Positions 1 to 46,621 of a stretch of DNA of 46,621 bases are shown piece by piece (positions within the stretch are counted from its first letter, which is position 1; each line of letters opens with the position of its first letter). The notes beneath the pieces are model-generated. The model ran no database searches. It had not been told where the DNA came from and saw only the letters and a program-made list of their open reading frames with translations. The DNA is from Clostridia bacterium (GTDB lineage Bacteria; Bacillota; Clostridia; Oscillospirales; CAG-272), in contig JAFTQT010000078.1 in the NCBI GenBank assembly GCA_017462615.1, positions 1-46,621 on the forward strand, in the 5' to 3' direction. The translations under genes and the position numbers were made by a program.

Positions 1-1
1 C

Positions 2-3000
2 TTCAAGGCAGCAGTCGCAGCTGGCGGCGAAATCACCCTGACGGATAATATCACGCTTGACGCGGGCATTATCATCGACAAGGACGTTACCATCAACGGT
101 AACGGCAACACCATCACCTTTACGGCGGGTACCGCGCTGGAGACTCCCATTTGCAATAGTGCAGATGCTTCTCCCGCTGTACGCACAGTAGAGAGTTATG
201 CCTTCAACCTGGTAGGCGGCACCGTTGTGTTCAACAATGTGACCGTTTCCGTGCCTGTTTACACGGCACCTGCCGAGGGCGAGGAGGAAGTTCCCGCCGT
301 CAAGACCGGTATCTTCGTGTTCACCGGTGCGGCTGACGTGACCTTCAATACGGTTGTGACCGATCAAGGTTACATCACCGTGATGTTTGGCGCACCCGGC
401 AAGCTGACCGTAAACGAGGGCACCAGCTTGGGCGCCAGCGGCTACCTCAATTATGCACTGGGCTCCTCTAAGGACGCTCAGAACGCCGAGACCGGCGTCG
501 CTCCCACCGTTGTGATCACCGGTGGTACCATCTCTAACGAGACCACCGTTTTATCCGGTGACTTGGCTCGCTTTGACTCGAGCGTCAATATGACTATCTC
601 CGGCGGTACTTTTGTCTCCCGCAGTGACGCTATTTACATTAGCGGCGCTGCAACGACTGCCGCTTCCATCAAGATGACGGCCGGTACTGTTGACGCTGCT
701 GCTTCCGCTTTCAACATGTACGGTCCCGTTTCTTTGGAAATCACCGGCGGTACCGTGACAAAGAACATCAAGTACCAGGGCACCGCCACGGCAAAGATCG
801 AGAACCTGACTATGGAGTCCGGTGCTTTGGTCACCATCGGCGGTACCGGCAACGTTACTGTCAAGAATCTGATCATGGTGTCTCAGACCTGCTTTAGCAT
901 CAGCGGCTCTGGTGCCATCGTCATTGATGATTGTACCATGACAGGTAACGGCTCCGGCGGCGCGATCTATATTGCCAGCGCCAATGCCAAGAACGTTACC
1001 GTCAAGAACTCCAGAATCTACAGCTTCCGTGGTCTGCGCTTTTCCGCAGCGGTTACCGGTGGTACTTACACCATTGAGAACTGTACCTACCGCCCCCAGT
1101 ATACCGGCACTGTAGATACGATTAGCGACTACTGCACCGCCGGTTTGCTGATTGGTTACTCTAGCGACATTACATCTGCCAACTGTACCTTTAATGTTAT
1201 TGGTTGTAATATCAGCAACCTCGAGTACGGTACCGGTGAGACCCTTGCTTCTGTGAGCAAGACGGGTGCATCGTATGTTTTTGTTGACTTTGCCAGCTCC
1301 GGCAACGCTTGGAAGTTTGATGGCTGCAACATCAATTGGAACAACAGCACCTACACCTTCTGTGCTTACAAGAACGTTAATCTGACGCTGATCGACTGCA
1401 CCGTAACCGCCACCTCTACCCTGTCTGCCAGCACTGGCACGGGCGGTATGTTCCAGAACAACCAGGCCGGCGTTCTGACCATCACCGGCGGTACCTACAC
1501 CTACACCGGTAACCGTCCCCTGCTGCGTGTTTCCGACAGTAACCTTACCGTCAACATTGACGGCGCTACCTTCATCAACAACGGTCCCAGCTACCTGTTC
1601 ATGCTGAACAACGGTAAGTTGAATATCCAGAACGCTACTCTGACCCAGAAAGGCGAGGCCATCGCAATCATGCTGGTCGACGCAACCAGCGGTCCCCTTA
1701 ACCTTAAGGATTCCTCCGTTGAGGCCTGCGAGGGTTATGTGGCTATGGATATTTGGGGCACGCACGATGTTATTGCTAACAATGTAGTGGTTGAGGGTAC
1801 TATCCAAATTGCAGAGACCCGCACCACGGTTGTAACGCTCGTCGACGTTGTTTATGACGAGTTGATTGACACCAACGGCATTGCTGAGATCACCACCACC
1901 AAGGTGACGTATTTCGAGATCGGCGGTGTGAAGTATACCTGGGATGAGGTTGTGGCCAACCTCAAGACGGGTGACACCGTTACCATTGTCGGTGCTGTTG
2001 ACTGGCCGCTTGACCTTAGTACCGAGGTTGTTTTCACCATTGATTTCAACGGCTACGTCGTTCCCGCTCCCGTCTTCTACGCACACACCAACGTTACCTT
2101 TAAGAACTTTAACCTCACCGTTGCCTCCGGCCATACCCTGACCATTCCCGCAGGTGCCACCCTCACCCTTGGAGAGGGGTGTGTGGTTACCAACACTAAC
2201 TTTGGTGTACTGGCAGCTGCCGGTACCAGTGCTACCTCCGCAGGTGGCTGTGCCATCAATAATAGCGGTAATTTGACAATCAACGACGGTGCTACCATCA
2301 ACGGTACCATCTACGCCGGCGGCGTAGTCGTCATCAACGGCGGTACCTTCCGCAACGGCTCTTACACTCACCACCGCGCCGACAAGTCTCTGGTATTCAT
2401 GAACGGTACCGGTGATCTGACCATCAACGGCGGTGACTTTGAAGCTACCTTTGATGCATATCAGGGTGACGGCGAGGCCAACAGCTTGATCTGCAACAAC
2501 GACGGTAATGCGAACGTTACCATCACCGGCGGTACCTTTACTGCCCACGGCGGTCACGCTGCTTACCTCTATTCCAACAGCTCTGTTATCATCACCGGCG
2601 GTACCTTCACCACCGATATGACCGACAAGGCTCCTCTTTACATCGGTGCGATGCACGGCAAACGCTATGATGCTTCCAGAGCCACCGAGCTGAAGAACTT
2701 CACCACCAACGGCGGCTCCTGCGGCGTGCAGTTCACAATCCTCTACGAGTGGCACTTTACCGTTGAGAACGTAACTGTGAACAACGCTGCTAAGTACGTG
2801 TTTATGGTTGACAATGCCGCAAGTGCCAGCGCTTCCACCGTTACCTTCAAGGGCGGCCGTTACACCCTCACCGGTGAGACTGCCGACGCTGCTGTGCTCT
2901 ACGTTGGTGCCAATGCTAACGTCACTCTGAACGGCGTTATGTTCATCAACGACAACGCTACCAGCACTGCTGCGATCCTTGCCTCCGGCGAGACTGCAAA

Positions 3001-3745
3001 CGTCACGCTTACCAACGTGATCGTGCTTGCCAACAACGGTGCCGCTTACAAGACTGATACCGAGACCGTTAACTTCGGCTCCGCTTCTGTGAAGTATGGC
3101 GGCGACTCCTACAAGCTCTGGATGTCCAACGCTGGTGATACCACCGACGAGGCTCTGAAGCTCGACAACGGCGCATCCGTTCGCGTTGACGCAACTGCAG
3201 AGATGACCGGTATCCGCTTCACCGGCTCCGCTACCAAGGTTGAGGGTGCTGTTTACGGCATCATCATCGCTCCCGCTGACTACGTGGCTGCTGCCGGCGC
3301 CTTCACCAAGGAGGCTCTGGACACTTGGGCTGCTGCCAAGAGCATTGCTGTTCCTTACGTCATGGCTGAGGCTCAGAAGAGCTTGCACGACAATGGTGAC
3401 GGCACTGTGTCCTTCAGCGTGGCTCTCGTAGATATCCAGTCCGGCAACTACGACCGCAGCTTCGCAGCTGTTCCTTACGTTACCGTTAACGACGAGACTA
3501 CCTACGGCGATTACGATTCTACCAACAACGCCCGCTCCATGAAGAGCGTTGCAACCGAGGCTCTGGCTGACCTGCTGACCGATGCGGAGCATTCCGAGTT
3601 GGGTAACACGGATGCGGATAAGGCTGCAAAGTACATTCGCACTATCACTATCGCTGCAGGCGAGGTTGAAGGTAAGGAAGCAGGGACCTACCACTCCCAG
3701 TACTCTGCTGATCAGCGCACTGCTCTGAAGGCTTATATTGGCTGA
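2..3745 (+). CDS. beta-helix repeat surface protein (5' end missing)
   Basis: The reading frame is already open at base 2, so the true start lies outside the window; 1247 residues are visible. Most of the protein consists of degenerate repeats of about 20-30 residues built around ITGGTF/Y-like turns (at least eight clear copies, for example near 519, 592, 740, 1483, 2332, 2521 and 2590), rich in Thr, Asn, Gly, Val and Ile. This pattern is typical of right-handed parallel beta-helix (pectate-lyase-like) adhesins. The last ~210 residues are not repetitive and end in an alpha/beta region with the motif NYDRSF and a following AVPYVTV. This resembles a C-terminal domain I associate with clostridial surface proteins, from memory only. 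No LPxTG motif, SLH domain or catalytic signature is visible, so the anchoring mode is unknown. The likely role is an extracellular structural or adhesion protein. A GC-rich hairpin and a small peptide gene follow. Confidence 0.8.
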   Translation, partial: FKAAVAAGGEITLTDNITLDAGIIIDKDVTINGNGNTITFTAGTALETPICNSADASPAVRTVESYAFNLVGGTVVFNNVTVSVPVYTAPAEGEEEVPAVKTGIFVFTGAADVTFNTVVTDQGYITVMFGAPGKLTVNEGTSLGASGYLNYALGSSKDAQNAETGVAPTVVITGGTISNETTVLSGDLARFDSSVNMTISGGTFVSRSDAIYISGAATTAASIKMTAGTVDAAASAFNMYGPVSLEITGGTVTKNIKYQGTATAKIENLTMESGALVTIGGTGNVTVKNLIMVSQTCFSISGSGAIVIDDCTMTGNGSGGAIYIASANAKNVTVKNSRIYSFRGLRFSAAVTGGTYTIENCTYRPQYTGTVDTISDYCTAGLLIGYSSDITSANCTFNVIGCNISNLEYGTGETLASVSKTGASYVFVDFASSGNAWKFDGCNINWNNSTYTFCAYKNVNLTLIDCTVTATSTLSASTGTGGMFQNNQAGVLTITGGTYTYTGNRPLLRVSDSNLTVNIDGATFINNGPSYLFMLNNGKLNIQNATLTQKGEAIAIMLVDATSGPLNLKDSSVEACEGYVAMDIWGTHDVIANNVVVEGTIQIAETRTTVVTLVDVVYDELIDTNGIAEITTTKVTYFEIGGVKYTWDEVVANLKTGDTVTIVGAVDWPLDLSTEVVFTIDFNGYVVPAPVFYAHTNVTFKNFNLTVASGHTLTIPAGATLTLGEGCVVTNTNFGVLAAAGTSATSAGGCAINNSGNLTINDGATINGTIYAGGVVVINGGTFRNGSYTHHRADKSLVFMNGTGDLTINGGDFEATFDAYQGDGEANSLICNNDGNANVTITGGTFTAHGGHAAYLYSNSSVIITGGTFTTDMTDKAPLYIGAMHGKRYDASRATELKNFTTNGGSCGVQFTILYEWHFTVENVTVNNAAKYVFMVDNAASASASTVTFKGGRYTLTGETADAAVLYVGANANVTLNGVMFINDNATSTAAILASGETANVTLTNVIVLANNGAAYKTDTETVNFGSASVKYGGDSYKLWMSNAGDTTDEALKLDNGASVRVDATAEMTGIRFTGSATKVEGAVYGIIIAPADYVAAAGAFTKEALDTWAAAKSIAVPYVMAEAQKSLHDNGDGTVSFSVALVDIQSGNYDRSFAAVPYVTVNDETTYGDYDSTNNARSMKSVATEALADLLTDAEHSELGNTDADKAAKYIRTITIAAGEVEGKEAGTYHSQYSADQRTALKAYIG

Positions 3746-3772
3746 GCCTTAGTTGATCGATTCAATACCCCT

Positions 3773-3795
3773 GCCGCGCTGCTGCGCAGCGCGGC
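3773..3795 (+). promoter_or_regulatory. GC-rich intergenic hairpin
   Basis: A perfect 10-bp inverted repeat (3773-3782 with 3786-3795, 3-base loop) sits 28 bases after the beta-helix gene. It is not followed by a T run, so it is more likely an mRNA 3'-end stabiliser, processing site or weak terminator than an intrinsic terminator. The ribosome binding site of the next small gene begins 26 bases downstream, so both genes may share a transcript that is trimmed or attenuated here. Confidence 0.5.
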
Positions 3796-3836
3796 GGGTT
3801 CCCGAGCCCCTTAATTCTTAAAGGAGGATATTTTTG

Positions 3837-3965
3837 ATGAAAATGAATTATGAAGCGCCTGTCATGGAGCTGATCTATTTCCGCTCGGAGGACATTTTGG
3901 TAGCTTCGGATTTGGATGATGTTATCAGTGGCAGAAACTTTACTGATGAGATGGCCGAGATGTAA
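3837..3965 (+). CDS. 42-residue acidic peptide of unknown function
   Basis: A short gene with a strong ribosome binding site (AAGGAGG at 3821-3827) encodes 42 residues beginning MKMNYEAPVMELIYF, followed by an acidic segment with two Asp-rich stretches and a final EMAEM. A second ATG at 3843 is possible, but the first has the better reading context. There is no transmembrane segment and no Cys. From memory, short proteins with a lysine/tyrosine start, a P-x-(hydrophobic)-E-(hydrophobic)2 core and a polar tail are common beside surface or RiPP-like genes in Clostridia; none that I know has an assigned function. It lies between the beta-helix gene and an intrinsic terminator 40 bases downstream, so it closes that transcription unit. 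It could be a secreted-peptide precursor or a small regulator, but nothing here proves either. Confidence 0.6.
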   Translation: MKMNYEAPVMELIYFRSEDILVASDLDDVISGRNFTDEMAEM

Positions 3966-4005
3966 TCCTGTTAAGGCTTTTACACCCTTCCAACGAAGCG
4001 ACAAT

Positions 4006-4037
4006 AAAAAGAACCGCACATCGTGCGGTTCTTTTTT
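4006..4037 (+). terminator. intrinsic terminator after the beta-helix/peptide unit
   Basis: An A-run, a perfect 9-bp stem (4011-4019 with 4023-4031, 3-base loop) and six T residues form a textbook Rho-independent terminator. It ends the transcript carrying the surface protein and the 42-residue peptide. Between here and the antitoxin promoter at 4365 I see no gene, only the repeats listed separately. Confidence 0.85.
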
Positions 4038-4064
4038 GTCTTGGGTGTTTTGGCTTCGCCACGG

Positions 4065-4313
4065 GTGCGCCGCCGGGGGTGGGGCGTGTGGCGGGCGCTT
4101 CGTGAAGCGCCCCTACAGGTCATAATAAAATTTTATGCGTAGCGGGTGTGCGTCGTGGATGCGGGAGGAGCAAGCCCCTCCCCTACCGGCGAGATATCGT
4201 TTTGTGCGCCGCCGGGGGTGGGTCGCGGATACACCTCATCCGTCACCTGCGGTGACACCTTCCCCTCAAGGGGAAGGCTATGTTAGATGGCGAGACACTG
4301 TGCGCCGCCGGGG
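4065..4313. repeat. mosaic of short palindromic and direct intergenic repeats
   Basis: The stretch holds three perfect or near-perfect palindromes: 4093-4112 (9-bp stem), 4163-4182 (9-bp stem with one mismatch) and the pair 4242-4256 plus 4258-4277 (5 to 9 bp stems). A direct repeat GTGCGCCGCCGGGGGTGGG occurs at 4065-4083 and 4204-4222, with a shortened copy at 4300-4313. No coding potential stands out. The elements look like REP/MITE-type sequences that I recall as common between genes in gut Clostridia; copy number elsewhere cannot be judged here. Confidence 0.6.
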
Positions 4314-4364
4314 AAAATAAAAAAGCCTCTCCGTGTGAAGGGGTAGAAAATTTCAGCAAAGGTA

Positions 4365-4394
4365 TTGACATTATGATGCAATGCGTGATATAAT
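4365..4394 (+). promoter_or_regulatory. promoter of the candidate antitoxin RNA
   Basis: A consensus -35 TTGACA (4365-4370) and -10 TATAAT (4389-4394) are separated by 18 bases. Transcription should begin near 4401, and no long reading frame with a ribosome binding site follows before the terminator at 4441-4485. The promoter therefore serves a short RNA that runs toward the toxin gene. Confidence 0.75.
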
Positions 4395-4400
4395 AATAAC

Positions 4401-4485
4401 GCAGGGCACCGATGACGGTTGCTTCCTCTGCAGCAATTAAAAGATAACCGCTATGTTTGGGAAGGCAGGGCGGTTATCTTTTTTT
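4401..4485 (+). ncRNA. candidate antisense antitoxin RNA, type I toxin-antitoxin
   Basis: About 85 nt run from the predicted start of the 4365-4394 promoter to an intrinsic terminator (11-bp stem 4441-4451 with 4470-4480, then T residues). Its 3' end overlaps the last four codons and stop codon of the minus-strand toxin gene and the toxin mRNA terminator, so the two RNAs are fully complementary there. This arrangement matches the TxpA/RatA class of Bacillus subtilis, where the antitoxin pairs with the 3' end of the toxin mRNA. Both transcripts also carry CGGTTGCTTCC (plus strand near 4419; minus strand near 4628). The exact 5' end is inferred from promoter spacing. Confidence 0.65.
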
Positions 4486-4563
4486 GTTTTGTATAAAACA
4501 AGATATAATGGCAACTACAAGCATAGCAATTTGGATCAAATTGCTCCAAGTAACATACTCCAT
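4474..4563 (-). CDS. 29-residue membrane toxin, type I toxin-antitoxin
   Basis: The gene starts with ATG at 4563 and encodes 29 residues: a short polar N-terminus, a continuous hydrophobic helix (QIAMLVVAIISCFI) and a basic tail QNKKR before the stop. This is the layout of the small toxins often labelled putative holin-like toxins in Bacillota (TxpA/BsrG/Fst-like), which insert in the cytoplasmic membrane. A very strong ribosome binding site (GGAGGGAGGTG) lies just upstream but can be masked by a hairpin (4571-4590). Its own consensus promoter is at 4672-4700, giving a 5' leader of about 100 nt. The 3' end lies within the terminator shared with the convergent RNA. The locus is too short for default gene finders. 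Confidence 0.75.
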   Translation of the reverse strand: MEYVTWSNLIQIAMLVVAIISCFIQNKKR

Positions 4564-4570
4564 TCTATCA

Positions 4571-4590
4571 CCTCCCTCCAGCGAGGAAGG
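4571..4590 (-). promoter_or_regulatory. hairpin masking the toxin ribosome binding site
   Basis: In the minus-strand mRNA an 8-bp stem with one G-U pair (4571-4578 with 4583-4590, 4-base loop) covers the whole Shine-Dalgarno region of the toxin gene. The upstream arm can instead pair with 4603-4610, which would free the ribosome binding site. Such mutually exclusive structures are a known feature of type I toxin mRNAs that need activation before translation. Confidence 0.6.
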
Positions 4591-4671
4591 CAAAAGATCT
4601 GACTTCCTCGTGATCGGGGAAGCAACCGCCACCATTCAATGGTGCTCTGCGGGTACCGTAGTACCGGGAGT

Positions 4672-4700
4672 ATTATACCATAATTGGCGGATGTTGTCAA
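4672..4700 (-). promoter_or_regulatory. promoter of the toxin mRNA
   Basis: Read on the minus strand, a perfect -35 TTGACA (4700-4695) and perfect -10 TATAAT (4677-4672) are separated by 17 bases, placing the start near 4665. Both boxes are full consensus. This fits a toxin controlled mainly after transcription. Confidence 0.85.
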
Positions 4701-4711
4701 GAGTGGGGAGA

Positions 4712-4795
4712 GGGGAATGCAGAATGAGGTTGCAACGCACATTGTGCGCCGTCGCCTCATTCTGCATTCTACATTCTGCATTCTGCATTCTGCAT
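4712..4795. repeat. inverted and tandem ATTCTGC repeat
   Basis: A GGAATGCAGAATGAGG arm (4713-4728) is complementary to a later CCTCATTCTGCATTC arm (4755-4769), forming a large hairpin. The second arm continues as tandem heptamers of the ATTCTGC type up to about 4795. No gene is visible on either strand. It is a low-complexity repeat between the toxin promoter and the ppa terminator. Confidence 0.6.
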
Positions 4796-4828
4796 CGTTC
4801 AAAGGTTTTGGTGAGGGTTGGTGAATTC

Positions 4829-4896
4829 TTTTTTCGCGTAGGCGAAAAAAGAAGAGGAAGGGAGCCCCTTTTGCAAAAGGGGCTCCCTTCCTTTTT
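4829..4896. terminator. terminator of the DUF512-der-obgE-ppa unit
   Basis: A perfect 17-bp stem (4856-4872 with 4875-4891, 2-base loop) lies just beyond the ppa stop codon. Read on the minus strand, it is followed by a U-rich tract complementary to the A-run at 4845-4850. A second short hairpin with T/A-rich arms lies at 4829-4850. The T-run at 4892-4896 makes the element work from the plus side as well. Confidence 0.75.
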
Positions 4897-4905
4897 CAAT
4901 TTTCC

Positions 4906-5439
4906 TTACTCCTTAACAAACTTTTCGTTATAGGCGTCGATACATTCGGCAATGATGCGCTCGGCCTCCTCGCGGTCAAACAGAGTCTTGACGGCGGTCT
5001 GCTTGTTTTCCAGCTGCTTGTAAACCGAGAAAAAGTGCATGATCTCGTCAAAAATGTGAGGGGGCATTTCATCAATGGAGCGGATGTGATTGTAGGTGGG
5101 ATCGGAGAAGGGGATGCAAATGATCTTATCGTCTACGTGGCCGTCATCCAGCATACGCATGACGCCGATGGGGTACACGCGTACCAGCGTCAGAGGCTGA
5201 ATGGGGCGGTTGCAGAGCACCAGCACATCCAGAGGGTCGCCGTCATCGGCATAAGTACGGGGGATGAAGCCGTAGTTGGCAGGGTAGTGGGTGGAGGTGT
5301 ACAGCACGCGGTCAAGGCGCAGGAGACCGGTGTATTTGTCCAGCTCGTACTTGCATTGGCTGTCCTTGGAGATCTCAATGACGCAGGAAAAATCGTTGGG
5401 GGTGATCTGCGCGGGGTCCATATCGTGCCAGATGTTCAT
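4906..5439 (-). CDS. ppa: inorganic pyrophosphatase, family I
   Basis: The 177-residue product is the usual length for bacterial family I (soluble, Mg-dependent) pyrophosphatases, which hydrolyse PPi to phosphate in the cytoplasm and so pull biosynthetic reactions forward. The signature DDGDPLDVLV near residue 65 carries the metal-binding aspartates. The upstream YELDKYTG and the TSTHYPANYGFIP segments match the conserved active-site strands, and DDK near residue 103 supplies a further ligand. It is the last gene of a four-gene minus-strand unit, 12 bases after obgE, and is followed by a strong terminator. The ribosome binding site AAGGAGG lies just upstream of the ATG at 5439. Nothing looks damaged. 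Confidence 0.95.
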   Translation of the reverse strand: MNIWHDMDPAQITPNDFSCVIEISKDSQCKYELDKYTGLLRLDRVLYTSTHYPANYGFIPRTYADDGDPLDVLVLCNRPIQPLTLVRVYPIGVMRMLDDGHVDDKIICIPFSDPTYNHIRSIDEMPPHIFDEIMHFFSVYKQLENKQTAVKTLFDREEAERIIAECIDAYNEKFVKE

Positions 5440-5451
5440 AATAAATCCTCC

Positions 5452-6741
5452 TTATTTAATAAACTCAAATTCAAAATCGTAAATGTTGACGGTATGGCCG
5501 TCGGTGCAGCCCTTGTCCTCCAGCAGCTTGATGACGCCGTGGCGGATCAGCGCCCGCTGGAAGTAGGTGAGGGACTCGTAATTGTCGAAATTGGTGCGCC
5601 CCATCAGGTCGATGAGCCACTTGCCCTCCACAAAGAAGGTGTTGTTCTCCCGGCGTACGGTGGTCTCCAGCACGGCGGCGGGGTCGATATCCTCCTCGGC
5701 CACCTCGCTTTCAAATACGGTGAGGGGCGGCAGATCGCGGAGACGCTCGGCCACGGTTTTCACCAGGGTATCGAGATTTTCGCCCGTGACGGCGGAAACG
5801 TACAGCAGCTCCCAGCCGTTTTCACGCACGAAGGCCTCGAAGGCGGGGATATCCACCAGCTCCTCGTCGATGGAGTCGCATTTGTTGGCTACGATGATCT
5901 GGGGGCGGGTGGCCAGCTGCTCGCTGTAGCGGGCAAGCTCGTGATTGATGGCACGGATGTCCTCCTTGGGGTCGCGCCCCTCGGCGGCGGAGATATCCAC
6001 CACGTGCAGCAGCAGCCGACAGCGCTCCACATGCCGCAGGAAGGCGTGACCGAGGCCCGCGCCGTCTGCCGCACCCTCAATGAGGCCGGGAATATCGGCG
6101 GCAACGAACCCTGCCTCGCCGCCGGTACGCACCACACCCAGATTGGGAGAAAGGGTGGTGAAGTGGTAGGCGGCGATCTTCGGGCGCGCCGAGCTGATGC
6201 GGGAAAGAATGGAGGATTTGCCCACGCTGGGCATACCGATAAGGCCCACGTCGGCCAGCATCTTCAGCTCCAATATCAGTTCTCGCTCCTCGCCCTTGGT
6301 GCCGTTTTTGGCGAACATGGGCACTTGACGGGTGGGGGTGGCAAAGTGCTTGTTGCCCCAGCCGCCGCGTCCGCCGCGGCAGCAGATGAAGGGCTCTTCG
6401 TCGGACATATCCTTGATGATCTTGCCCGTTTCTGCATCGCGGATCAGCGTGCCTGCGGGCACCAGGATCACCACGTCCTCGGCGGTGGCGCCGTGGAATT
6501 TCTCGCCGCTGCCGTTGCCGCCGTTTTTGGCCACGAATTTGCGGTGGTCGCGGAAAAAGAGCAGCGTGGTGGCACCGGGATCGACCTTGAAGACGATGTT
6601 ACCGCCGTGGCCGCCGTCGCCGCCGGAGGGGCCGCCCTTGGAAACGTATTTCTCGCGGTGGAAGGCTACGGCACCGTCGCCGCCGTCACCGGCCTTGACG
6701 TAAATTTTGGTTTTGTCTATGATTCTCTCGGCATCACGCAT
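5452..6741 (-). CDS. obgE: Obg-family GTPase ObgE/CgtA
   Basis: A 429-residue protein with all three Obg modules. The N-terminal glycine-rich Obg fold (about residues 1-160) contains GDGGDG and GGPSGGDGGHGG. The central G domain has P-loop GMPSVGKSS near residue 167, a DIPGLIEGA switch II segment and NKCD for guanine recognition. The C-terminal OCT domain covers roughly residues 355-429. The family binds the 50S subunit and (p)ppGpp and is needed for ribosome assembly and growth control. The start overlaps the end of der by 8 bases, which implies translational coupling. The ATG at 6741 gives MRDAERII before the conserved start of the Obg domain and fits a ribosome binding site inside der. Confidence 0.95.
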   Translation of the reverse strand: MRDAERIIDKTKIYVKAGDGGDGAVAFHREKYVSKGGPSGGDGGHGGNIVFKVDPGATTLLFFRDHRKFVAKNGGNGSGEKFHGATAEDVVILVPAGTLIRDAETGKIIKDMSDEEPFICCRGGRGGWGNKHFATPTRQVPMFAKNGTKGEERELILELKMLADVGLIGMPSVGKSSILSRISSARPKIAAYHFTTLSPNLGVVRTGGEAGFVAADIPGLIEGAADGAGLGHAFLRHVERCRLLLHVVDISAAEGRDPKEDIRAINHELARYSEQLATRPQIIVANKCDSIDEELVDIPAFEAFVRENGWELLYVSAVTGENLDTLVKTVAERLRDLPPLTVFESEVAEEDIDPAAVLETTVRRENNTFFVEGKWLIDLMGRTNFDNYESLTYFQRALIRHGVIKLLEDKGCTDGHTVNIYDFEFEFIK

Positions 6742-8071
6742 CGGGTACCTCCTCGCCTTTCTGGCGGATGATCAGCTTAATGGGCGTGCCCCGGAAGCCA
6801 AAGGTCTCCCGCAGGCAGTTTTCGATATAGCGCTGGTAGGAGAAGTGGAACAGCTCCGCATTGTTGCAGAAAATGACGAAGGTGGGGGGCGCGACCTTGA
6901 TCTGGGTCATGTAGTAGACCTTCAGGCGGCGACCCTTGTCAGAGGGGGGCTGCACCTTGGTGGTGGCGTCGCCCAGCACGTCGTTGAGCATGCCGGTGGA
7001 AACGCGCATGCGAGACTGATTGTAAACGTATAGAATGTGCTCGAAAATATTGGGGATGCGCTGACCGGTTTTGGCGGAGACGAAAAGGAGGGGGGCGTAC
7101 TGCATATAGCCAAGGGCTTCATAGACCCGTTTGGTGTATTCGTTGACGGTGCTGTTGTCCTTTTCCACTGTGTCCCATTTGTTGACCAGGATGATGCAGG
7201 CCTTGCCCGCCTCGTGCGCAATGCCCGCAATGCGCTCGTCCTGCTCGGTGACGCCCTCGGCGGCATCGATCATAATGAGGCACACGTCGGCGCGCTCCAC
7301 CGCCATGTGGGCGCGCAGCACGCTGTATTTCTCAATGGCGTCGTTCACCTTGGACTGGCGGCGGATGCCGGCGGTGTCGATGAAGGTAAACTTGCCGTAT
7401 TCGTTTTCCATCTGGGTGTCAACGGCATCGCGGGTGGTGCCGGCAATGTCGGATACGATGACGCGCTGGCTGCCCACAAAGCGGTTGATGATAGAGGACT
7501 TGCCCGCGTTGGGCTTGCCGATGACGGCCACCTTGATGCTGTCGTCCTCCTCCTCGTCATTCACTTCGCCGGGGAGCAGCTCCAGCACGGCGTCCAGCAC
7601 GTCGCCGGTGCCGCTGCCGTGGACCGAGGAAACGGCGATGGGGTCGGTATCCAGTCCCAGCTCGTAGAACTCATAAAATTCAAAAGGCAGCGCACCCACG
7701 CGGTCGCACTTGTTGATGGCAAGCACGATGGGCTTGCCGCTTTTTTTCAGCATGACGGCCACGTCGCGGTCGGCGGCGGTGACGCCGGTGCGGATATCGC
7801 AAAGGAAGATGATGACGTCGGCGCTCTCGATGGCCAGCTCTGCCTGGAATTTCATCTGGGAGAGGATCACATCGTTGGTTTTCGGCTCAATGCCGCCGGT
7901 GTCGATAAGGGTCAGCTTTTTGCCGCACCACTCACACTCGCCGTAGATGCGGTCTCGGGTCACGCCGGGGGTGTCCTCCACAATGGAGCGGCGCTCACCG
8001 ATCAGCTTATTGAAAAACGTGCTTTTGCCCACGTTGGGGCGGCCCACGATGGCCACAATGGGTTTTGACAT
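6734..8071 (-). CDS. der: ribosome biogenesis GTPase Der (EngA)
   Basis: A 445-residue protein with two tandem G domains: GRPNVGKST near residue 9 with DTPGVTRD, and GKPNAGKSS near residue 185 with DTAGIRRQ. A KH-like C-terminal domain of about 90 residues follows. Der acts in 50S subunit maturation. An ATG 69 bases further upstream is in frame, but the start at 8071 (MSKPIVAIVGRPNVGKS) matches the family N-terminus and has a GAGGTG ribosome binding site. It sits 22 bases after the DUF512 gene and overlaps obgE, so the two ribosome assembly GTPases are made together. Confidence 0.95.
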   Translation of the reverse strand: MSKPIVAIVGRPNVGKSTFFNKLIGERRSIVEDTPGVTRDRIYGECEWCGKKLTLIDTGGIEPKTNDVILSQMKFQAELAIESADVIIFLCDIRTGVTAADRDVAVMLKKSGKPIVLAINKCDRVGALPFEFYEFYELGLDTDPIAVSSVHGSGTGDVLDAVLELLPGEVNDEEEDDSIKVAVIGKPNAGKSSIINRFVGSQRVIVSDIAGTTRDAVDTQMENEYGKFTFIDTAGIRRQSKVNDAIEKYSVLRAHMAVERADVCLIMIDAAEGVTEQDERIAGIAHEAGKACIILVNKWDTVEKDNSTVNEYTKRVYEALGYMQYAPLLFVSAKTGQRIPNIFEHILYVYNQSRMRVSTGMLNDVLGDATTKVQPPSDKGRRLKVYYMTQIKVAPPTFVIFCNNAELFHFSYQRYIENCLRETFGFRGTPIKLIIRQKGEEVPDA

Positions 8072-8093
8072 AGGAAGCACCTCGATTCTGTGG

Positions 8094-9419
8094 TTAGTAG
8101 GGAGCGGGCACGCCAAGGAGGGCGGCCAGCAGAGCGGCACCGTCGTTTTTCACGGTTTGGAGGGGGACGGAAAGTTGGGTGGAAAGCTCCTGTGGCGTCA
8201 TGCCGCACAGGAAAAGATCCCGCTCGGCGCGCAGGGTGTTTTCGGAAATGAGCAGCGCGTCACCAAGGGTCTTGCCCTGTAGCTGCTCAGCCATATCCTT
8301 GCCCGTCAGCAGCCCCGCCACGGTGATCTCGGGGCCGAAGAAGTTGTTTTCAATTTCAAATACCTGCACGGAAAGCCACGACACGCGGGCGGTGAGCATT
8401 TCGGAAAGCAGGCGGAGCGTGGGTGCGGCCGCTTTGCCGGTGGCGATCGATACCGTGCGGTGCGTGGGAGGATTTTGGGGGAGATAATCGGTCAGATATT
8501 CCAGCTCCGCGGCGAATTCCGCCATCAAGGAGCGAAGCAATCCCACGCCGTTTTCGATCTGCTCGTAGTCGCCGTAGTAGCTTTCCTCGGGCAAGGGAAG
8601 CCCCGCCTTGAGGTAAAACTCGTCCGCGCAGCAAAAGAGGCGGTTGCCGGTTTCCTGCTCCAAGCGGTCGCCCACGGCGTTGACCTGTGCGATGACGGCA
8701 CGACATTCCTCCGGGGTGAAGGGGGTGAGGGGATAAAGCCCCTCGCGATAGCGGGTAAGTCCCGCCGGCACCACGGAAACGCTGGAGAGGGCAGGGGAGT
8801 GCGCGGCGAGATCGGTCATGGTGCTGTCAAGCTCCGCGCCGTCGTTGACGCCGCGGCAGAGCACGATCTGTCCGCAAAGGCGGATGCCCGCCTCCGCCAG
8901 ACGGGTGAGGTAGGAGAGCACCTCGCCGGCGCGGCGATTTTTCATCATGTCGCACCGCAGCGTGGGATTGGTGGTGTGCACCGATACGTTGACGGGGGAA
9001 ATGTGCATTTTGATGATGCGGTCGATATCCTTGTCCCGCAGGTTGGTGAGGGTGATATAATTGCCGTGGAGGAAGGAAAGGCGAGCGTCGTCGTCCTTGA
9101 AATAGAGGGTCTCACGCAGACCCTTCGGAAGCTGGTCGATAAAGCAGAAGATGCATTTGTTTTGGCAGCGCTGCTTTTTGTCCATCAGGGGTGTTTCGAA
9201 ATCGAGACCGATATCGTCGTATTCCGCCTTGCGGATGGCGAGGGAAAGGGTGGCCCCTCCCCGCCGGAGAGTGAGGGTGACGGCTTTTTCGGCCAGATAA
9301 AAGCGGTAATCCAGCACGTCCTCAATTTCGCTTCCGTTGATGGCGATCAGTACGTCGCCGGGCAGCACGCCGGCCTTTTCCGCGAGACTCCGGGGCTCTA
9401 CCGCGCAAATTTTGACCAT
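8094..9419 (-). CDS. DUF512 radical SAM-like protein with PDZ domain
   Basis: The 441-residue product begins with a PDZ-like segment (about residues 1-70, AGVLPGDVLIAINGSEI). It then has a cluster CQNKCIFCFIDQ (CX3CX2C spacing near residue 95), as expected for a radical-SAM [4Fe-4S] site, and a C-terminal DUF512 region. The family is widespread in Clostridia and cyanobacteria and frequently sits next to der; its reaction is not known to me. An in-frame ATG at 9443 is less likely because the AAGGAGG ribosome binding site falls between it and the ATG at 9419. It is the first gene of the unit with der, obgE and ppa, driven by the promoter at 9462-9490. Confidence 0.85.
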   Translation of the reverse strand: MVKICAVEPRSLAEKAGVLPGDVLIAINGSEIEDVLDYRFYLAEKAVTLTLRRGGATLSLAIRKAEYDDIGLDFETPLMDKKQRCQNKCIFCFIDQLPKGLRETLYFKDDDARLSFLHGNYITLTNLRDKDIDRIIKMHISPVNVSVHTTNPTLRCDMMKNRRAGEVLSYLTRLAEAGIRLCGQIVLCRGVNDGAELDSTMTDLAAHSPALSSVSVVPAGLTRYREGLYPLTPFTPEECRAVIAQVNAVGDRLEQETGNRLFCCADEFYLKAGLPLPEESYYGDYEQIENGVGLLRSLMAEFAAELEYLTDYLPQNPPTHRTVSIATGKAAAPTLRLLSEMLTARVSWLSVQVFEIENNFFGPEITVAGLLTGKDMAEQLQGKTLGDALLISENTLRAERDLFLCGMTPQELSTQLSVPLQTVKNDGAALLAALLGVPAPY

Positions 9420-9461
9420 ATCCTCGCCTCCTTCTCGTTGCAAAATATCCTTAACTAATCT

Positions 9462-9490
9462 ATTATATCACATTTTTGCCGATTTGTCAA
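9462..9490 (-). promoter_or_regulatory. promoter of the DUF512-der-obgE-ppa unit
   Basis: On the minus strand a perfect TTGACA (9490-9485) and TATAAT (9467-9462) with a 17-base spacer lie 43 bases before the DUF512 start codon. No other promoter is obvious within the four-gene unit, whose genes are separated by 22 bases or less. Confidence 0.85.
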
Positions 9491-9646
9491 AGGGCGCGGC
9501 GGGATTTTTCAAAAGTCACACTTTGGCAATGGTTGTTTGCAAAATATTAACAAAATGCCCATATGCAGTTCATCAATTTTCCGTATTCTGTGTATAGAAT
9601 CACCAAAGGGAACGAGCGGAATTCACATTTATCTTGATATTATTGT

Positions 9647-9743
9647 AAGGAGGACGCTATGAAAAGAATTTTTTCGCTGTTGCTTGCTATTTTGCTATGC
9701 GCCCTGCCGCTTGTGGGGTGCGGACTCGCCGAGGAGGGCGGGG
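9647..9743 (+). repeat. duplicated 5' gene segment, copy 1
   Basis: These 97 bases (ribosome binding site, start codon, signal peptide and first mature residues) match 10549-10645 at all but two positions. The reading frames downstream have drifted far more. The unit is either a recent duplication kept uniform by gene conversion or a 5' cassette under strong constraint. Confidence 0.9.
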
Positions 9744-10468
9744 AGGAGCGGCCCGGTGTGGAAAATGGAAAAGAAAACTCCGCCGCGAAGGATGAGGGAA
9801 AGCTGCCGGATATAGATCTGATTGGCGGCGTATCTCTTGTGGGCTTCAAGCAGGTGCTGGATGAGGAGAATATGGTGCCGGGCATCGGGCAGGGAGATTT
9901 CATTCAGCAAATGGGAGAGTATAAATATGCCGAGTGGGACGAGTCGGTTTCCCTTTCCGGTGTTTTTTATGACGGTTACGATGGATGCGGCTACCACAGC
10001 ACCGGCCCGTATTTTGGGGTTCAAAACGATGTGTTCAGACCGCAGCCGGATTTGGTATCGAAATATTGCTACACCAATTCCTTCTATGCCAGGATGGAAA
10101 TGATCGGTCTTTCGATGCCCTACGGCATCGGCTTTGCGGACACGATGACGGATGCCTTGACCAAAATCGGCATTGATGAGGGACGGCGCAACGTCATTCT
10201 TGGCGATCTCGAAAAGATCAAGGCGGAGGAGACCTTGGCGCTTTATCAAAAGGAGAACGTATCGCTATGGTTGAAAAAAGACGTGGTTACAGTTCAAGCC
10301 GACGGCGTCGTTCATAAAAAGGATGGCTACGCTCTCACCTACCGGGAGACCTCTCCCATCGTCCGTGGCGACGGTGAGCCGGGAACGGTTATCCGCGAGG
10401 TGCGCTTGCGCTTCCTTGCCGGCGGTGCACTGAATGAGATCTATTTTTCGGTGCAGGAGAATTACTGA
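9659..10468 (+). CDS. lipoprotein, paralogue 1
   Basis: A 269-residue product has a classic type II signal peptide: KR near the start, a hydrophobic core, and lipobox LVGC with the modified Cys at position 21. A low-complexity Glu/Gly/Lys-rich linker (about residues 22-50) follows, then a globular domain ending in EIYFSVQENY. The mature protein should be tethered to the outer face of the membrane. I do not recognise the domain. It is paralogous to the next gene, sharing motifs such as PGIGQGDFI, TNSFYAR and LRFLAGGAL. The ribosome binding site AAGGAGG is 7 bases upstream. Bases 9500-9640 before it hold no clear consensus promoter apart from a weak TATAGAAT near 9591. Confidence 0.8.
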   Translation: MKRIFSLLLAILLCALPLVGCGLAEEGGEERPGVENGKENSAAKDEGKLPDIDLIGGVSLVGFKQVLDEENMVPGIGQGDFIQQMGEYKYAEWDESVSLSGVFYDGYDGCGYHSTGPYFGVQNDVFRPQPDLVSKYCYTNSFYARMEMIGLSMPYGIGFADTMTDALTKIGIDEGRRNVILGDLEKIKAEETLALYQKENVSLWLKKDVVTVQADGVVHKKDGYALTYRETSPIVRGDGEPGTVIREVRLRFLAGGALNEIYFSVQENY

Positions 10469-10548
10469 GCAAAAGGGTGTGCGGCAGGCTTTCCTGCGAC
10501 GGCATGGACACAGGATGCATTTGTGTGTAGATGAAGCAATTTGCTTGA

Positions 10549-10645
10549 AAGGAGGACGCTATGAAAAGAATTTTTTCGCTGTTGCTTGCTATTTTGCTAT
10601 GCGCCCTGCCGCTCGTAGGGTGCGGACTCGCCGAGGAGGGCGGGG
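10549..10645 (+). repeat. duplicated 5' gene segment, copy 2
   Basis: Second copy of the 97-base segment at 9647-9743, differing at two positions, both inside the signal-peptide coding region. The offset is exactly 902 bases. Confidence 0.9.
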
Positions 10646-11427
10646 TGAAACCTCCTAACGAGGGTGGAAACGAGCCTTCTGCCGAGGAGAACGGCGACGA
10701 GCCTTCTGTTGAGGAGGATGGAGGGGATCAGGTTGAAATCGACCGCATTGGCGGCGTGTCGCTTGCGGCCTTCAGCGCGGTTTTGGATGCGGAAAATATG
10801 ACTCCAGGTATCGGGCAGGGAGATTTTATTAAGCAAATGGGAAAATACAAATATCCTGCGGAGATCCAAGCCGAATTGGATGCCGGCCCTGCTTCCATTG
10901 GAGGTGTTCATCGCGATGGCTTCGACCAAAACACCAACTGCTTTACCTACGGTTATCATCATAACGGTTTGTATTTCGGGTATGAAAACGATGGCCGCTG
11001 GGCTTTGGGGTCGGAGGAATCTCACCGTACCAACTCTTTCTATGCAAGGGTGGTAATGAACGGTCTGACGATGCCCTACAGTGTTGATTTTGATGACACG
11101 TTGAACGATGTTTTTTGCAAAATAGGCATCGATGAGGCGCGGTATGCCGATATTCTTTCCGATTTTGAAAAGCTTGAGCAGACGGAGTCCTTGACGCTTT
11201 ACCAAAAGGATCACGTATCGTTGCAGTTACATAAAGGCGTGATCACGGTGGCAAAGGACGGCGAAAAAAGCCGCGAGGACGGCTATCTTCTCATCTATAG
11301 CGAGACCTCCCCTTTCACTTCACAGGGCGGGGAAGTCGGCACGGCCACGCGCAGTGTGCACTTGCGCTTCCTTGCCGGCGGTGCACTGAGCGAAATATAT
11401 TTTTCCGTGCAGGAGGATTATGTCTGA
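10561..11427 (+). CDS. lipoprotein, paralogue 2
   Basis: The 288-residue protein has the same signal peptide as paralogue 1 (lipobox LVGC, Cys 21), a longer acidic linker containing two near-repeats of the type NEPSAEENGDEPSVEEDGG, and a related globular domain ending EIYFSVQEDYV. Relative to the first copy there is an extra ~10-residue segment around residues 105-125 and many substitutions, so the two have probably diverged in ligand or partner. Function is unknown. It follows paralogue 1 by 92 bases on the same strand and may share its transcript. The stretch 11428-11590 after it contains a GC-rich imperfect hairpin near 11521-11542 but no gene. Confidence 0.8.
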   Translation: MKRIFSLLLAILLCALPLVGCGLAEEGGVKPPNEGGNEPSAEENGDEPSVEEDGGDQVEIDRIGGVSLAAFSAVLDAENMTPGIGQGDFIKQMGKYKYPAEIQAELDAGPASIGGVHRDGFDQNTNCFTYGYHHNGLYFGYENDGRWALGSEESHRTNSFYARVVMNGLTMPYSVDFDDTLNDVFCKIGIDEARYADILSDFEKLEQTESLTLYQKDHVSLQLHKGVITVAKDGEKSREDGYLLIYSETSPFTSQGGEVGTATRSVHLRFLAGGALSEIYFSVQEDYV

Positions 11428-11591
11428 ACGTGGAAGTATTGTGGCAAGCGTTGGCTTAATGGTATAACGGCACTTGCATTTTTATCCATTCCGCGCCGCA
11501 TTTTTATGAAAAAACAATGCCTCCGCCGCCGGCGGGGGCGGAAAGCGCAGATCTTTTTGTGATTTTTATGCAAAAAAATCGCGAAAAAGTA

Positions 11592-11620
11592 TTGACAAGC
11601 AAAACCGAGTGTGCTATACT
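11592..11620 (+). promoter_or_regulatory. promoter of the branched-chain amino acid operon
   Basis: TTGACA (11592-11597) and TATACT (11615-11620) with a 17-base spacer should start transcription near 11627, about 300 bases before ilvB. The long leader between holds a leader-peptide gene and an intrinsic terminator, which suggests control by attenuation rather than at initiation. Confidence 0.85.
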
Positions 11621-11651
11621 ATTTACAATCTTTTTTTAGAGGTGCAGAAAA

Positions 11652-11792
11652 ATGGCCTTTGCATGTGCAAATATCATCGTCGCCATTCTAAGCGCTATTC
11701 TAATTCTAATCGTACGAGTCGTACGCGAGAATGAGGATAGTGCTGAAAGTTGCGCCTTGATTTGCAAAGCAGAGGAGCATCCCGCCGTATAA
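11652..11792 (+). CDS. leader peptide for ilv attenuation
   Basis: A 46-codon frame begins 25 bases after the predicted transcription start, with a modest ribosome binding site (AGAGGTG at 11638-11644). Residues 8-24 read IIVAILSAILILIVRVV: 13 of 17 are Ile, Leu or Val, the three end products of the operon downstream. That is the hallmark of ilv leader peptides such as enterobacterial IlvL and IvbL. A perfect 15-bp palindrome (11711-11725) spans the valine codons, and the stop codon overlaps CCGTATAAG, which can partly pair with the 5' arm of the terminator at 11851. A ribosome stalled on scarce BCAA-tRNA would leave this sequence free. The hydrophobic stretch could alternatively be a membrane peptide, but the position argues for a leader. 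Confidence 0.65.
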   Translation: MAFACANIIVAILSAILILIVRVVRENEDSAESCALICKAEEHPAV

Positions 11793-11850
11793 GTGTCGTG
11801 TATTTTATCATACCACACTCGGCCGGATGAATAGTCTTTCGTTGATTGCA

Positions 11851-11892
11851 AGCCTTACGGTCTCACTTTCAGACCGTAAGGCTATTATTTTT
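11851..11892 (+). terminator. attenuator terminator before ilvB
   Basis: A perfect 13-bp stem (11851-11863 with 11871-11883, 7-base loop) is followed by ATTATTTTT. It lies between the leader peptide and the ilvB ribosome binding site, so transcription of the whole operon must read through it. No T-box signature (the AGGGTGG-type sequence) or known riboswitch core is visible in the 300-base leader. Confidence 0.85.
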
Positions 11893-11933
11893 GAAATCCA
11901 AAATGCTCATTCCCTGTAAAGGAGGATATGAAA

Positions 11934-13643
11934 ATGAAATTAACCGGCGCGCAAATTCTGATGGAGTGCTTGCTGGAGCAAGAGGTGGACACCATCTTCG
12001 GCTACCCCGGCGGCACCATTCTCAACGTTTACGACGCTTTGTACCGCTACAGCGACAAGATCAAGCACGTGCTGACCGCCCACGAGCAGGGCGCGGCGCA
12101 CGCCGCTGACGGCTACGCCAGAAGCACCGGCAAGGTGGGCGTATGCTTCGCCACCTCCGGCCCCGGCGCCACCAATCTGACTACCGGTATCGCCACCGCC
12201 CATATGGATTCTTCCCCCGTGGTGTTCATTTCCTGTAACGTGCCCCGCGGCCTCATTGGAAAGGATTCCTTCCAGGAGGTGGATATTACGGGTATCACCA
12301 TGCCTATTACCAAATGCAACTACATCGTGGATGACGTGACGAAGCTGGCCGATACCGTCAGAGCCGCCTTTGCCATCGCCAAAAGCGGCAGACCCGGCCC
12401 TGTATTCATCGATATTCTGAAGGATGCCACCGGTGCCAAGTGCGAGTTTGAGCCTTTGCCCCGTGATCAGCATTACAGCCAGGGCAAGCTTGGCTCCATG
12501 ATGCGTCGCTCCTCTCAGAATTTCAAAGCACCCGAGGTCAATGTGAAGGATATCGAGACCTTAGCGGAGATGATCAAGAAATCCGAAAAGCCCCTGCTGA
12601 TCTGCGGCGGCGGCGTGGTGCGTGGCCGTGCTCACAAGGAGTTTTTGGAATTTGCCGAGAAGATCGACTCCCCTGTTGCCATTACCCTGATGGGTGCGGG
12701 CGGCATTTGCGGCAGAAATCCTCTTGCCACGGGCATGATCGGCATGCACGGCACCCAGGCCTCCAATATGGCCTGCGACGCTTGCGACCTGCTGATCTCC
12801 GTGGGCTGCCGCTTCTCGGATCGCGTGGCGCTGGCCCCCAAGACCTTTGCCAAGCAAGCCAAGGTGGTGCAGATCGACATTGACCGTGCCGAGATCAACA
12901 AAAACGTGAAGACCGATCATCATATCGTAGGTGATGCCAAGCGTGTGCTTGCCATGCTGAACGAAATGGTAGAGCCGGCAGATCACAGCGAGTGGAAGAA
13001 ATACGTCTTCTCCTTCAAGACCGAGACCGAGTACGACGAGGGCGGCGAGACCCTGACGCCCAAGCAGATCCTGACCTCCATCGCTAAGCTCCTGCCCCAG
13101 AATACGGTGGTGGCAACCGACGTGGGTCAGCATCAGATGTGGGCCATTCAGCACTTCCGCTTTGATTATCCCGGTCAGCTCCTCACCTCCGGCGGCTTTG
13201 GTACCATGGGCTTCGGTCTCGGTGCCGCCATCGGTGCCAAGATGGGCAATCCCGATAAGACGGTTATCCACATCACCGGCGACGGTAGCTTTCGCATGAA
13301 CTGCAACGAGCTTGCCACCGTGCAGGATTACGGCGTGCCGATCATTACCTTTGTATTTAACAACAACACCCTCGGCATGGTGCGCCAGTGGCAGACCCTC
13401 ATTTACGACAAGCGGTATTCCGAGACCACCCTCAAGCACCGCGGCCCCGACTTTGTGGCGCTGGCCAAGTCCTACGGCCTCGGCGGTGCCCACGTGACCA
13501 ACGTGGCGGAGCTGGAGGCGGCCATTCATGAGGCCATGGCTTGCGGTCACGGCTACGTGATCGACTGTGCCATTGATATGGATGAGAAGGTGCGGCCCAT
13601 GGTAGGCGGTGGCTCTCATATCACCGACTTTATGCTTTCCTGA
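11934..13643 (+). CDS. ilvB: acetolactate synthase, large (catalytic) subunit
   Basis: The 569-residue product condenses two pyruvates, or pyruvate with 2-oxobutyrate, giving 2-acetolactate or 2-aceto-2-hydroxybutyrate: the first common step to valine, leucine and isoleucine. Domains in order: N-terminal TPP pyrimidine-binding domain with FGYPGG and the catalytic Glu in AHEQGAAHAADGYAR (about residue 50), the central FAD-binding-type domain, and the C-terminal TPP pyrophosphate-binding domain with GDGSF...NN near residue 445 to 475. Two in-frame ATGs exist; the second (11934) is preferred because it lies 8 bases from AAGGAGG, against 2 for the first (11928). It is the first enzyme gene after the attenuator, with ilvN 13 bases downstream. 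Confidence 0.95.
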   Translation: MKLTGAQILMECLLEQEVDTIFGYPGGTILNVYDALYRYSDKIKHVLTAHEQGAAHAADGYARSTGKVGVCFATSGPGATNLTTGIATAHMDSSPVVFISCNVPRGLIGKDSFQEVDITGITMPITKCNYIVDDVTKLADTVRAAFAIAKSGRPGPVFIDILKDATGAKCEFEPLPRDQHYSQGKLGSMMRRSSQNFKAPEVNVKDIETLAEMIKKSEKPLLICGGGVVRGRAHKEFLEFAEKIDSPVAITLMGAGGICGRNPLATGMIGMHGTQASNMACDACDLLISVGCRFSDRVALAPKTFAKQAKVVQIDIDRAEINKNVKTDHHIVGDAKRVLAMLNEMVEPADHSEWKKYVFSFKTETEYDEGGETLTPKQILTSIAKLLPQNTVVATDVGQHQMWAIQHFRFDYPGQLLTSGGFGTMGFGLGAAIGAKMGNPDKTVIHITGDGSFRMNCNELATVQDYGVPIITFVFNNNTLGMVRQWQTLIYDKRYSETTLKHRGPDFVALAKSYGLGGAHVTNVAELEAAIHEAMACGHGYVIDCAIDMDEKVRPMVGGGSHITDFMLS

Positions 13644-13656
13644 AAGGAGATGCAGT

Positions 13657-15208
<1,552 letters not shown>

Positions 15209-15218
15209 GAAACCGATT

Positions 15219-15249
15219 TTTTCCACGGCGGCAACGCCGCCGTGGAAAA
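15219..15249 (+). promoter_or_regulatory. strong hairpin between ilvC and ilvD
   Basis: A perfect 13-bp stem (15219-15231 with 15237-15249, 5-base loop) lies in the only sizeable gap of the operon (117 bases). A weak T-rich stretch (15255-15263) begins only 5 bases later, so partial termination or 3'-end protection of the ilvBNC segment is possible. This would lower expression of ilvD and the leu genes relative to ilvBNC. No promoter is apparent between the hairpin and ilvD. Confidence 0.6.
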
Positions 15250-15325
15250 GTAAATTCTTTTTCGATGAGGCACGTGGCAACGTACCCCATCCAAAGAAAA
15301 TTTGCACCCTCACGGAGGTAAGAAT

Positions 15326-16987
15326 ATGTTTTCCGATCAAATCAAAAAGGGCGTAGAGCGCACGCCCAACAGAAGCCTTTTGTATGCCCTGGGTCTCACC
15401 GATGAGGAGCTTTCCCGTCCCATTGTCGGCATCGTTTCCTCCCACAACGAGATCGTGCCCGGCCATATGCACCTGGACAAGATCGCCGAGGCGGTCAAGG
15501 CGGGTGTCCGCGCCGCAGGCGGCACACCCATTATGTTCCCTGCCATTGCCGTTTGCGACGGTATTGCCATGGGTCACGTGGGCATGAAGTATTCTCTGGT
15601 GACCCGCGACCTGATCGCCGACTCCACCGAGGCTATGGTGATGGCGCATCAGTTTGACGGCCTCGTCATGATTCCCAACTGCGATAAGAACGTGCCCGGC
15701 CTTCTGATGGCGGCGGCACGTCTCAATATCCCCACGATTTTCTGCTCCGGTGGCCCCATGCTGGCCGGACGTCTGCAGGATGGCAGACGTACCTGCCTTT
15801 CTCATATGTTTGAGGCGGTGGGTGCCTACCACGCAGGCACGCTGGACGAGGCGGGTGTTTCGGATTATACCGAAAACGCTTGCCCCAGTTGCGGCTCCTG
15901 CTCCGGTATGTATACCGCAAATTCCATGAACTGCCTCACCGAGGCCATCGGCATGGCGCTGGCCGGAAACGGCACCGTGCCCGCACCCTTTTCTGCCCGT
16001 ATCCGGCTTGCCAAGCACGCCGGTATGCAGATCATGGAGCTGATTCACAAGAACATCCGTCCGCGCGATATCATGACCGAGGCCGCCTTCCACAACGCGG
16101 AGACCGTGGATATGGCGCTGGGCTGTTCCACCAATACCATGCTGCACCTGCCCGCCATTGCCCACGAGGCCGGTGTGGAGATCAGCCTGGATATGTCCAA
16201 TCAGATCAGCGCCAACACCCCCAACCTCTGCCATCTGGCACCGGCCGGTGATACCTTTATGGAGGATCTTGACCGTGCAGGCGGCGTTTCGGCGGTGATG
16301 AAGGAGCTTTGCAAAAAGAATCTGCTGCACACCTCGGTGATGACCGTGACCGGCAAGACGTTGGCCGAGAATCTGGAAAGTGTGCAGAACCGTGATCCCG
16401 AGATCATCCGCCCCATCGAGAATCCCTATTCCCAGAGCGGCGGCATCGCCGTGCTGAAGGGCAATCTCGCCCCCGATGGCTGTGTGGTGAAGCAGTCTGC
16501 CGTTGCCCCCGAAATGATGCAGCACGAGGGCCCCACCCGGGTGTTCGATTCCGAGGAGGAGGCCATCAAGTCCATCTATGCCGGTGAGATCAAGGCCGGT
16601 GACGTGGTGGTGATCCGCTATGAGGGCCCGAAGGGCGGCCCCGGTATGCGGGAAATGCTGAACCCCACCTCTGCCATTTGCGGCATGGGGCTTGGTGAGA
16701 GCGTCGCGCTCATCACCGACGGTCGCTTCTCCGGTGCCACACGTGGCGCGGCCATTGGTCACGTCAGCCCCGAGGCTGCTGCCGGTGGCAACATCGCACT
16801 GGTACAGGAGGGCGATATCATTTCCATTGACATTAAGGCCTGCCGTGTAGAGCTGAAGGTCTCCGACGAGGAGCTGGCCGCTCGCCGCGCCGCTTGGGTC
16901 TGCCCCGAGCCCAAGGTGAAGACCGGATATCTCGCCCGCTACGCCAAGCTGGTCTCCTCTGCCGATAAGGGCGCCATTCTCAACTGA
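15326..16987 (+). CDS. ilvD: dihydroxy-acid dehydratase
   Basis: The 553-residue enzyme dehydrates 2,3-dihydroxy-isovalerate and -methylvalerate to the 2-oxo acids. The iron-sulfur ligands are visible in NCDKNVPG (about residue 119) and [11 protein letters not shown] (about residue 190). The glycine-rich [10 protein letters not shown] and [11 protein letters not shown] segments of the C-terminal domain match the IlvD/Edd family. The start at 15326 is 8 bases after GGAGG; an in-frame ATG at 15302 precedes the ribosome binding site. leuA begins 14 bases after the stop. Confidence 0.95.
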
Positions 16988-17001
16988 CAGGAGCTTTTGA
17001 C

Positions 17002-18546
17002 ATGAGTGACAGAGTAAAAATATTTGATACCACCCTGCGTGACGGTGAGCAGTCCCCCGGCTGCAGCATGAATCTTTCGGAAAAGATCGAGGTTGCCCGT
17101 CAGCTGGAGAAAATGAAGGTGGACGTCATCGAGGCGGGCTTTGCTATCTCCTCCCCCGGTGATTTTGAGTCGGTGAGTACCATCGCCAAAACCGTCAAGG
17201 ATTGCTCGGTAGCGTCTCTTGCCCGTTCTACCGTCAAGGATATTGACGCTGCGTGGGAGGCCGTGAAGGTAGCTGCCGATCCCCCTATCCATCTGTTTAT
17301 TGCTACCTCGCCCCTGCATATGGAGTACAAGCTCCGTATGACCCCGGAGCAGGTGCTCTGCAAGACCGCCGAAATGGTGGCGTATGCGAAAAAGTACTGC
17401 TCCAATATTGAATTTTCCGCCGAGGATGCTACCCGCAGTGATTGGGAGTTCCTGGCCAAGGTGGTGAACGTGGCCATCGCCAACGGTGCCACCGTCATCA
17501 ACCTGCCCGATACCGTGGGCTACACCACTCCCAATGAGATGCGTGAGCTGATCGAATATATGGTGAAGAACACCGATCACGCCGGCAGAGCCGAGTTCTC
17601 GGTGCATTGCCACAACGACCTGGGTATGGCTGTTGCAAACTCTCTTGCAGGCGTGCTGGGCGGTGCCCGTCAGATCGAATGTACCGTCAACGGCCTCGGC
17701 GAGCGTGCCGGCAACACCGCCCTTGAGGAGGTGGTTATGGCCATGCACACCCGTCCCGATCTCTTCGGCGATCTGCATACCGGCATTGAGACCACCCGTA
17801 TTTATCGCGCCAGCCGTGCCGTTTACAACATCATTGGTCAAAGCGCACCTCTCAATAAGCCCATCGTGGGCAAAAATGCGTTCCTGCACGAGTCGGGTAT
17901 TCACCAGCACGGCGTTCTCGCCAACAAAAAGACCTATGAGATCCTCACTCCCGAGTCGGTGGGTATCGTGGCCAACAATCTGGTGCTGGGCAAGCACTCC
18001 GGCAAGCACGCCTTTGAAAGCCGCCTCAACGAGCTTGGCTATCACCTCTCTCCCGAGGATCTGATCGCCTGCTTTGAGGAATTCAAGACCCTCTGCGACA
18101 AGAAAAAGACCATCAGCGATGAGGATATCGAGGCCATTGTGCTCCATAAGACCACCCTGGAGGGGATGTCCGAGGAGGAAGGCTACCACCTGGATCGCTT
18201 TGTGGTACATACCAGTAACTACACCACCTCCACCAGCACCGTCAGCCTCAAAAAGGGCGATGAGTTGTTTGAGGAGGTCAGCCTCGGTGACGGTCCCATC
18301 GATGCCTCCTTTAAGGCCATCGACAAGATCGTGAACCCGGAGGCGCATACCTTTAAGACCTACACCATCAACTCCATTTCGGAGGGCAAGGATACCCTTG
18401 GCGACGTTACCGTGCGGCTGGCCGCAGGCGGTCGCACCTTTACGGGCAAGGGACTTTCCACGGATATTATCGAGGCGAGTATCCTCGCCTACATCAACGC
18501 CATCAATAAGATGCAATTTGCCATGGCAAAGGCAAAGGAGGACTAA
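17002..18546 (+). CDS. leuA: 2-isopropylmalate synthase
   Basis: The 514-residue product condenses 2-oxoisovalerate with acetyl-CoA, the first committed leucine step. The N-terminal TIM-barrel begins with DTTLRDGEQSPG, with metal-binding HCHNDLGMA near residue 200 and the catalytic-loop NGLGERAGN. The C-terminal ~120 residues form the leucine-binding regulatory domain (HTSNYTTSTSTV onward). Full-length, intact, with AGGAG upstream. leuC starts 3 bases after the stop, so the leucine genes form a tightly packed block. Confidence 0.95.
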   Translation: MSDRVKIFDTTLRDGEQSPGCSMNLSEKIEVARQLEKMKVDVIEAGFAISSPGDFESVSTIAKTVKDCSVASLARSTVKDIDAAWEAVKVAADPPIHLFIATSPLHMEYKLRMTPEQVLCKTAEMVAYAKKYCSNIEFSAEDATRSDWEFLAKVVNVAIANGATVINLPDTVGYTTPNEMRELIEYMVKNTDHAGRAEFSVHCHNDLGMAVANSLAGVLGGARQIECTVNGLGERAGNTALEEVVMAMHTRPDLFGDLHTGIETTRIYRASRAVYNIIGQSAPLNKPIVGKNAFLHESGIHQHGVLANKKTYEILTPESVGIVANNLVLGKHSGKHAFESRLNELGYHLSPEDLIACFEEFKTLCDKKKTISDEDIEAIVLHKTTLEGMSEEEGYHLDRFVVHTSNYTTSTSTVSLKKGDELFEEVSLGDGPIDASFKAIDKIVNPEAHTFKTYTINSISEGKDTLGDVTVRLAAGGRTFTGKGLSTDIIEASILAYINAINKMQFAMAKAKED

Positions 18547-18549
18547 AAG

Positions 18550-19818
18550 ATGGGCATGACCATGACACAAAAGATTCTCGCCGCCCACGCGGGGCTCACC
18601 GAGGTAAAGGCGGGAGATCTGATCGAAGCAAAGCTGGATATTGTGCTCGGCAACGACGTTACCACCCCCGTGGCGGTGGACGTGTTCGACAAGGCAGGCT
18701 TTCAAAGGGTGTTTGACAAGGACAAGATCGCCATCGTGCTGGACCACTACACTCCCTGCAAGGATATCAAATCCGCAGAGCTTTGCGCCACCGCGAGAAA
18801 TTTCGCCAAGCGCTTTGATATCACCCACTTCTATGACGTGGGTAACGTAGGCATCGAGCATGCACTCCTGCCCGAAAAGGGCATTGTGGGCCCCGGCGAT
18901 ATGATCATCGGCGCGGATTCTCACACCTGCACCTACGGTGCCCTGGGTGCCTTTTCCACCGGTGTGGGCTCCACCGACATGGCCGCCGGTATGGCAACGG
19001 GCGAGAACTGGTTCAAGGTTCCCTCCGCCATCAAGGTGACGCTTGTGGGCAAATTTCGCCCCCACGTCAGCGGCAAGGATGTGATCCTGCACCTCATCGG
19101 TCTCATTGGTGTGGACGGCGCGCTGTATAAGTCCCTCGAATTCGTGGGAGAGGGCGTGGCGGAGCTGACGATGGACGACCGTTTCACCATTGCCAACATG
19201 GCCATTGAGGCCGGTGCCAAAAACGGCATTTTCCCCGTGGACGACAAGACCCTTGATTACGTAAAGGGACGCTTTACCCGTGAGATCAAAATTTATGAGG
19301 CCGATGCCGACGCGGTTTACGAGCAGGAGGTCGTCATTGACCTGAACACCCTGAAGCCCACGGTTTCTCTGCCCCATCTGCCCTCCAACACCAAGACGGT
19401 GGACGAGGTCAGCGGTCTTGCCATCGACCAGGTGGTGATCGGCTCCTGCACCAACGGACGCATTTCCGATATGCGGATCGCCGCCGAGATCCTGAAGGGT
19501 CGGAAGGTAGCAAAGAACGTGCGTTGCATCGTCATCCCCGCTACCCAAGAGGTCTATATGCAGTGCGTGAAGGAGGGGCTTGCCGAAATCTTCATTGAGG
19601 CCGGCTGTGCACTTTCCACCCCCACCTGCGGTCCTTGTCTTGGCGGACATATGGGCTGTATGGCCGCAGGCGAGCGCGCCGTTGCCACCACCAACCGTAA
19701 TTTCGTAGGTCGTATGGGTCACGTGAAGAGTGAGGTCATTCTCGCCTCTCCCGCCGTTGCCGCCGCTTCCGCCGTGAAGGGCGCGGTCGCTTGCCCCTGC
19801 GAGCTTGAGGAGGTATAA
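18550..19818 (+). CDS. leuC: 3-isopropylmalate dehydratase, large subunit
   Basis: The 422-residue aconitase-family subunit carries the [4Fe-4S] cluster that isomerises 2- to 3-isopropylmalate. The ligands are in IGSCTNGR (about residue 300) and [10 protein letters not shown] (about residue 360). The substrate loop [13 protein letters not shown] is present near residue 118. The length matches the bacterial/archaeal short LeuC (HacA-like) type that pairs with a ~165-residue LeuD. Several ATGs lie at the start (18550, 18556, 18562); the first has the best spacing to AAGGAGGAC. leuD follows after 2 bases. Confidence 0.94.
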
Positions 19819-19820
19819 CG

Positions 19821-20498
19821 ATGTATCAAGGAAAAGCTTTTCAATACGGTGATAACGTAGATACCGACGTGATCATCCCCGCCCGTTATCTGAACGCTCC
19901 CTCCGCCGAGGAGCTGGCCAAGCACTGCATGGAGGATATTGACGTCAACTTCGTCAAGGAGGTTGAGACGGGCGATATTATGGTGGGCGGTGAGAACTTC
20001 GGCTGCGGCTCCTCTCGTGAGCACGCGCCCATCGCTATCCGCGCCAGCGGCATTTCCTGTGTGATCGCCGCCAGCTTTGCCCGCATCTTCTACCGCAACG
20101 CCATCAACATCGGCTTCCCGATTCTGGAATGTCCCGAGGCTGCCGCCCGTATCAAGAAGGGCGACACCGTTACCGTGGATGCCGAAAGCGGTGTGATCAC
20201 CAACGTTACCACCGGCGAGGTCTTCCACGCCACCCCCTTCCCCGCCTTCATCAACCGTATCATTGAAAACGGCGGCCTGTTGCCCTACCTTGTGAAAAAG
20301 CAGGAGGGTGAAGCAAAATTAACTTCAATATTGCACTTGTCAAGGGAGACGGCATCGGCCCCGAAATCGTGGAGAGTGCCGTTCGTGTTCTCGAAAAGGT
20401 GGGCGAAAAGTATGGCCACACCTTCCATTTCACCTCGTATCTTGCCGGTGGTTGTGCCATCGATGCTTGCGGAAAGCCTCTGCCGGAGGAGACCGTAG
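19821..20498 (+). CDS. leuD: 3-isopropylmalate dehydratase, small subunit (stop codon lost)
   Basis: The first ~166 codons encode a normal small subunit: [14 protein letters not shown] near residue 10, the [14 protein letters not shown] swivel-domain motif near residue 58, and a C-terminus [13 protein letters not shown]. The family usually ends within about ten residues of that point. Here the frame runs on for another 59 residues of unrelated sequence inside leuB, to a stop at 20498, giving 225 residues. At 20318-20321 the sequence reads ATTA. If base 20320 were G it would read ATGA, ending LeuD after EAK (166 residues) and starting LeuB at the same spot. The extension is therefore probably the product of one substitution or a sequencing error. 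The N-terminal part is complete. Confidence 0.9.
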
Positions 20499-21391
20499 AG
20501 GGCTGCAAGAATAGTGACAGCGTGCTGCTGGGCGCCGTAGGCGGCCCCAAGTGGGACACGCTCCCCGGCAACATCCGTCCCGAAAAGGCTCTGCTTGGGC
20601 TGCGCGCCGCCCTTGGTCTTTATACCAATCTGCGCCCTGCCCGTATTTTCCCCGCGTTGAAATCCGCTTGCGCCCTGCGCCCCGATATCATCGACCGTGG
20701 CTTTGATCTGGTCATCGTCCGCGAGCTGACTGGCGGCATCTACTTTGGTGAGCGTGGTCGCCGCGAGGGTAAATACGGCCCCGAGGCTTACGATACCGAG
20801 GCCTACAGCGTCATGGAGGTGGAGCGCATTGCCCGCGTGGCATTCGAGACTGCCCGCAAGCGTCGTTGTAACGTAGTCAGCATCGACAAGGCCAACGTGC
20901 TGGAAACCTCTCGCCTCTGGCGAGAGACGGTACACCGTATTGCCGCCGAGTACCCCGACGTGGAGGTTTCGGATATGCTGGTGGACAACGCCGCTATGCA
21001 GCTCATTCGCGACCCCTCCCGCTTTGACGTGGTGGTGACCTCCAATATGTTCGGTGATATTCTCTCCGACGAGGCCTCGCAGATCACCGGCTCTATCGGT
21101 CTTCTCGCCTCCGCCTCCCTCGGCGCGGGCAAATGCGGCCTCTACGAGCCCATTCACGGCTCTGCTCCCGATATCGAGGGGCAGAACAAGGCTAACCCCA
21201 TTGCCACCATTCTTTCCGCCGCTATGATGCTGCGGTATTCCCTTGACCTGCCCGTTGAGGCCGATGCCATCGAGAATGCCGTTGCGGGCGTGATTGAGGA
21301 TGGCTACCGCACGGCGGACATTCTGACCGATCCCACGAAGGAACCGCTCACCTGCACCGCCATGACAGAAAAGATCATGGAAAGGATTTGA
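20318..21391 (+). CDS. leuB: 3-isopropylmalate dehydrogenase (apparent ATT start)
   Basis: The enzyme oxidises and decarboxylates 3-isopropylmalate to 2-oxoisocaproate with NAD. The family N-terminus [15 protein letters not shown] is encoded from 20321, yet no ATG, GTG or TTG precedes it in frame after a TGA at 20309. The codon in the start position is ATT (20318-20320), 8-9 bases after AGGAGGG. The next usual start, GTG at 20369, would delete the GDGIGPE strand that forms the nucleotide pocket. From 20318 the product is 357 residues, the normal length. Other hallmarks: [22 protein letters not shown] and GGPKWD. Either AUU is used as a rare start codon, as in infC, or base 20320 was G originally (see leuD). 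Confidence 0.9.
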
Positions 21392-21395
21392 AAAA

Positions 21396-22457
21396 ATGCT
21401 GGATATCAAGGTTACCAAAACGACAACGCCCAAGGAGAAGCCTCAGGGCCCCCTTGGCTTCGGTAAGATCTTTACCGACCATATGTTCATGATGAATTAT
21501 ACCGAGGGAATGGGCTGGCACGATCCCCGTGTTGTACCCTTCCAGGATATCTCTCTTTCTCCCGCCTGCGTGGTATTCCACTACGGTCAGGAGATGTTTG
21601 AGGGCATGAAGGCCTATCGCGGTGAGAACGGCGAGACCTATCTCTTCCGTCCCTTCAAAAATGCCGCCCGTGCCAATCAGTCCAACAAGCGTCTTTGCAT
21701 TCCGGAGTTGCCCGAGGATATTTTCGTAGAGGGCGTCAAGGCTGTGGTGGAGGTGGATAAGGATTGGATCCCCACCGAGCCCGGCACCTCCCTGTACATC
21801 CGCCCCTTCATCATCGCCACCGATGCTTTCCTTGGCGTCGCACCCTCCAAAACCTATCTTTACATGGTCATTCTTTCTCCCAGCGGTGCTTACTACAGCG
21901 AGGGCCTTGCCCCTGTGGGTATCTGGATCGAGGATGACTACGTGCGCGCCGTCAAGGGCGGCATTGGCTTCACCAAGACCGGCGGCAACTACGTGGCAAG
22001 CCTTGCGGCACAGGTAAAGGCTCACGACGGCGGCTTTTCTCAGGTGCTGTGGCTGGACGGCGTAGAGCGTCGCTATATCGAAGAGGTAGGCGCCATGAAC
22101 ATCTTCTTCAAGATCGACGGCAAGGTGGTCACCCCCATGCTCAACGGCAGTATTCTGCCCGGCGTGACTCGTGACTCTGTGCTGACCCTCCTGAAGTCTT
22201 GGGGCATTCCCTGCGAGGAGCGTCGCATTTCCGTAGACGAGCTGCTGGAGGCGCAGAAGAACGGCAAGCTGGAGGAGGTTTTCGGCACGGGTACCGCCGC
22301 CGTCATCTCTCCCGTGGGCAAGCTCCGCTATAAGGACGAGATCATGACCATCGGCGACGGTGGCATCGGTCCCGTCAGCCAAAAGCTGTATGATACCATC
22401 ACCGGCATCCAGACCGGTAAGCTGGCCGATCCCTTCGATTGGCGTGTGGAGGTATAA
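21396..22457 (+). CDS. ilvE: branched-chain amino acid aminotransferase
   Basis: The 353-residue class IV PLP enzyme transfers amino groups from glutamate to the three branched-chain 2-oxo acids. The PLP lysine lies in FTKTGGNYVASL (about residue 192), with EVGAMNIFF near residue 230 and the phosphate-binding FGTGTAAVISP near residue 297. The long N-terminal part (MNYTEGMGWHDPRVVPF) is that of the eukaryote-like type II BCATs found in many Gram-positives. It starts 4 bases after leuB and ends 2 bases before ilvA. Confidence 0.94.
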   Translation: MLDIKVTKTTTPKEKPQGPLGFGKIFTDHMFMMNYTEGMGWHDPRVVPFQDISLSPACVVFHYGQEMFEGMKAYRGENGETYLFRPFKNAARANQSNKRLCIPELPEDIFVEGVKAVVEVDKDWIPTEPGTSLYIRPFIIATDAFLGVAPSKTYLYMVILSPSGAYYSEGLAPVGIWIEDDYVRAVKGGIGFTKTGGNYVASLAAQVKAHDGGFSQVLWLDGVERRYIEEVGAMNIFFKIDGKVVTPMLNGSILPGVTRDSVLTLLKSWGIPCEERRISVDELLEAQKNGKLEEVFGTGTAAVISPVGKLRYKDEIMTIGDGGIGPVSQKLYDTITGIQTGKLADPFDWRVEV

Positions 22458-22459
22458 CG

Positions 22460-23656
22460 GTGCTGACTCTCGATAAGATCTATCAAGCCGCCTTCACCCT
22501 TAAGGACGTGGCTAGAAAAACCGATCTCATCCGCGCTCAAAATATGTGCCCCGATTGCAAGCTGTATCTCAAAACCGAGAACCTGCAGGTAACGGGCAGC
22601 TTTAAGGTGCGAGGCGCGTATTATAAGATCAGCCAGCTCTCCGCGGAGGAGAAATCCAAGGGTATTATTGCCTGTAGCGCAGGCAACCACGCTCAGGGTG
22701 TTGCCCTGGCGGCCAAAAAAATGGGCATCAAGAGCGTGATCTGTATGCCCGACGGCGCCCCCATCAGCAAGGTGGAGGCAACCAAGGCCTTTGGCGCAGA
22801 GGCTTGCCTGGTGCCCGGTGCTTACGACGATGCCTACGCCAAGGCGCTGCAGCTTTGCGATGAGACCGGTGCCACCCTCATTCACCCCTTTGACGATGAG
22901 GACGTGATCGCGGGACAGGGCACCATCGGTCTTGAAATTCTCGATCAGCTTTCCGACGCCGACGCGGTGGTGGTTCCCATCGGCGGCGGCGGTCTGATCG
23001 CAGGCGTAGCCTACGCCATCAAGCATCTGAATCCGAGCATCAAGGTGTACGGCGTGCAGGCAGAGCGCGCGCCTGCCATGGCCGAGAGCCGTGCGGCAGG
23101 TCACGTGGTGACCCTTGACAGCGTCTCCACCTTTGCCGACGGTATTGCGGTGAAGCATCCCGGTGACAACACCTTTGCCATAATTAAGGACTACGTGGAC
23201 GATATTGTCACCGTCAGCGAGGACGAGATCGCCACCGCCATTCTCACGCTGATGGAAAAGCAGAAGCTGGTCGCCGAGGGCGCAGGTGCCGTGGGCGTTG
23301 CTGCCATTATGTTCGGTAAGCTGCCCGTTGCCGGCAAAAAGGTCGTAGCCGTGATTTCCGGTGGCAATATCGACGTGAATATCCTCTCCCGCGTGGTCAC
23401 AAGAGGTCTTGTCACCACCGGACGTAATGCCACCCTGCAGATCGCGCTGGAGGACAAGCCCGGTCAGCTGCTGGGCGTCAGCAGTATCATTTCGCAATGC
23501 GGCGGCAACGTGGTCAGTGTGCATCACGAGCGTTCCGACGCCAATATGGCCGTGGCCAGCTGCTTCCTCAAGATCGGTATGGAGACCCGCGATTTCAAGC
23601 AGATCGAGGAGATCCGTGCGGCTTTGACTGCTGCGGGCTTCAAGATCGTTTCTTAA
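22460..23656 (+). CDS. ilvA: threonine ammonia-lyase with ACT domain
   Basis: The 398-residue enzyme makes 2-oxobutyrate from threonine, feeding isoleucine synthesis. The PLP lysine is in TGSFKVRGA near residue 47, the glycine loop is SAGNHAQG, and the phosphate loop is GGGGLIAG. A single C-terminal ACT domain occupies about residues 320-398, the short form with one ACT domain. The start is a GTG at 22460, 2 bases after the ilvE stop, with GGAGGT overlapping the end of ilvE; an ATG at 22439 inside ilvE would precede the ribosome binding site. Its place inside the BCAA operon supports a biosynthetic role. ridA follows 12 bases later. Confidence 0.92.
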   Translation: MLTLDKIYQAAFTLKDVARKTDLIRAQNMCPDCKLYLKTENLQVTGSFKVRGAYYKISQLSAEEKSKGIIACSAGNHAQGVALAAKKMGIKSVICMPDGAPISKVEATKAFGAEACLVPGAYDDAYAKALQLCDETGATLIHPFDDEDVIAGQGTIGLEILDQLSDADAVVVPIGGGGLIAGVAYAIKHLNPSIKVYGVQAERAPAMAESRAAGHVVTLDSVSTFADGIAVKHPGDNTFAIIKDYVDDIVTVSEDEIATAILTLMEKQKLVAEGAGAVGVAAIMFGKLPVAGKKVVAVISGGNIDVNILSRVVTRGLVTTGRNATLQIALEDKPGQLLGVSSIISQCGGNVVSVHHERSDANMAVASCFLKIGMETRDFKQIEEIRAALTAAGFKIVS

Positions 23657-23668
23657 AGGAGAATCAAA

Positions 23669-24046
23669 ATGATCAAGCAAATTGCAACCGATAAGGCTCC
23701 TGCCGCCATCGGCCCGTATTCTCAGGGGCTCGATCTCGGCAATATGGTGTTTGTTTCCGGTCAGATCCCTGTGGATCCCGCCACCGGCACCATTCCCGCA
23801 GACGTGGAGGCGCAGGCCGTGCAGTCTCTCACCAATCTGAAAAACGTGCTGGCTGCCGCAGGTCTCGGTATGGAGAACGTGGTGAAAACTGTGGTGTTCC
23901 TCTCCGATCTTGCGGATTTTGCCGTGGTAAACAAGATCTACGAGAGCTTTTTCAAGGCACCCTTCCCTGCGCGCAGCTGCGTGCAGGTTGCGGCCATTCC
24001 CAAGGGCTGCAAGCTGGAGATCGAGTGCATCGCCGTGAGAGCATAA
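23669..24046 (+). CDS. ridA: RidA: 2-iminobutanoate/2-iminopropanoate deaminase
   Basis: The 125-residue protein belongs to the RidA/YjgF/UK114 family: IGPYSQG near residue 14, VFVSGQIPVDP near residue 29 and the substrate-arginine segment PARSCVQVAAIPKG near residue 102. RidA hydrolyses the reactive enamine/imine released by threonine dehydratase to 2-oxobutyrate and so protects PLP enzymes such as IlvE. Its placement directly after ilvA (12 bases, AAAGGAG) fits that role. It is the last gene of the operon; two terminators follow. Confidence 0.95.
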   Translation: MIKQIATDKAPAAIGPYSQGLDLGNMVFVSGQIPVDPATGTIPADVEAQAVQSLTNLKNVLAAAGLGMENVVKTVVFLSDLADFAVVNKIYESFFKAPFPARSCVQVAAIPKGCKLEIECIAVRA

Positions 24047-24050
24047 CGCA

Positions 24051-24088
24051 AAAAGGATCTATGGCTTTGCCACAGATCCTTTTAATTT
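24051..24088 (+). terminator. first terminator of the BCAA operon
   Basis: A stem of about 14 bp with one mismatch (24051-24064 with 24070-24083) followed by TTTTAATTTT, 5 bases after the ridA stop. Confidence 0.75.
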
Positions 24089-24091
24089 TGG

Positions 24092-24140
24092 AAAAAAACA
24101 CCCCGAAAAGAGGATGTTATGGCTCTTTTCGGGGTGTTTT
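24092..24140. terminator. bidirectional terminator between the BCAA operon and the lipoprotein gene
   Basis: A perfect 18-bp stem (24095-24112 with 24123-24140) with an A-run on the left and a T-run on the right can stop transcription from both sides. It separates the converging BCAA operon and the minus-strand lipoprotein gene. Confidence 0.85.
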
Positions 24141-24208
24141 ACGCTTATTTTGGAAAATGCAAAATAGAAATTTGGAATTTTAAGATTGCAAATTTAGAAC
24201 AAACTTCC

Positions 24209-25645
24209 TTATTTCGTCAGCTCGTAGGAGATGTTATCCACTGTGACCTCGTAGTAGTACACGTACGCACTGCCGCGGCGGTAGATCCAAATGGTGGCCA
24301 TGTAGGAGTAGGAAACCATCTTGCCGTCCTTTACCTCCACGTCCAGCATAGAGGAGGTGCGACGGATCTTGTCAACGCCGGAGCCAACGGCCTCCAGACG
24401 GGAGGCGTAGGCATCAATGTCCACAGATTTGAACTTAAAGCGGCTCTGGCCGTCAACAAGCTCAGAGGTGGTGAGGTCGCACTCATCAAAGAAGGCGGTA
24501 TCAAACCAATCGTAGACCTTGGCGCGGGCAGCTGCATCGGTCATGGTCTTGGCGGGATTCTGTCCGGCCTTGTCCTCGGTGCGGAATTTGCCGTTCGCGT
24601 ATTTATAGGTGGTCACGTCCTCGCCGGAGGTTATGGTGGCGTTAAAGGTGTAGCCGTTCTCGCTCTCGGTTTGGGAGACCTCGTAGTCGTGGCGCTCCAG
24701 CTGGTTCTTTTTGCCGCTTTCCGTATCGGGCTTGAGGAAGTATTTTTCGGTTTTGGTGAAGGAAAGGGAAGAGGCGCACTCAATTTCACGGAAGAGGGCG
24801 GCAGCGGCCTCCGCAAGCCGCAGGTCCTTGGTTTCCTGGCAATCGGAGATGTCCAAGGCAGGCGCGGTGGCGTTGTTGTATTCCTCATAGGCGCGGGTGT
24901 AGGAAAGCGCTGCGTCTACGTTGCGGGAATCCGCAAAGCGAACCTCCAGCTTCAGCTCCAGAGGGCGGAAATCCTCGGTGGTGCGGAAGGACAGTGTTGC
25001 GTTTTCAATGGTGGCGTACAGCAGCTGATCGGCGGCCTCAAAGTGATTGCAGAGCTGTTTTAGCCCCAGAGCGCTGAAATCGGTAAACGTGGCGATCCAC
25101 TCGCCTGCGTCGTTCTTTTCACATGTAATGTGACCTGCCTCGCTTTCCGCAATGGCAGCAAGGGCGCCGTTGCCGGTCTCACGCAGATGGGCGAGATATT
25201 CCGGACCCGTGAGGGGAGAGACAAGGGTAACGGGCTCGCCCGCGCCTACGGCGCGGCGGGTAAACATCTGGCCGCCCGTGAAGCCGCTTTCCAGCACGTA
25301 GGTCTCCTCGGGAGCGATGACGTTCGCATAGGAATAAAGGGAGGTGGCCTTTTGATAGTAGAAGAGGCTATCGGGGGCTTCCAGACCCGTAACGGTCAAA
25401 AGCTCCGTGGTGGAAATATCCCAGCGCTCGCCGCCCTCGGTGCCGCTCATTTTGAGCTCACCCTTGACGCGATAGGACTGAACACCCTCGCTTTGGTTGA
25501 CGTCGGTTTTCAAGAGGCGGATGGCGCGCCGCTCCTTTCCCAGCAGAGCAAAGGGGAGGCTATCTGCGCTGCAGGATGCGAGCAGGGGAACGAATAATGC
25601 CAGCAATAGGATGGTGGCAATACATTTTTTTGCAAGATGCTTCAT
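24209..25645 (-). CDS. large lipoprotein of unknown function
   Basis: The 478-residue product starts at the ATG at 25645, 7 bases after AAGGAG, and has a lipoprotein signal peptide with lipobox LASC (Cys 25). The rest lacks transmembrane segments and is rich in charged residues and beta-prone Tyr/Thr strands, including a two-part architecture: a first half (about residues 40-250) and a second half with KYFLKPDT and DVTTYKYANGKF. I do not recognise the family. Long in-frame extensions upstream of 25645 lack a ribosome binding site and include the promoter. The gene is expressed alone, from the promoter at 25692-25720. Confidence 0.8.
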   Translation of the reverse strand: MKHLAKKCIATILLLALFVPLLASCSADSLPFALLGKERRAIRLLKTDVNQSEGVQSYRVKGELKMSGTEGGERWDISTTELLTVTGLEAPDSLFYYQKATSLYSYANVIAPEETYVLESGFTGGQMFTRRAVGAGEPVTLVSPLTGPEYLAHLRETGNGALAAIAESEAGHITCEKNDAGEWIATFTDFSALGLKQLCNHFEAADQLLYATIENATLSFRTTEDFRPLELKLEVRFADSRNVDAALSYTRAYEEYNNATAPALDISDCQETKDLRLAEAAAALFREIECASSLSFTKTEKYFLKPDTESGKKNQLERHDYEVSQTESENGYTFNATITSGEDVTTYKYANGKFRTEDKAGQNPAKTMTDAAARAKVYDWFDTAFFDECDLTTSELVDGQSRFKFKSVDIDAYASRLEAVGSGVDKIRRTSSMLDVEVKDGKMVSYSYMATIWIYRRGSAYVYYYEVTVDNISYELTK

Positions 25646-25671
25646 GACAGGGCTCCTTCGGGGAATAAAAT

Positions 25672-25684
25672 AGTCAACTTGACT
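25672..25684. promoter_or_regulatory. palindrome at the transcription start of the lipoprotein gene
   Basis: AGTCAACTTGACT is a perfect inverted repeat (6-bp arms, 1-base centre) lying 8 bases downstream of the -10 box, where transcription should begin. It could be a repressor operator. Its half-site TTGAC also occurs in the operators at 27659-27719, although spacing differs. Confidence 0.4.
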
Positions 25685-25691
25685 GATTTTC

Positions 25692-25720
25692 AGTATAGCA
25701 CACCCCCCAAATGATGTCAA
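25692..25720 (-). promoter_or_regulatory. promoter of the large lipoprotein gene
   Basis: On the minus strand TTGACA (25720-25715) and TATACT (25697-25692) with a 17-base spacer; the leader before the start codon is about 40 bases. Confidence 0.8.
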
Positions 25721-25841
25721 GCGAAAAAAAGTGAACTTTTTTTGAACAAAAGAGGTAGCGGAGCCGACGGAGGGAGAGATATTCTTTATTTGAACATCCT
25801 CACAATCCCAATTTAGCGTTCAAATTTTGATTTATCGGTGG

Positions 25842-26075
25842 GTGAAGTGCCGCCAAGGGCGGCGTGATGTTGCCCTTTGGGGCAATGACGTTGTGCGGCT
25901 TCGCCACACAGTGCTGTTCTGTTCGCCTTCTGTAGGCTTCACTTGCGCTCGTTTCGAGTGCAAGCATCATGCGGCGTATGCCGCGCATCACAAGCGTAGC
26001 GTCATCACTCGCCGAGGGCGAACAGAGTGGTGTCCTTCGGGCACCTCCTCTCCCTGCTCCCGCTTTCCCCGGCGA
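25842..26075. repeat. array of small hairpins joined by GATG/CATC linkers
   Basis: Consecutive short palindromes follow one another: near 25850-25864 (GCCGCC/GGGCGGC), 25869-25884, 25891-25912, 25938-25963 (10-bp stem CTTGCGCTCG type), 25970-25987, 26009-26024 and 26027-26044. They are separated by linkers reading GTGATGTT or ATGACGTT in the left part and CATCAT or CATCAC in the right part, so the array is itself roughly inverted about its middle. No gene fits. It starts where the minus-strand membrane protein gene ends (26079) and may serve as its 3' end. The stretch 25721-25841 holds nothing recognisable. Confidence 0.55.
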
Positions 26076-26078
26076 GCA

Positions 26079-27452
26079 TCATTCCCGAATGGCAGCAGAG
26101 TCTCCCTCGGAGATGCTTCGAGAGAGCAAGAAGAGGAAGAGCGCAAGATAGAGCTGCCGGATGAGAGCAATGCCATCCCGGATCAGAAGAAGGGTGTTGC
26201 CGTGGAGCTGCGTGTAGAGGAAAATCTCCACCCCAAGCGCTACCGCCGTGAGAAGTGTGGCCGGAATCAGATGCTTTTTCCCGACAAGCGCGCGGCGCAC
26301 GGGGCCCGCGATCAGCAGCACGAAGCCCGCAAGAAAAACGAGATAGGTGAAGGCTGCGAGCCATCCGTTGATTTTGCCAAACAGGAGATTTTGCTCGATA
26401 TTTTCAATGATACTGCGATGAAAGATCATTTGGAAAACCGAAAGCAGAAAATCCAGAGCGCCGCCCGGAACCTCCGCGCCAAGTACCAGCAAAAAGCCCA
26501 CGCGTGCAAGGCGGTCACGGCCGGTTTCCCGGTATTCGTGATAGAAGTAAATGAGAAACAGCACAAACCAAAAGCCGGCGGCAAGAGGCAGCCACGCAAA
26601 GTAATTGAGAGCGATCAGCTGCTCCACCATGGTGGCGCCGCTATTCAATAGAAGCGCCTCTACCGCGGTGTAAGCTGCGCGCAGCAGGATCACCAGCAGG
26701 AGCGTGGCGAAGGTGGCGCCCGAAAGCACTCGCCGCTTTTCGTAAGAGAGTCTTTCCAGAACCGAAAGCATGGTATAGGTGATGGCCAATATGATGAAAA
26801 TGAGAAGCCAGAGCAGCAGCGAGGCGAGGAGCATTTCCGGTATGCGGGTGTGCTGTAGCCACAGCGCGCCCAGCGCGGTGCTGCGGCAGGAGATGCCGAG
26901 GCCACAGAGCGTGAGAATACCCAGCTTGCCCAGATTTTTCAGCACCGCAAGGCCGTAGCGCGGTGACTCCAGTGCGGCGTAATTGAAGTAGATATCTCGC
27001 TCCTTGAAGGCAAAGGCCACGTAGGCGGCCAACAGCAAAAACAGGTTGACGGCTACCTGCATCGTATCCACGGCGGCGTAGTTGATATTTGTCTGCACCA
27101 GTAGCGATAGGGGATAAAAGAGTGCCAGCGCCGCGAGGGAAACGAAAAGCTGCAGCGTCCCTGCCCGACGCCAATAGGCGGCGCACTCGGCTGTCAGTCG
27201 CTCGTCCTTGGGGCGACCGAGGCTAAAGAATAGCCCTACGGCAAGGCAAACGAGCCCCGTGACGGCTACGGCGATCTCAAACCACACCGGCAAATAGTAA
27301 TAGCTTTTGGGGTAGGTGTGGCTGCCGTCCATGTTCAAAAGCACGTTCATCCAGCGCAGCATGCCGCAAAGCAGCGCGTAAAGGGTGGCCAGCAGTATGC
27401 CGTTCCGGGCAATTTTGCCCCGCTCCAATTCAATGCGTTCGTCGTAAAACAT
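26079..27452 (-). CDS. polytopic membrane protein of unknown function
   Basis: A 457-residue protein with roughly ten hydrophobic segments spread along its length, beginning after a charged N-terminus MFYDERIELERGKIARNG. The short N-terminal motif DERI..E..K is one I associate with membrane proteins paired with small Xre regulators in Clostridia, but I cannot name a transport substrate or enzyme activity. The start at 27452 has GGGAGG 7 bases upstream, inside the regulator gene's last codons. Only 2 bases separate it from that gene's stop, so the two are translated together. Larger in-frame extensions upstream overlap the regulator in another frame and are not real. Confidence 0.75.
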   Translation of the reverse strand: MFYDERIELERGKIARNGILLATLYALLCGMLRWMNVLLNMDGSHTYPKSYYYLPVWFEIAVAVTGLVCLAVGLFFSLGRPKDERLTAECAAYWRRAGTLQLFVSLAALALFYPLSLLVQTNINYAAVDTMQVAVNLFLLLAAYVAFAFKERDIYFNYAALESPRYGLAVLKNLGKLGILTLCGLGISCRSTALGALWLQHTRIPEMLLASLLLWLLIFIILAITYTMLSVLERLSYEKRRVLSGATFATLLLVILLRAAYTAVEALLLNSGATMVEQLIALNYFAWLPLAAGFWFVLFLIYFYHEYRETGRDRLARVGFLLVLGAEVPGGALDFLLSVFQMIFHRSIIENIEQNLLFGKINGWLAAFTYLVFLAGFVLLIAGPVRRALVGKKHLIPATLLTAVALGVEIFLYTQLHGNTLLLIRDGIALIRQLYLALFLFLLSRSISEGDSAAIRE

Positions 27453-27454
27453 CG

Positions 27455-27649
27455 TTATTCCTCCCAGAAAAGATCGTTCAGCGTTAGCCCCAACGCCCGA
27501 CAAATGCGGATGCAGAGCTCGATGGTGGGGTTGTAGCCGCCGTTCTCGATCATATTGATGGTCTGCCGAGAGACTCCGATCTGTCGGGCCAGCTCTCCTT
27601 GTGATAGATGCAGCTTGGTGCGTGCTTCGCGCATACGGTTGTTTTCCAT
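27455..27649 (-). CDS. Xre-family helix-turn-helix regulator
   Basis: The 64-residue protein is a single helix-turn-helix domain: MREARTKLHLSQGELARQIGV, recognition helix SRQTINMIENGGYNPT, then helices ending LTLNDLFWEE. This compact type (YozG-like) acts as a dimeric repressor or switch and is usually co-transcribed with a membrane protein. The ATG at 27649 sits 4 bases after AGGAGG; the in-frame ATG at 27664 precedes that site. Two matching 18-bp operators flank its promoter, indicating autoregulation of the two-gene unit. Confidence 0.9.
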   Translation of the reverse strand: MENNRMREARTKLHLSQGELARQIGVSRQTINMIENGGYNPTIELCIRICRALGLTLNDLFWEE

Positions 27650-27658
27650 GCAGCCTCC

Positions 27659-27676
27659 TGTCAATTATATTTGACA
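27659..27676. promoter_or_regulatory. operator 1 of the Xre unit
   Basis: TGTCAATTATATTTGACA: inverted 6-bp half-sites with an AT-rich 6-base centre, just downstream of the -10 box and before the ribosome binding site. It differs from operator 2 at one central base. Confidence 0.7.
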
Positions 27677-27678
27677 TT

Positions 27679-27707
27679 ATGATAGCATGCCTCGCGGGAA
27701 ATGTCAA
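27679..27707 (-). promoter_or_regulatory. promoter of the Xre/membrane protein unit
   Basis: On the minus strand TTGACA (27707-27702) and TATCAT (27684-27679), 17-base spacer. The -35 box is one half-site of operator 2, so bound repressor would block polymerase directly. Confidence 0.75.
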
Positions 27708-27719
27708 GTATATTTGACA
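27702..27719. promoter_or_regulatory. operator 2 of the Xre unit
   Basis: TGTCAAGTATATTTGACA, the same inverted repeat as at 27659. The two sites start 43 bases apart, about four helical turns, so dimers would lie on the same DNA face and could co-operate. Confidence 0.7.
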
Positions 27720-27816
27720 AACTTTTTTGATTTTTTTGCGCAGCGCAGCGCCGCCGCGAGCGTTGTATAAAAAAATGTTTTTTTTGTATGGTTTTGTATT
27801 TCATGACGAGGAGGGC

Positions 27817-27845
27817 TTGACACCGGATTTATTTTTTATTAAAAT
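27817..27845 (+). promoter_or_regulatory. promoter of the ceramidase-like/DUF4838 operon
   Basis: TTGACA (27817-27822) and TAAAAT (27840-27845), 17-base spacer. The following leader (27852-27918) can fold: GGAT/CG at 27855-27863 pairs with CGATCC at 27890-27895, enclosing a CGCCC/GGGCG hairpin. No known riboswitch is recognised. Confidence 0.7.
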
Positions 27846-27918
27846 GAAGAGAGAGGATCATCGCTGTGCGCCCGGAGGGGCGTGACGGACGATCCCACTT
27901 GAAAAAAGGAGAAGATAA

Positions 27919-29286
27919 ATGCTGAAGGCAGGTTTTATGGAGGTAGATTATACCCCCGAAGAGGGCTGGATGCCCGGACAGATCGAAAGACATTACGCCA
28001 AGGGCGCGCGCACGCCTATTATGGCGCACGCAGCGGTGATCGAAAGTGGCGCGAATATGGCCGTGCTGATCTCGCTGGATATTTTGTTCGTTTCTCAGAA
28101 TTTTACGGACGGCTTGCGCCGTCGGATATCGGAGCGTATCGGCATTCCTGCCGAGAACGTATTCGTTGCCGCTACCCATACCCACACGGGCTGCGGCACG
28201 GACGTGGATTGCTGGGGCACGCCCGCCGATGCGGAAATGGCCTCCAGAGTGCAGGAGGCTGCCTTTGACGCTGCCGTTATCGCGTGGGAAAATCGCGTTG
28301 TTTGCCGTATGGGCGTTGGCACGGGCTTTGACGCACGCTTCAATTTCTGCCGTGACTGGTTTACCACCGACGGTACTATCAAATTCAACCCGAGCATGAA
28401 AAACCCCGAAAAGCTGGTGCGCCCCTATGCGGCGGTGGATCATACCGTCAACGTGATCCGCTTTGACGACATGGCAGGGAACCCCCTTTGCTTTGTGGTC
28501 AATTACGCCAATCATCTGGACACCAACAACCGCCGCGACGCCTTTTCCGCCGACTATGCGGGCTTTATGCGCCTGGCGCTGCGCCGTGAATATGGCGACG
28601 TTGCGGTGCTGTTCCTCAACGGTTGCTGCGGCAACGTGAACCACTATGATTTTGCCACCGGCAGCCACCTCACCGGCCATTGTCGCGAGGGTGTTCTGCC
28701 CTCGGAAGAGATCGGTAACGGTCTTGCCGAAACGGTAGAGGGCATCACCCCTGCCATCCTCACCGAGACAAAGACTGTGCATATTCAGAGCCGTATCAGA
28801 TCCTACATGACCTCTCGGCGTCTGGCCACGGAAAAGAACAAGGCCTGGGCAAGAGAATGGCAGGCTACCCGCGAGGCACGCCTTGCCGCAGGCGAAAAGC
28901 AGGATCTGCGAAAGGATATCCTGGCGGAGCTTTACCTCTGCGATGAGTCGAAGCTGGCAAAGACCGTGGATCTGGACATTCAGGTAATGCAGCTGGGGCC
29001 CATTGTGCTGGTGGGTCTGCCTGGCGAGGTCTATTCCGACGTAGGCTTGAAGATCAAGGCGCTTTCTCCCTTCCCTAACACCGTGGTTGTAGAGCTGGTA
29101 GGCGGTCATAAGGGCTATATCACCCCTGAGATCATTCAGCGCTCCGGATGCTATGAGGGCACCTACAGCAACATTGCCTTTGCAGGTCCCGAGGCCCCCG
29201 ACGTGCTGGTGGAGGGCGCCGTGCAGATGCTGAAGGCCCTGTATGAAGTGGATAACCACACCGTGATCGGTGACTTTGCGTTCTGA
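27919..29286 (+). CDS. neutral ceramidase-like hydrolase, paralogue 1
   Basis: The 455-residue protein has the fold signature of the neutral/alkaline non-lysosomal ceramidase N-terminal domain. VDYTPEEGWMPG stands at the start, the zinc-site-like ATHTHTGCG near residue 85, and the second histidine segment NYANHLDTNN near residue 195. The segment NGCCGNVNHYDF near residue 233 stands where characterised ceramidases carry their catalytic serine in a GDVSPN-type motif; no serine is present here. There is no signal peptide, so it is cytoplasmic and unlikely to attack intact membrane ceramide. It is followed by a paralogue and a DUF4838 protein in one operon, which suggests catabolism of a glycoconjugate. 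The substrate is unknown. AAAGGAG precedes the ATG. Confidence 0.8.
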   Translation: MLKAGFMEVDYTPEEGWMPGQIERHYAKGARTPIMAHAAVIESGANMAVLISLDILFVSQNFTDGLRRRISERIGIPAENVFVAATHTHTGCGTDVDCWGTPADAEMASRVQEAAFDAAVIAWENRVVCRMGVGTGFDARFNFCRDWFTTDGTIKFNPSMKNPEKLVRPYAAVDHTVNVIRFDDMAGNPLCFVVNYANHLDTNNRRDAFSADYAGFMRLALRREYGDVAVLFLNGCCGNVNHYDFATGSHLTGHCREGVLPSEEIGNGLAETVEGITPAILTETKTVHIQSRIRSYMTSRRLATEKNKAWAREWQATREARLAAGEKQDLRKDILAELYLCDESKLAKTVDLDIQVMQLGPIVLVGLPGEVYSDVGLKIKALSPFPNTVVVELVGGHKGYITPEIIQRSGCYEGTYSNIAFAGPEAPDVLVEGAVQMLKALYEVDNHTVIGDFAF

Positions 29287-29336
29287 TCAGAAATTCCAAA
29301 AAAACGCTCAAAAATTCCAAAAAGGAGTATTTGCTT

Positions 29337-30650
29337 ATGAAAGCAGGATTTGCACAGGTCGATTTTACCCCTCCCTACGGTTACATGCCCGGGGAATTTG
29401 ACGGCTATTACGCCTTTAGCGCACATTTGCCCCTTTGTGCCAATGCTGGTGCCTTTGGCGAGGGCGAGGATACCGTGATCCTCATTTCCGCCGATTATAT
29501 GCAGTTCCCCACCCATTATGCCGATACCATCCGTAAAATGACCTCTGAAGCTACCGGCGTGCCGGTAGACCACATCACGCTGGCCGCTACCCACACGCAC
29601 ATGAGCTGCTCCTCCCCCGATAATTGCTGGAAATGCCCCGGCGAGCCCGAGATCGCTGCCGTGGTGGCCAAGCGTATCGCACAATCCGCCGTGGAGGCTC
29701 TTGCTGACCGCAGGGAGGCTACCCTTTCCGCCGGTATCACCGAGGAGCGGCGCTTCAGCTTCTGCCGCGACTGGGTGCTGAAGGACGGCACCGTCAAGTG
29801 CAACCCCGGCTACACCCGTGATGACCTCGATCACACCTGCGCTACCCCCGATTATCGCGTCAATGTGATGAAGGTGGAGCGCGAGGGCAAGCTTGCCGCT
29901 ATCATGGTGAATTACGCCAACCACCCCGATACGCACTGGGGCAAGGATCGCATGAAGTTCAGCCCCGAGTGGCCCGGCTTTATGCGCAAGGCTCTGCAGG
30001 AAAAGTACGGCGAGGACGTGAAGGTGCTGTTCTTCAACGGTGCCTGCGGCGATGTCAATGACCGCGATTTCGGTTTCAAGACCGATATCAACGGCGGCCA
30101 CCGCGATCCCTCCGCCAATCCCCCCGAGGTCATCGGCAACGGCCTTGCCGATACGGTCTCCAAGCTGCTGGATACCCTGCCTGCCGGCACGGCCGATGGT
30201 GAGGTCAAGGCCTTTGCCCGCGGCATCACCGTCAACCGTCGCCAGATCTCCAATAGAGAACGGAAATGGGCGGAGGACACGCTGAAAAGAGCCGAAAACG
30301 AGTACTTGAAGAGCTGGGAGTACGGCACGGCAAAGGCCTTTATGGAGCGTAGCCGGAACGTGCCCGAAACCGAGGAGTTTGTGGTGCAGGTGGTCAAGGT
30401 CGGCCCTTGGGCCATTGCTGCTATGCCTGGTGAGATCTACACCGAGCTGGGGCTTTTGGTCAAGGAGGGCTCTCCCTTTGAGCACACCGTAATTTCCGAG
30501 CTGACCAACGGCTCTCACGGCTACGTGATCCCCGATCGCGTGCGCGAGAACGGCTCCTACGAGGGTCGCTTCAGCTCCGGCACCACCGGCTTCGGCGCCT
30601 GCGATGCCATTGTAAAGGGCACGCTGGAAATGTTGAAGGAACTGAAATAA
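29337..30650 (+). CDS. neutral ceramidase-like hydrolase, paralogue 2
   Basis: The 437-residue paralogue shares the same landmarks: VDFTPPYGYMPG, ATHTHMSCS near residue 84, NYANHPDTHW near residue 200 and NGACGDVNDRDF near residue 233, plus a conserved middle FSFCRDW(V) found as FNFCRDWF in the first copy. Overall identity is moderate, so the duplication is old. The catalytic-serine position is again not a serine. The start at 29337 is 9 bases after AAAGGAG; a TTG 6 bases earlier is too close. No signal peptide. The DUF4838 gene starts 18 bases after the stop. Confidence 0.8.
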   Translation: MKAGFAQVDFTPPYGYMPGEFDGYYAFSAHLPLCANAGAFGEGEDTVILISADYMQFPTHYADTIRKMTSEATGVPVDHITLAATHTHMSCSSPDNCWKCPGEPEIAAVVAKRIAQSAVEALADRREATLSAGITEERRFSFCRDWVLKDGTVKCNPGYTRDDLDHTCATPDYRVNVMKVEREGKLAAIMVNYANHPDTHWGKDRMKFSPEWPGFMRKALQEKYGEDVKVLFFNGACGDVNDRDFGFKTDINGGHRDPSANPPEVIGNGLADTVSKLLDTLPAGTADGEVKAFARGITVNRRQISNRERKWAEDTLKRAENEYLKSWEYGTAKAFMERSRNVPETEEFVVQVVKVGPWAIAAMPGEIYTELGLLVKEGSPFEHTVISELTNGSHGYVIPDRVRENGSYEGRFSSGTTGFGACDAIVKGTLEMLKELK

Positions 30651-30668
30651 AATAAAAGGAGAAAAAAT

Positions 30669-32612
30669 ATGTTTCGTATCTACAAAGTGATCTCCCACCC
30701 CACCGTGGATTTTGCAGCCGAGGAGCTGCGTAAGTATCTCTGGATGATGATGCCCGAGTGCGGCGGCATCTCCGTGGAATACAAGCCCGACGCCACCGAT
30801 GGCTTCCGCCTTGGTCTGATGTCGGATTTCGGTCTGGATACCTCCGAGGCCGAGGATCTGTTCCTTGATGATATCCTGCACATCGATACCGACGAGCAGG
30901 GCGGCATCATCGCCGGCAGCAACCACCGCTCGGTGCTGCTTGCAGTCTATCGTTTCTTCCGCGAAAACGGCTGTCGCTGGCTCTTTCCCGGTGTGGACGG
31001 CGAGCTGATCCCCTTGCAGGATATCGTACCCGTTAAGTATCACAAGATGGCGGATTGCCGCTACCGCGGTCAGTGCAACGAGGGCGCGGAGTATCAGCCC
31101 AACATGATGGAGGTCATCGACTTCCAGCCCAAGATCGGCATGAACGTGTTTATGATCGAGTTCGATAACCCCAAGGTTTATTACGATTATTATTACAACG
31201 CGCAGCATAACACCGCCAACCGTGATCCCGAGCCCGTTACCGCCGATACCGTCAAGCAGTGGAAGCGTCAGTGTGAGGCGGAGCTGGCCAAGCGCAGCCT
31301 GCAGTTCCACGATATGGGTCACGGCTGGACGGCAGAGCCCTTCGGCATTTCCTCTACCAACGGCTGGGTGAAGGAGTTTGATAACCCCGTACCCGAGGAA
31401 TCCCGTGAGTTGTTGGCATTGGTCAACGGTAAGCGCGAGCTGCACGAGGGCGTGGCGCTGAACACCCAGTTCTGTATGTCCAGCTCCAAGGCGCGCACCA
31501 TCGTGGCCAAGTATATTGCCAATTACGCCGAGACCCATCAGAACGCGGATTACATCCACGTGTGGCTGGCAGACGCCACCCGCAACCATTGCGAGTGCGA
31601 CGAGTGCCGCAAGAAGATCCCCTCCGATTGGTACGTCATGCTCCTGAACGAGATCGACGAGTGCCTTACCGAAAAGGGACTCGCTACCCGTATCGTCTTC
31701 ATCTGCTACACCGACACCACCTGGGCGCCCACGGTAGAGAAGCTGCATAACACCAAGCGCTTCTCCTTCATGCTGGCGGCCATTACCCGTGTTTACACCA
31801 TTCCCGTGCCCATGCTGGTAGAGGAAAGACCCCTGCCCCCCTATCAGCTCAATAAGCCCGAGACCTTCCCCCTGACGGTGGAGGAATACATCCGTCACGC
31901 CAAGGCTTGGCGTGCTGCCGGCGAGTGCCCCTCTATGGTGTATGAGTACCATTTCTGGCTCCACCAGTACCGCGACCCCGGCGTGCTGACCTTCGCCAAG
32001 ATGATCTACGATGACATCCGCGGCTACCGCGCCAACGGCTTTGACGGTCTCATTGAGGACGGCAGCCAGCGCAGCTACTTCCCCAATGGGTTCCTCTTCT
32101 ACGTATATGCCGAGACGCTCTTCGATACCAACGTGAGCTTTGAGGCGTTGGTGAAGGATTATTTTGAAAGCGCCTACGGTGAGATTGCCGATGACGTGCG
32201 GAATTACCTTGCTGAGATCTCCGATGCCTTCAGCATGGAGTACATCATGAGCAACGACCGGGAGAGCAAGGGCTACTTCGATCCCAAGCGCGCCAAACAG
32301 ATTCGCGGGGTGAAGGATATCATTGCCAAGTATCAGCCCCTCTTTGCCGAGCATCGCGTCAGCTCCTACCGTGCCCGCACGGTGGCCATGCGCCTGCTGA
32401 AGTACCATATGGAATTCTGTGCCGGCCTTGCCGAGGCCTGGGTGCTGAAGGCCATGGGTGCAGATCCCGAGGCGATCGCTCGCTTCTATCAGCTGCAGGA
32501 TAGCTTCGGCCGTCTGGAGTATGAGATCGGCACGTACTTTGATCAGAGAATGTGCTTCTCGTCTTTGAAGCGACTGATCGATTCTCCCAAGACCTTCTAC
32601 GAGGCGGACTGA
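30669..32612 (+). CDS. DUF4838 domain protein, glycosidase-like
   Basis: The 647-residue protein starts with a small alpha/beta domain (about residues 1-110, VDFAAEELRKYLWMMMP, GGIIAGSNHRSVLLAVYRFFRENGCRWLFPG). This resembles the N-terminal domain of alpha-glucuronidase-type glycoside hydrolases. A barrel-like region follows, with the DUF4838 landmark WLADATRNHCECDECRKK near residue 300, and a helical C-terminal domain. DUF4838 proteins are thought to be carbohydrate-active, without a defined activity known to me. No signal peptide, hence cytoplasmic. It closes the operon with the two ceramidase-fold proteins and is followed by a terminator, so the three probably act in order on one imported glycoconjugate. 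Confidence 0.8.
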   Translation: MFRIYKVISHPTVDFAAEELRKYLWMMMPECGGISVEYKPDATDGFRLGLMSDFGLDTSEAEDLFLDDILHIDTDEQGGIIAGSNHRSVLLAVYRFFRENGCRWLFPGVDGELIPLQDIVPVKYHKMADCRYRGQCNEGAEYQPNMMEVIDFQPKIGMNVFMIEFDNPKVYYDYYYNAQHNTANRDPEPVTADTVKQWKRQCEAELAKRSLQFHDMGHGWTAEPFGISSTNGWVKEFDNPVPEESRELLALVNGKRELHEGVALNTQFCMSSSKARTIVAKYIANYAETHQNADYIHVWLADATRNHCECDECRKKIPSDWYVMLLNEIDECLTEKGLATRIVFICYTDTTWAPTVEKLHNTKRFSFMLAAITRVYTIPVPMLVEERPLPPYQLNKPETFPLTVEEYIRHAKAWRAAGECPSMVYEYHFWLHQYRDPGVLTFAKMIYDDIRGYRANGFDGLIEDGSQRSYFPNGFLFYVYAETLFDTNVSFEALVKDYFESAYGEIADDVRNYLAEISDAFSMEYIMSNDRESKGYFDPKRAKQIRGVKDIIAKYQPLFAEHRVSSYRARTVAMRLLKYHMEFCAGLAEAWVLKAMGADPEAIARFYQLQDSFGRLEYEIGTYFDQRMCFSSLKRLIDSPKTFYEAD

Positions 32613-32624
32613 TCCATAAAGCCC

Positions 32625-32664
32625 CGCCCACGGTAGTGTAAATGCTGCCGTGGGCGTTTTTTTT
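32625..32664 (+). terminator. terminator of the ceramidase-like/DUF4838 operon
   Basis: A 12-bp stem with one mismatch (32625-32636 with 32645-32656) followed by eight T residues. Confidence 0.9.
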
Positions 32665-32711
32665 GAAAAGCTTATACATTTGTTGTTTACAGAATGTTTA
32701 CGGAATATTAA

Positions 32712-32740
32712 TTGAAACGGTTGGGTAAATATGCTATACT
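32712..32740 (+). promoter_or_regulatory. promoter of the 300-residue lipoprotein gene
   Basis: TTGAAA (32712-32717) and TATACT (32735-32740) with a 17-base spacer, about 95 bases before the start codon. Confidence 0.75.
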
Positions 32741-32836
32741 GAAATTGAAAATCCTATTAAAAAAAGTGCAAGATAACTAATTATGCCGGGGTTTTATGCT
32801 TATGTGACACCATATGATGAAAGGGAGGGTGCTGAT

Positions 32837-33739
32837 ATGAAAAAGATGCTTTGCTTGATACTGATCGTTTTGCTGATCTTTCTCACCGCTTGTGCGTCGG
32901 GGCCGTCGTACAAAAAGGCTCAAAAGCTGTTATCCTCCTATGAGGGGGATGTGATCATTCGGACATATTGTGCGGAATTCCTGCAAGGCACTATGTTTTT
33001 CGTTTCCTCCGGATGTATAGACCGTGCTGTGGACGATGCCGCGACGCGCATTGTAAAGGGGCTTGCGGAATTAGAACTCACGGGAGAGGTGGAAGAGAAG
33101 ATCTCCGATGAAATTTTGAAGTTTGATATCGTTCAGAACGATCTCCACTTGAAAAAACACGAGGCGCTCGTATTGCCCGTGCCGATCGGCACGTACTGGA
33201 TAGAGGTGGATGACTTGATCTACCGCGTGACGGAGGAGCGTATTTGCTTGGTTGATACGCATCTCGGAGAGGGCAGGGTGCTGAAATATGACGAGACATT
33301 TATGCGCTATCTCAGAGCCGTTCGCGACTTCTGGCCGAATAATGGTTCTTCTGTTATGTATGATTGCAAAAGCGTGCAGACCGATGAGAACGGGTACGCT
33401 TTGCCCGCATATTCCTACAAGGCAGAGTCTGCGGTGGATATATATGTGACGGGCTTTACGCCTAATATCCCCCACGATACTCTTTTTTCGACATACCATG
33501 AGGTGCGCTTTACTATCGTGGCGCGTGAGGACTTTGAAGGTGAAGTGCACATCACGAGCAGAAAAGGCGATGCGGGCGACGAAGAGTCGTTTCACGTAGA
33601 TTTGAAAGCGGGCGAAACGGTGGAAATAAAAGCGGATACCTGGGGCTGGACTTCTGACTTCGTCACAGAGGCCTCCGCATCCAACACGTATGTAACTGTG
33701 CATTTTGTCAATATTCCTCAAGGCGATGCGTCTGCGTGA
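32837..33739 (+). CDS. lipoprotein of unknown function
   Basis: The 300-residue product has a lipoprotein signal peptide (KK, hydrophobic run, lipobox LTAC, Cys 19) and a mature part without other membrane segments. The C-terminal ~90 residues (VDIYVTGFTPNIP, VRFTIVAREDFEGEVHITSR) look like a beta-sandwich. The family is not recognised. The ATG at 32837 is 6 bases from GGGAGGG; an upstream in-frame ATG at 32783 lacks a ribosome binding site and would bury the signal peptide. Single-gene unit with its own promoter and terminator. Confidence 0.8.
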   Translation: MKKMLCLILIVLLIFLTACASGPSYKKAQKLLSSYEGDVIIRTYCAEFLQGTMFFVSSGCIDRAVDDAATRIVKGLAELELTGEVEEKISDEILKFDIVQNDLHLKKHEALVLPVPIGTYWIEVDDLIYRVTEERICLVDTHLGEGRVLKYDETFMRYLRAVRDFWPNNGSSVMYDCKSVQTDENGYALPAYSYKAESAVDIYVTGFTPNIPHDTLFSTYHEVRFTIVAREDFEGEVHITSRKGDAGDEESFHVDLKAGETVEIKADTWGWTSDFVTEASASNTYVTVHFVNIPQGDASA

Positions 33740-33743
33740 ATCA

Positions 33744-33783
33744 AGCAAAACGCCCGACAGATATTTCTGTCGGGCGTTTTGCT
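33744..33783. terminator. bidirectional terminator
   Basis: A perfect 18-bp stem (33744-33761 with 33766-33783, 4-base loop), with T residues following on the plus side and A-rich sequence on the left. It serves the lipoprotein gene and the converging polysaccharide cluster. Confidence 0.85.
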
Positions 33784-33812
33784 GTTTTTCTCACCCCGTT
33801 TGCGGGGATTTT

Positions 33813-35147
33813 TTATTTTTTCCGTTTTTGAACGTTGCCCTTTCCCTCGATTTCGGCAACTGTCGTCACGTGCTTGTGCTCAATGGGGCGCCATTCTACG
33901 TGACTGAAAAGCGCGGCAAGAGAAATGGGAATATAGGTCATCATAAAGATGGGGAATGAAAAAAGATACACCACGGCGCGCCACTTTTTACAATGGATGC
34001 TGTGCCATTCCGTTGCCAGCGTTATCGCCCCCACCACCAGCAGCAACGCATAAGCAAAGGTAAAAAAGGAGGCGATACACCCCAAAAGGGGGCCGGAAAA
34101 CCAGCCGTAGAGGATCAGATGCGCCACATAAAGGCCGGTGAGCGTGACCAACTGAATGAGAGAGAGCAAAAAGGCCGGCAGGATACTGAGCAACAGGTCG
34201 ATGCAGGGCCATCGCAGGCGTAGTGCGCCCTGTAAGAGTTTGCCGCCGTAATGGTAGCATACCTGGAAGAAGCCCTTGGCCCAGCGTTTTCTTTGCCAGT
34301 AGGATTGGCGGAAGGTTTCAGGCTGCTCGTCAAACAGCTCCGCGCCGTGGCAATAGCCCACCCGCTCTCCGTGGAGGACACTGTCAACGGTGAATTCGAT
34401 ATCCTCCGTCAGCAGAAAGTGCGCCCAGCCGCCGTTCCGTTCAATGATCTCCGCATCCACCAGGAACCCCGTGCCGGAAATGGCGGCGCTGGCCCCCAGC
34501 AGCGCCCGGGGATTGTTCAGATGGCGGGATTCCCGCAGAAACCACAGCCCGTAGCCCGCGCTGATCCAGTTGGTGCCGTAGTTTTTGGAATTGCGATAGC
34601 AGGTGAGGATCCGGTTTCCCGCCACGTGTGCCTTGTCCATTTCCGTGATGAATTGCGGGCGTAGGACGTTGTCGGCGTCAAAAAAGAGATAGGCGCTGTA
34701 GGCGCGAAAGCCCTCGGTGCGCTGAATGTGCGAAAGCAGAAATTGCAGCGCGTGTCCCTTTCCGCGAGGGCCGTCGCCATCCCGCTCCAGCACCGTTGCA
34801 CCGTGCTGCCGTGCCACGGCGGCGGTGCTGTCGGTGCAATGATCCGCCACTACGAATACCCGAAAGCGCTCCTGCGGATAGTCCTGTGCCGCAAGGCTCT
34901 TCAAAAGCTCCGGCAGCACCGCCTCCTCGTTGCGGGCGGCGATCAGTACCGCATAACGGCTGGTCTGATCAGTAGGCGGATAGCGTCTGGGGCGCTTGAT
35001 CAACGATACGAATATATACACGAATTGATAGGCGTACAGCACGGCCAGCAGAATACCGACGCCGAGGCTGAAGCCGAATCCGAAGCGCTCCACGGTGGTG
35101 AGCTTATGACCGTGGAGCAAAAAATCTCTTAAAAGCTCAAAAAACAC
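33813..35147 (-). CDS. membrane glycosyltransferase, family GT2
   Basis: The 444-residue protein has an N-terminal membrane segment (about residues 25-50), a cytoplasmic GT-A domain and a C-terminal group of hydrophobic segments (about residues 310-420). The GT-A motifs are visible: IAARNEEAVLP, the metal-binding DAD in LFFDADN near residue 155, TED near residue 250 and the acceptor-site QRKRWAKG near residue 285, a (Q/R)xxRW motif. This architecture is that of processive polysaccharide synthases (cellulose, hyaluronan or NodC-like) that polymerise and export a chain. It is the last gene of the minus-strand cluster, 10 bases after the YwaF-like gene, and ends in the shared terminator. Confidence 0.88.
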   Translation of the reverse strand: MFFELLRDFLLHGHKLTTVERFGFGFSLGVGILLAVLYAYQFVYIFVSLIKRPRRYPPTDQTSRYAVLIAARNEEAVLPELLKSLAAQDYPQERFRVFVVADHCTDSTAAVARQHGATVLERDGDGPRGKGHALQFLLSHIQRTEGFRAYSAYLFFDADNVLRPQFITEMDKAHVAGNRILTCYRNSKNYGTNWISAGYGLWFLRESRHLNNPRALLGASAAISGTGFLVDAEIIERNGGWAHFLLTEDIEFTVDSVLHGERVGYCHGAELFDEQPETFRQSYWQRKRWAKGFFQVCYHYGGKLLQGALRLRWPCIDLLLSILPAFLLSLIQLVTLTGLYVAHLILYGWFSGPLLGCIASFFTFAYALLLVVGAITLATEWHSIHCKKWRAVVYLFSFPIFMMTYIPISLAALFSHVEWRPIEHKHVTTVAEIEGKGNVQKRKK

Positions 35148-35157
35148 GTTTTTTTCC

Positions 35158-35937
35158 TCAATTCTCTGGGTGGGCTTGGGTTACGCGCCTGCCGCCTGTA
35201 AGGCGGGCGACGAGCAGCACCAGCAAAAAGGGGCCGAAGGCCTGGATCACCCACATCAAAAGGGTGAAGAGCGGACGGGGCAGTCGATACAGAAGCGAGA
35301 TGGGTGTGCCGGGAAAATCTCTTGAGAGAAACATCAGATTAGCGATCTCGGTGCCGGTGACAAGGTCGTAGACATGGTTCACAAGCAACGCCGCCGCGGC
35401 GGTGATGGAAATGGGGAGCGCAGCCAGAGGAAGGTCCGCTGTTTTGATGCGATAAAGACCGCTCAAATGAAGGGCAAGTCCCATATACACCATGGCCCCG
35501 TGCAGAAGAAAGCTATATAGAGAGAGGAAATGCAGCGCGGGGTAGCTTGGCAGGGACGTGGCGGGCACCAGTAAAAATACAATGCCTCCCACAAGACCGC
35601 CCGTAGCAAGGAAAATATCGCCGCAGAGGCGGAGGCGTCCGCGCCCTGCACCGCTGAAGAGCCCTGCCGCCAGCGTGATGCTGCAAAAATACAGCGGCAC
35701 GAATTCGTTGGGGTTTCGGGTGCCGATGCGCAAGAGGGCAAAAAGGATCTTGCCCACCTCCAGCAAAAGCAGAAAAAGCGTAAGATATAAAAAGATGCGG
35801 CGGAGCTTTTTTTCTGTAAACAGGCGGGTGACCCGGAGTGCCGCTGCCATCACCAGCAGCGTGCCAAGCAGCAGCAGCCCGTGGGCGGCGGTGAAAAGCC
35901 CTGCCGGCGGCAGCGTATTGGGCAGCGCAAAAAACAA
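35158..35937 (-). CDS. YwaF/TMEM164-like integral membrane protein
   Basis: The product is about 260 residues with six or more hydrophobic segments and the landmarks VPLYFCSI and LHGAMVY, which resemble the TIGR02206/YwaF family (related to animal TMEM164, an ether-lipid acyltransferase). The start is uncertain. I prefer TTG at 35937, 9 bases after GGGAGGG; a GTG at 35982 in the same frame would put that ribosome binding site inside the gene. The ribosome binding site lies in the loop of a 9-bp hairpin (35939-35947 with 35967-35975). It sits between the flippase and the GT2 gene, so it may modify or accompany the polymer's lipid carrier. Confidence 0.7.
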   Translation of the reverse strand: MFFALPNTLPPAGLFTAAHGLLLLGTLLVMAAALRVTRLFTEKKLRRIFLYLTLFLLLLEVGKILFALLRIGTRNPNEFVPLYFCSITLAAGLFSGAGRGRLRLCGDIFLATGGLVGGIVFLLVPATSLPSYPALHFLSLYSFLLHGAMVYMGLALHLSGLYRIKTADLPLAALPISITAAAALLVNHVYDLVTGTEIANLMFLSRDFPGTPISLLYRLPRPLFTLLMWVIQAFGPFLLVLLVARLTGGRRVTQAHPEN

Positions 35938-35938
35938 A

Positions 35939-35975
35939 GCACGTTTCCCTCCCTTCGGATGATGTAGAAACGTGC
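35939..35975 (-). promoter_or_regulatory. hairpin holding the ribosome binding site of the YwaF-like gene
   Basis: A 9-bp inverted repeat (GCACGTTTC/GAAACGTGC) encloses a 19-base loop with most of the GGGAGGG ribosome binding site, and the preferred TTG start follows 2 bases after the stem. It could modulate translation of this gene within the cluster. Confidence 0.4.
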
Positions 35976-36045
35976 AAAGCACCGCCGGGGAAAGCGTGCC
36001 GCAGCGTAGCGGCGAGATCCTCGGCGGTGTCGGTATGTGTATGTG

Positions 36046-37254
36046 TTATTTCTTTGCGCTGAAAAAGAGAAGTGCAACGGCGGTGCTCCAACGCAGCCCC
36101 CCGGCAATGACGGCAGCCACGGCAAAGCCCCAGACGTCAAAAAGAAGGGTGGCGGGGATGCCGAGGCCGATGAAGCAGAGGGCGAAAAGACCGTTGGTGT
36201 AGATCTGATAGCGCTTTTTGCCGAAGCGCACCAGCAGCGCGGTCAGAACGGTGGTGGTGAAGTACAGCACCTCGGAAAGGCTTCCGAGAATCAGATAGGG
36301 GGCAACGGCCGCGCGCTCCGCGGGATACAGCAGCAGGAGCGCCAAATACCCGCCCAGCGCCGCAGCGCCCGTGCAAAGCAGAATGACACAGAGGCTGACG
36401 GGAACGAGCCACCCCAGCGTCCGACGGCGCAGCCCGCCCTCGTAGCGGGCGAGATGGCCAAGCAAAACGCCGGAAAGGGGCGTAGAGACCAGGGACATGG
36501 TCTTGCCCACCAAGGTGGAGAGATAATAGACCGTAACGGCGGCAGGGCCCACCAGCAGCTTCAGCATCAGTCGGTCGGCGTTGAGAATGAGGTTGCCCAC
36601 GCCCTCGGAAAGACAAAGCAGCAGTAGCGCCCGCAGGGTGCTTTTTTCAAGATGCACGGCGGATGCTCCACCGCCCCGCAGCTCCTTTTCTGTGAGGTAT
36701 GCCATCAGCACGCCCGCAAGCTCGCCCGTGAGGATGGCAAGGGGCCAGATGCCGGTGCGGCAAAAGAGCAGTGCGCCCAGCACGTAGCCAACGCCGATGG
36801 TAAAGTAATAGAGAAAATAGCGGCGGTAGCAGAGCGTGATCTTATAGATCACGTCGGCGTAATACCGAAAGGCCATGGCCACGAACACCAGATAATAGGT
36901 GACGGTGGTGGGGAGATCCATGGAAACGCCACCAAAGCGGCGGATAAGAAGGCAGAAGGGAAGCCCCAGCAGGGAAACGGTCAGCAAAAAGCGGTTGTAG
37001 GAGCCCCCCGCGCCTTCTCGCTCCCTTTGGGGTGCGGTGATGCGGGAGAGATTGGCCGCTGTGCCGATGGAGACCGTTCCCACGTTGACGAAGGCCATCA
37101 GATATTGCAGCTCACCGTAGCGTACCTCGCCCATCATACGCGCCAGCAGCGGATAAAGCAGCAGCTGCGCCGCCGCTTGCATCAGCACAAGCCCCAGAAT
37201 ACTGTAGGTTGTGTCCCGCAGCTTATCCTTGTTGGCCTTCAGGTGCTCGATCAT
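36046..37254 (-). CDS. polysaccharide flippase, Wzx/MOP type
   Basis: The 402-residue protein has about twelve hydrophobic segments and begins with TTYSILGLVLMQAAAQLLLYPLLARMMG, the usual opening of MOP-superfamily (Wzx-like) lipid-linked oligosaccharide flippases. It would move an undecaprenyl-linked unit across the membrane. Its ATG overlaps the stop of the upstream aminotransferase-like gene in an ATGA arrangement (37251-37254), so the pair is coupled. Confidence 0.85.
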   Translation of the reverse strand: MIEHLKANKDKLRDTTYSILGLVLMQAAAQLLLYPLLARMMGEVRYGELQYLMAFVNVGTVSIGTAANLSRITAPQREREGAGGSYNRFLLTVSLLGLPFCLLIRRFGGVSMDLPTTVTYYLVFVAMAFRYYADVIYKITLCYRRYFLYYFTIGVGYVLGALLFCRTGIWPLAILTGELAGVLMAYLTEKELRGGGASAVHLEKSTLRALLLLCLSEGVGNLILNADRLMLKLLVGPAAVTVYYLSTLVGKTMSLVSTPLSGVLLGHLARYEGGLRRRTLGWLVPVSLCVILLCTGAAALGGYLALLLLYPAERAAVAPYLILGSLSEVLYFTTTVLTALLVRFGKKRYQIYTNGLFALCFIGLGIPATLLFDVWGFAVAAVIAGGLRWSTAVALLFFSAKK

Positions 37255-38423
37255 GCCAGTGCCTCCAGGATCGTGGCTGCCGTTCGAGCAAGCGTCTCGT
37301 CGGTGATGCCAAGGGGGAGCGGAATCAGCAGGGTGTCGGTGAGAATGCGACGGGTAACGGGCAGATCACCTACCGGGCGGCAGCTACCGCTTGCGCAAAC
37401 CGATGCCAGCAGGCTTGCCTCCTCGGCAGAAAGGAAGGGATAGCAGGGAATGCCCCGCTGACGGAGCTTTTCCAGCACCGCCCCTGCATTCACCCCCTCC
37501 TTACAGGCGAGGGGAAACGCCAGCGGCGCGGGATGGGTGTTGGGCAGGGCTTCGGGCAAAGCAAGGCGGTTGGCCACGGGCTGCAACGCCTCCCACAGCC
37601 GAGCGGTAGCCCTGCGGCGGGCATCTCCCACCTGGGGTAGTGCCGCCAGGCGTGCCGCGTCAAGATCCGCTTGCAGGGGAGTGGGTGCGAGGGAAAGCGT
37701 GCTCTCCAAAAGCTCCTGCGCAACGGTAGAAAGTGCATCGTCACGGGTGTAAAGTAGCCCACAGCCGCCCCCGTGGGGTGAGAGGGGCGAAAGGCTGCCG
37801 ACGCCGAGATCCCCCACGGTGCCGGTCTCGTATCGTGTGCCGTCAAAATCAAAGGCGGCGCCCAGCGCGCGGCCGCTGTCCTCTATGAGCCAAAGCTCGT
37901 AATCATTGCAAAAATTCCGCACCGTTTTCAGGTTAAATGGATAACCGAGGGTGTGAGAGAGCATTACCGCCCGGGTGTTGGGAGAGAGCGCCCGATCCAG
38001 CTCCTTGGTATCGATATTGTAATGTGGCAGCGTCACGTCCACCAGCACCGGCACGGCGCCAAAGTCTTTGATCGCCGCAATATCGGTGGCATCCAGACCC
38101 ACGGTAATGATCTCATCACCTTGGCGCAGCGACCTCTCCCCCAAAATCGGTGAGGCGAGCGTGAGAAGTGTCAGCCGCACAGCGTCGGCGTGGCTTGCCG
38201 TTTTGTGCGCGTGGGCGACGCGCAGGTGGCGCGTCAACGCCTCCTCCAGCCGCTCACTTGCTTCCGCCTCGGTCGCCTTGGTCGCGTCAACAGAAGGGGG
38301 GAGTGTGGAAAAACACATACCGTTATGGCACTTTTTCGCACTTTCTTGCACTTTTTCATAGGCTTCCTTCAGCAGAAGAAGGGAAGTGTCGTTATTGGAT
38401 GTGGCTTGGTTGTTATCATACAT
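37251..38423 (-). CDS. RfbH-like DegT/DnrJ/EryC1/StrS-family protein
   Basis: The 390-residue product belongs to the sugar aminotransferase/dehydrase superfamily. ERSLRQGDEIITVG, GAVPVLVDVTLPHYNID, ALSPNTRAVMLSHTLGYPF and LWLIEDSGRALGA closely follow the RfbH/ColD subgroup. At the place of the PLP lysine the sequence is SPLSPHGGGCG: a histidine stands there, as in RfbH-type enzymes (CDP-4-keto-6-deoxyglucose 3-dehydrase), which remove a hydroxyl rather than transaminate. It is shorter than typical RfbH (~437) and the N-terminal region differs, so the substrate may differ. The start at 38423 has GGAGGG 6 bases upstream. First gene of the polysaccharide cluster, promoter at 38520-38548. Confidence 0.8.
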   Translation of the reverse strand: MYDNNQATSNNDTSLLLLKEAYEKVQESAKKCHNGMCFSTLPPSVDATKATEAEASERLEEALTRHLRVAHAHKTASHADAVRLTLLTLASPILGERSLRQGDEIITVGLDATDIAAIKDFGAVPVLVDVTLPHYNIDTKELDRALSPNTRAVMLSHTLGYPFNLKTVRNFCNDYELWLIEDSGRALGAAFDFDGTRYETGTVGDLGVGSLSPLSPHGGGCGLLYTRDDALSTVAQELLESTLSLAPTPLQADLDAARLAALPQVGDARRRATARLWEALQPVANRLALPEALPNTHPAPLAFPLACKEGVNAGAVLEKLRQRGIPCYPFLSAEEASLLASVCASGSCRPVGDLPVTRRILTDTLLIPLPLGITDETLARTAATILEALA

Positions 38424-38519
38424 GAGAGTCCCTCCGCAGCATGCCGTGTCCACACAGCATATTTTCCCTCTTTTTTGCGGTTCCATACGCGGTGTGAGCG
38501 GCTTCCAAATTCTGTCAAG

Positions 38520-38548
38520 ATTATAGCATATTTTTCATCAAAAAGCAA
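38520..38548 (-). promoter_or_regulatory. promoter of the polysaccharide cluster
   Basis: On the minus strand TTGCTT (38548-38543) and TATAAT (38525-38520), 17-base spacer, about 90 bases before the first start codon. A second TTGACA lies just downstream of the -10 box (38519-38514) without a matching -10. Confidence 0.65.
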
Positions 38549-38618
38549 GTCTTCCCCTGTTTTTTGTACCCCACGGCAGTATGCGGTGGCGCATAAGGCC
38601 GATCCGGGGGCGGGATTC

Positions 38619-38647
38619 TTGACATTTGGCCCTCCATATGGTATAAT
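38619..38647 (+). promoter_or_regulatory. promoter of the aldehyde dehydrogenase gene
   Basis: Full-consensus TTGACA (38619-38624) and TATAAT (38642-38647) with a 17-base spacer, about 40 bases before the start codon. It diverges from the polysaccharide cluster promoter. Confidence 0.85.
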
Positions 38648-38696
38648 CCTTGCAGTCCAATAGATGCAAAAAGCCTTGAAACGATGGAGGTGGCGC

Positions 38697-40079
38697 ATGA
38701 CAAATCAAGAAATACAGCGCCTGTTGGAGGCGCAGCGCGCTTATTACAGAGCCGGTACGACATTGCCCGTCAGCTTTCGGGTGGCACAGCTGAAAAAGCT
38801 GTACGCAGCAATCGAAAAATATCAGGAAGAAATCAGCGCAGCGCTGAAAGAAGACCTTGGAAAAAGCCGCTTTGAAGGCTTTATGTGCGAATCGGGCATG
38901 GCGTTGTCCGAGATCTCCTATATGATCGGGCACGTGAGGAAATGGGCGCGAAAAAAGCGGGTGTCAACACCCCTTGCCCAGTTTCCTGCCCGAAGCTACA
39001 GGCAGCCCGTGCCCTATGGCAACGTGCTGATCATGAGCCCGTGGAATTACCCACTCCTTTTGACCTTCGACCCGCTGGCCAATGCCATTGCCGCGGGTAA
39101 TACGGCTATTGTAAAGCCCAGCGCCTATGCGCCTGCCACCGGTCGGGTGGTTGAAAAAATCATCAAGGAATGCTTTACGCCCGAATACGTGGCGGTGGTC
39201 ACGGGTGGGCGCGCCGAGAACGCAGCACTGCTTGACCAGAAATTTGATTTCGTATTTTTCACAGGTAGCCAGGCGGTAGGAAAGGAAGTGCTGCGGCATA
39301 CGGCGGAGCATCTGACCCCCGTAGTTCTGGAGCTGGGGGGCAAGAGCCCCTGCATCGTGGATGCCAGTGCCAATATCCAATTAGCCGCCAAACGGGTCGT
39401 ATTTGGCAAGTATCTCAACTGCGGCCAGACCTGCGTGGCACCCGATTATGTTCTCTGCGAGGGCTCGGTGAAGGAGGCCTTTGTGGCGGCCGTGAGGGAG
39501 GCGATCAGAAGGCAGTACGGAGAGGCGCCGCTGGCCAATGCGGATTACGGCAAGATCATCAACCAAAAGCACTTTGCCCGCCTTTGCGGCCTTATCGATG
39601 CGAAAAAGGTGGTGGCAGGCGGTGAGGTCGACGCCGATACCTGCAGGATCGCGCCCACGGTGATGGATAACGTGACCTTCGAGGATGCGGTGATGGGGGA
39701 GGAGATCTTCGGCCCCGTTCTGCCCGTTTTGACCTTTGAGAATTTCGATGCGGTAGTGGACGTGCTCAAGACGAGAGACAAGCCCCTGGCGCTCTATCTT
39801 TTTACCGAAAACAAAAAGCGCGTCAGGCGCGTCACCACTGAGTTATCCTATGGCGGCGGCTGTATCAACGACGTGATCATTCACCTGGCCACCAGCGCCA
39901 TGGGCTTTGGCGGCGTTGGCGAAAGCGGCATGGGCAGCTACCACGGCAAGGCAGGCTTTGACGCCTTCACCCACTATAAATCTATTGTGGATAAAAAAAC
40001 CTGGCTGGATCTGCCTATGCGCTATCAGCCCTACAGGAGCAAATTTTATGAGAAGTTGTTGCATATTTTCTTGCGATAA
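38697..40079 (+). CDS. aldehyde dehydrogenase, class 3-like
   Basis: The 460-residue enzyme oxidises an aldehyde to the acid with NAD(P). Landmarks: VLIMSPWNYP near residue 100, FFTGSQAVGKEV near residue 185, the general-base Glu in LELGGKSP near residue 210 and the catalytic Cys in NCGQTCVAPDY near residue 245. The short length, early AQFPARSYRQPVPYGNV segment and a C-terminus ending in a hydrophobic stretch are typical of class 3 ALDHs, often acting on fatty or aromatic aldehydes. The start at 38697 is 6-7 bases after GGAGG. Single-gene unit. Confidence 0.93.
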   Translation: MTNQEIQRLLEAQRAYYRAGTTLPVSFRVAQLKKLYAAIEKYQEEISAALKEDLGKSRFEGFMCESGMALSEISYMIGHVRKWARKKRVSTPLAQFPARSYRQPVPYGNVLIMSPWNYPLLLTFDPLANAIAAGNTAIVKPSAYAPATGRVVEKIIKECFTPEYVAVVTGGRAENAALLDQKFDFVFFTGSQAVGKEVLRHTAEHLTPVVLELGGKSPCIVDASANIQLAAKRVVFGKYLNCGQTCVAPDYVLCEGSVKEAFVAAVREAIRRQYGEAPLANADYGKIINQKHFARLCGLIDAKKVVAGGEVDADTCRIAPTVMDNVTFEDAVMGEEIFGPVLPVLTFENFDAVVDVLKTRDKPLALYLFTENKKRVRRVTTELSYGGGCINDVIIHLATSAMGFGGVGESGMGSYHGKAGFDAFTHYKSIVDKKTWLDLPMRYQPYRSKFYEKLLHIFLR

Positions 40080-40297
40080 GTGATGGGAATACGAGGAAAA
40101 ACTTGCGGTGCTGATTGTGGGGATTAAGGCGGAGAAGGAAAGAGGAACGCAGGCAGCGAGTGCGTAACGAAAGAGGGGCTGCGTCATTTGATGCAGAAGG
40201 CGTGATCCCGGCACGATAGGCGTATTCCATACGTTGAATGCGAGAGCGCACCTAAAAAACGCGCATTAAAATCGAAATTCGTAAGGATTTCTACCTT
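40080..40297 (+). other. gene-free stretch after the aldehyde dehydrogenase
   Basis: No supported gene, promoter or repeat is visible; short frames on both strands lack ribosome binding sites. It probably forms the 3' untranslated region of the ALDH mRNA up to the hairpin at 40298-40342. Confidence 0.5.
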
Positions 40298-40342
40298 AAA
40301 AACCGCTTTGCCATCGTTTGGGATAGCAAAGCGGCTTTTGTT
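40298..40342 (+). terminator. terminator after the aldehyde dehydrogenase gene
   Basis: A 9-bp stem (CCGCTTTGC, 40303-40311, with 40326-40334) preceded by an A-run and followed by CTTTTGTT. Confidence 0.7.
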
Positions 40343-40440
40343 ATGGACATTTCGTGTGCTTTTGTTCTGCGTGAATGAAGCAGCCCCTTGACGCTTTTGT
40401 AAATAAAATAAGCAGCGTATGGGCCGCGAGACATAAAATA

Positions 40441-40692
40441 TTACGACGTTGAAGTCATAGCAAGCATTTCGCATGCCATAATATTACATAATTCTGCGTC
40501 AAGTGAATCATTGAACATTTGGAGAAATATCGCGTGGATGATCTCTGCAATCTCTTGATTTGTCATATCATTGCGTATGCGAGAAAAAATCATCTCGATT
40601 TCGGGATCGTATTCGTCATCGGGGCAACCGGCCCTTAAAAGCCACTCGGGATCGTGCTTATCTACAACGGCTTTGATGATGTCTTTAGTCAT
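40441..40692 (-). CDS. small DUF1871-like protein
   Basis: The 83-residue acidic protein contains HDPEWLLRAGCPDDEYDPEI near the start, then a helical half with TNQEIAEIIHAIFLQMF. The pattern (DP, G-P-DEY-PEI, then an amphipathic helix) resembles DUF1871 proteins and some immunity-type proteins of Bacillota; I recall no defined function. AAGGAG lies 8 bases before the ATG. It is on the same strand as the GTPase-nuclease fusion upstream, 151 bases away, with no obvious terminator between, so co-transcription is possible. The stretch 40693-40843 holds nothing else I can identify. Confidence 0.7.
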   Translation of the reverse strand: MTKDIIKAVVDKHDPEWLLRAGCPDDEYDPEIEMIFSRIRNDMTNQEIAEIIHAIFLQMFNDSLDAELCNIMACEMLAMTSTS

Positions 40693-40843
40693 GCTTTGGG
40701 TCTCCTTAAAATGTGTGTTAGGTGAATGTCTTCATGTCTTGTTAGTTGCCGTATCTTTTCATTTCTTATTGAATGTCTTGGCTTTCGAAAAAGATTTGTC
40801 ATTAACAAAGGATAAAACGGCTTGGATTTTCACCCAAACCGAC

Positions 40844-43429
40844 TCAAGCCTTGCTTTCCGAAAGCTTGCGGACGAATTCGGTGATCTCGTTACCGATGCG
40901 CGTCAGCTCCTCCAGGAATTCCTTGGCGGTCATGCGGGAGATGCCCTCGTGGACTGCGGAGAATTGCAGAAGCTTGTCGTTTGTCACCGTGCGAATGCTG
41001 TAATCGGGGCCAAGCTCATGCATCATGCGCTCGATATACGCATCAGCAGTCTGATCGGCCTTGGTATATACGATTTTATAGCCGTCGTGCTTAAGCTCCG
41101 AGCCCTCGCCATCCTTCACGAGATATGCGTCAAACACCAGCACCAGCTCTGTCTTGGTATAGGAAACGTAGCTGCTGAGCAGATCCATCAGCTCCTCTCT
41201 GGCCTTTTCCAGACTGAACTGAGCGGTCTCCTTCAAGTGATCGTCGGTATAGATCAGGTTGTAGCCGTCAACGATCACCATGTTTCTCTTCGGGCGTGCC
41301 GTCTTTTGCTTGTGGGGCTTTCCTTGCCCGTCTCCGGAGATCACCTTGGGGTCGCTATATTGCTTGCGCTTGATGGGGCCGAATAGGCGGAGCATGATGG
41401 TCTCCAGCTCCTCGTCGCTGATGTGATAGTTTCGCGCCAGGGTGGTTGCCTTCGGCATGATGGTCGCGCTTGCGGAGGCATCCTTGAGGTCGACCTCCAG
41501 ATGCTTGTAGCTGTCAACCTCGCTCCAATGCACGGTAAAGCCTGCGCCGTGGGCGCAAAATACGGAATGGGGCGGGTTGTCAAGGTCGCCCTCGGGATCG
41601 TATCCCGTTTGGGCGACGATGTCCTCCTGATCGTGACAGGGCTCGTATCCATCCGAGGTGCAAAAGAGCCGCCCCTCGCCTCGGGTATATGCAATGACCT
41701 CCTTGGTGTAATCAAACAGCGTAGATACCGGTGCTCTGCCGCATATGGCGGTGCGCTCCGTGTCCGAGCCCTCCAGCTCGAAATCCGCGAAGCGCGCCTG
41801 CAGGTCGGACATGGCTCTCCCCACCGAGGCGGTTGGGATCTCCAGTCTGAAGTGGTAGTAGGGCTCCAGCAGCGTGCATCCCGCCTTCATCAGCCCGTGC
41901 CGTACCGCCCGGTAGGTGGCCTCACGGAAGTCGCCGCCCTCGGTGTGCTTCAAATGCGCCTTGCCCGCTACCAGCGTGATCTTGGTATCCGTCAGCAGAG
42001 CGCCCGTCAGCGTGCCGCGATGGTCCTTTTCGTACAGATGCGTGAGGATCAGCCTTTGCCAATTCAGATCCAGGGTGTTTTCGGGCAGACGTACGTCAAA
42101 GATCACTCCCGTGCCCTTGGGCTGCGGCTCGATCAGCAGCTGTACCTCTGCATAATGGCGCAGCGGCTCAAAGTGCCCGACGCCGATCGCCCTTCCCGCC
42201 GCCTTTTCTTTATAGAGTATTTTTCCTGCGCCAAGGGTGCAATCAATGGAGAATCTATCGTGGATCAGCCGTTTGATCAGCTCGGTCTGTACCTCACCCA
42301 TGAGTCGTGCCTCAATTTGCGAAAGCTCCTCGTTCCACATCAGATGGAGGGAGGGCTCTTCCTCCTCCAGCTCCTTCAGCTTCGGGAAGTAGACCCGCGT
42401 ATCGCATTCGGGAGGTAGATGAATGGCATAGGAGAGCACGGGCTCCAGCAGCGGCTTTTGCGTGTCCTGCTCAAGGCCGAGGCCCTGGCCGACGTAAGAG
42501 GCGGAAAGGCCGATCACCGCGCAGATCTCTCCGGCAGCAGCCGTATCGATCTGCTCAAATTTATCACCGGAGTAGAGCCTGATCTGGCTGATCTTTTCCG
42601 TGATGCGCGTCCCCTCCGGAGAAAGGTAGCTGATCTCATCCCGCGCGGATAAGGTGCCACCGGTGATCTTCATATAGGTCAGTCGCGACGTTCCTGTGCG
42701 CGATATTTTATAGACCCTTGCGCCAAAGCCCTCCTGGTCATAGATGGGGGAGAGGGTATATTTGTCCAGCGTATCCAGTAAATACTCTATGCCTTGCATC
42801 CGCAGGGCGGAGCCAAAGAGGCAAGGGAACAGCTTGCGGTGGCTGATCAGATCAGCGATATCGCCGTCGTCAACGCCCTCACCCGCAAGAAAGCTGTCCA
42901 TAAAATCCTCGTGCACAAAGGCGAGCTTTTCCTCCAGCTCCTCGCGCTGCTCCGCCTCCAAAAAGCCGACGCACAACGGGGACAGAACGGCCGCAAGCTC
43001 TTTTCCGAGCTCCTCCTTCCGTTTGATGGAGAGGTCGCATTTATTCACAAAAAGAAAGGTCGGCACGCCGTAATGCTCCAGCAGCTGCCAAAGCGTTCGC
43101 GTATGATTCTGTATTCCCTCCGAGGCGCTGATTACAAGCACGGCGTAGTCAAGAAGCGCCAGCGTGCGTTCGGTCTCTGCGGAAAAATCCACGTGGCCGG
43201 GCGTATCCAGGAGGATGAAGTCGCAATTCTCACTTGAAAATCTGGCCTGCTTGGAAAAAATGGTGATGCCGCGCTCACGTTCGATAGCATTGGTGTCAAG
43301 ATAGGTGTTTTTATGATCTACCCGCCCCAGGGTGCGGATCCTGCCCGAAACGTAGAGCAGCGCCTCGCTGAGGGTGGTTTTGCCCGCATCCACGTGAGCG
43401 AGAATACCAATGGTTATTTTCTTTTTCAA
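40844..43429 (-). CDS. TetM-like ribosomal GTPase fused to a YacP/Rae1-type NYN nuclease domain
   Basis: An 861-residue protein. Residues 1-~690 form an EF-G/TetM-like translational GTPase: P-loop GILAHVDAGKTTLSE, RERGIT, DTPGHVDF, NKCD and GSAL are all present, followed by EF-G-type domains II to V. In domain IV it has HLKHTEGGDFREATYRA where TetM has its YSPVS-type tip loop, so tetracycline rescue should not be assumed. After a basic linker (about 695-715) comes a NYN/PIN-like domain (about 716-846): VDGYNLIY, ELVLVFDAYLVK, YTKADQTADAYIE and TVTNDK, matching Bacillus subtilis YacP/Rae1, a ribosome A-site mRNA endonuclease. The start is a TTG with AAAGGAGG 7 bases upstream. Own promoter at 43463-43491. 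Inferred role: cutting mRNA on particular ribosomes. Confidence 0.88.
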   Translation of the reverse strand: MKKKITIGILAHVDAGKTTLSEALLYVSGRIRTLGRVDHKNTYLDTNAIERERGITIFSKQARFSSENCDFILLDTPGHVDFSAETERTLALLDYAVLVISASEGIQNHTRTLWQLLEHYGVPTFLFVNKCDLSIKRKEELGKELAAVLSPLCVGFLEAEQREELEEKLAFVHEDFMDSFLAGEGVDDGDIADLISHRKLFPCLFGSALRMQGIEYLLDTLDKYTLSPIYDQEGFGARVYKISRTGTSRLTYMKITGGTLSARDEISYLSPEGTRITEKISQIRLYSGDKFEQIDTAAAGEICAVIGLSASYVGQGLGLEQDTQKPLLEPVLSYAIHLPPECDTRVYFPKLKELEEEEPSLHLMWNEELSQIEARLMGEVQTELIKRLIHDRFSIDCTLGAGKILYKEKAAGRAIGVGHFEPLRHYAEVQLLIEPQPKGTGVIFDVRLPENTLDLNWQRLILTHLYEKDHRGTLTGALLTDTKITLVAGKAHLKHTEGGDFREATYRAVRHGLMKAGCTLLEPYYHFRLEIPTASVGRAMSDLQARFADFELEGSDTERTAICGRAPVSTLFDYTKEVIAYTRGEGRLFCTSDGYEPCHDQEDIVAQTGYDPEGDLDNPPHSVFCAHGAGFTVHWSEVDSYKHLEVDLKDASASATIMPKATTLARNYHISDEELETIMLRLFGPIKRKQYSDPKVISGDGQGKPHKQKTARPKRNMVIVDGYNLIYTDDHLKETAQFSLEKAREELMDLLSSYVSYTKTELVLVFDAYLVKDGEGSELKHDGYKIVYTKADQTADAYIERMMHELGPDYSIRTVTNDKLLQFSAVHEGISRMTAKEFLEELTRIGNEITEFVRKLSESKA

Positions 43430-43462
43430 AGCGCGCCCTCCTTTCCATCAAAGCCTTTGATG

Positions 43463-43491
43463 ATTATATCACATTTCCGGCGGTTTTTCAA
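43463..43491 (-). promoter_or_regulatory. promoter of the GTPase-nuclease fusion
   Basis: On the minus strand TTGAAA (43491-43486) and a perfect TATAAT (43468-43463), 17-base spacer, giving a short leader of about 25 bases before the TTG start. Confidence 0.8.
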
Positions 43492-43643
43492 TATCGTATC
43501 GGATATATCTTCGAATATGTCTTCCGCCTCGGAGCGCGACTCGCGATGGAGGTACAATCGGACGCAACCGAATAATGAGTCAGGCATCGGTGAAATTACC
43601 GATGCCCAAATTACATAAATATCGTGGAAAGCCGCAAATATAG

Positions 43644-43672
43644 TTGAAATATTCATAATAGTATGATATAAT
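43644..43672 (+). promoter_or_regulatory. promoter of a candidate small RNA
   Basis: TTGAAA (43644-43649) and TATAAT (43667-43672), 17-base spacer, in a gene-free stretch (43492-43868). A terminator follows about 95 bases downstream with no plausible coding sequence between. Confidence 0.65.
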
Positions 43673-43678
43673 TATTTT

Positions 43679-43771
43679 ATAAAAATACGTTCCACATAAG
43701 GTTGTGGGAAATTAATCTATCTAAGAACGACGATGCGCCCATAGCTTTGGATAAGTTATGGGCGCATTTCG
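43679..43771 (+). ncRNA. candidate small RNA of about 93 nt
   Basis: Bounded by the promoter at 43644-43672 and a 15-bp hairpin with one G-T pair (43733-43747 with 43753-43767) followed by TTCGTTTA. A first hairpin (TTCCACA with TGTGGGAA, 43690-43710) precedes it; between the two lies an AT-rich single-stranded segment. No reading frame with a ribosome binding site is present. I do not recognise an Rfam family. It may be a trans-acting sRNA or a leader for the sigma operon if the terminator is leaky. Confidence 0.5.
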
Positions 43772-43810
43772 TTTATTCAAGAAAGTATCAAAAATATTTG
43801 GAAAATTATG

Positions 43811-43840
43811 TGACATTCTTTTTCAAAACCGTAGTATATA
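43811..43840 (+). promoter_or_regulatory. possible promoter of the sigma/anti-sigma operon
   Basis: TGACAT (43811-43816) and TATATA (43835-43840), 18-base spacer. The sequence could also be read as an ECF-type promoter (TGACATT ... CGTAGTATA), which would fit autoregulation by the sigma factor encoded 29 bases downstream. The sequence does not settle which. Confidence 0.4.
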
Positions 43841-43868
43841 GGTGAGGCACACAAAGGAAGGTGATGAT

Positions 43869-44426
43869 ATGGACGATAGTAAGATAATTGAATTGTTCTA
43901 CGAGCGCTCGGAACAAGCAATCGTTGAGCTATCGAAAAAGTATGGAGATACTTGTCATAAAATCGCCGTCAATATTCTGAAAAACGATCCCGATGCCGAG
44001 GAATGTGTCAACGATACCTACTTAGGGGCTTGGAACTCTATACCGCCTCAAAATCCTAATCCTCTACTTACCTATATTTGTCGCATTGTTCGGAACATAT
44101 CTATCAAGCGTTATCATCAAAACACCGCAAAGAAGCGAAACAGCTACTACGACGTGGCTCTTGACGAGCTTGAAAACTGTTTGCCCTCTGCCACAAACGT
44201 GCAGGACGAGGTTAACGCCAAAGAGCTTACCGAGTTATTCGATGATTTCCTTGACGGCTTGGATAAAACCAATCGCATTATGTTCGTAAGGCGTTATTGG
44301 TTTTCAGATTCCATTTCAGATATTGCGGCAATGTTCAAAATGAACAACCACGCTGTAACTGTCCGTCTTTCTCGCACAAGAGAAAAGCTCAGGCAGTACC
44401 TAATTGAAAAAGGAGTCACAATATGA
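43869..44426 (+). CDS. ECF-type sigma-70 factor
   Basis: The 185-residue protein has region 2 (ERSEQAIVELSKKYGDTCHKIA, DAEECVNDTYLGAWNSIP, PLLTYICRIVRNISI) and region 4 (NRIMFVRRYWFSDSISDIAAMF, then helix NHAVTVRLSRTREKLRQYL). Regions 1 and 3 are absent, as in ECF factors. The start at 43869 follows AAGGAAGGTG. Its stop overlaps the ATG of the next gene (ATGA, 44423-44426), the usual coupling of an ECF factor with its membrane anti-sigma. Base composition is clearly AT-richer than the rest of the window. Confidence 0.92.
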   Translation: MDDSKIIELFYERSEQAIVELSKKYGDTCHKIAVNILKNDPDAEECVNDTYLGAWNSIPPQNPNPLLTYICRIVRNISIKRYHQNTAKKRNSYYDVALDELENCLPSATNVQDEVNAKELTELFDDFLDGLDKTNRIMFVRRYWFSDSISDIAAMFKMNNHAVTVRLSRTREKLRQYLIEKGVTI

Positions 44427-45667
44427 AAAGAGAAAAAATTTCTGAAGCTATGGGAAATATTAGTTCCCGACACATCAAAGAAGCGGCAGAGTTTAAGGCA
44501 GACGAAAAACCTCACCGAAACAAGAACGCTTGGATGAAGTGGGTGTCAATTGCTGCTTGCTTTTGCTTGATAATTACGGGCGTATTTGCTGCCTTTCAAA
44601 TGGGATTGTTTGATAACAACGAGTTGGGTGATTATGATCCCGAAATTATACCCGGTAATGACGGTAACACAAATCCCGATATTGACGACAATGAATATAA
44701 CAACATATTCAGTATCGCCAATGGTTCGCTTTACTTGGAAATCTATGATGCTTATACAATCCCAAATGAAGCAGACGTCATTACGATTTATCTGAGTGAA
44801 TGTAAAGGAAATAACGAAGTATTCTTCCGTTCATCGAATAAAATTGCTGATCAAGTTATCCGACGTATCGAATCCACGGACGGCAAGCAAGTAGCAACTA
44901 ATAATAACGGTATATTTACACTCGATTTATTTGAAGATCAAGATTTTGTTGCACTTAACCTATACTTTGATGCCGGAACGTTCCAAAAAAGTGTAGAAAT
45001 TAACGGCGGCACGGGTGGAAACGAGAATGTTGACTACGATCCTAACGCCCCCGTAGATGAAGATGTATATGATGACCACGCTTCCTCTACTACTGCAATC
45101 CCTGCAACCGTATATTTTGAATGTTCTGCAATACTTCCCGATCGTGGATACGATGAAATACACTTCTCTCGTGTTTTGTCTGCGATTTCCAATGAGCCTA
45201 AAGTGAACATTTTTGGAACTACCGACAACCTCGAAGAAGCTATAAACGCAGTAGGATTGCAAGCACTAATTTTGTTTGAAGAATATACCCCCACAAACAT
45301 TAGCTATAAAAAAACAAACGAAAATGCACTTGTGACATATCAATATGGCGCAAACGCTACCGTTACTGTGCGCATCTATGAGTATTACAACATTGACTAT
45401 ACGCTTGAAACCTTTGTGTATTCAACCAATGTAATTGATTATGATCTGTACCCATGGGCTACCGAAACAGCAAGAGAAAAAGACGGACTTCCGTACAGCC
45501 TCCACGTTTGCTACAAGAATGATGATGAGTGGAAATCCGAAATAGCCGTGCTCAATTACACAGGAGATGGTAACAACATCTTTTTCGTGGTTCAATTCGA
45601 TCTTTCGGGTGAAAACATAGAGCAAGATGTTAAGCTCCTTTTGGAACAGATGACATTCGTTAAATAA
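44423..45667 (+). CDS. one-pass membrane protein, putative anti-sigma factor
   Basis: The 414-residue protein begins with a cytoplasmic segment of about 36 residues (KREKISEAMGNISSRHIKEAAEFK), then one transmembrane helix (about 37-60, WVSIAACFCLIITGVFAAF), then a large extracellular part rich in Asp, Asn and Tyr with two Asp/Pro/Gly-rich linkers. This topology and the 4-base overlap with the sigma gene are typical of anti-sigma factors that release sigma on an external signal. No zinc-binding HXXXCXXC motif is seen in the N-terminal part. The extracellular sensor domain is not recognised. Two lipoprotein genes follow. Confidence 0.75.
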   Translation: MKREKISEAMGNISSRHIKEAAEFKADEKPHRNKNAWMKWVSIAACFCLIITGVFAAFQMGLFDNNELGDYDPEIIPGNDGNTNPDIDDNEYNNIFSIANGSLYLEIYDAYTIPNEADVITIYLSECKGNNEVFFRSSNKIADQVIRRIESTDGKQVATNNNGIFTLDLFEDQDFVALNLYFDAGTFQKSVEINGGTGGNENVDYDPNAPVDEDVYDDHASSTTAIPATVYFECSAILPDRGYDEIHFSRVLSAISNEPKVNIFGTTDNLEEAINAVGLQALILFEEYTPTNISYKKTNENALVTYQYGANATVTVRIYEYYNIDYTLETFVYSTNVIDYDLYPWATETAREKDGLPYSLHVCYKNDDEWKSEIAVLNYTGDGNNIFFVVQFDLSGENIEQDVKLLLEQMTFVK

Positions 45668-45690
45668 TAAAAAAGAACAGGAGGTTGTTT

Positions 45691-46314
45691 ATGAGAAAAA
45701 TTGTATTAAGAATTGTATCGGCAATATGTATGGTGTTGCTCTGTTTTTCTATGGCTTCCTGTTCTTCGTACAAAGTTGAGGAAGGATATTATTATTTTAG
45801 CAGAGTGCCCTCAATGTTTCTTGGAATAAGAACCAATCAAACAGAATATCCGTTAGATGATGTTTCTTTAGAAATCGCTTATGGATGGGCAGAAGGATAC
45901 CTTGATGAAACAGGACACGAGGGATATGAACCTTACTCTGTATTGATAGTTGCTTACGATTGGACTTTGAACGGAGAGTTGCCATATCGCGAGCCTACCG
46001 AAAATTATGATGCTTATTTTTCTACGGATAGCCTCTGCGTATTAAAAGAGATTAAAGAAGATTTTTCTAACGACAAATACGTAGTGACAACAAGCGGTTC
46101 TTTGGGAGCAAAGGTTGAGTATAACACAAAGGAAACTTTCCGCATACCCGAAGAACTCTTTGAGAATTTAACAAGCAGCCGAAGCTCGATTTACTTTGAG
46201 ATTGTTTTGATAGGCTACTCCGAAAGCGATAACACCTATTTAGCTACTTATACTGACGAAATAACAATTAATTTTGAGGTTGACGATAACAATACTGTTA
46301 AAATTATAGATTAG
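45691..46314 (+). CDS. lipoprotein of the sigma operon
   Basis: The 207-residue product has a lipoprotein signal peptide (RK, hydrophobic core, lipobox MASC, Cys 24) and a beta-rich mature part with an alternating acidic pattern; family not recognised. The ATG at 45691 is 5 bases after AGGAGG; a TTG 6 bases earlier overlaps that site. It is 23 bases after the anti-sigma gene and shares its AT-rich codon use, so it is probably part of the same regulon, perhaps in sensing or responding to envelope stress. Confidence 0.8.
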   Translation: MRKIVLRIVSAICMVLLCFSMASCSSYKVEEGYYYFSRVPSMFLGIRTNQTEYPLDDVSLEIAYGWAEGYLDETGHEGYEPYSVLIVAYDWTLNGELPYREPTENYDAYFSTDSLCVLKEIKEDFSNDKYVVTTSGSLGAKVEYNTKETFRIPEELFENLTSSRSSIYFEIVLIGYSESDNTYLATYTDEITINFEVDDNNTVKIID

Positions 46315-46326
46315 GAGGTTAACACA

Positions 46327-46621
46327 ATGAAGAAAATAATAGCTTTCACTTTAGCCGTGGTAGCACTTCTGTGTTGCCTTGTCGGATGCAACCAAGATGA
46401 TATTGACGATTTTAGCCAACCGCTATCCAACCTTGAATTCTGGATAGCTGAAAATGTTGATGATGTGGATTTTTCAAAATATCAAATCAAATATGGTATG
46501 ATGGGTGGAACTGAATATTACGGAACGGGATATGTACCTACAATAGATGAAAACGGTCAGCAAGTTGATCCCGAACATTGCGTTCTCTTTACGGTTACTT
46601 CCTATCCCGATTATTCGAGCA
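46327..46621 (+). CDS. second lipoprotein of the sigma operon (3' end missing)
   Basis: The first 98 codons are visible: a lipoprotein signal peptide (KK, hydrophobic run, lipobox LVGC, Cys 21) and a mature part starting with NQDDIDDF and containing the segment KYGMMGGTEYYG. AGGAGG is 7 bases upstream and the previous stop 12 bases away. The gene runs off the window end, so length and fold are unknown. Confidence 0.8.
   Translation, partial: MKKIIAFTLAVVALLCCLVGCNQDDIDDFSQPLSNLEFWIAENVDDVDFSKYQIKYGMMGGTEYYGTGYVPTIDENGQQVDPEHCVLFTVTSYPDYSS

Follow-up and report, generated by a model that had tools for sequence, protein, structure and literature searches.

The locus described here raises the question of what a protein does that joins a translational GTPase to a nuclease resembling Rae1, and it bears on how Rae1 itself gets directed to the right ribosomes. 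In the window, by which we mean the whole stretch of 46,621 nucleotides analysed from a Clostridia bacterium, one unbroken frame of 861 amino acids encodes an EF-G/TetM-type GTPase, an extension and a C-terminal Rae1/YacP nuclease, in agreement with the preliminary description of this DNA, which had placed a GTPase and a C-terminal NYN domain in a single continuous frame. The gene and its signals are as follows.

43463–43491, minus strand: sigma-70-type promoter, TTGAAA-17-TATAAT with extended TG (11/12 consensus matches)
43436–43444, minus strand: ribosome-binding site AAAGGAGGG, upstream of the TTG start
40844–43429, minus strand: fusion gene, 861 aa, TTG start (open reading frame list, Pfam and YacP structure matches)
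42755–43429, minus strand: GTPase (G) domain, aa 1–225, motifs AHVDAGKT, RGIT, DTPGH, NKCD and GSA
42215–42754, minus strand: domains II–III, aa 226–405, limits approximate, by homology to TetO/TetM/EF-G
41870–42214, minus strand: domain IV, aa 406–520, limits approximate (Pfam EFG_IV at 420–516)
41927–41950, minus strand: domain IV tip loop KHTEGGDF, aa 494–501, K494 aligned to TetM Pro509
41627–41869, minus strand: domain V, aa 521–601 (Pfam EFG_C at 520–601)
41360–41626, minus strand: extension, aa 602–690, a conserved module followed by EELxxIxxRxxGPIKR
41282–41359, minus strand: Lys-rich variable tether, aa 691–716
40847–41281, minus strand: Rae1/YacP-type NYN nuclease domain, aa 717–861, with D721, D767, D796 and D818
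40818–40841, minus strand: terminator-like stem-loop directly past the stop codon, 10 pairs (5 G-C) and a T-rich tail

A chance joining or an assembly error can be excluded, because all 67 long NYN frames taken from other genomes hold the GTPase and the linker as well (the GTPase is incomplete in two of them, L172 and L213). Compared with the nearest full-length relative found, dN/dS is 0.06–0.09 for the GTPase domains, 0.12 for the NYN domain and 0.30 for the tether, and by this measure both halves are under selection. The promoter is also present in the G014 copy, just within the upstream limit of homology, and AAAGGAGGA stands there at the position of the ribosome-binding site; the terminator-like stem-loop of the window copy is absent from G014. 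Homology between the window and a same-genus relative is limited to the fusion gene and its promoter. In a search of six relatives, run with a positive control, the surroundings of the fusion held none of the window's neighbour genes, and a shared operon was rejected on this ground. An upstream open reading frame of 76 amino acids (43426–43656) was also discarded as spurious, since it overlies the promoter and is unmatched around the fusion in those six relatives.

Rae1 is presented in the literature as an mRNA endonuclease that acts in the ribosomal A site (PMC6613710, PMC12320835). The assignment of the C-terminal domain to this type is borne out by Pfam NYN_YacP at aa 718–858 (E 4.8e-36, 124.7 bits for a cut-off of 24.6) and by the match of the last 145 amino acids to the Bacillus subtilis YacP structures 5mq8 and 5mq9, which align over 143 of these residues with the same acidic positions (E 9e-20, with the following chain at E 0.26). 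By alignment, D721, D767, D796 and D818 are the counterparts of Rae1 D7, D53, D81 and D104; loss of such residues across homologues had been named beforehand as evidence against a nuclease, and all four are kept in 86/86 fused rows as well as in 60/60 stand-alone rows. We take D7 and D81 of Rae1 to be catalytic. A Trp at position 729, found in 78/86 fused and 58/60 stand-alone rows, is missing from the window copy. The motifs VDGYN, VFDAYLVK, TADAYIE and TND of this domain, and HTEGGDF in domain IV, all read as first written down.

The G motifs and domains II–V identify the N-terminal part as a translational GTPase of the EF-G/EF2 family. Pfam GTP_EFTU covers aa 3–225 (E 6.8e-51), the G motifs are intact, as had been claimed, and conserved over the 81–84 fused rows that have a letter there, and the EF-G_D2 and EFG_III matches (domains II and III) fall slightly below the Pfam cut-offs. 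The protein has the fold and G motifs of EF-G but a different tip, and it is not EF-G proper, with 243 bits for the equivalog model TIGR00484 (cut-off 659); a separate 712-aa frame in the same genome is an EF-G-sized homologue. With TetM and TetO it shares the plan G-II-III-IV-V over about 600 amino acids of homology, and these are its closest structures by sequence (TetO, E 2e-69; TetM, E 6e-66). Unlike them, it carries an extension and a nuclease after domain V, lacks the STPADF tip (0/86 fused rows) and stays far under the cut-off of the NCBIfam resistance model tet_protect (NF012153; 391 bits for 775). Among fused rows, domain IV has the highest share of columns at least 95% conserved of all domains (39/115; the tether has 0/26), and its tip is a near-invariant KHTxGGDF, with Lys in 84 of the 86 rows, and Gln and Arg in one each, at the position of TetM Pro509, the type of residue described as displacing tetracycline (PMC7456112, PMC8161019). 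The preliminary description had judged tetracycline resistance a doubtful label because domain IV is without the TetM tip, and these counts support it. In a quick tree, a KHT clade of 54 rows (SH-aLRT 100) lies apart from two TetM/O-type rows; on this basis the fusion GTPase is a clade distinct from them.

This clade also contains proteins that end without a nuclease. Unfused proteins whose KHT tip was read in Bifidobacterium, Collinsella, Neobacillus and Intestinibacter belong to the same clade and close with a similar extension, of an SVFC-HGAGF type; the consensus of this module in the fusions is GYDPxxDxxNxxxSVFCxHGAGFxVxWxEV. Ligilactobacillus salivarius plasmids encode a protein similar to these. 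Among the 80 loci listed by a pattern scan of genome contigs, most were EF-G-like and 11 were fused, and these 11 rows may overlap with other genomes sampled.

In 195 genomes of the class Clostridia, the fusion was found in 72 (68 long frames, and 4 shorter ones that have a linker match inside or adjoining) and stand-alone Rae1 in 60, with no genome having both above the cut-off and no fusion genome having either part as a separate gene. One genome with both, G338, is among the matches listed from a draw of 393 genomes (250 with a match; the exact counts rest on the 195-genome set, which largely overlaps the draw): it has the fusion and an intact rae1 at the usual locus, which shows that coexistence is possible. 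Within the order to which the window belongs, any NYN_YacP occurs in 12/59 genomes and all 12 are fused; Rae1 is thus dispensable there, and its replacement cannot be watched within this order. GTPase relatives whose frame does not include NYN, detected with the linker profile irrespective of their domain IV tips, occur in 14/195 genomes, eight of which also have stand-alone Rae1. The other six are without any Rae1, so the GTPase must serve some purpose by itself; in 52 of the 60 genomes with a stand-alone Rae1 the GTPase has no clear relative, so Rae1 does not need it.

Stand-alone rae1 has a typical chromosomal place, with rlmB directly upstream in 53 and sigH directly downstream in 48 of 58 loci (two of the 60, L268 and L298, were lost from the count). 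The fusion is not placed in this way: rlmB is absent from the four genes flanking the fusion on each side at all 75 fused loci, and the most recurrent neighbour family reaches at most 8/75, although sigH is about 3.5 kb away from the fusion in G245. The names rlmB, sigH, cysS and thyX come from a profile check of one representative each; another neighbour, which we assume to be mrnC, had no NCBIfam match in that check. A sample of 30 fusion genomes showed no intact copy of rae1 next to rlmB. Of the 30 rlmB loci, 13 were tested for remnants, five have a sigH-like gene directly adjoining, and 12 have none within the flank. Pieces of rae1 remain in five of the 13 rlmB–sigH gaps tested (32–63 bits; the 650 gaps shuffled in two-base blocks, not strictly dinucleotide-preserving, reach 29.3 at most), the other eight having no piece that scores above shuffles; G424 is a sixth fusion genome keeping a decayed copy. 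Within one genus of 11 genomes, rae1 lies between rlmB and sigH in 4/4 stand-alone genomes, and an intact copy is missing from that place in 7/7 fusion genomes. G338 apart, the fusion appears from these patterns to substitute for rae1, and to have replaced the stand-alone enzyme more than once.

The evidence on how it spread is mixed, and we judge vertical inheritance alone unlikely. The G080 fusion, which lies at a different locus, is 73–74% identical to three fusions of its own genus, no closer than the 74% it shares with fusions of other families (G076 f43 and G153 f71); SigH identity is 89–90% within this genus versus 75–81% to those families, and RlmB separates the genus no better than the fusion does (67–70% within, 67–71% outside). 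G175, G228 and G262 have common neighbours, indicating that their copies were inherited together, and an old coexistence followed by differential loss may be an alternative history. In two weakly resolved NYN trees (138 columns), fused rows do not form a single clade, with 4 and 3 label changes. The second tree, of 68 rows (family duplicates and as many as nine rows on long branches left out), places stand-alone L251 and L264 inside the fused side; L251, which is not behind rlmB, may be a split fusion, and L264 is behind rlmB, so that its placement is more likely a tree error.

We consider it reasonably probable that this protein is Rae1, the endonuclease of the ribosomal A site, in a single-chain form delivered by a GTPase. 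A survey from 2015 (Atkinson, PMC4342817) describes Tet-NYN fusions from ten species of clostridia, treats them as Tet proteins to which an RNase was added, and suggests an RNase-aided antibiotic resistance. Set side by side by description, those fusions have the same two domains and are probably the same family. A tetracycline ribosomal protection protein would fit the closeness to TetO and TetM, and the patchy distribution with unrelated flanks resembles that of a mobile resistance gene; of two plasmid-borne fusions, one is labelled by NCBI as TetM/TetW/TetO/TetS family and the other as a translation factor GTPase family protein. Nevertheless, we find this proposal quite unlikely and rejected it as the leading reading, on the resistance-model score, the tip, the separate clade and the genome G036, which has both the fusion and a separate protein bearing a TetM-type tip. 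Our reading departs from that of 2015 in that the GTPase forms its own clade, its tip is unlike that of TetM, and the fusion seems to stand in for Rae1.

Two other explanations were weighed. The GTPase could be a translation factor with a task of its own, for example an EF-G-like clearing of the A site, and the NYN domain a passenger acting as an ordinary Rae1. The NYN-less relatives, eight of them in genomes with a stand-alone Rae1 and those with a KHT tip in four genera, and the many Rae1 genomes that lack the GTPase are in line with this, but the fixed order (NYN is C-terminal in 86/86 fused rows), the selection on both halves and the fact that the fusion never accompanies a separate part in the 195 genomes make it unlikely. 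A defence or growth-arrest factor, whose nuclease would halt translation once its GTPase has sensed that a ribosome is disturbed, would suit a layout of ribosome sensor plus nuclease in a self-contained, patchily spread gene. PADLOC gave no match, on which we rejected a defence system; the fusion also stands in for Rae1, and the low recurrence of neighbours, counted by family, argues in the same direction, so that we regard this as very improbable.

The near-complete mutual exclusion of fusion and rae1, the lost rae1 at rlmB and the isolated gene with its promoter make it most likely, as far as genome comparison can tell, that the fusion does the job of Rae1 and that its GTPase part would carry the nuclease to ribosomes whose A site is open. 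The GTP-bound EF-G/TetM-like part would bind the factor site of a paused or stalled ribosome with an open A site, and the KHTxGGDF tip of domain IV would reach the decoding centre and test or clear the A site. As domain IV filling the A site would exclude the NYN domain there simultaneously, the model needs two steps: domain IV would be withdrawn upon GTP hydrolysis, and the NYN domain, on the extension and the flexible Lys-rich tether, would then enter the vacated A site and cut the mRNA. The message would be degraded, and the ribosome could possibly be rescued. Weighing against this account are the coexistence in G338, the eight gaps that score no higher than shuffles, the dispensability of Rae1 in the window's order, the need for two steps, the NYN-less GTPases of genomes lacking Rae1, and the missing Trp of the window copy. 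The apparent replacement of Rae1 in many genomes supports the earlier idea of a ribosome-directed mRNA nuclease; the idea that it forms a new system is not supported, as the architecture has been in print since 2015, is widespread and looks like a re-packaged Rae1.

In a broader reading, which we offer tentatively and at somewhat less than even confidence, the KHT-GTPases would be undescribed open-A-site translation factors and the fusion a GTP-clocked loader of Rae1, a self-contained spreading gene that repeatedly displaced Rae1 across Clostridia, and the tetracycline-resistance label would be wrong. Caution is already advisable with such labels: among proteins filed under the TetM family, a fusion entry and the entries from Ligilactobacillus fall into another group of GTPases. 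If Rae1 is naturally displaced by such a fusion, linking the nuclease to a translational GTPase is one viable way of directing Rae1, and the fusion provides a single protein in which the GTPase and the nuclease can be switched off separately.

One continuous frame joins an EF-G/TetM-type GTPase to a Rae1-like NYN domain, as the preliminary description had claimed, and Pfam domains and structure-sequence matches agree on this make-up:

40844-43429, minus strand: fusion gene, a single 861-residue open frame starting at TTG, preceded by AAAGGAGGG

Pfam places an elongation-factor GTPase domain at residues 3-225, EF-G domains IV and V at residues 420-601 and the NYN_YacP nuclease domain at residues 718-858 (E 4.8e-36), with the models for domains II and III scoring slightly below their cut-offs. 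By sequence, TetO and TetM are the closest solved structures to the first 600 residues, and the C-terminal part searched alone (the last 145 residues) is closest to Bacillus subtilis YacP (Rae1) at E 9e-20, the next chain following at E 0.26. Because a predicted promoter (consensus match TTGAAA-17-TATAAT) ends 33 bases upstream of the start codon and a terminator-like hairpin of consensus type lies directly past the stop codon, the gene appears to form a transcription unit of its own. Between it and a sigma factor gene, the plus strand carries a 16-pair hairpin with a T-rich tail (43732-43768). The region at 43842-45667, divergent from the fusion, encodes this sigma-70/ECF-type factor overlapping a 414-aa protein with no Pfam match, perhaps an anti-sigma factor. 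Also in the window, a 402-aa frame (36046-37254) with no Pfam or NCBIfam match adjoins a DegT-type aminotransferase gene.

The G motifs had been described as intact, and this holds across the family: the P-loop Lys and DTPGH are each kept in 83/83 fused rows having a letter there. Proportionally, domain IV is the richest in conserved columns (39 of its 115 reach at least 95%), and its tip in the fusions reads KHTxGGDF, with His495, Thr496, Asp500 and Phe501 each present in 86/86 fused rows, Lys494 in 84, Gly498 in 83 and Gly499 in 82. Lys494 aligns without gaps to Pro509 of TetM, the residue given in two papers as overlapping the tetracycline site (PMC7456112, PMC8161019). In the nuclease half, D721, D767, D796 and D818 are kept in 146/146 aligned NYN rows (86 fused, 60 stand-alone), so that the loss of acidic residues that would have spoken against a Rae1-type nuclease was not seen among these homologues. 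Aligned to the B. subtilis structure, the four residues correspond to D7, D53, D81 and D104 of Rae1, of which we take D7 and D81 to be catalytic. The window copy is without a Trp found in 78 of the 86 fused and 58 of the 60 stand-alone rows.

The joint begins directly after domain V with a conserved module, GYDPxxDxxNxxxSVFCxHGAGFxVxW. Next come EELxxIxxRxxGPIKR, which is moderately conserved, and a tether that is rich in Lys and varies in sequence. Where the tails of unfused relatives were read, they too finish with a module of similar kind, the exception being L091, a locus cut by a contig edge. Between the window copy and that of genome G014, which are 86% identical, dN/dS values are 0.06-0.09 (domains G to V), 0.12 (NYN domain), 0.29 (extension) and 0.30 (tether): GTPase and nuclease are both under selection, and the tether is loose.

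A quick tree built from 69 GTPases, with many forks open, unites the rows with the KHT tip (48 fused and 6 unfused) in one clade (SH-aLRT 100), separate from two TetM/O-type, three HTHPLDF-tip and ten EF-G-like rows. Three unfused KHT rows (Neobacillus, Intestinibacter and genome G023) branch outside the fused ones, and three actinobacterial ones (Bifidobacterium twice, Collinsella) are nested among them. With those forks open, the simplest reading would be one fusion event with later loss of the NYN domain. The HTHPLDF-tip proteins (L015, L098, L235), in frames of 659-696 aa with no nuclease, are a further GTPase subfamily, neither TetM-like nor KHT-like.

All carriers known by name belong to the Clostridia, among them Lachnospiraceae, Oscillospiraceae, Monoglobus and Agathobacter. 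Our class survey counted 195 genomes, all at least 95% complete except the one that holds the window (78%), and NYN_YacP exceeded its cut-off in 132: 68 long frames, 60 stand-alone frames of 160-216 aa and 4 intermediate frames of 295-376 aa. The last were scored as fused because the linker, the conserved extension after domain V, was found in or beside all four, giving 72 fusion genomes. GTPase and linker were present in 67/67 long frames other than the window's, the GTPase being incomplete in two (L172, L213). Two fusion genes look incomplete or broken: L213 (genome G244) is without part of the GTPase, and L344 (G289) is divided between two frames. A fusion and a stand-alone NYN over the cut-off never occurred together in the 195 genomes, and no fusion genome of this set had a separate linker-bearing GTPase; three (G175, G228, G262) had a second, short NYN match below the cut-off. 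By linker profile rather than by tip, 14 unfused GTPases were assigned, eight in genomes with Rae1 as a separate gene (G117, G161, G183, G200, G217, G235, G263, G268) and six alone (G083, G086, G111, G125, G232, G257). In G260, a 44-aa linker-like scrap adjoins a stand-alone Rae1. L251 (G263), a stand-alone NYN branching inside the fused side of an NYN tree, with no rlmB upstream and in a genome that also has an NYN-less GTPase of the group, may be a split fusion. Among the 59 closest relatives of the window, 12 have the NYN domain, all fused or, at contig ends, in a frame reaching into the GTPase. A wider draw gave matches in 250/393 genomes, five of which (G175, G228, G262, G424, G338) have more than one; of these, G338 truly holds both fusion and rae1, and G424 a fusion and a decayed rae1. 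In a phylum draw using the linker profile only, 37/398 genomes were positive, 30 of them in fusion-sized frames of 857-937 aa.

The stand-alone gene occupies a conserved cluster: at 53 of 58 loci rlmB immediately precedes it, and at 48 sigH immediately follows; further up there is often cysS, thyX or a putative mrnC. Counting four genes to each side, rlmB is absent from all 75 fused loci; at one of them a sigH-family gene lies two genes from the fusion. None of 30 fusion genomes examined keeps an intact rae1 beside rlmB. In 18 of them rlmB is followed by sigH or a sigH-like gene, 13 with a gap of 59-570 bases, and five gaps hold recognisable rae1 pieces (G080, 63 bits; G171, 52; G153 and G191, 35 each; G132, 32). 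The best of 650 shuffled gaps scored 29.3 bits, and the remaining eight genomic gaps reach at most 25. G424 is a sixth fusion genome with a remnant. In one genus of 11 genomes, four carry rae1 at its usual site but no fusion, and seven carry the fusion but no intact rae1; among these seven, G080 alone keeps a clear remnant. SigH is 96% identical between G108 (rae1) and G080 (fusion and broken rae1), and 97% between G447 (rae1) and G307 (fusion). In family f71, G338 has both genes, G153 and G132 have remnants, G245 has a gap with no significant piece, and the fusion of G245 is located close to the former rae1 site, some 3.5 kb from sigH. This replacement is read directly from the genomes, and the strongest sign that the fusion has taken on the task of Rae1 is its series from both genes to remnant to none, a genomic argument for functional equivalence.

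Horizontal spread of a self-contained gene is likely. DNA similarity between the window and G014, which share a genus code, is confined to 40849-43499, the gene plus 70 bases including the promoter, and the flanks are unrelated within the stretches compared. The G080 fusion occupies a different site from three congeneric fusions and resembles them no more than it does fusions of other families; since RlmB shows the same flat identity pattern and SigH does not, this is moderate evidence of transfer. Over at least 80% of its length, the fusion was matched in 2/72,556 plasmid records and 2/50,697 phage records; the two phage entries are unannotated faecal 'Bacteriophage sp.'. In Agathobacter rectalis, a plasmid-borne fusion (L340:7531-10775) lies next to genes that carry the annotations BrnT family toxin and CopG family antitoxin. 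An unfused GTPase relative, labelled TetM family and beside annotated rpsN (ribosomal protein S14), lies on plasmid pMP118 of Ligilactobacillus salivarius UCC118 (L341:4526-6917), and at least 13 L. salivarius plasmid records have such a relative. Of the 23 plasmid records matched in a search with the NYN domain, 12 are from Clostridioides difficile and encode an NYN protein, which in the eight among the matches listed (H18-H25) is 38% identical to the window's NYN domain.

The preliminary description presented the fusion as a plausible new quality-control or stress system; the architecture has been in print since 2015, when Tet proteins of ten clostridial species were described with a YacP-like NYN domain whose RNase activity was suggested to aid antibiotic resistance (PMC4342817). 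Among the papers listed, the titles, abstract openings and passages searched gave no other description of the fusion. Rae1 cleaves A-site mRNA on the ribosome (PMC6613710, PMC12320835), and the binding site of Tet-type proteins overlaps both the EF-G site and the A-site position of tetracycline (PMC8161019). Taken together, these two properties suggest that the GTPase part would direct the nuclease to ribosomes whose A site is open. Since domain IV and the NYN domain would compete for one place, we propose a two-step order for ribosome binding and mRNA cutting, in which GTP hydrolysis would shift domain IV out and the tethered NYN domain would then enter the A site.
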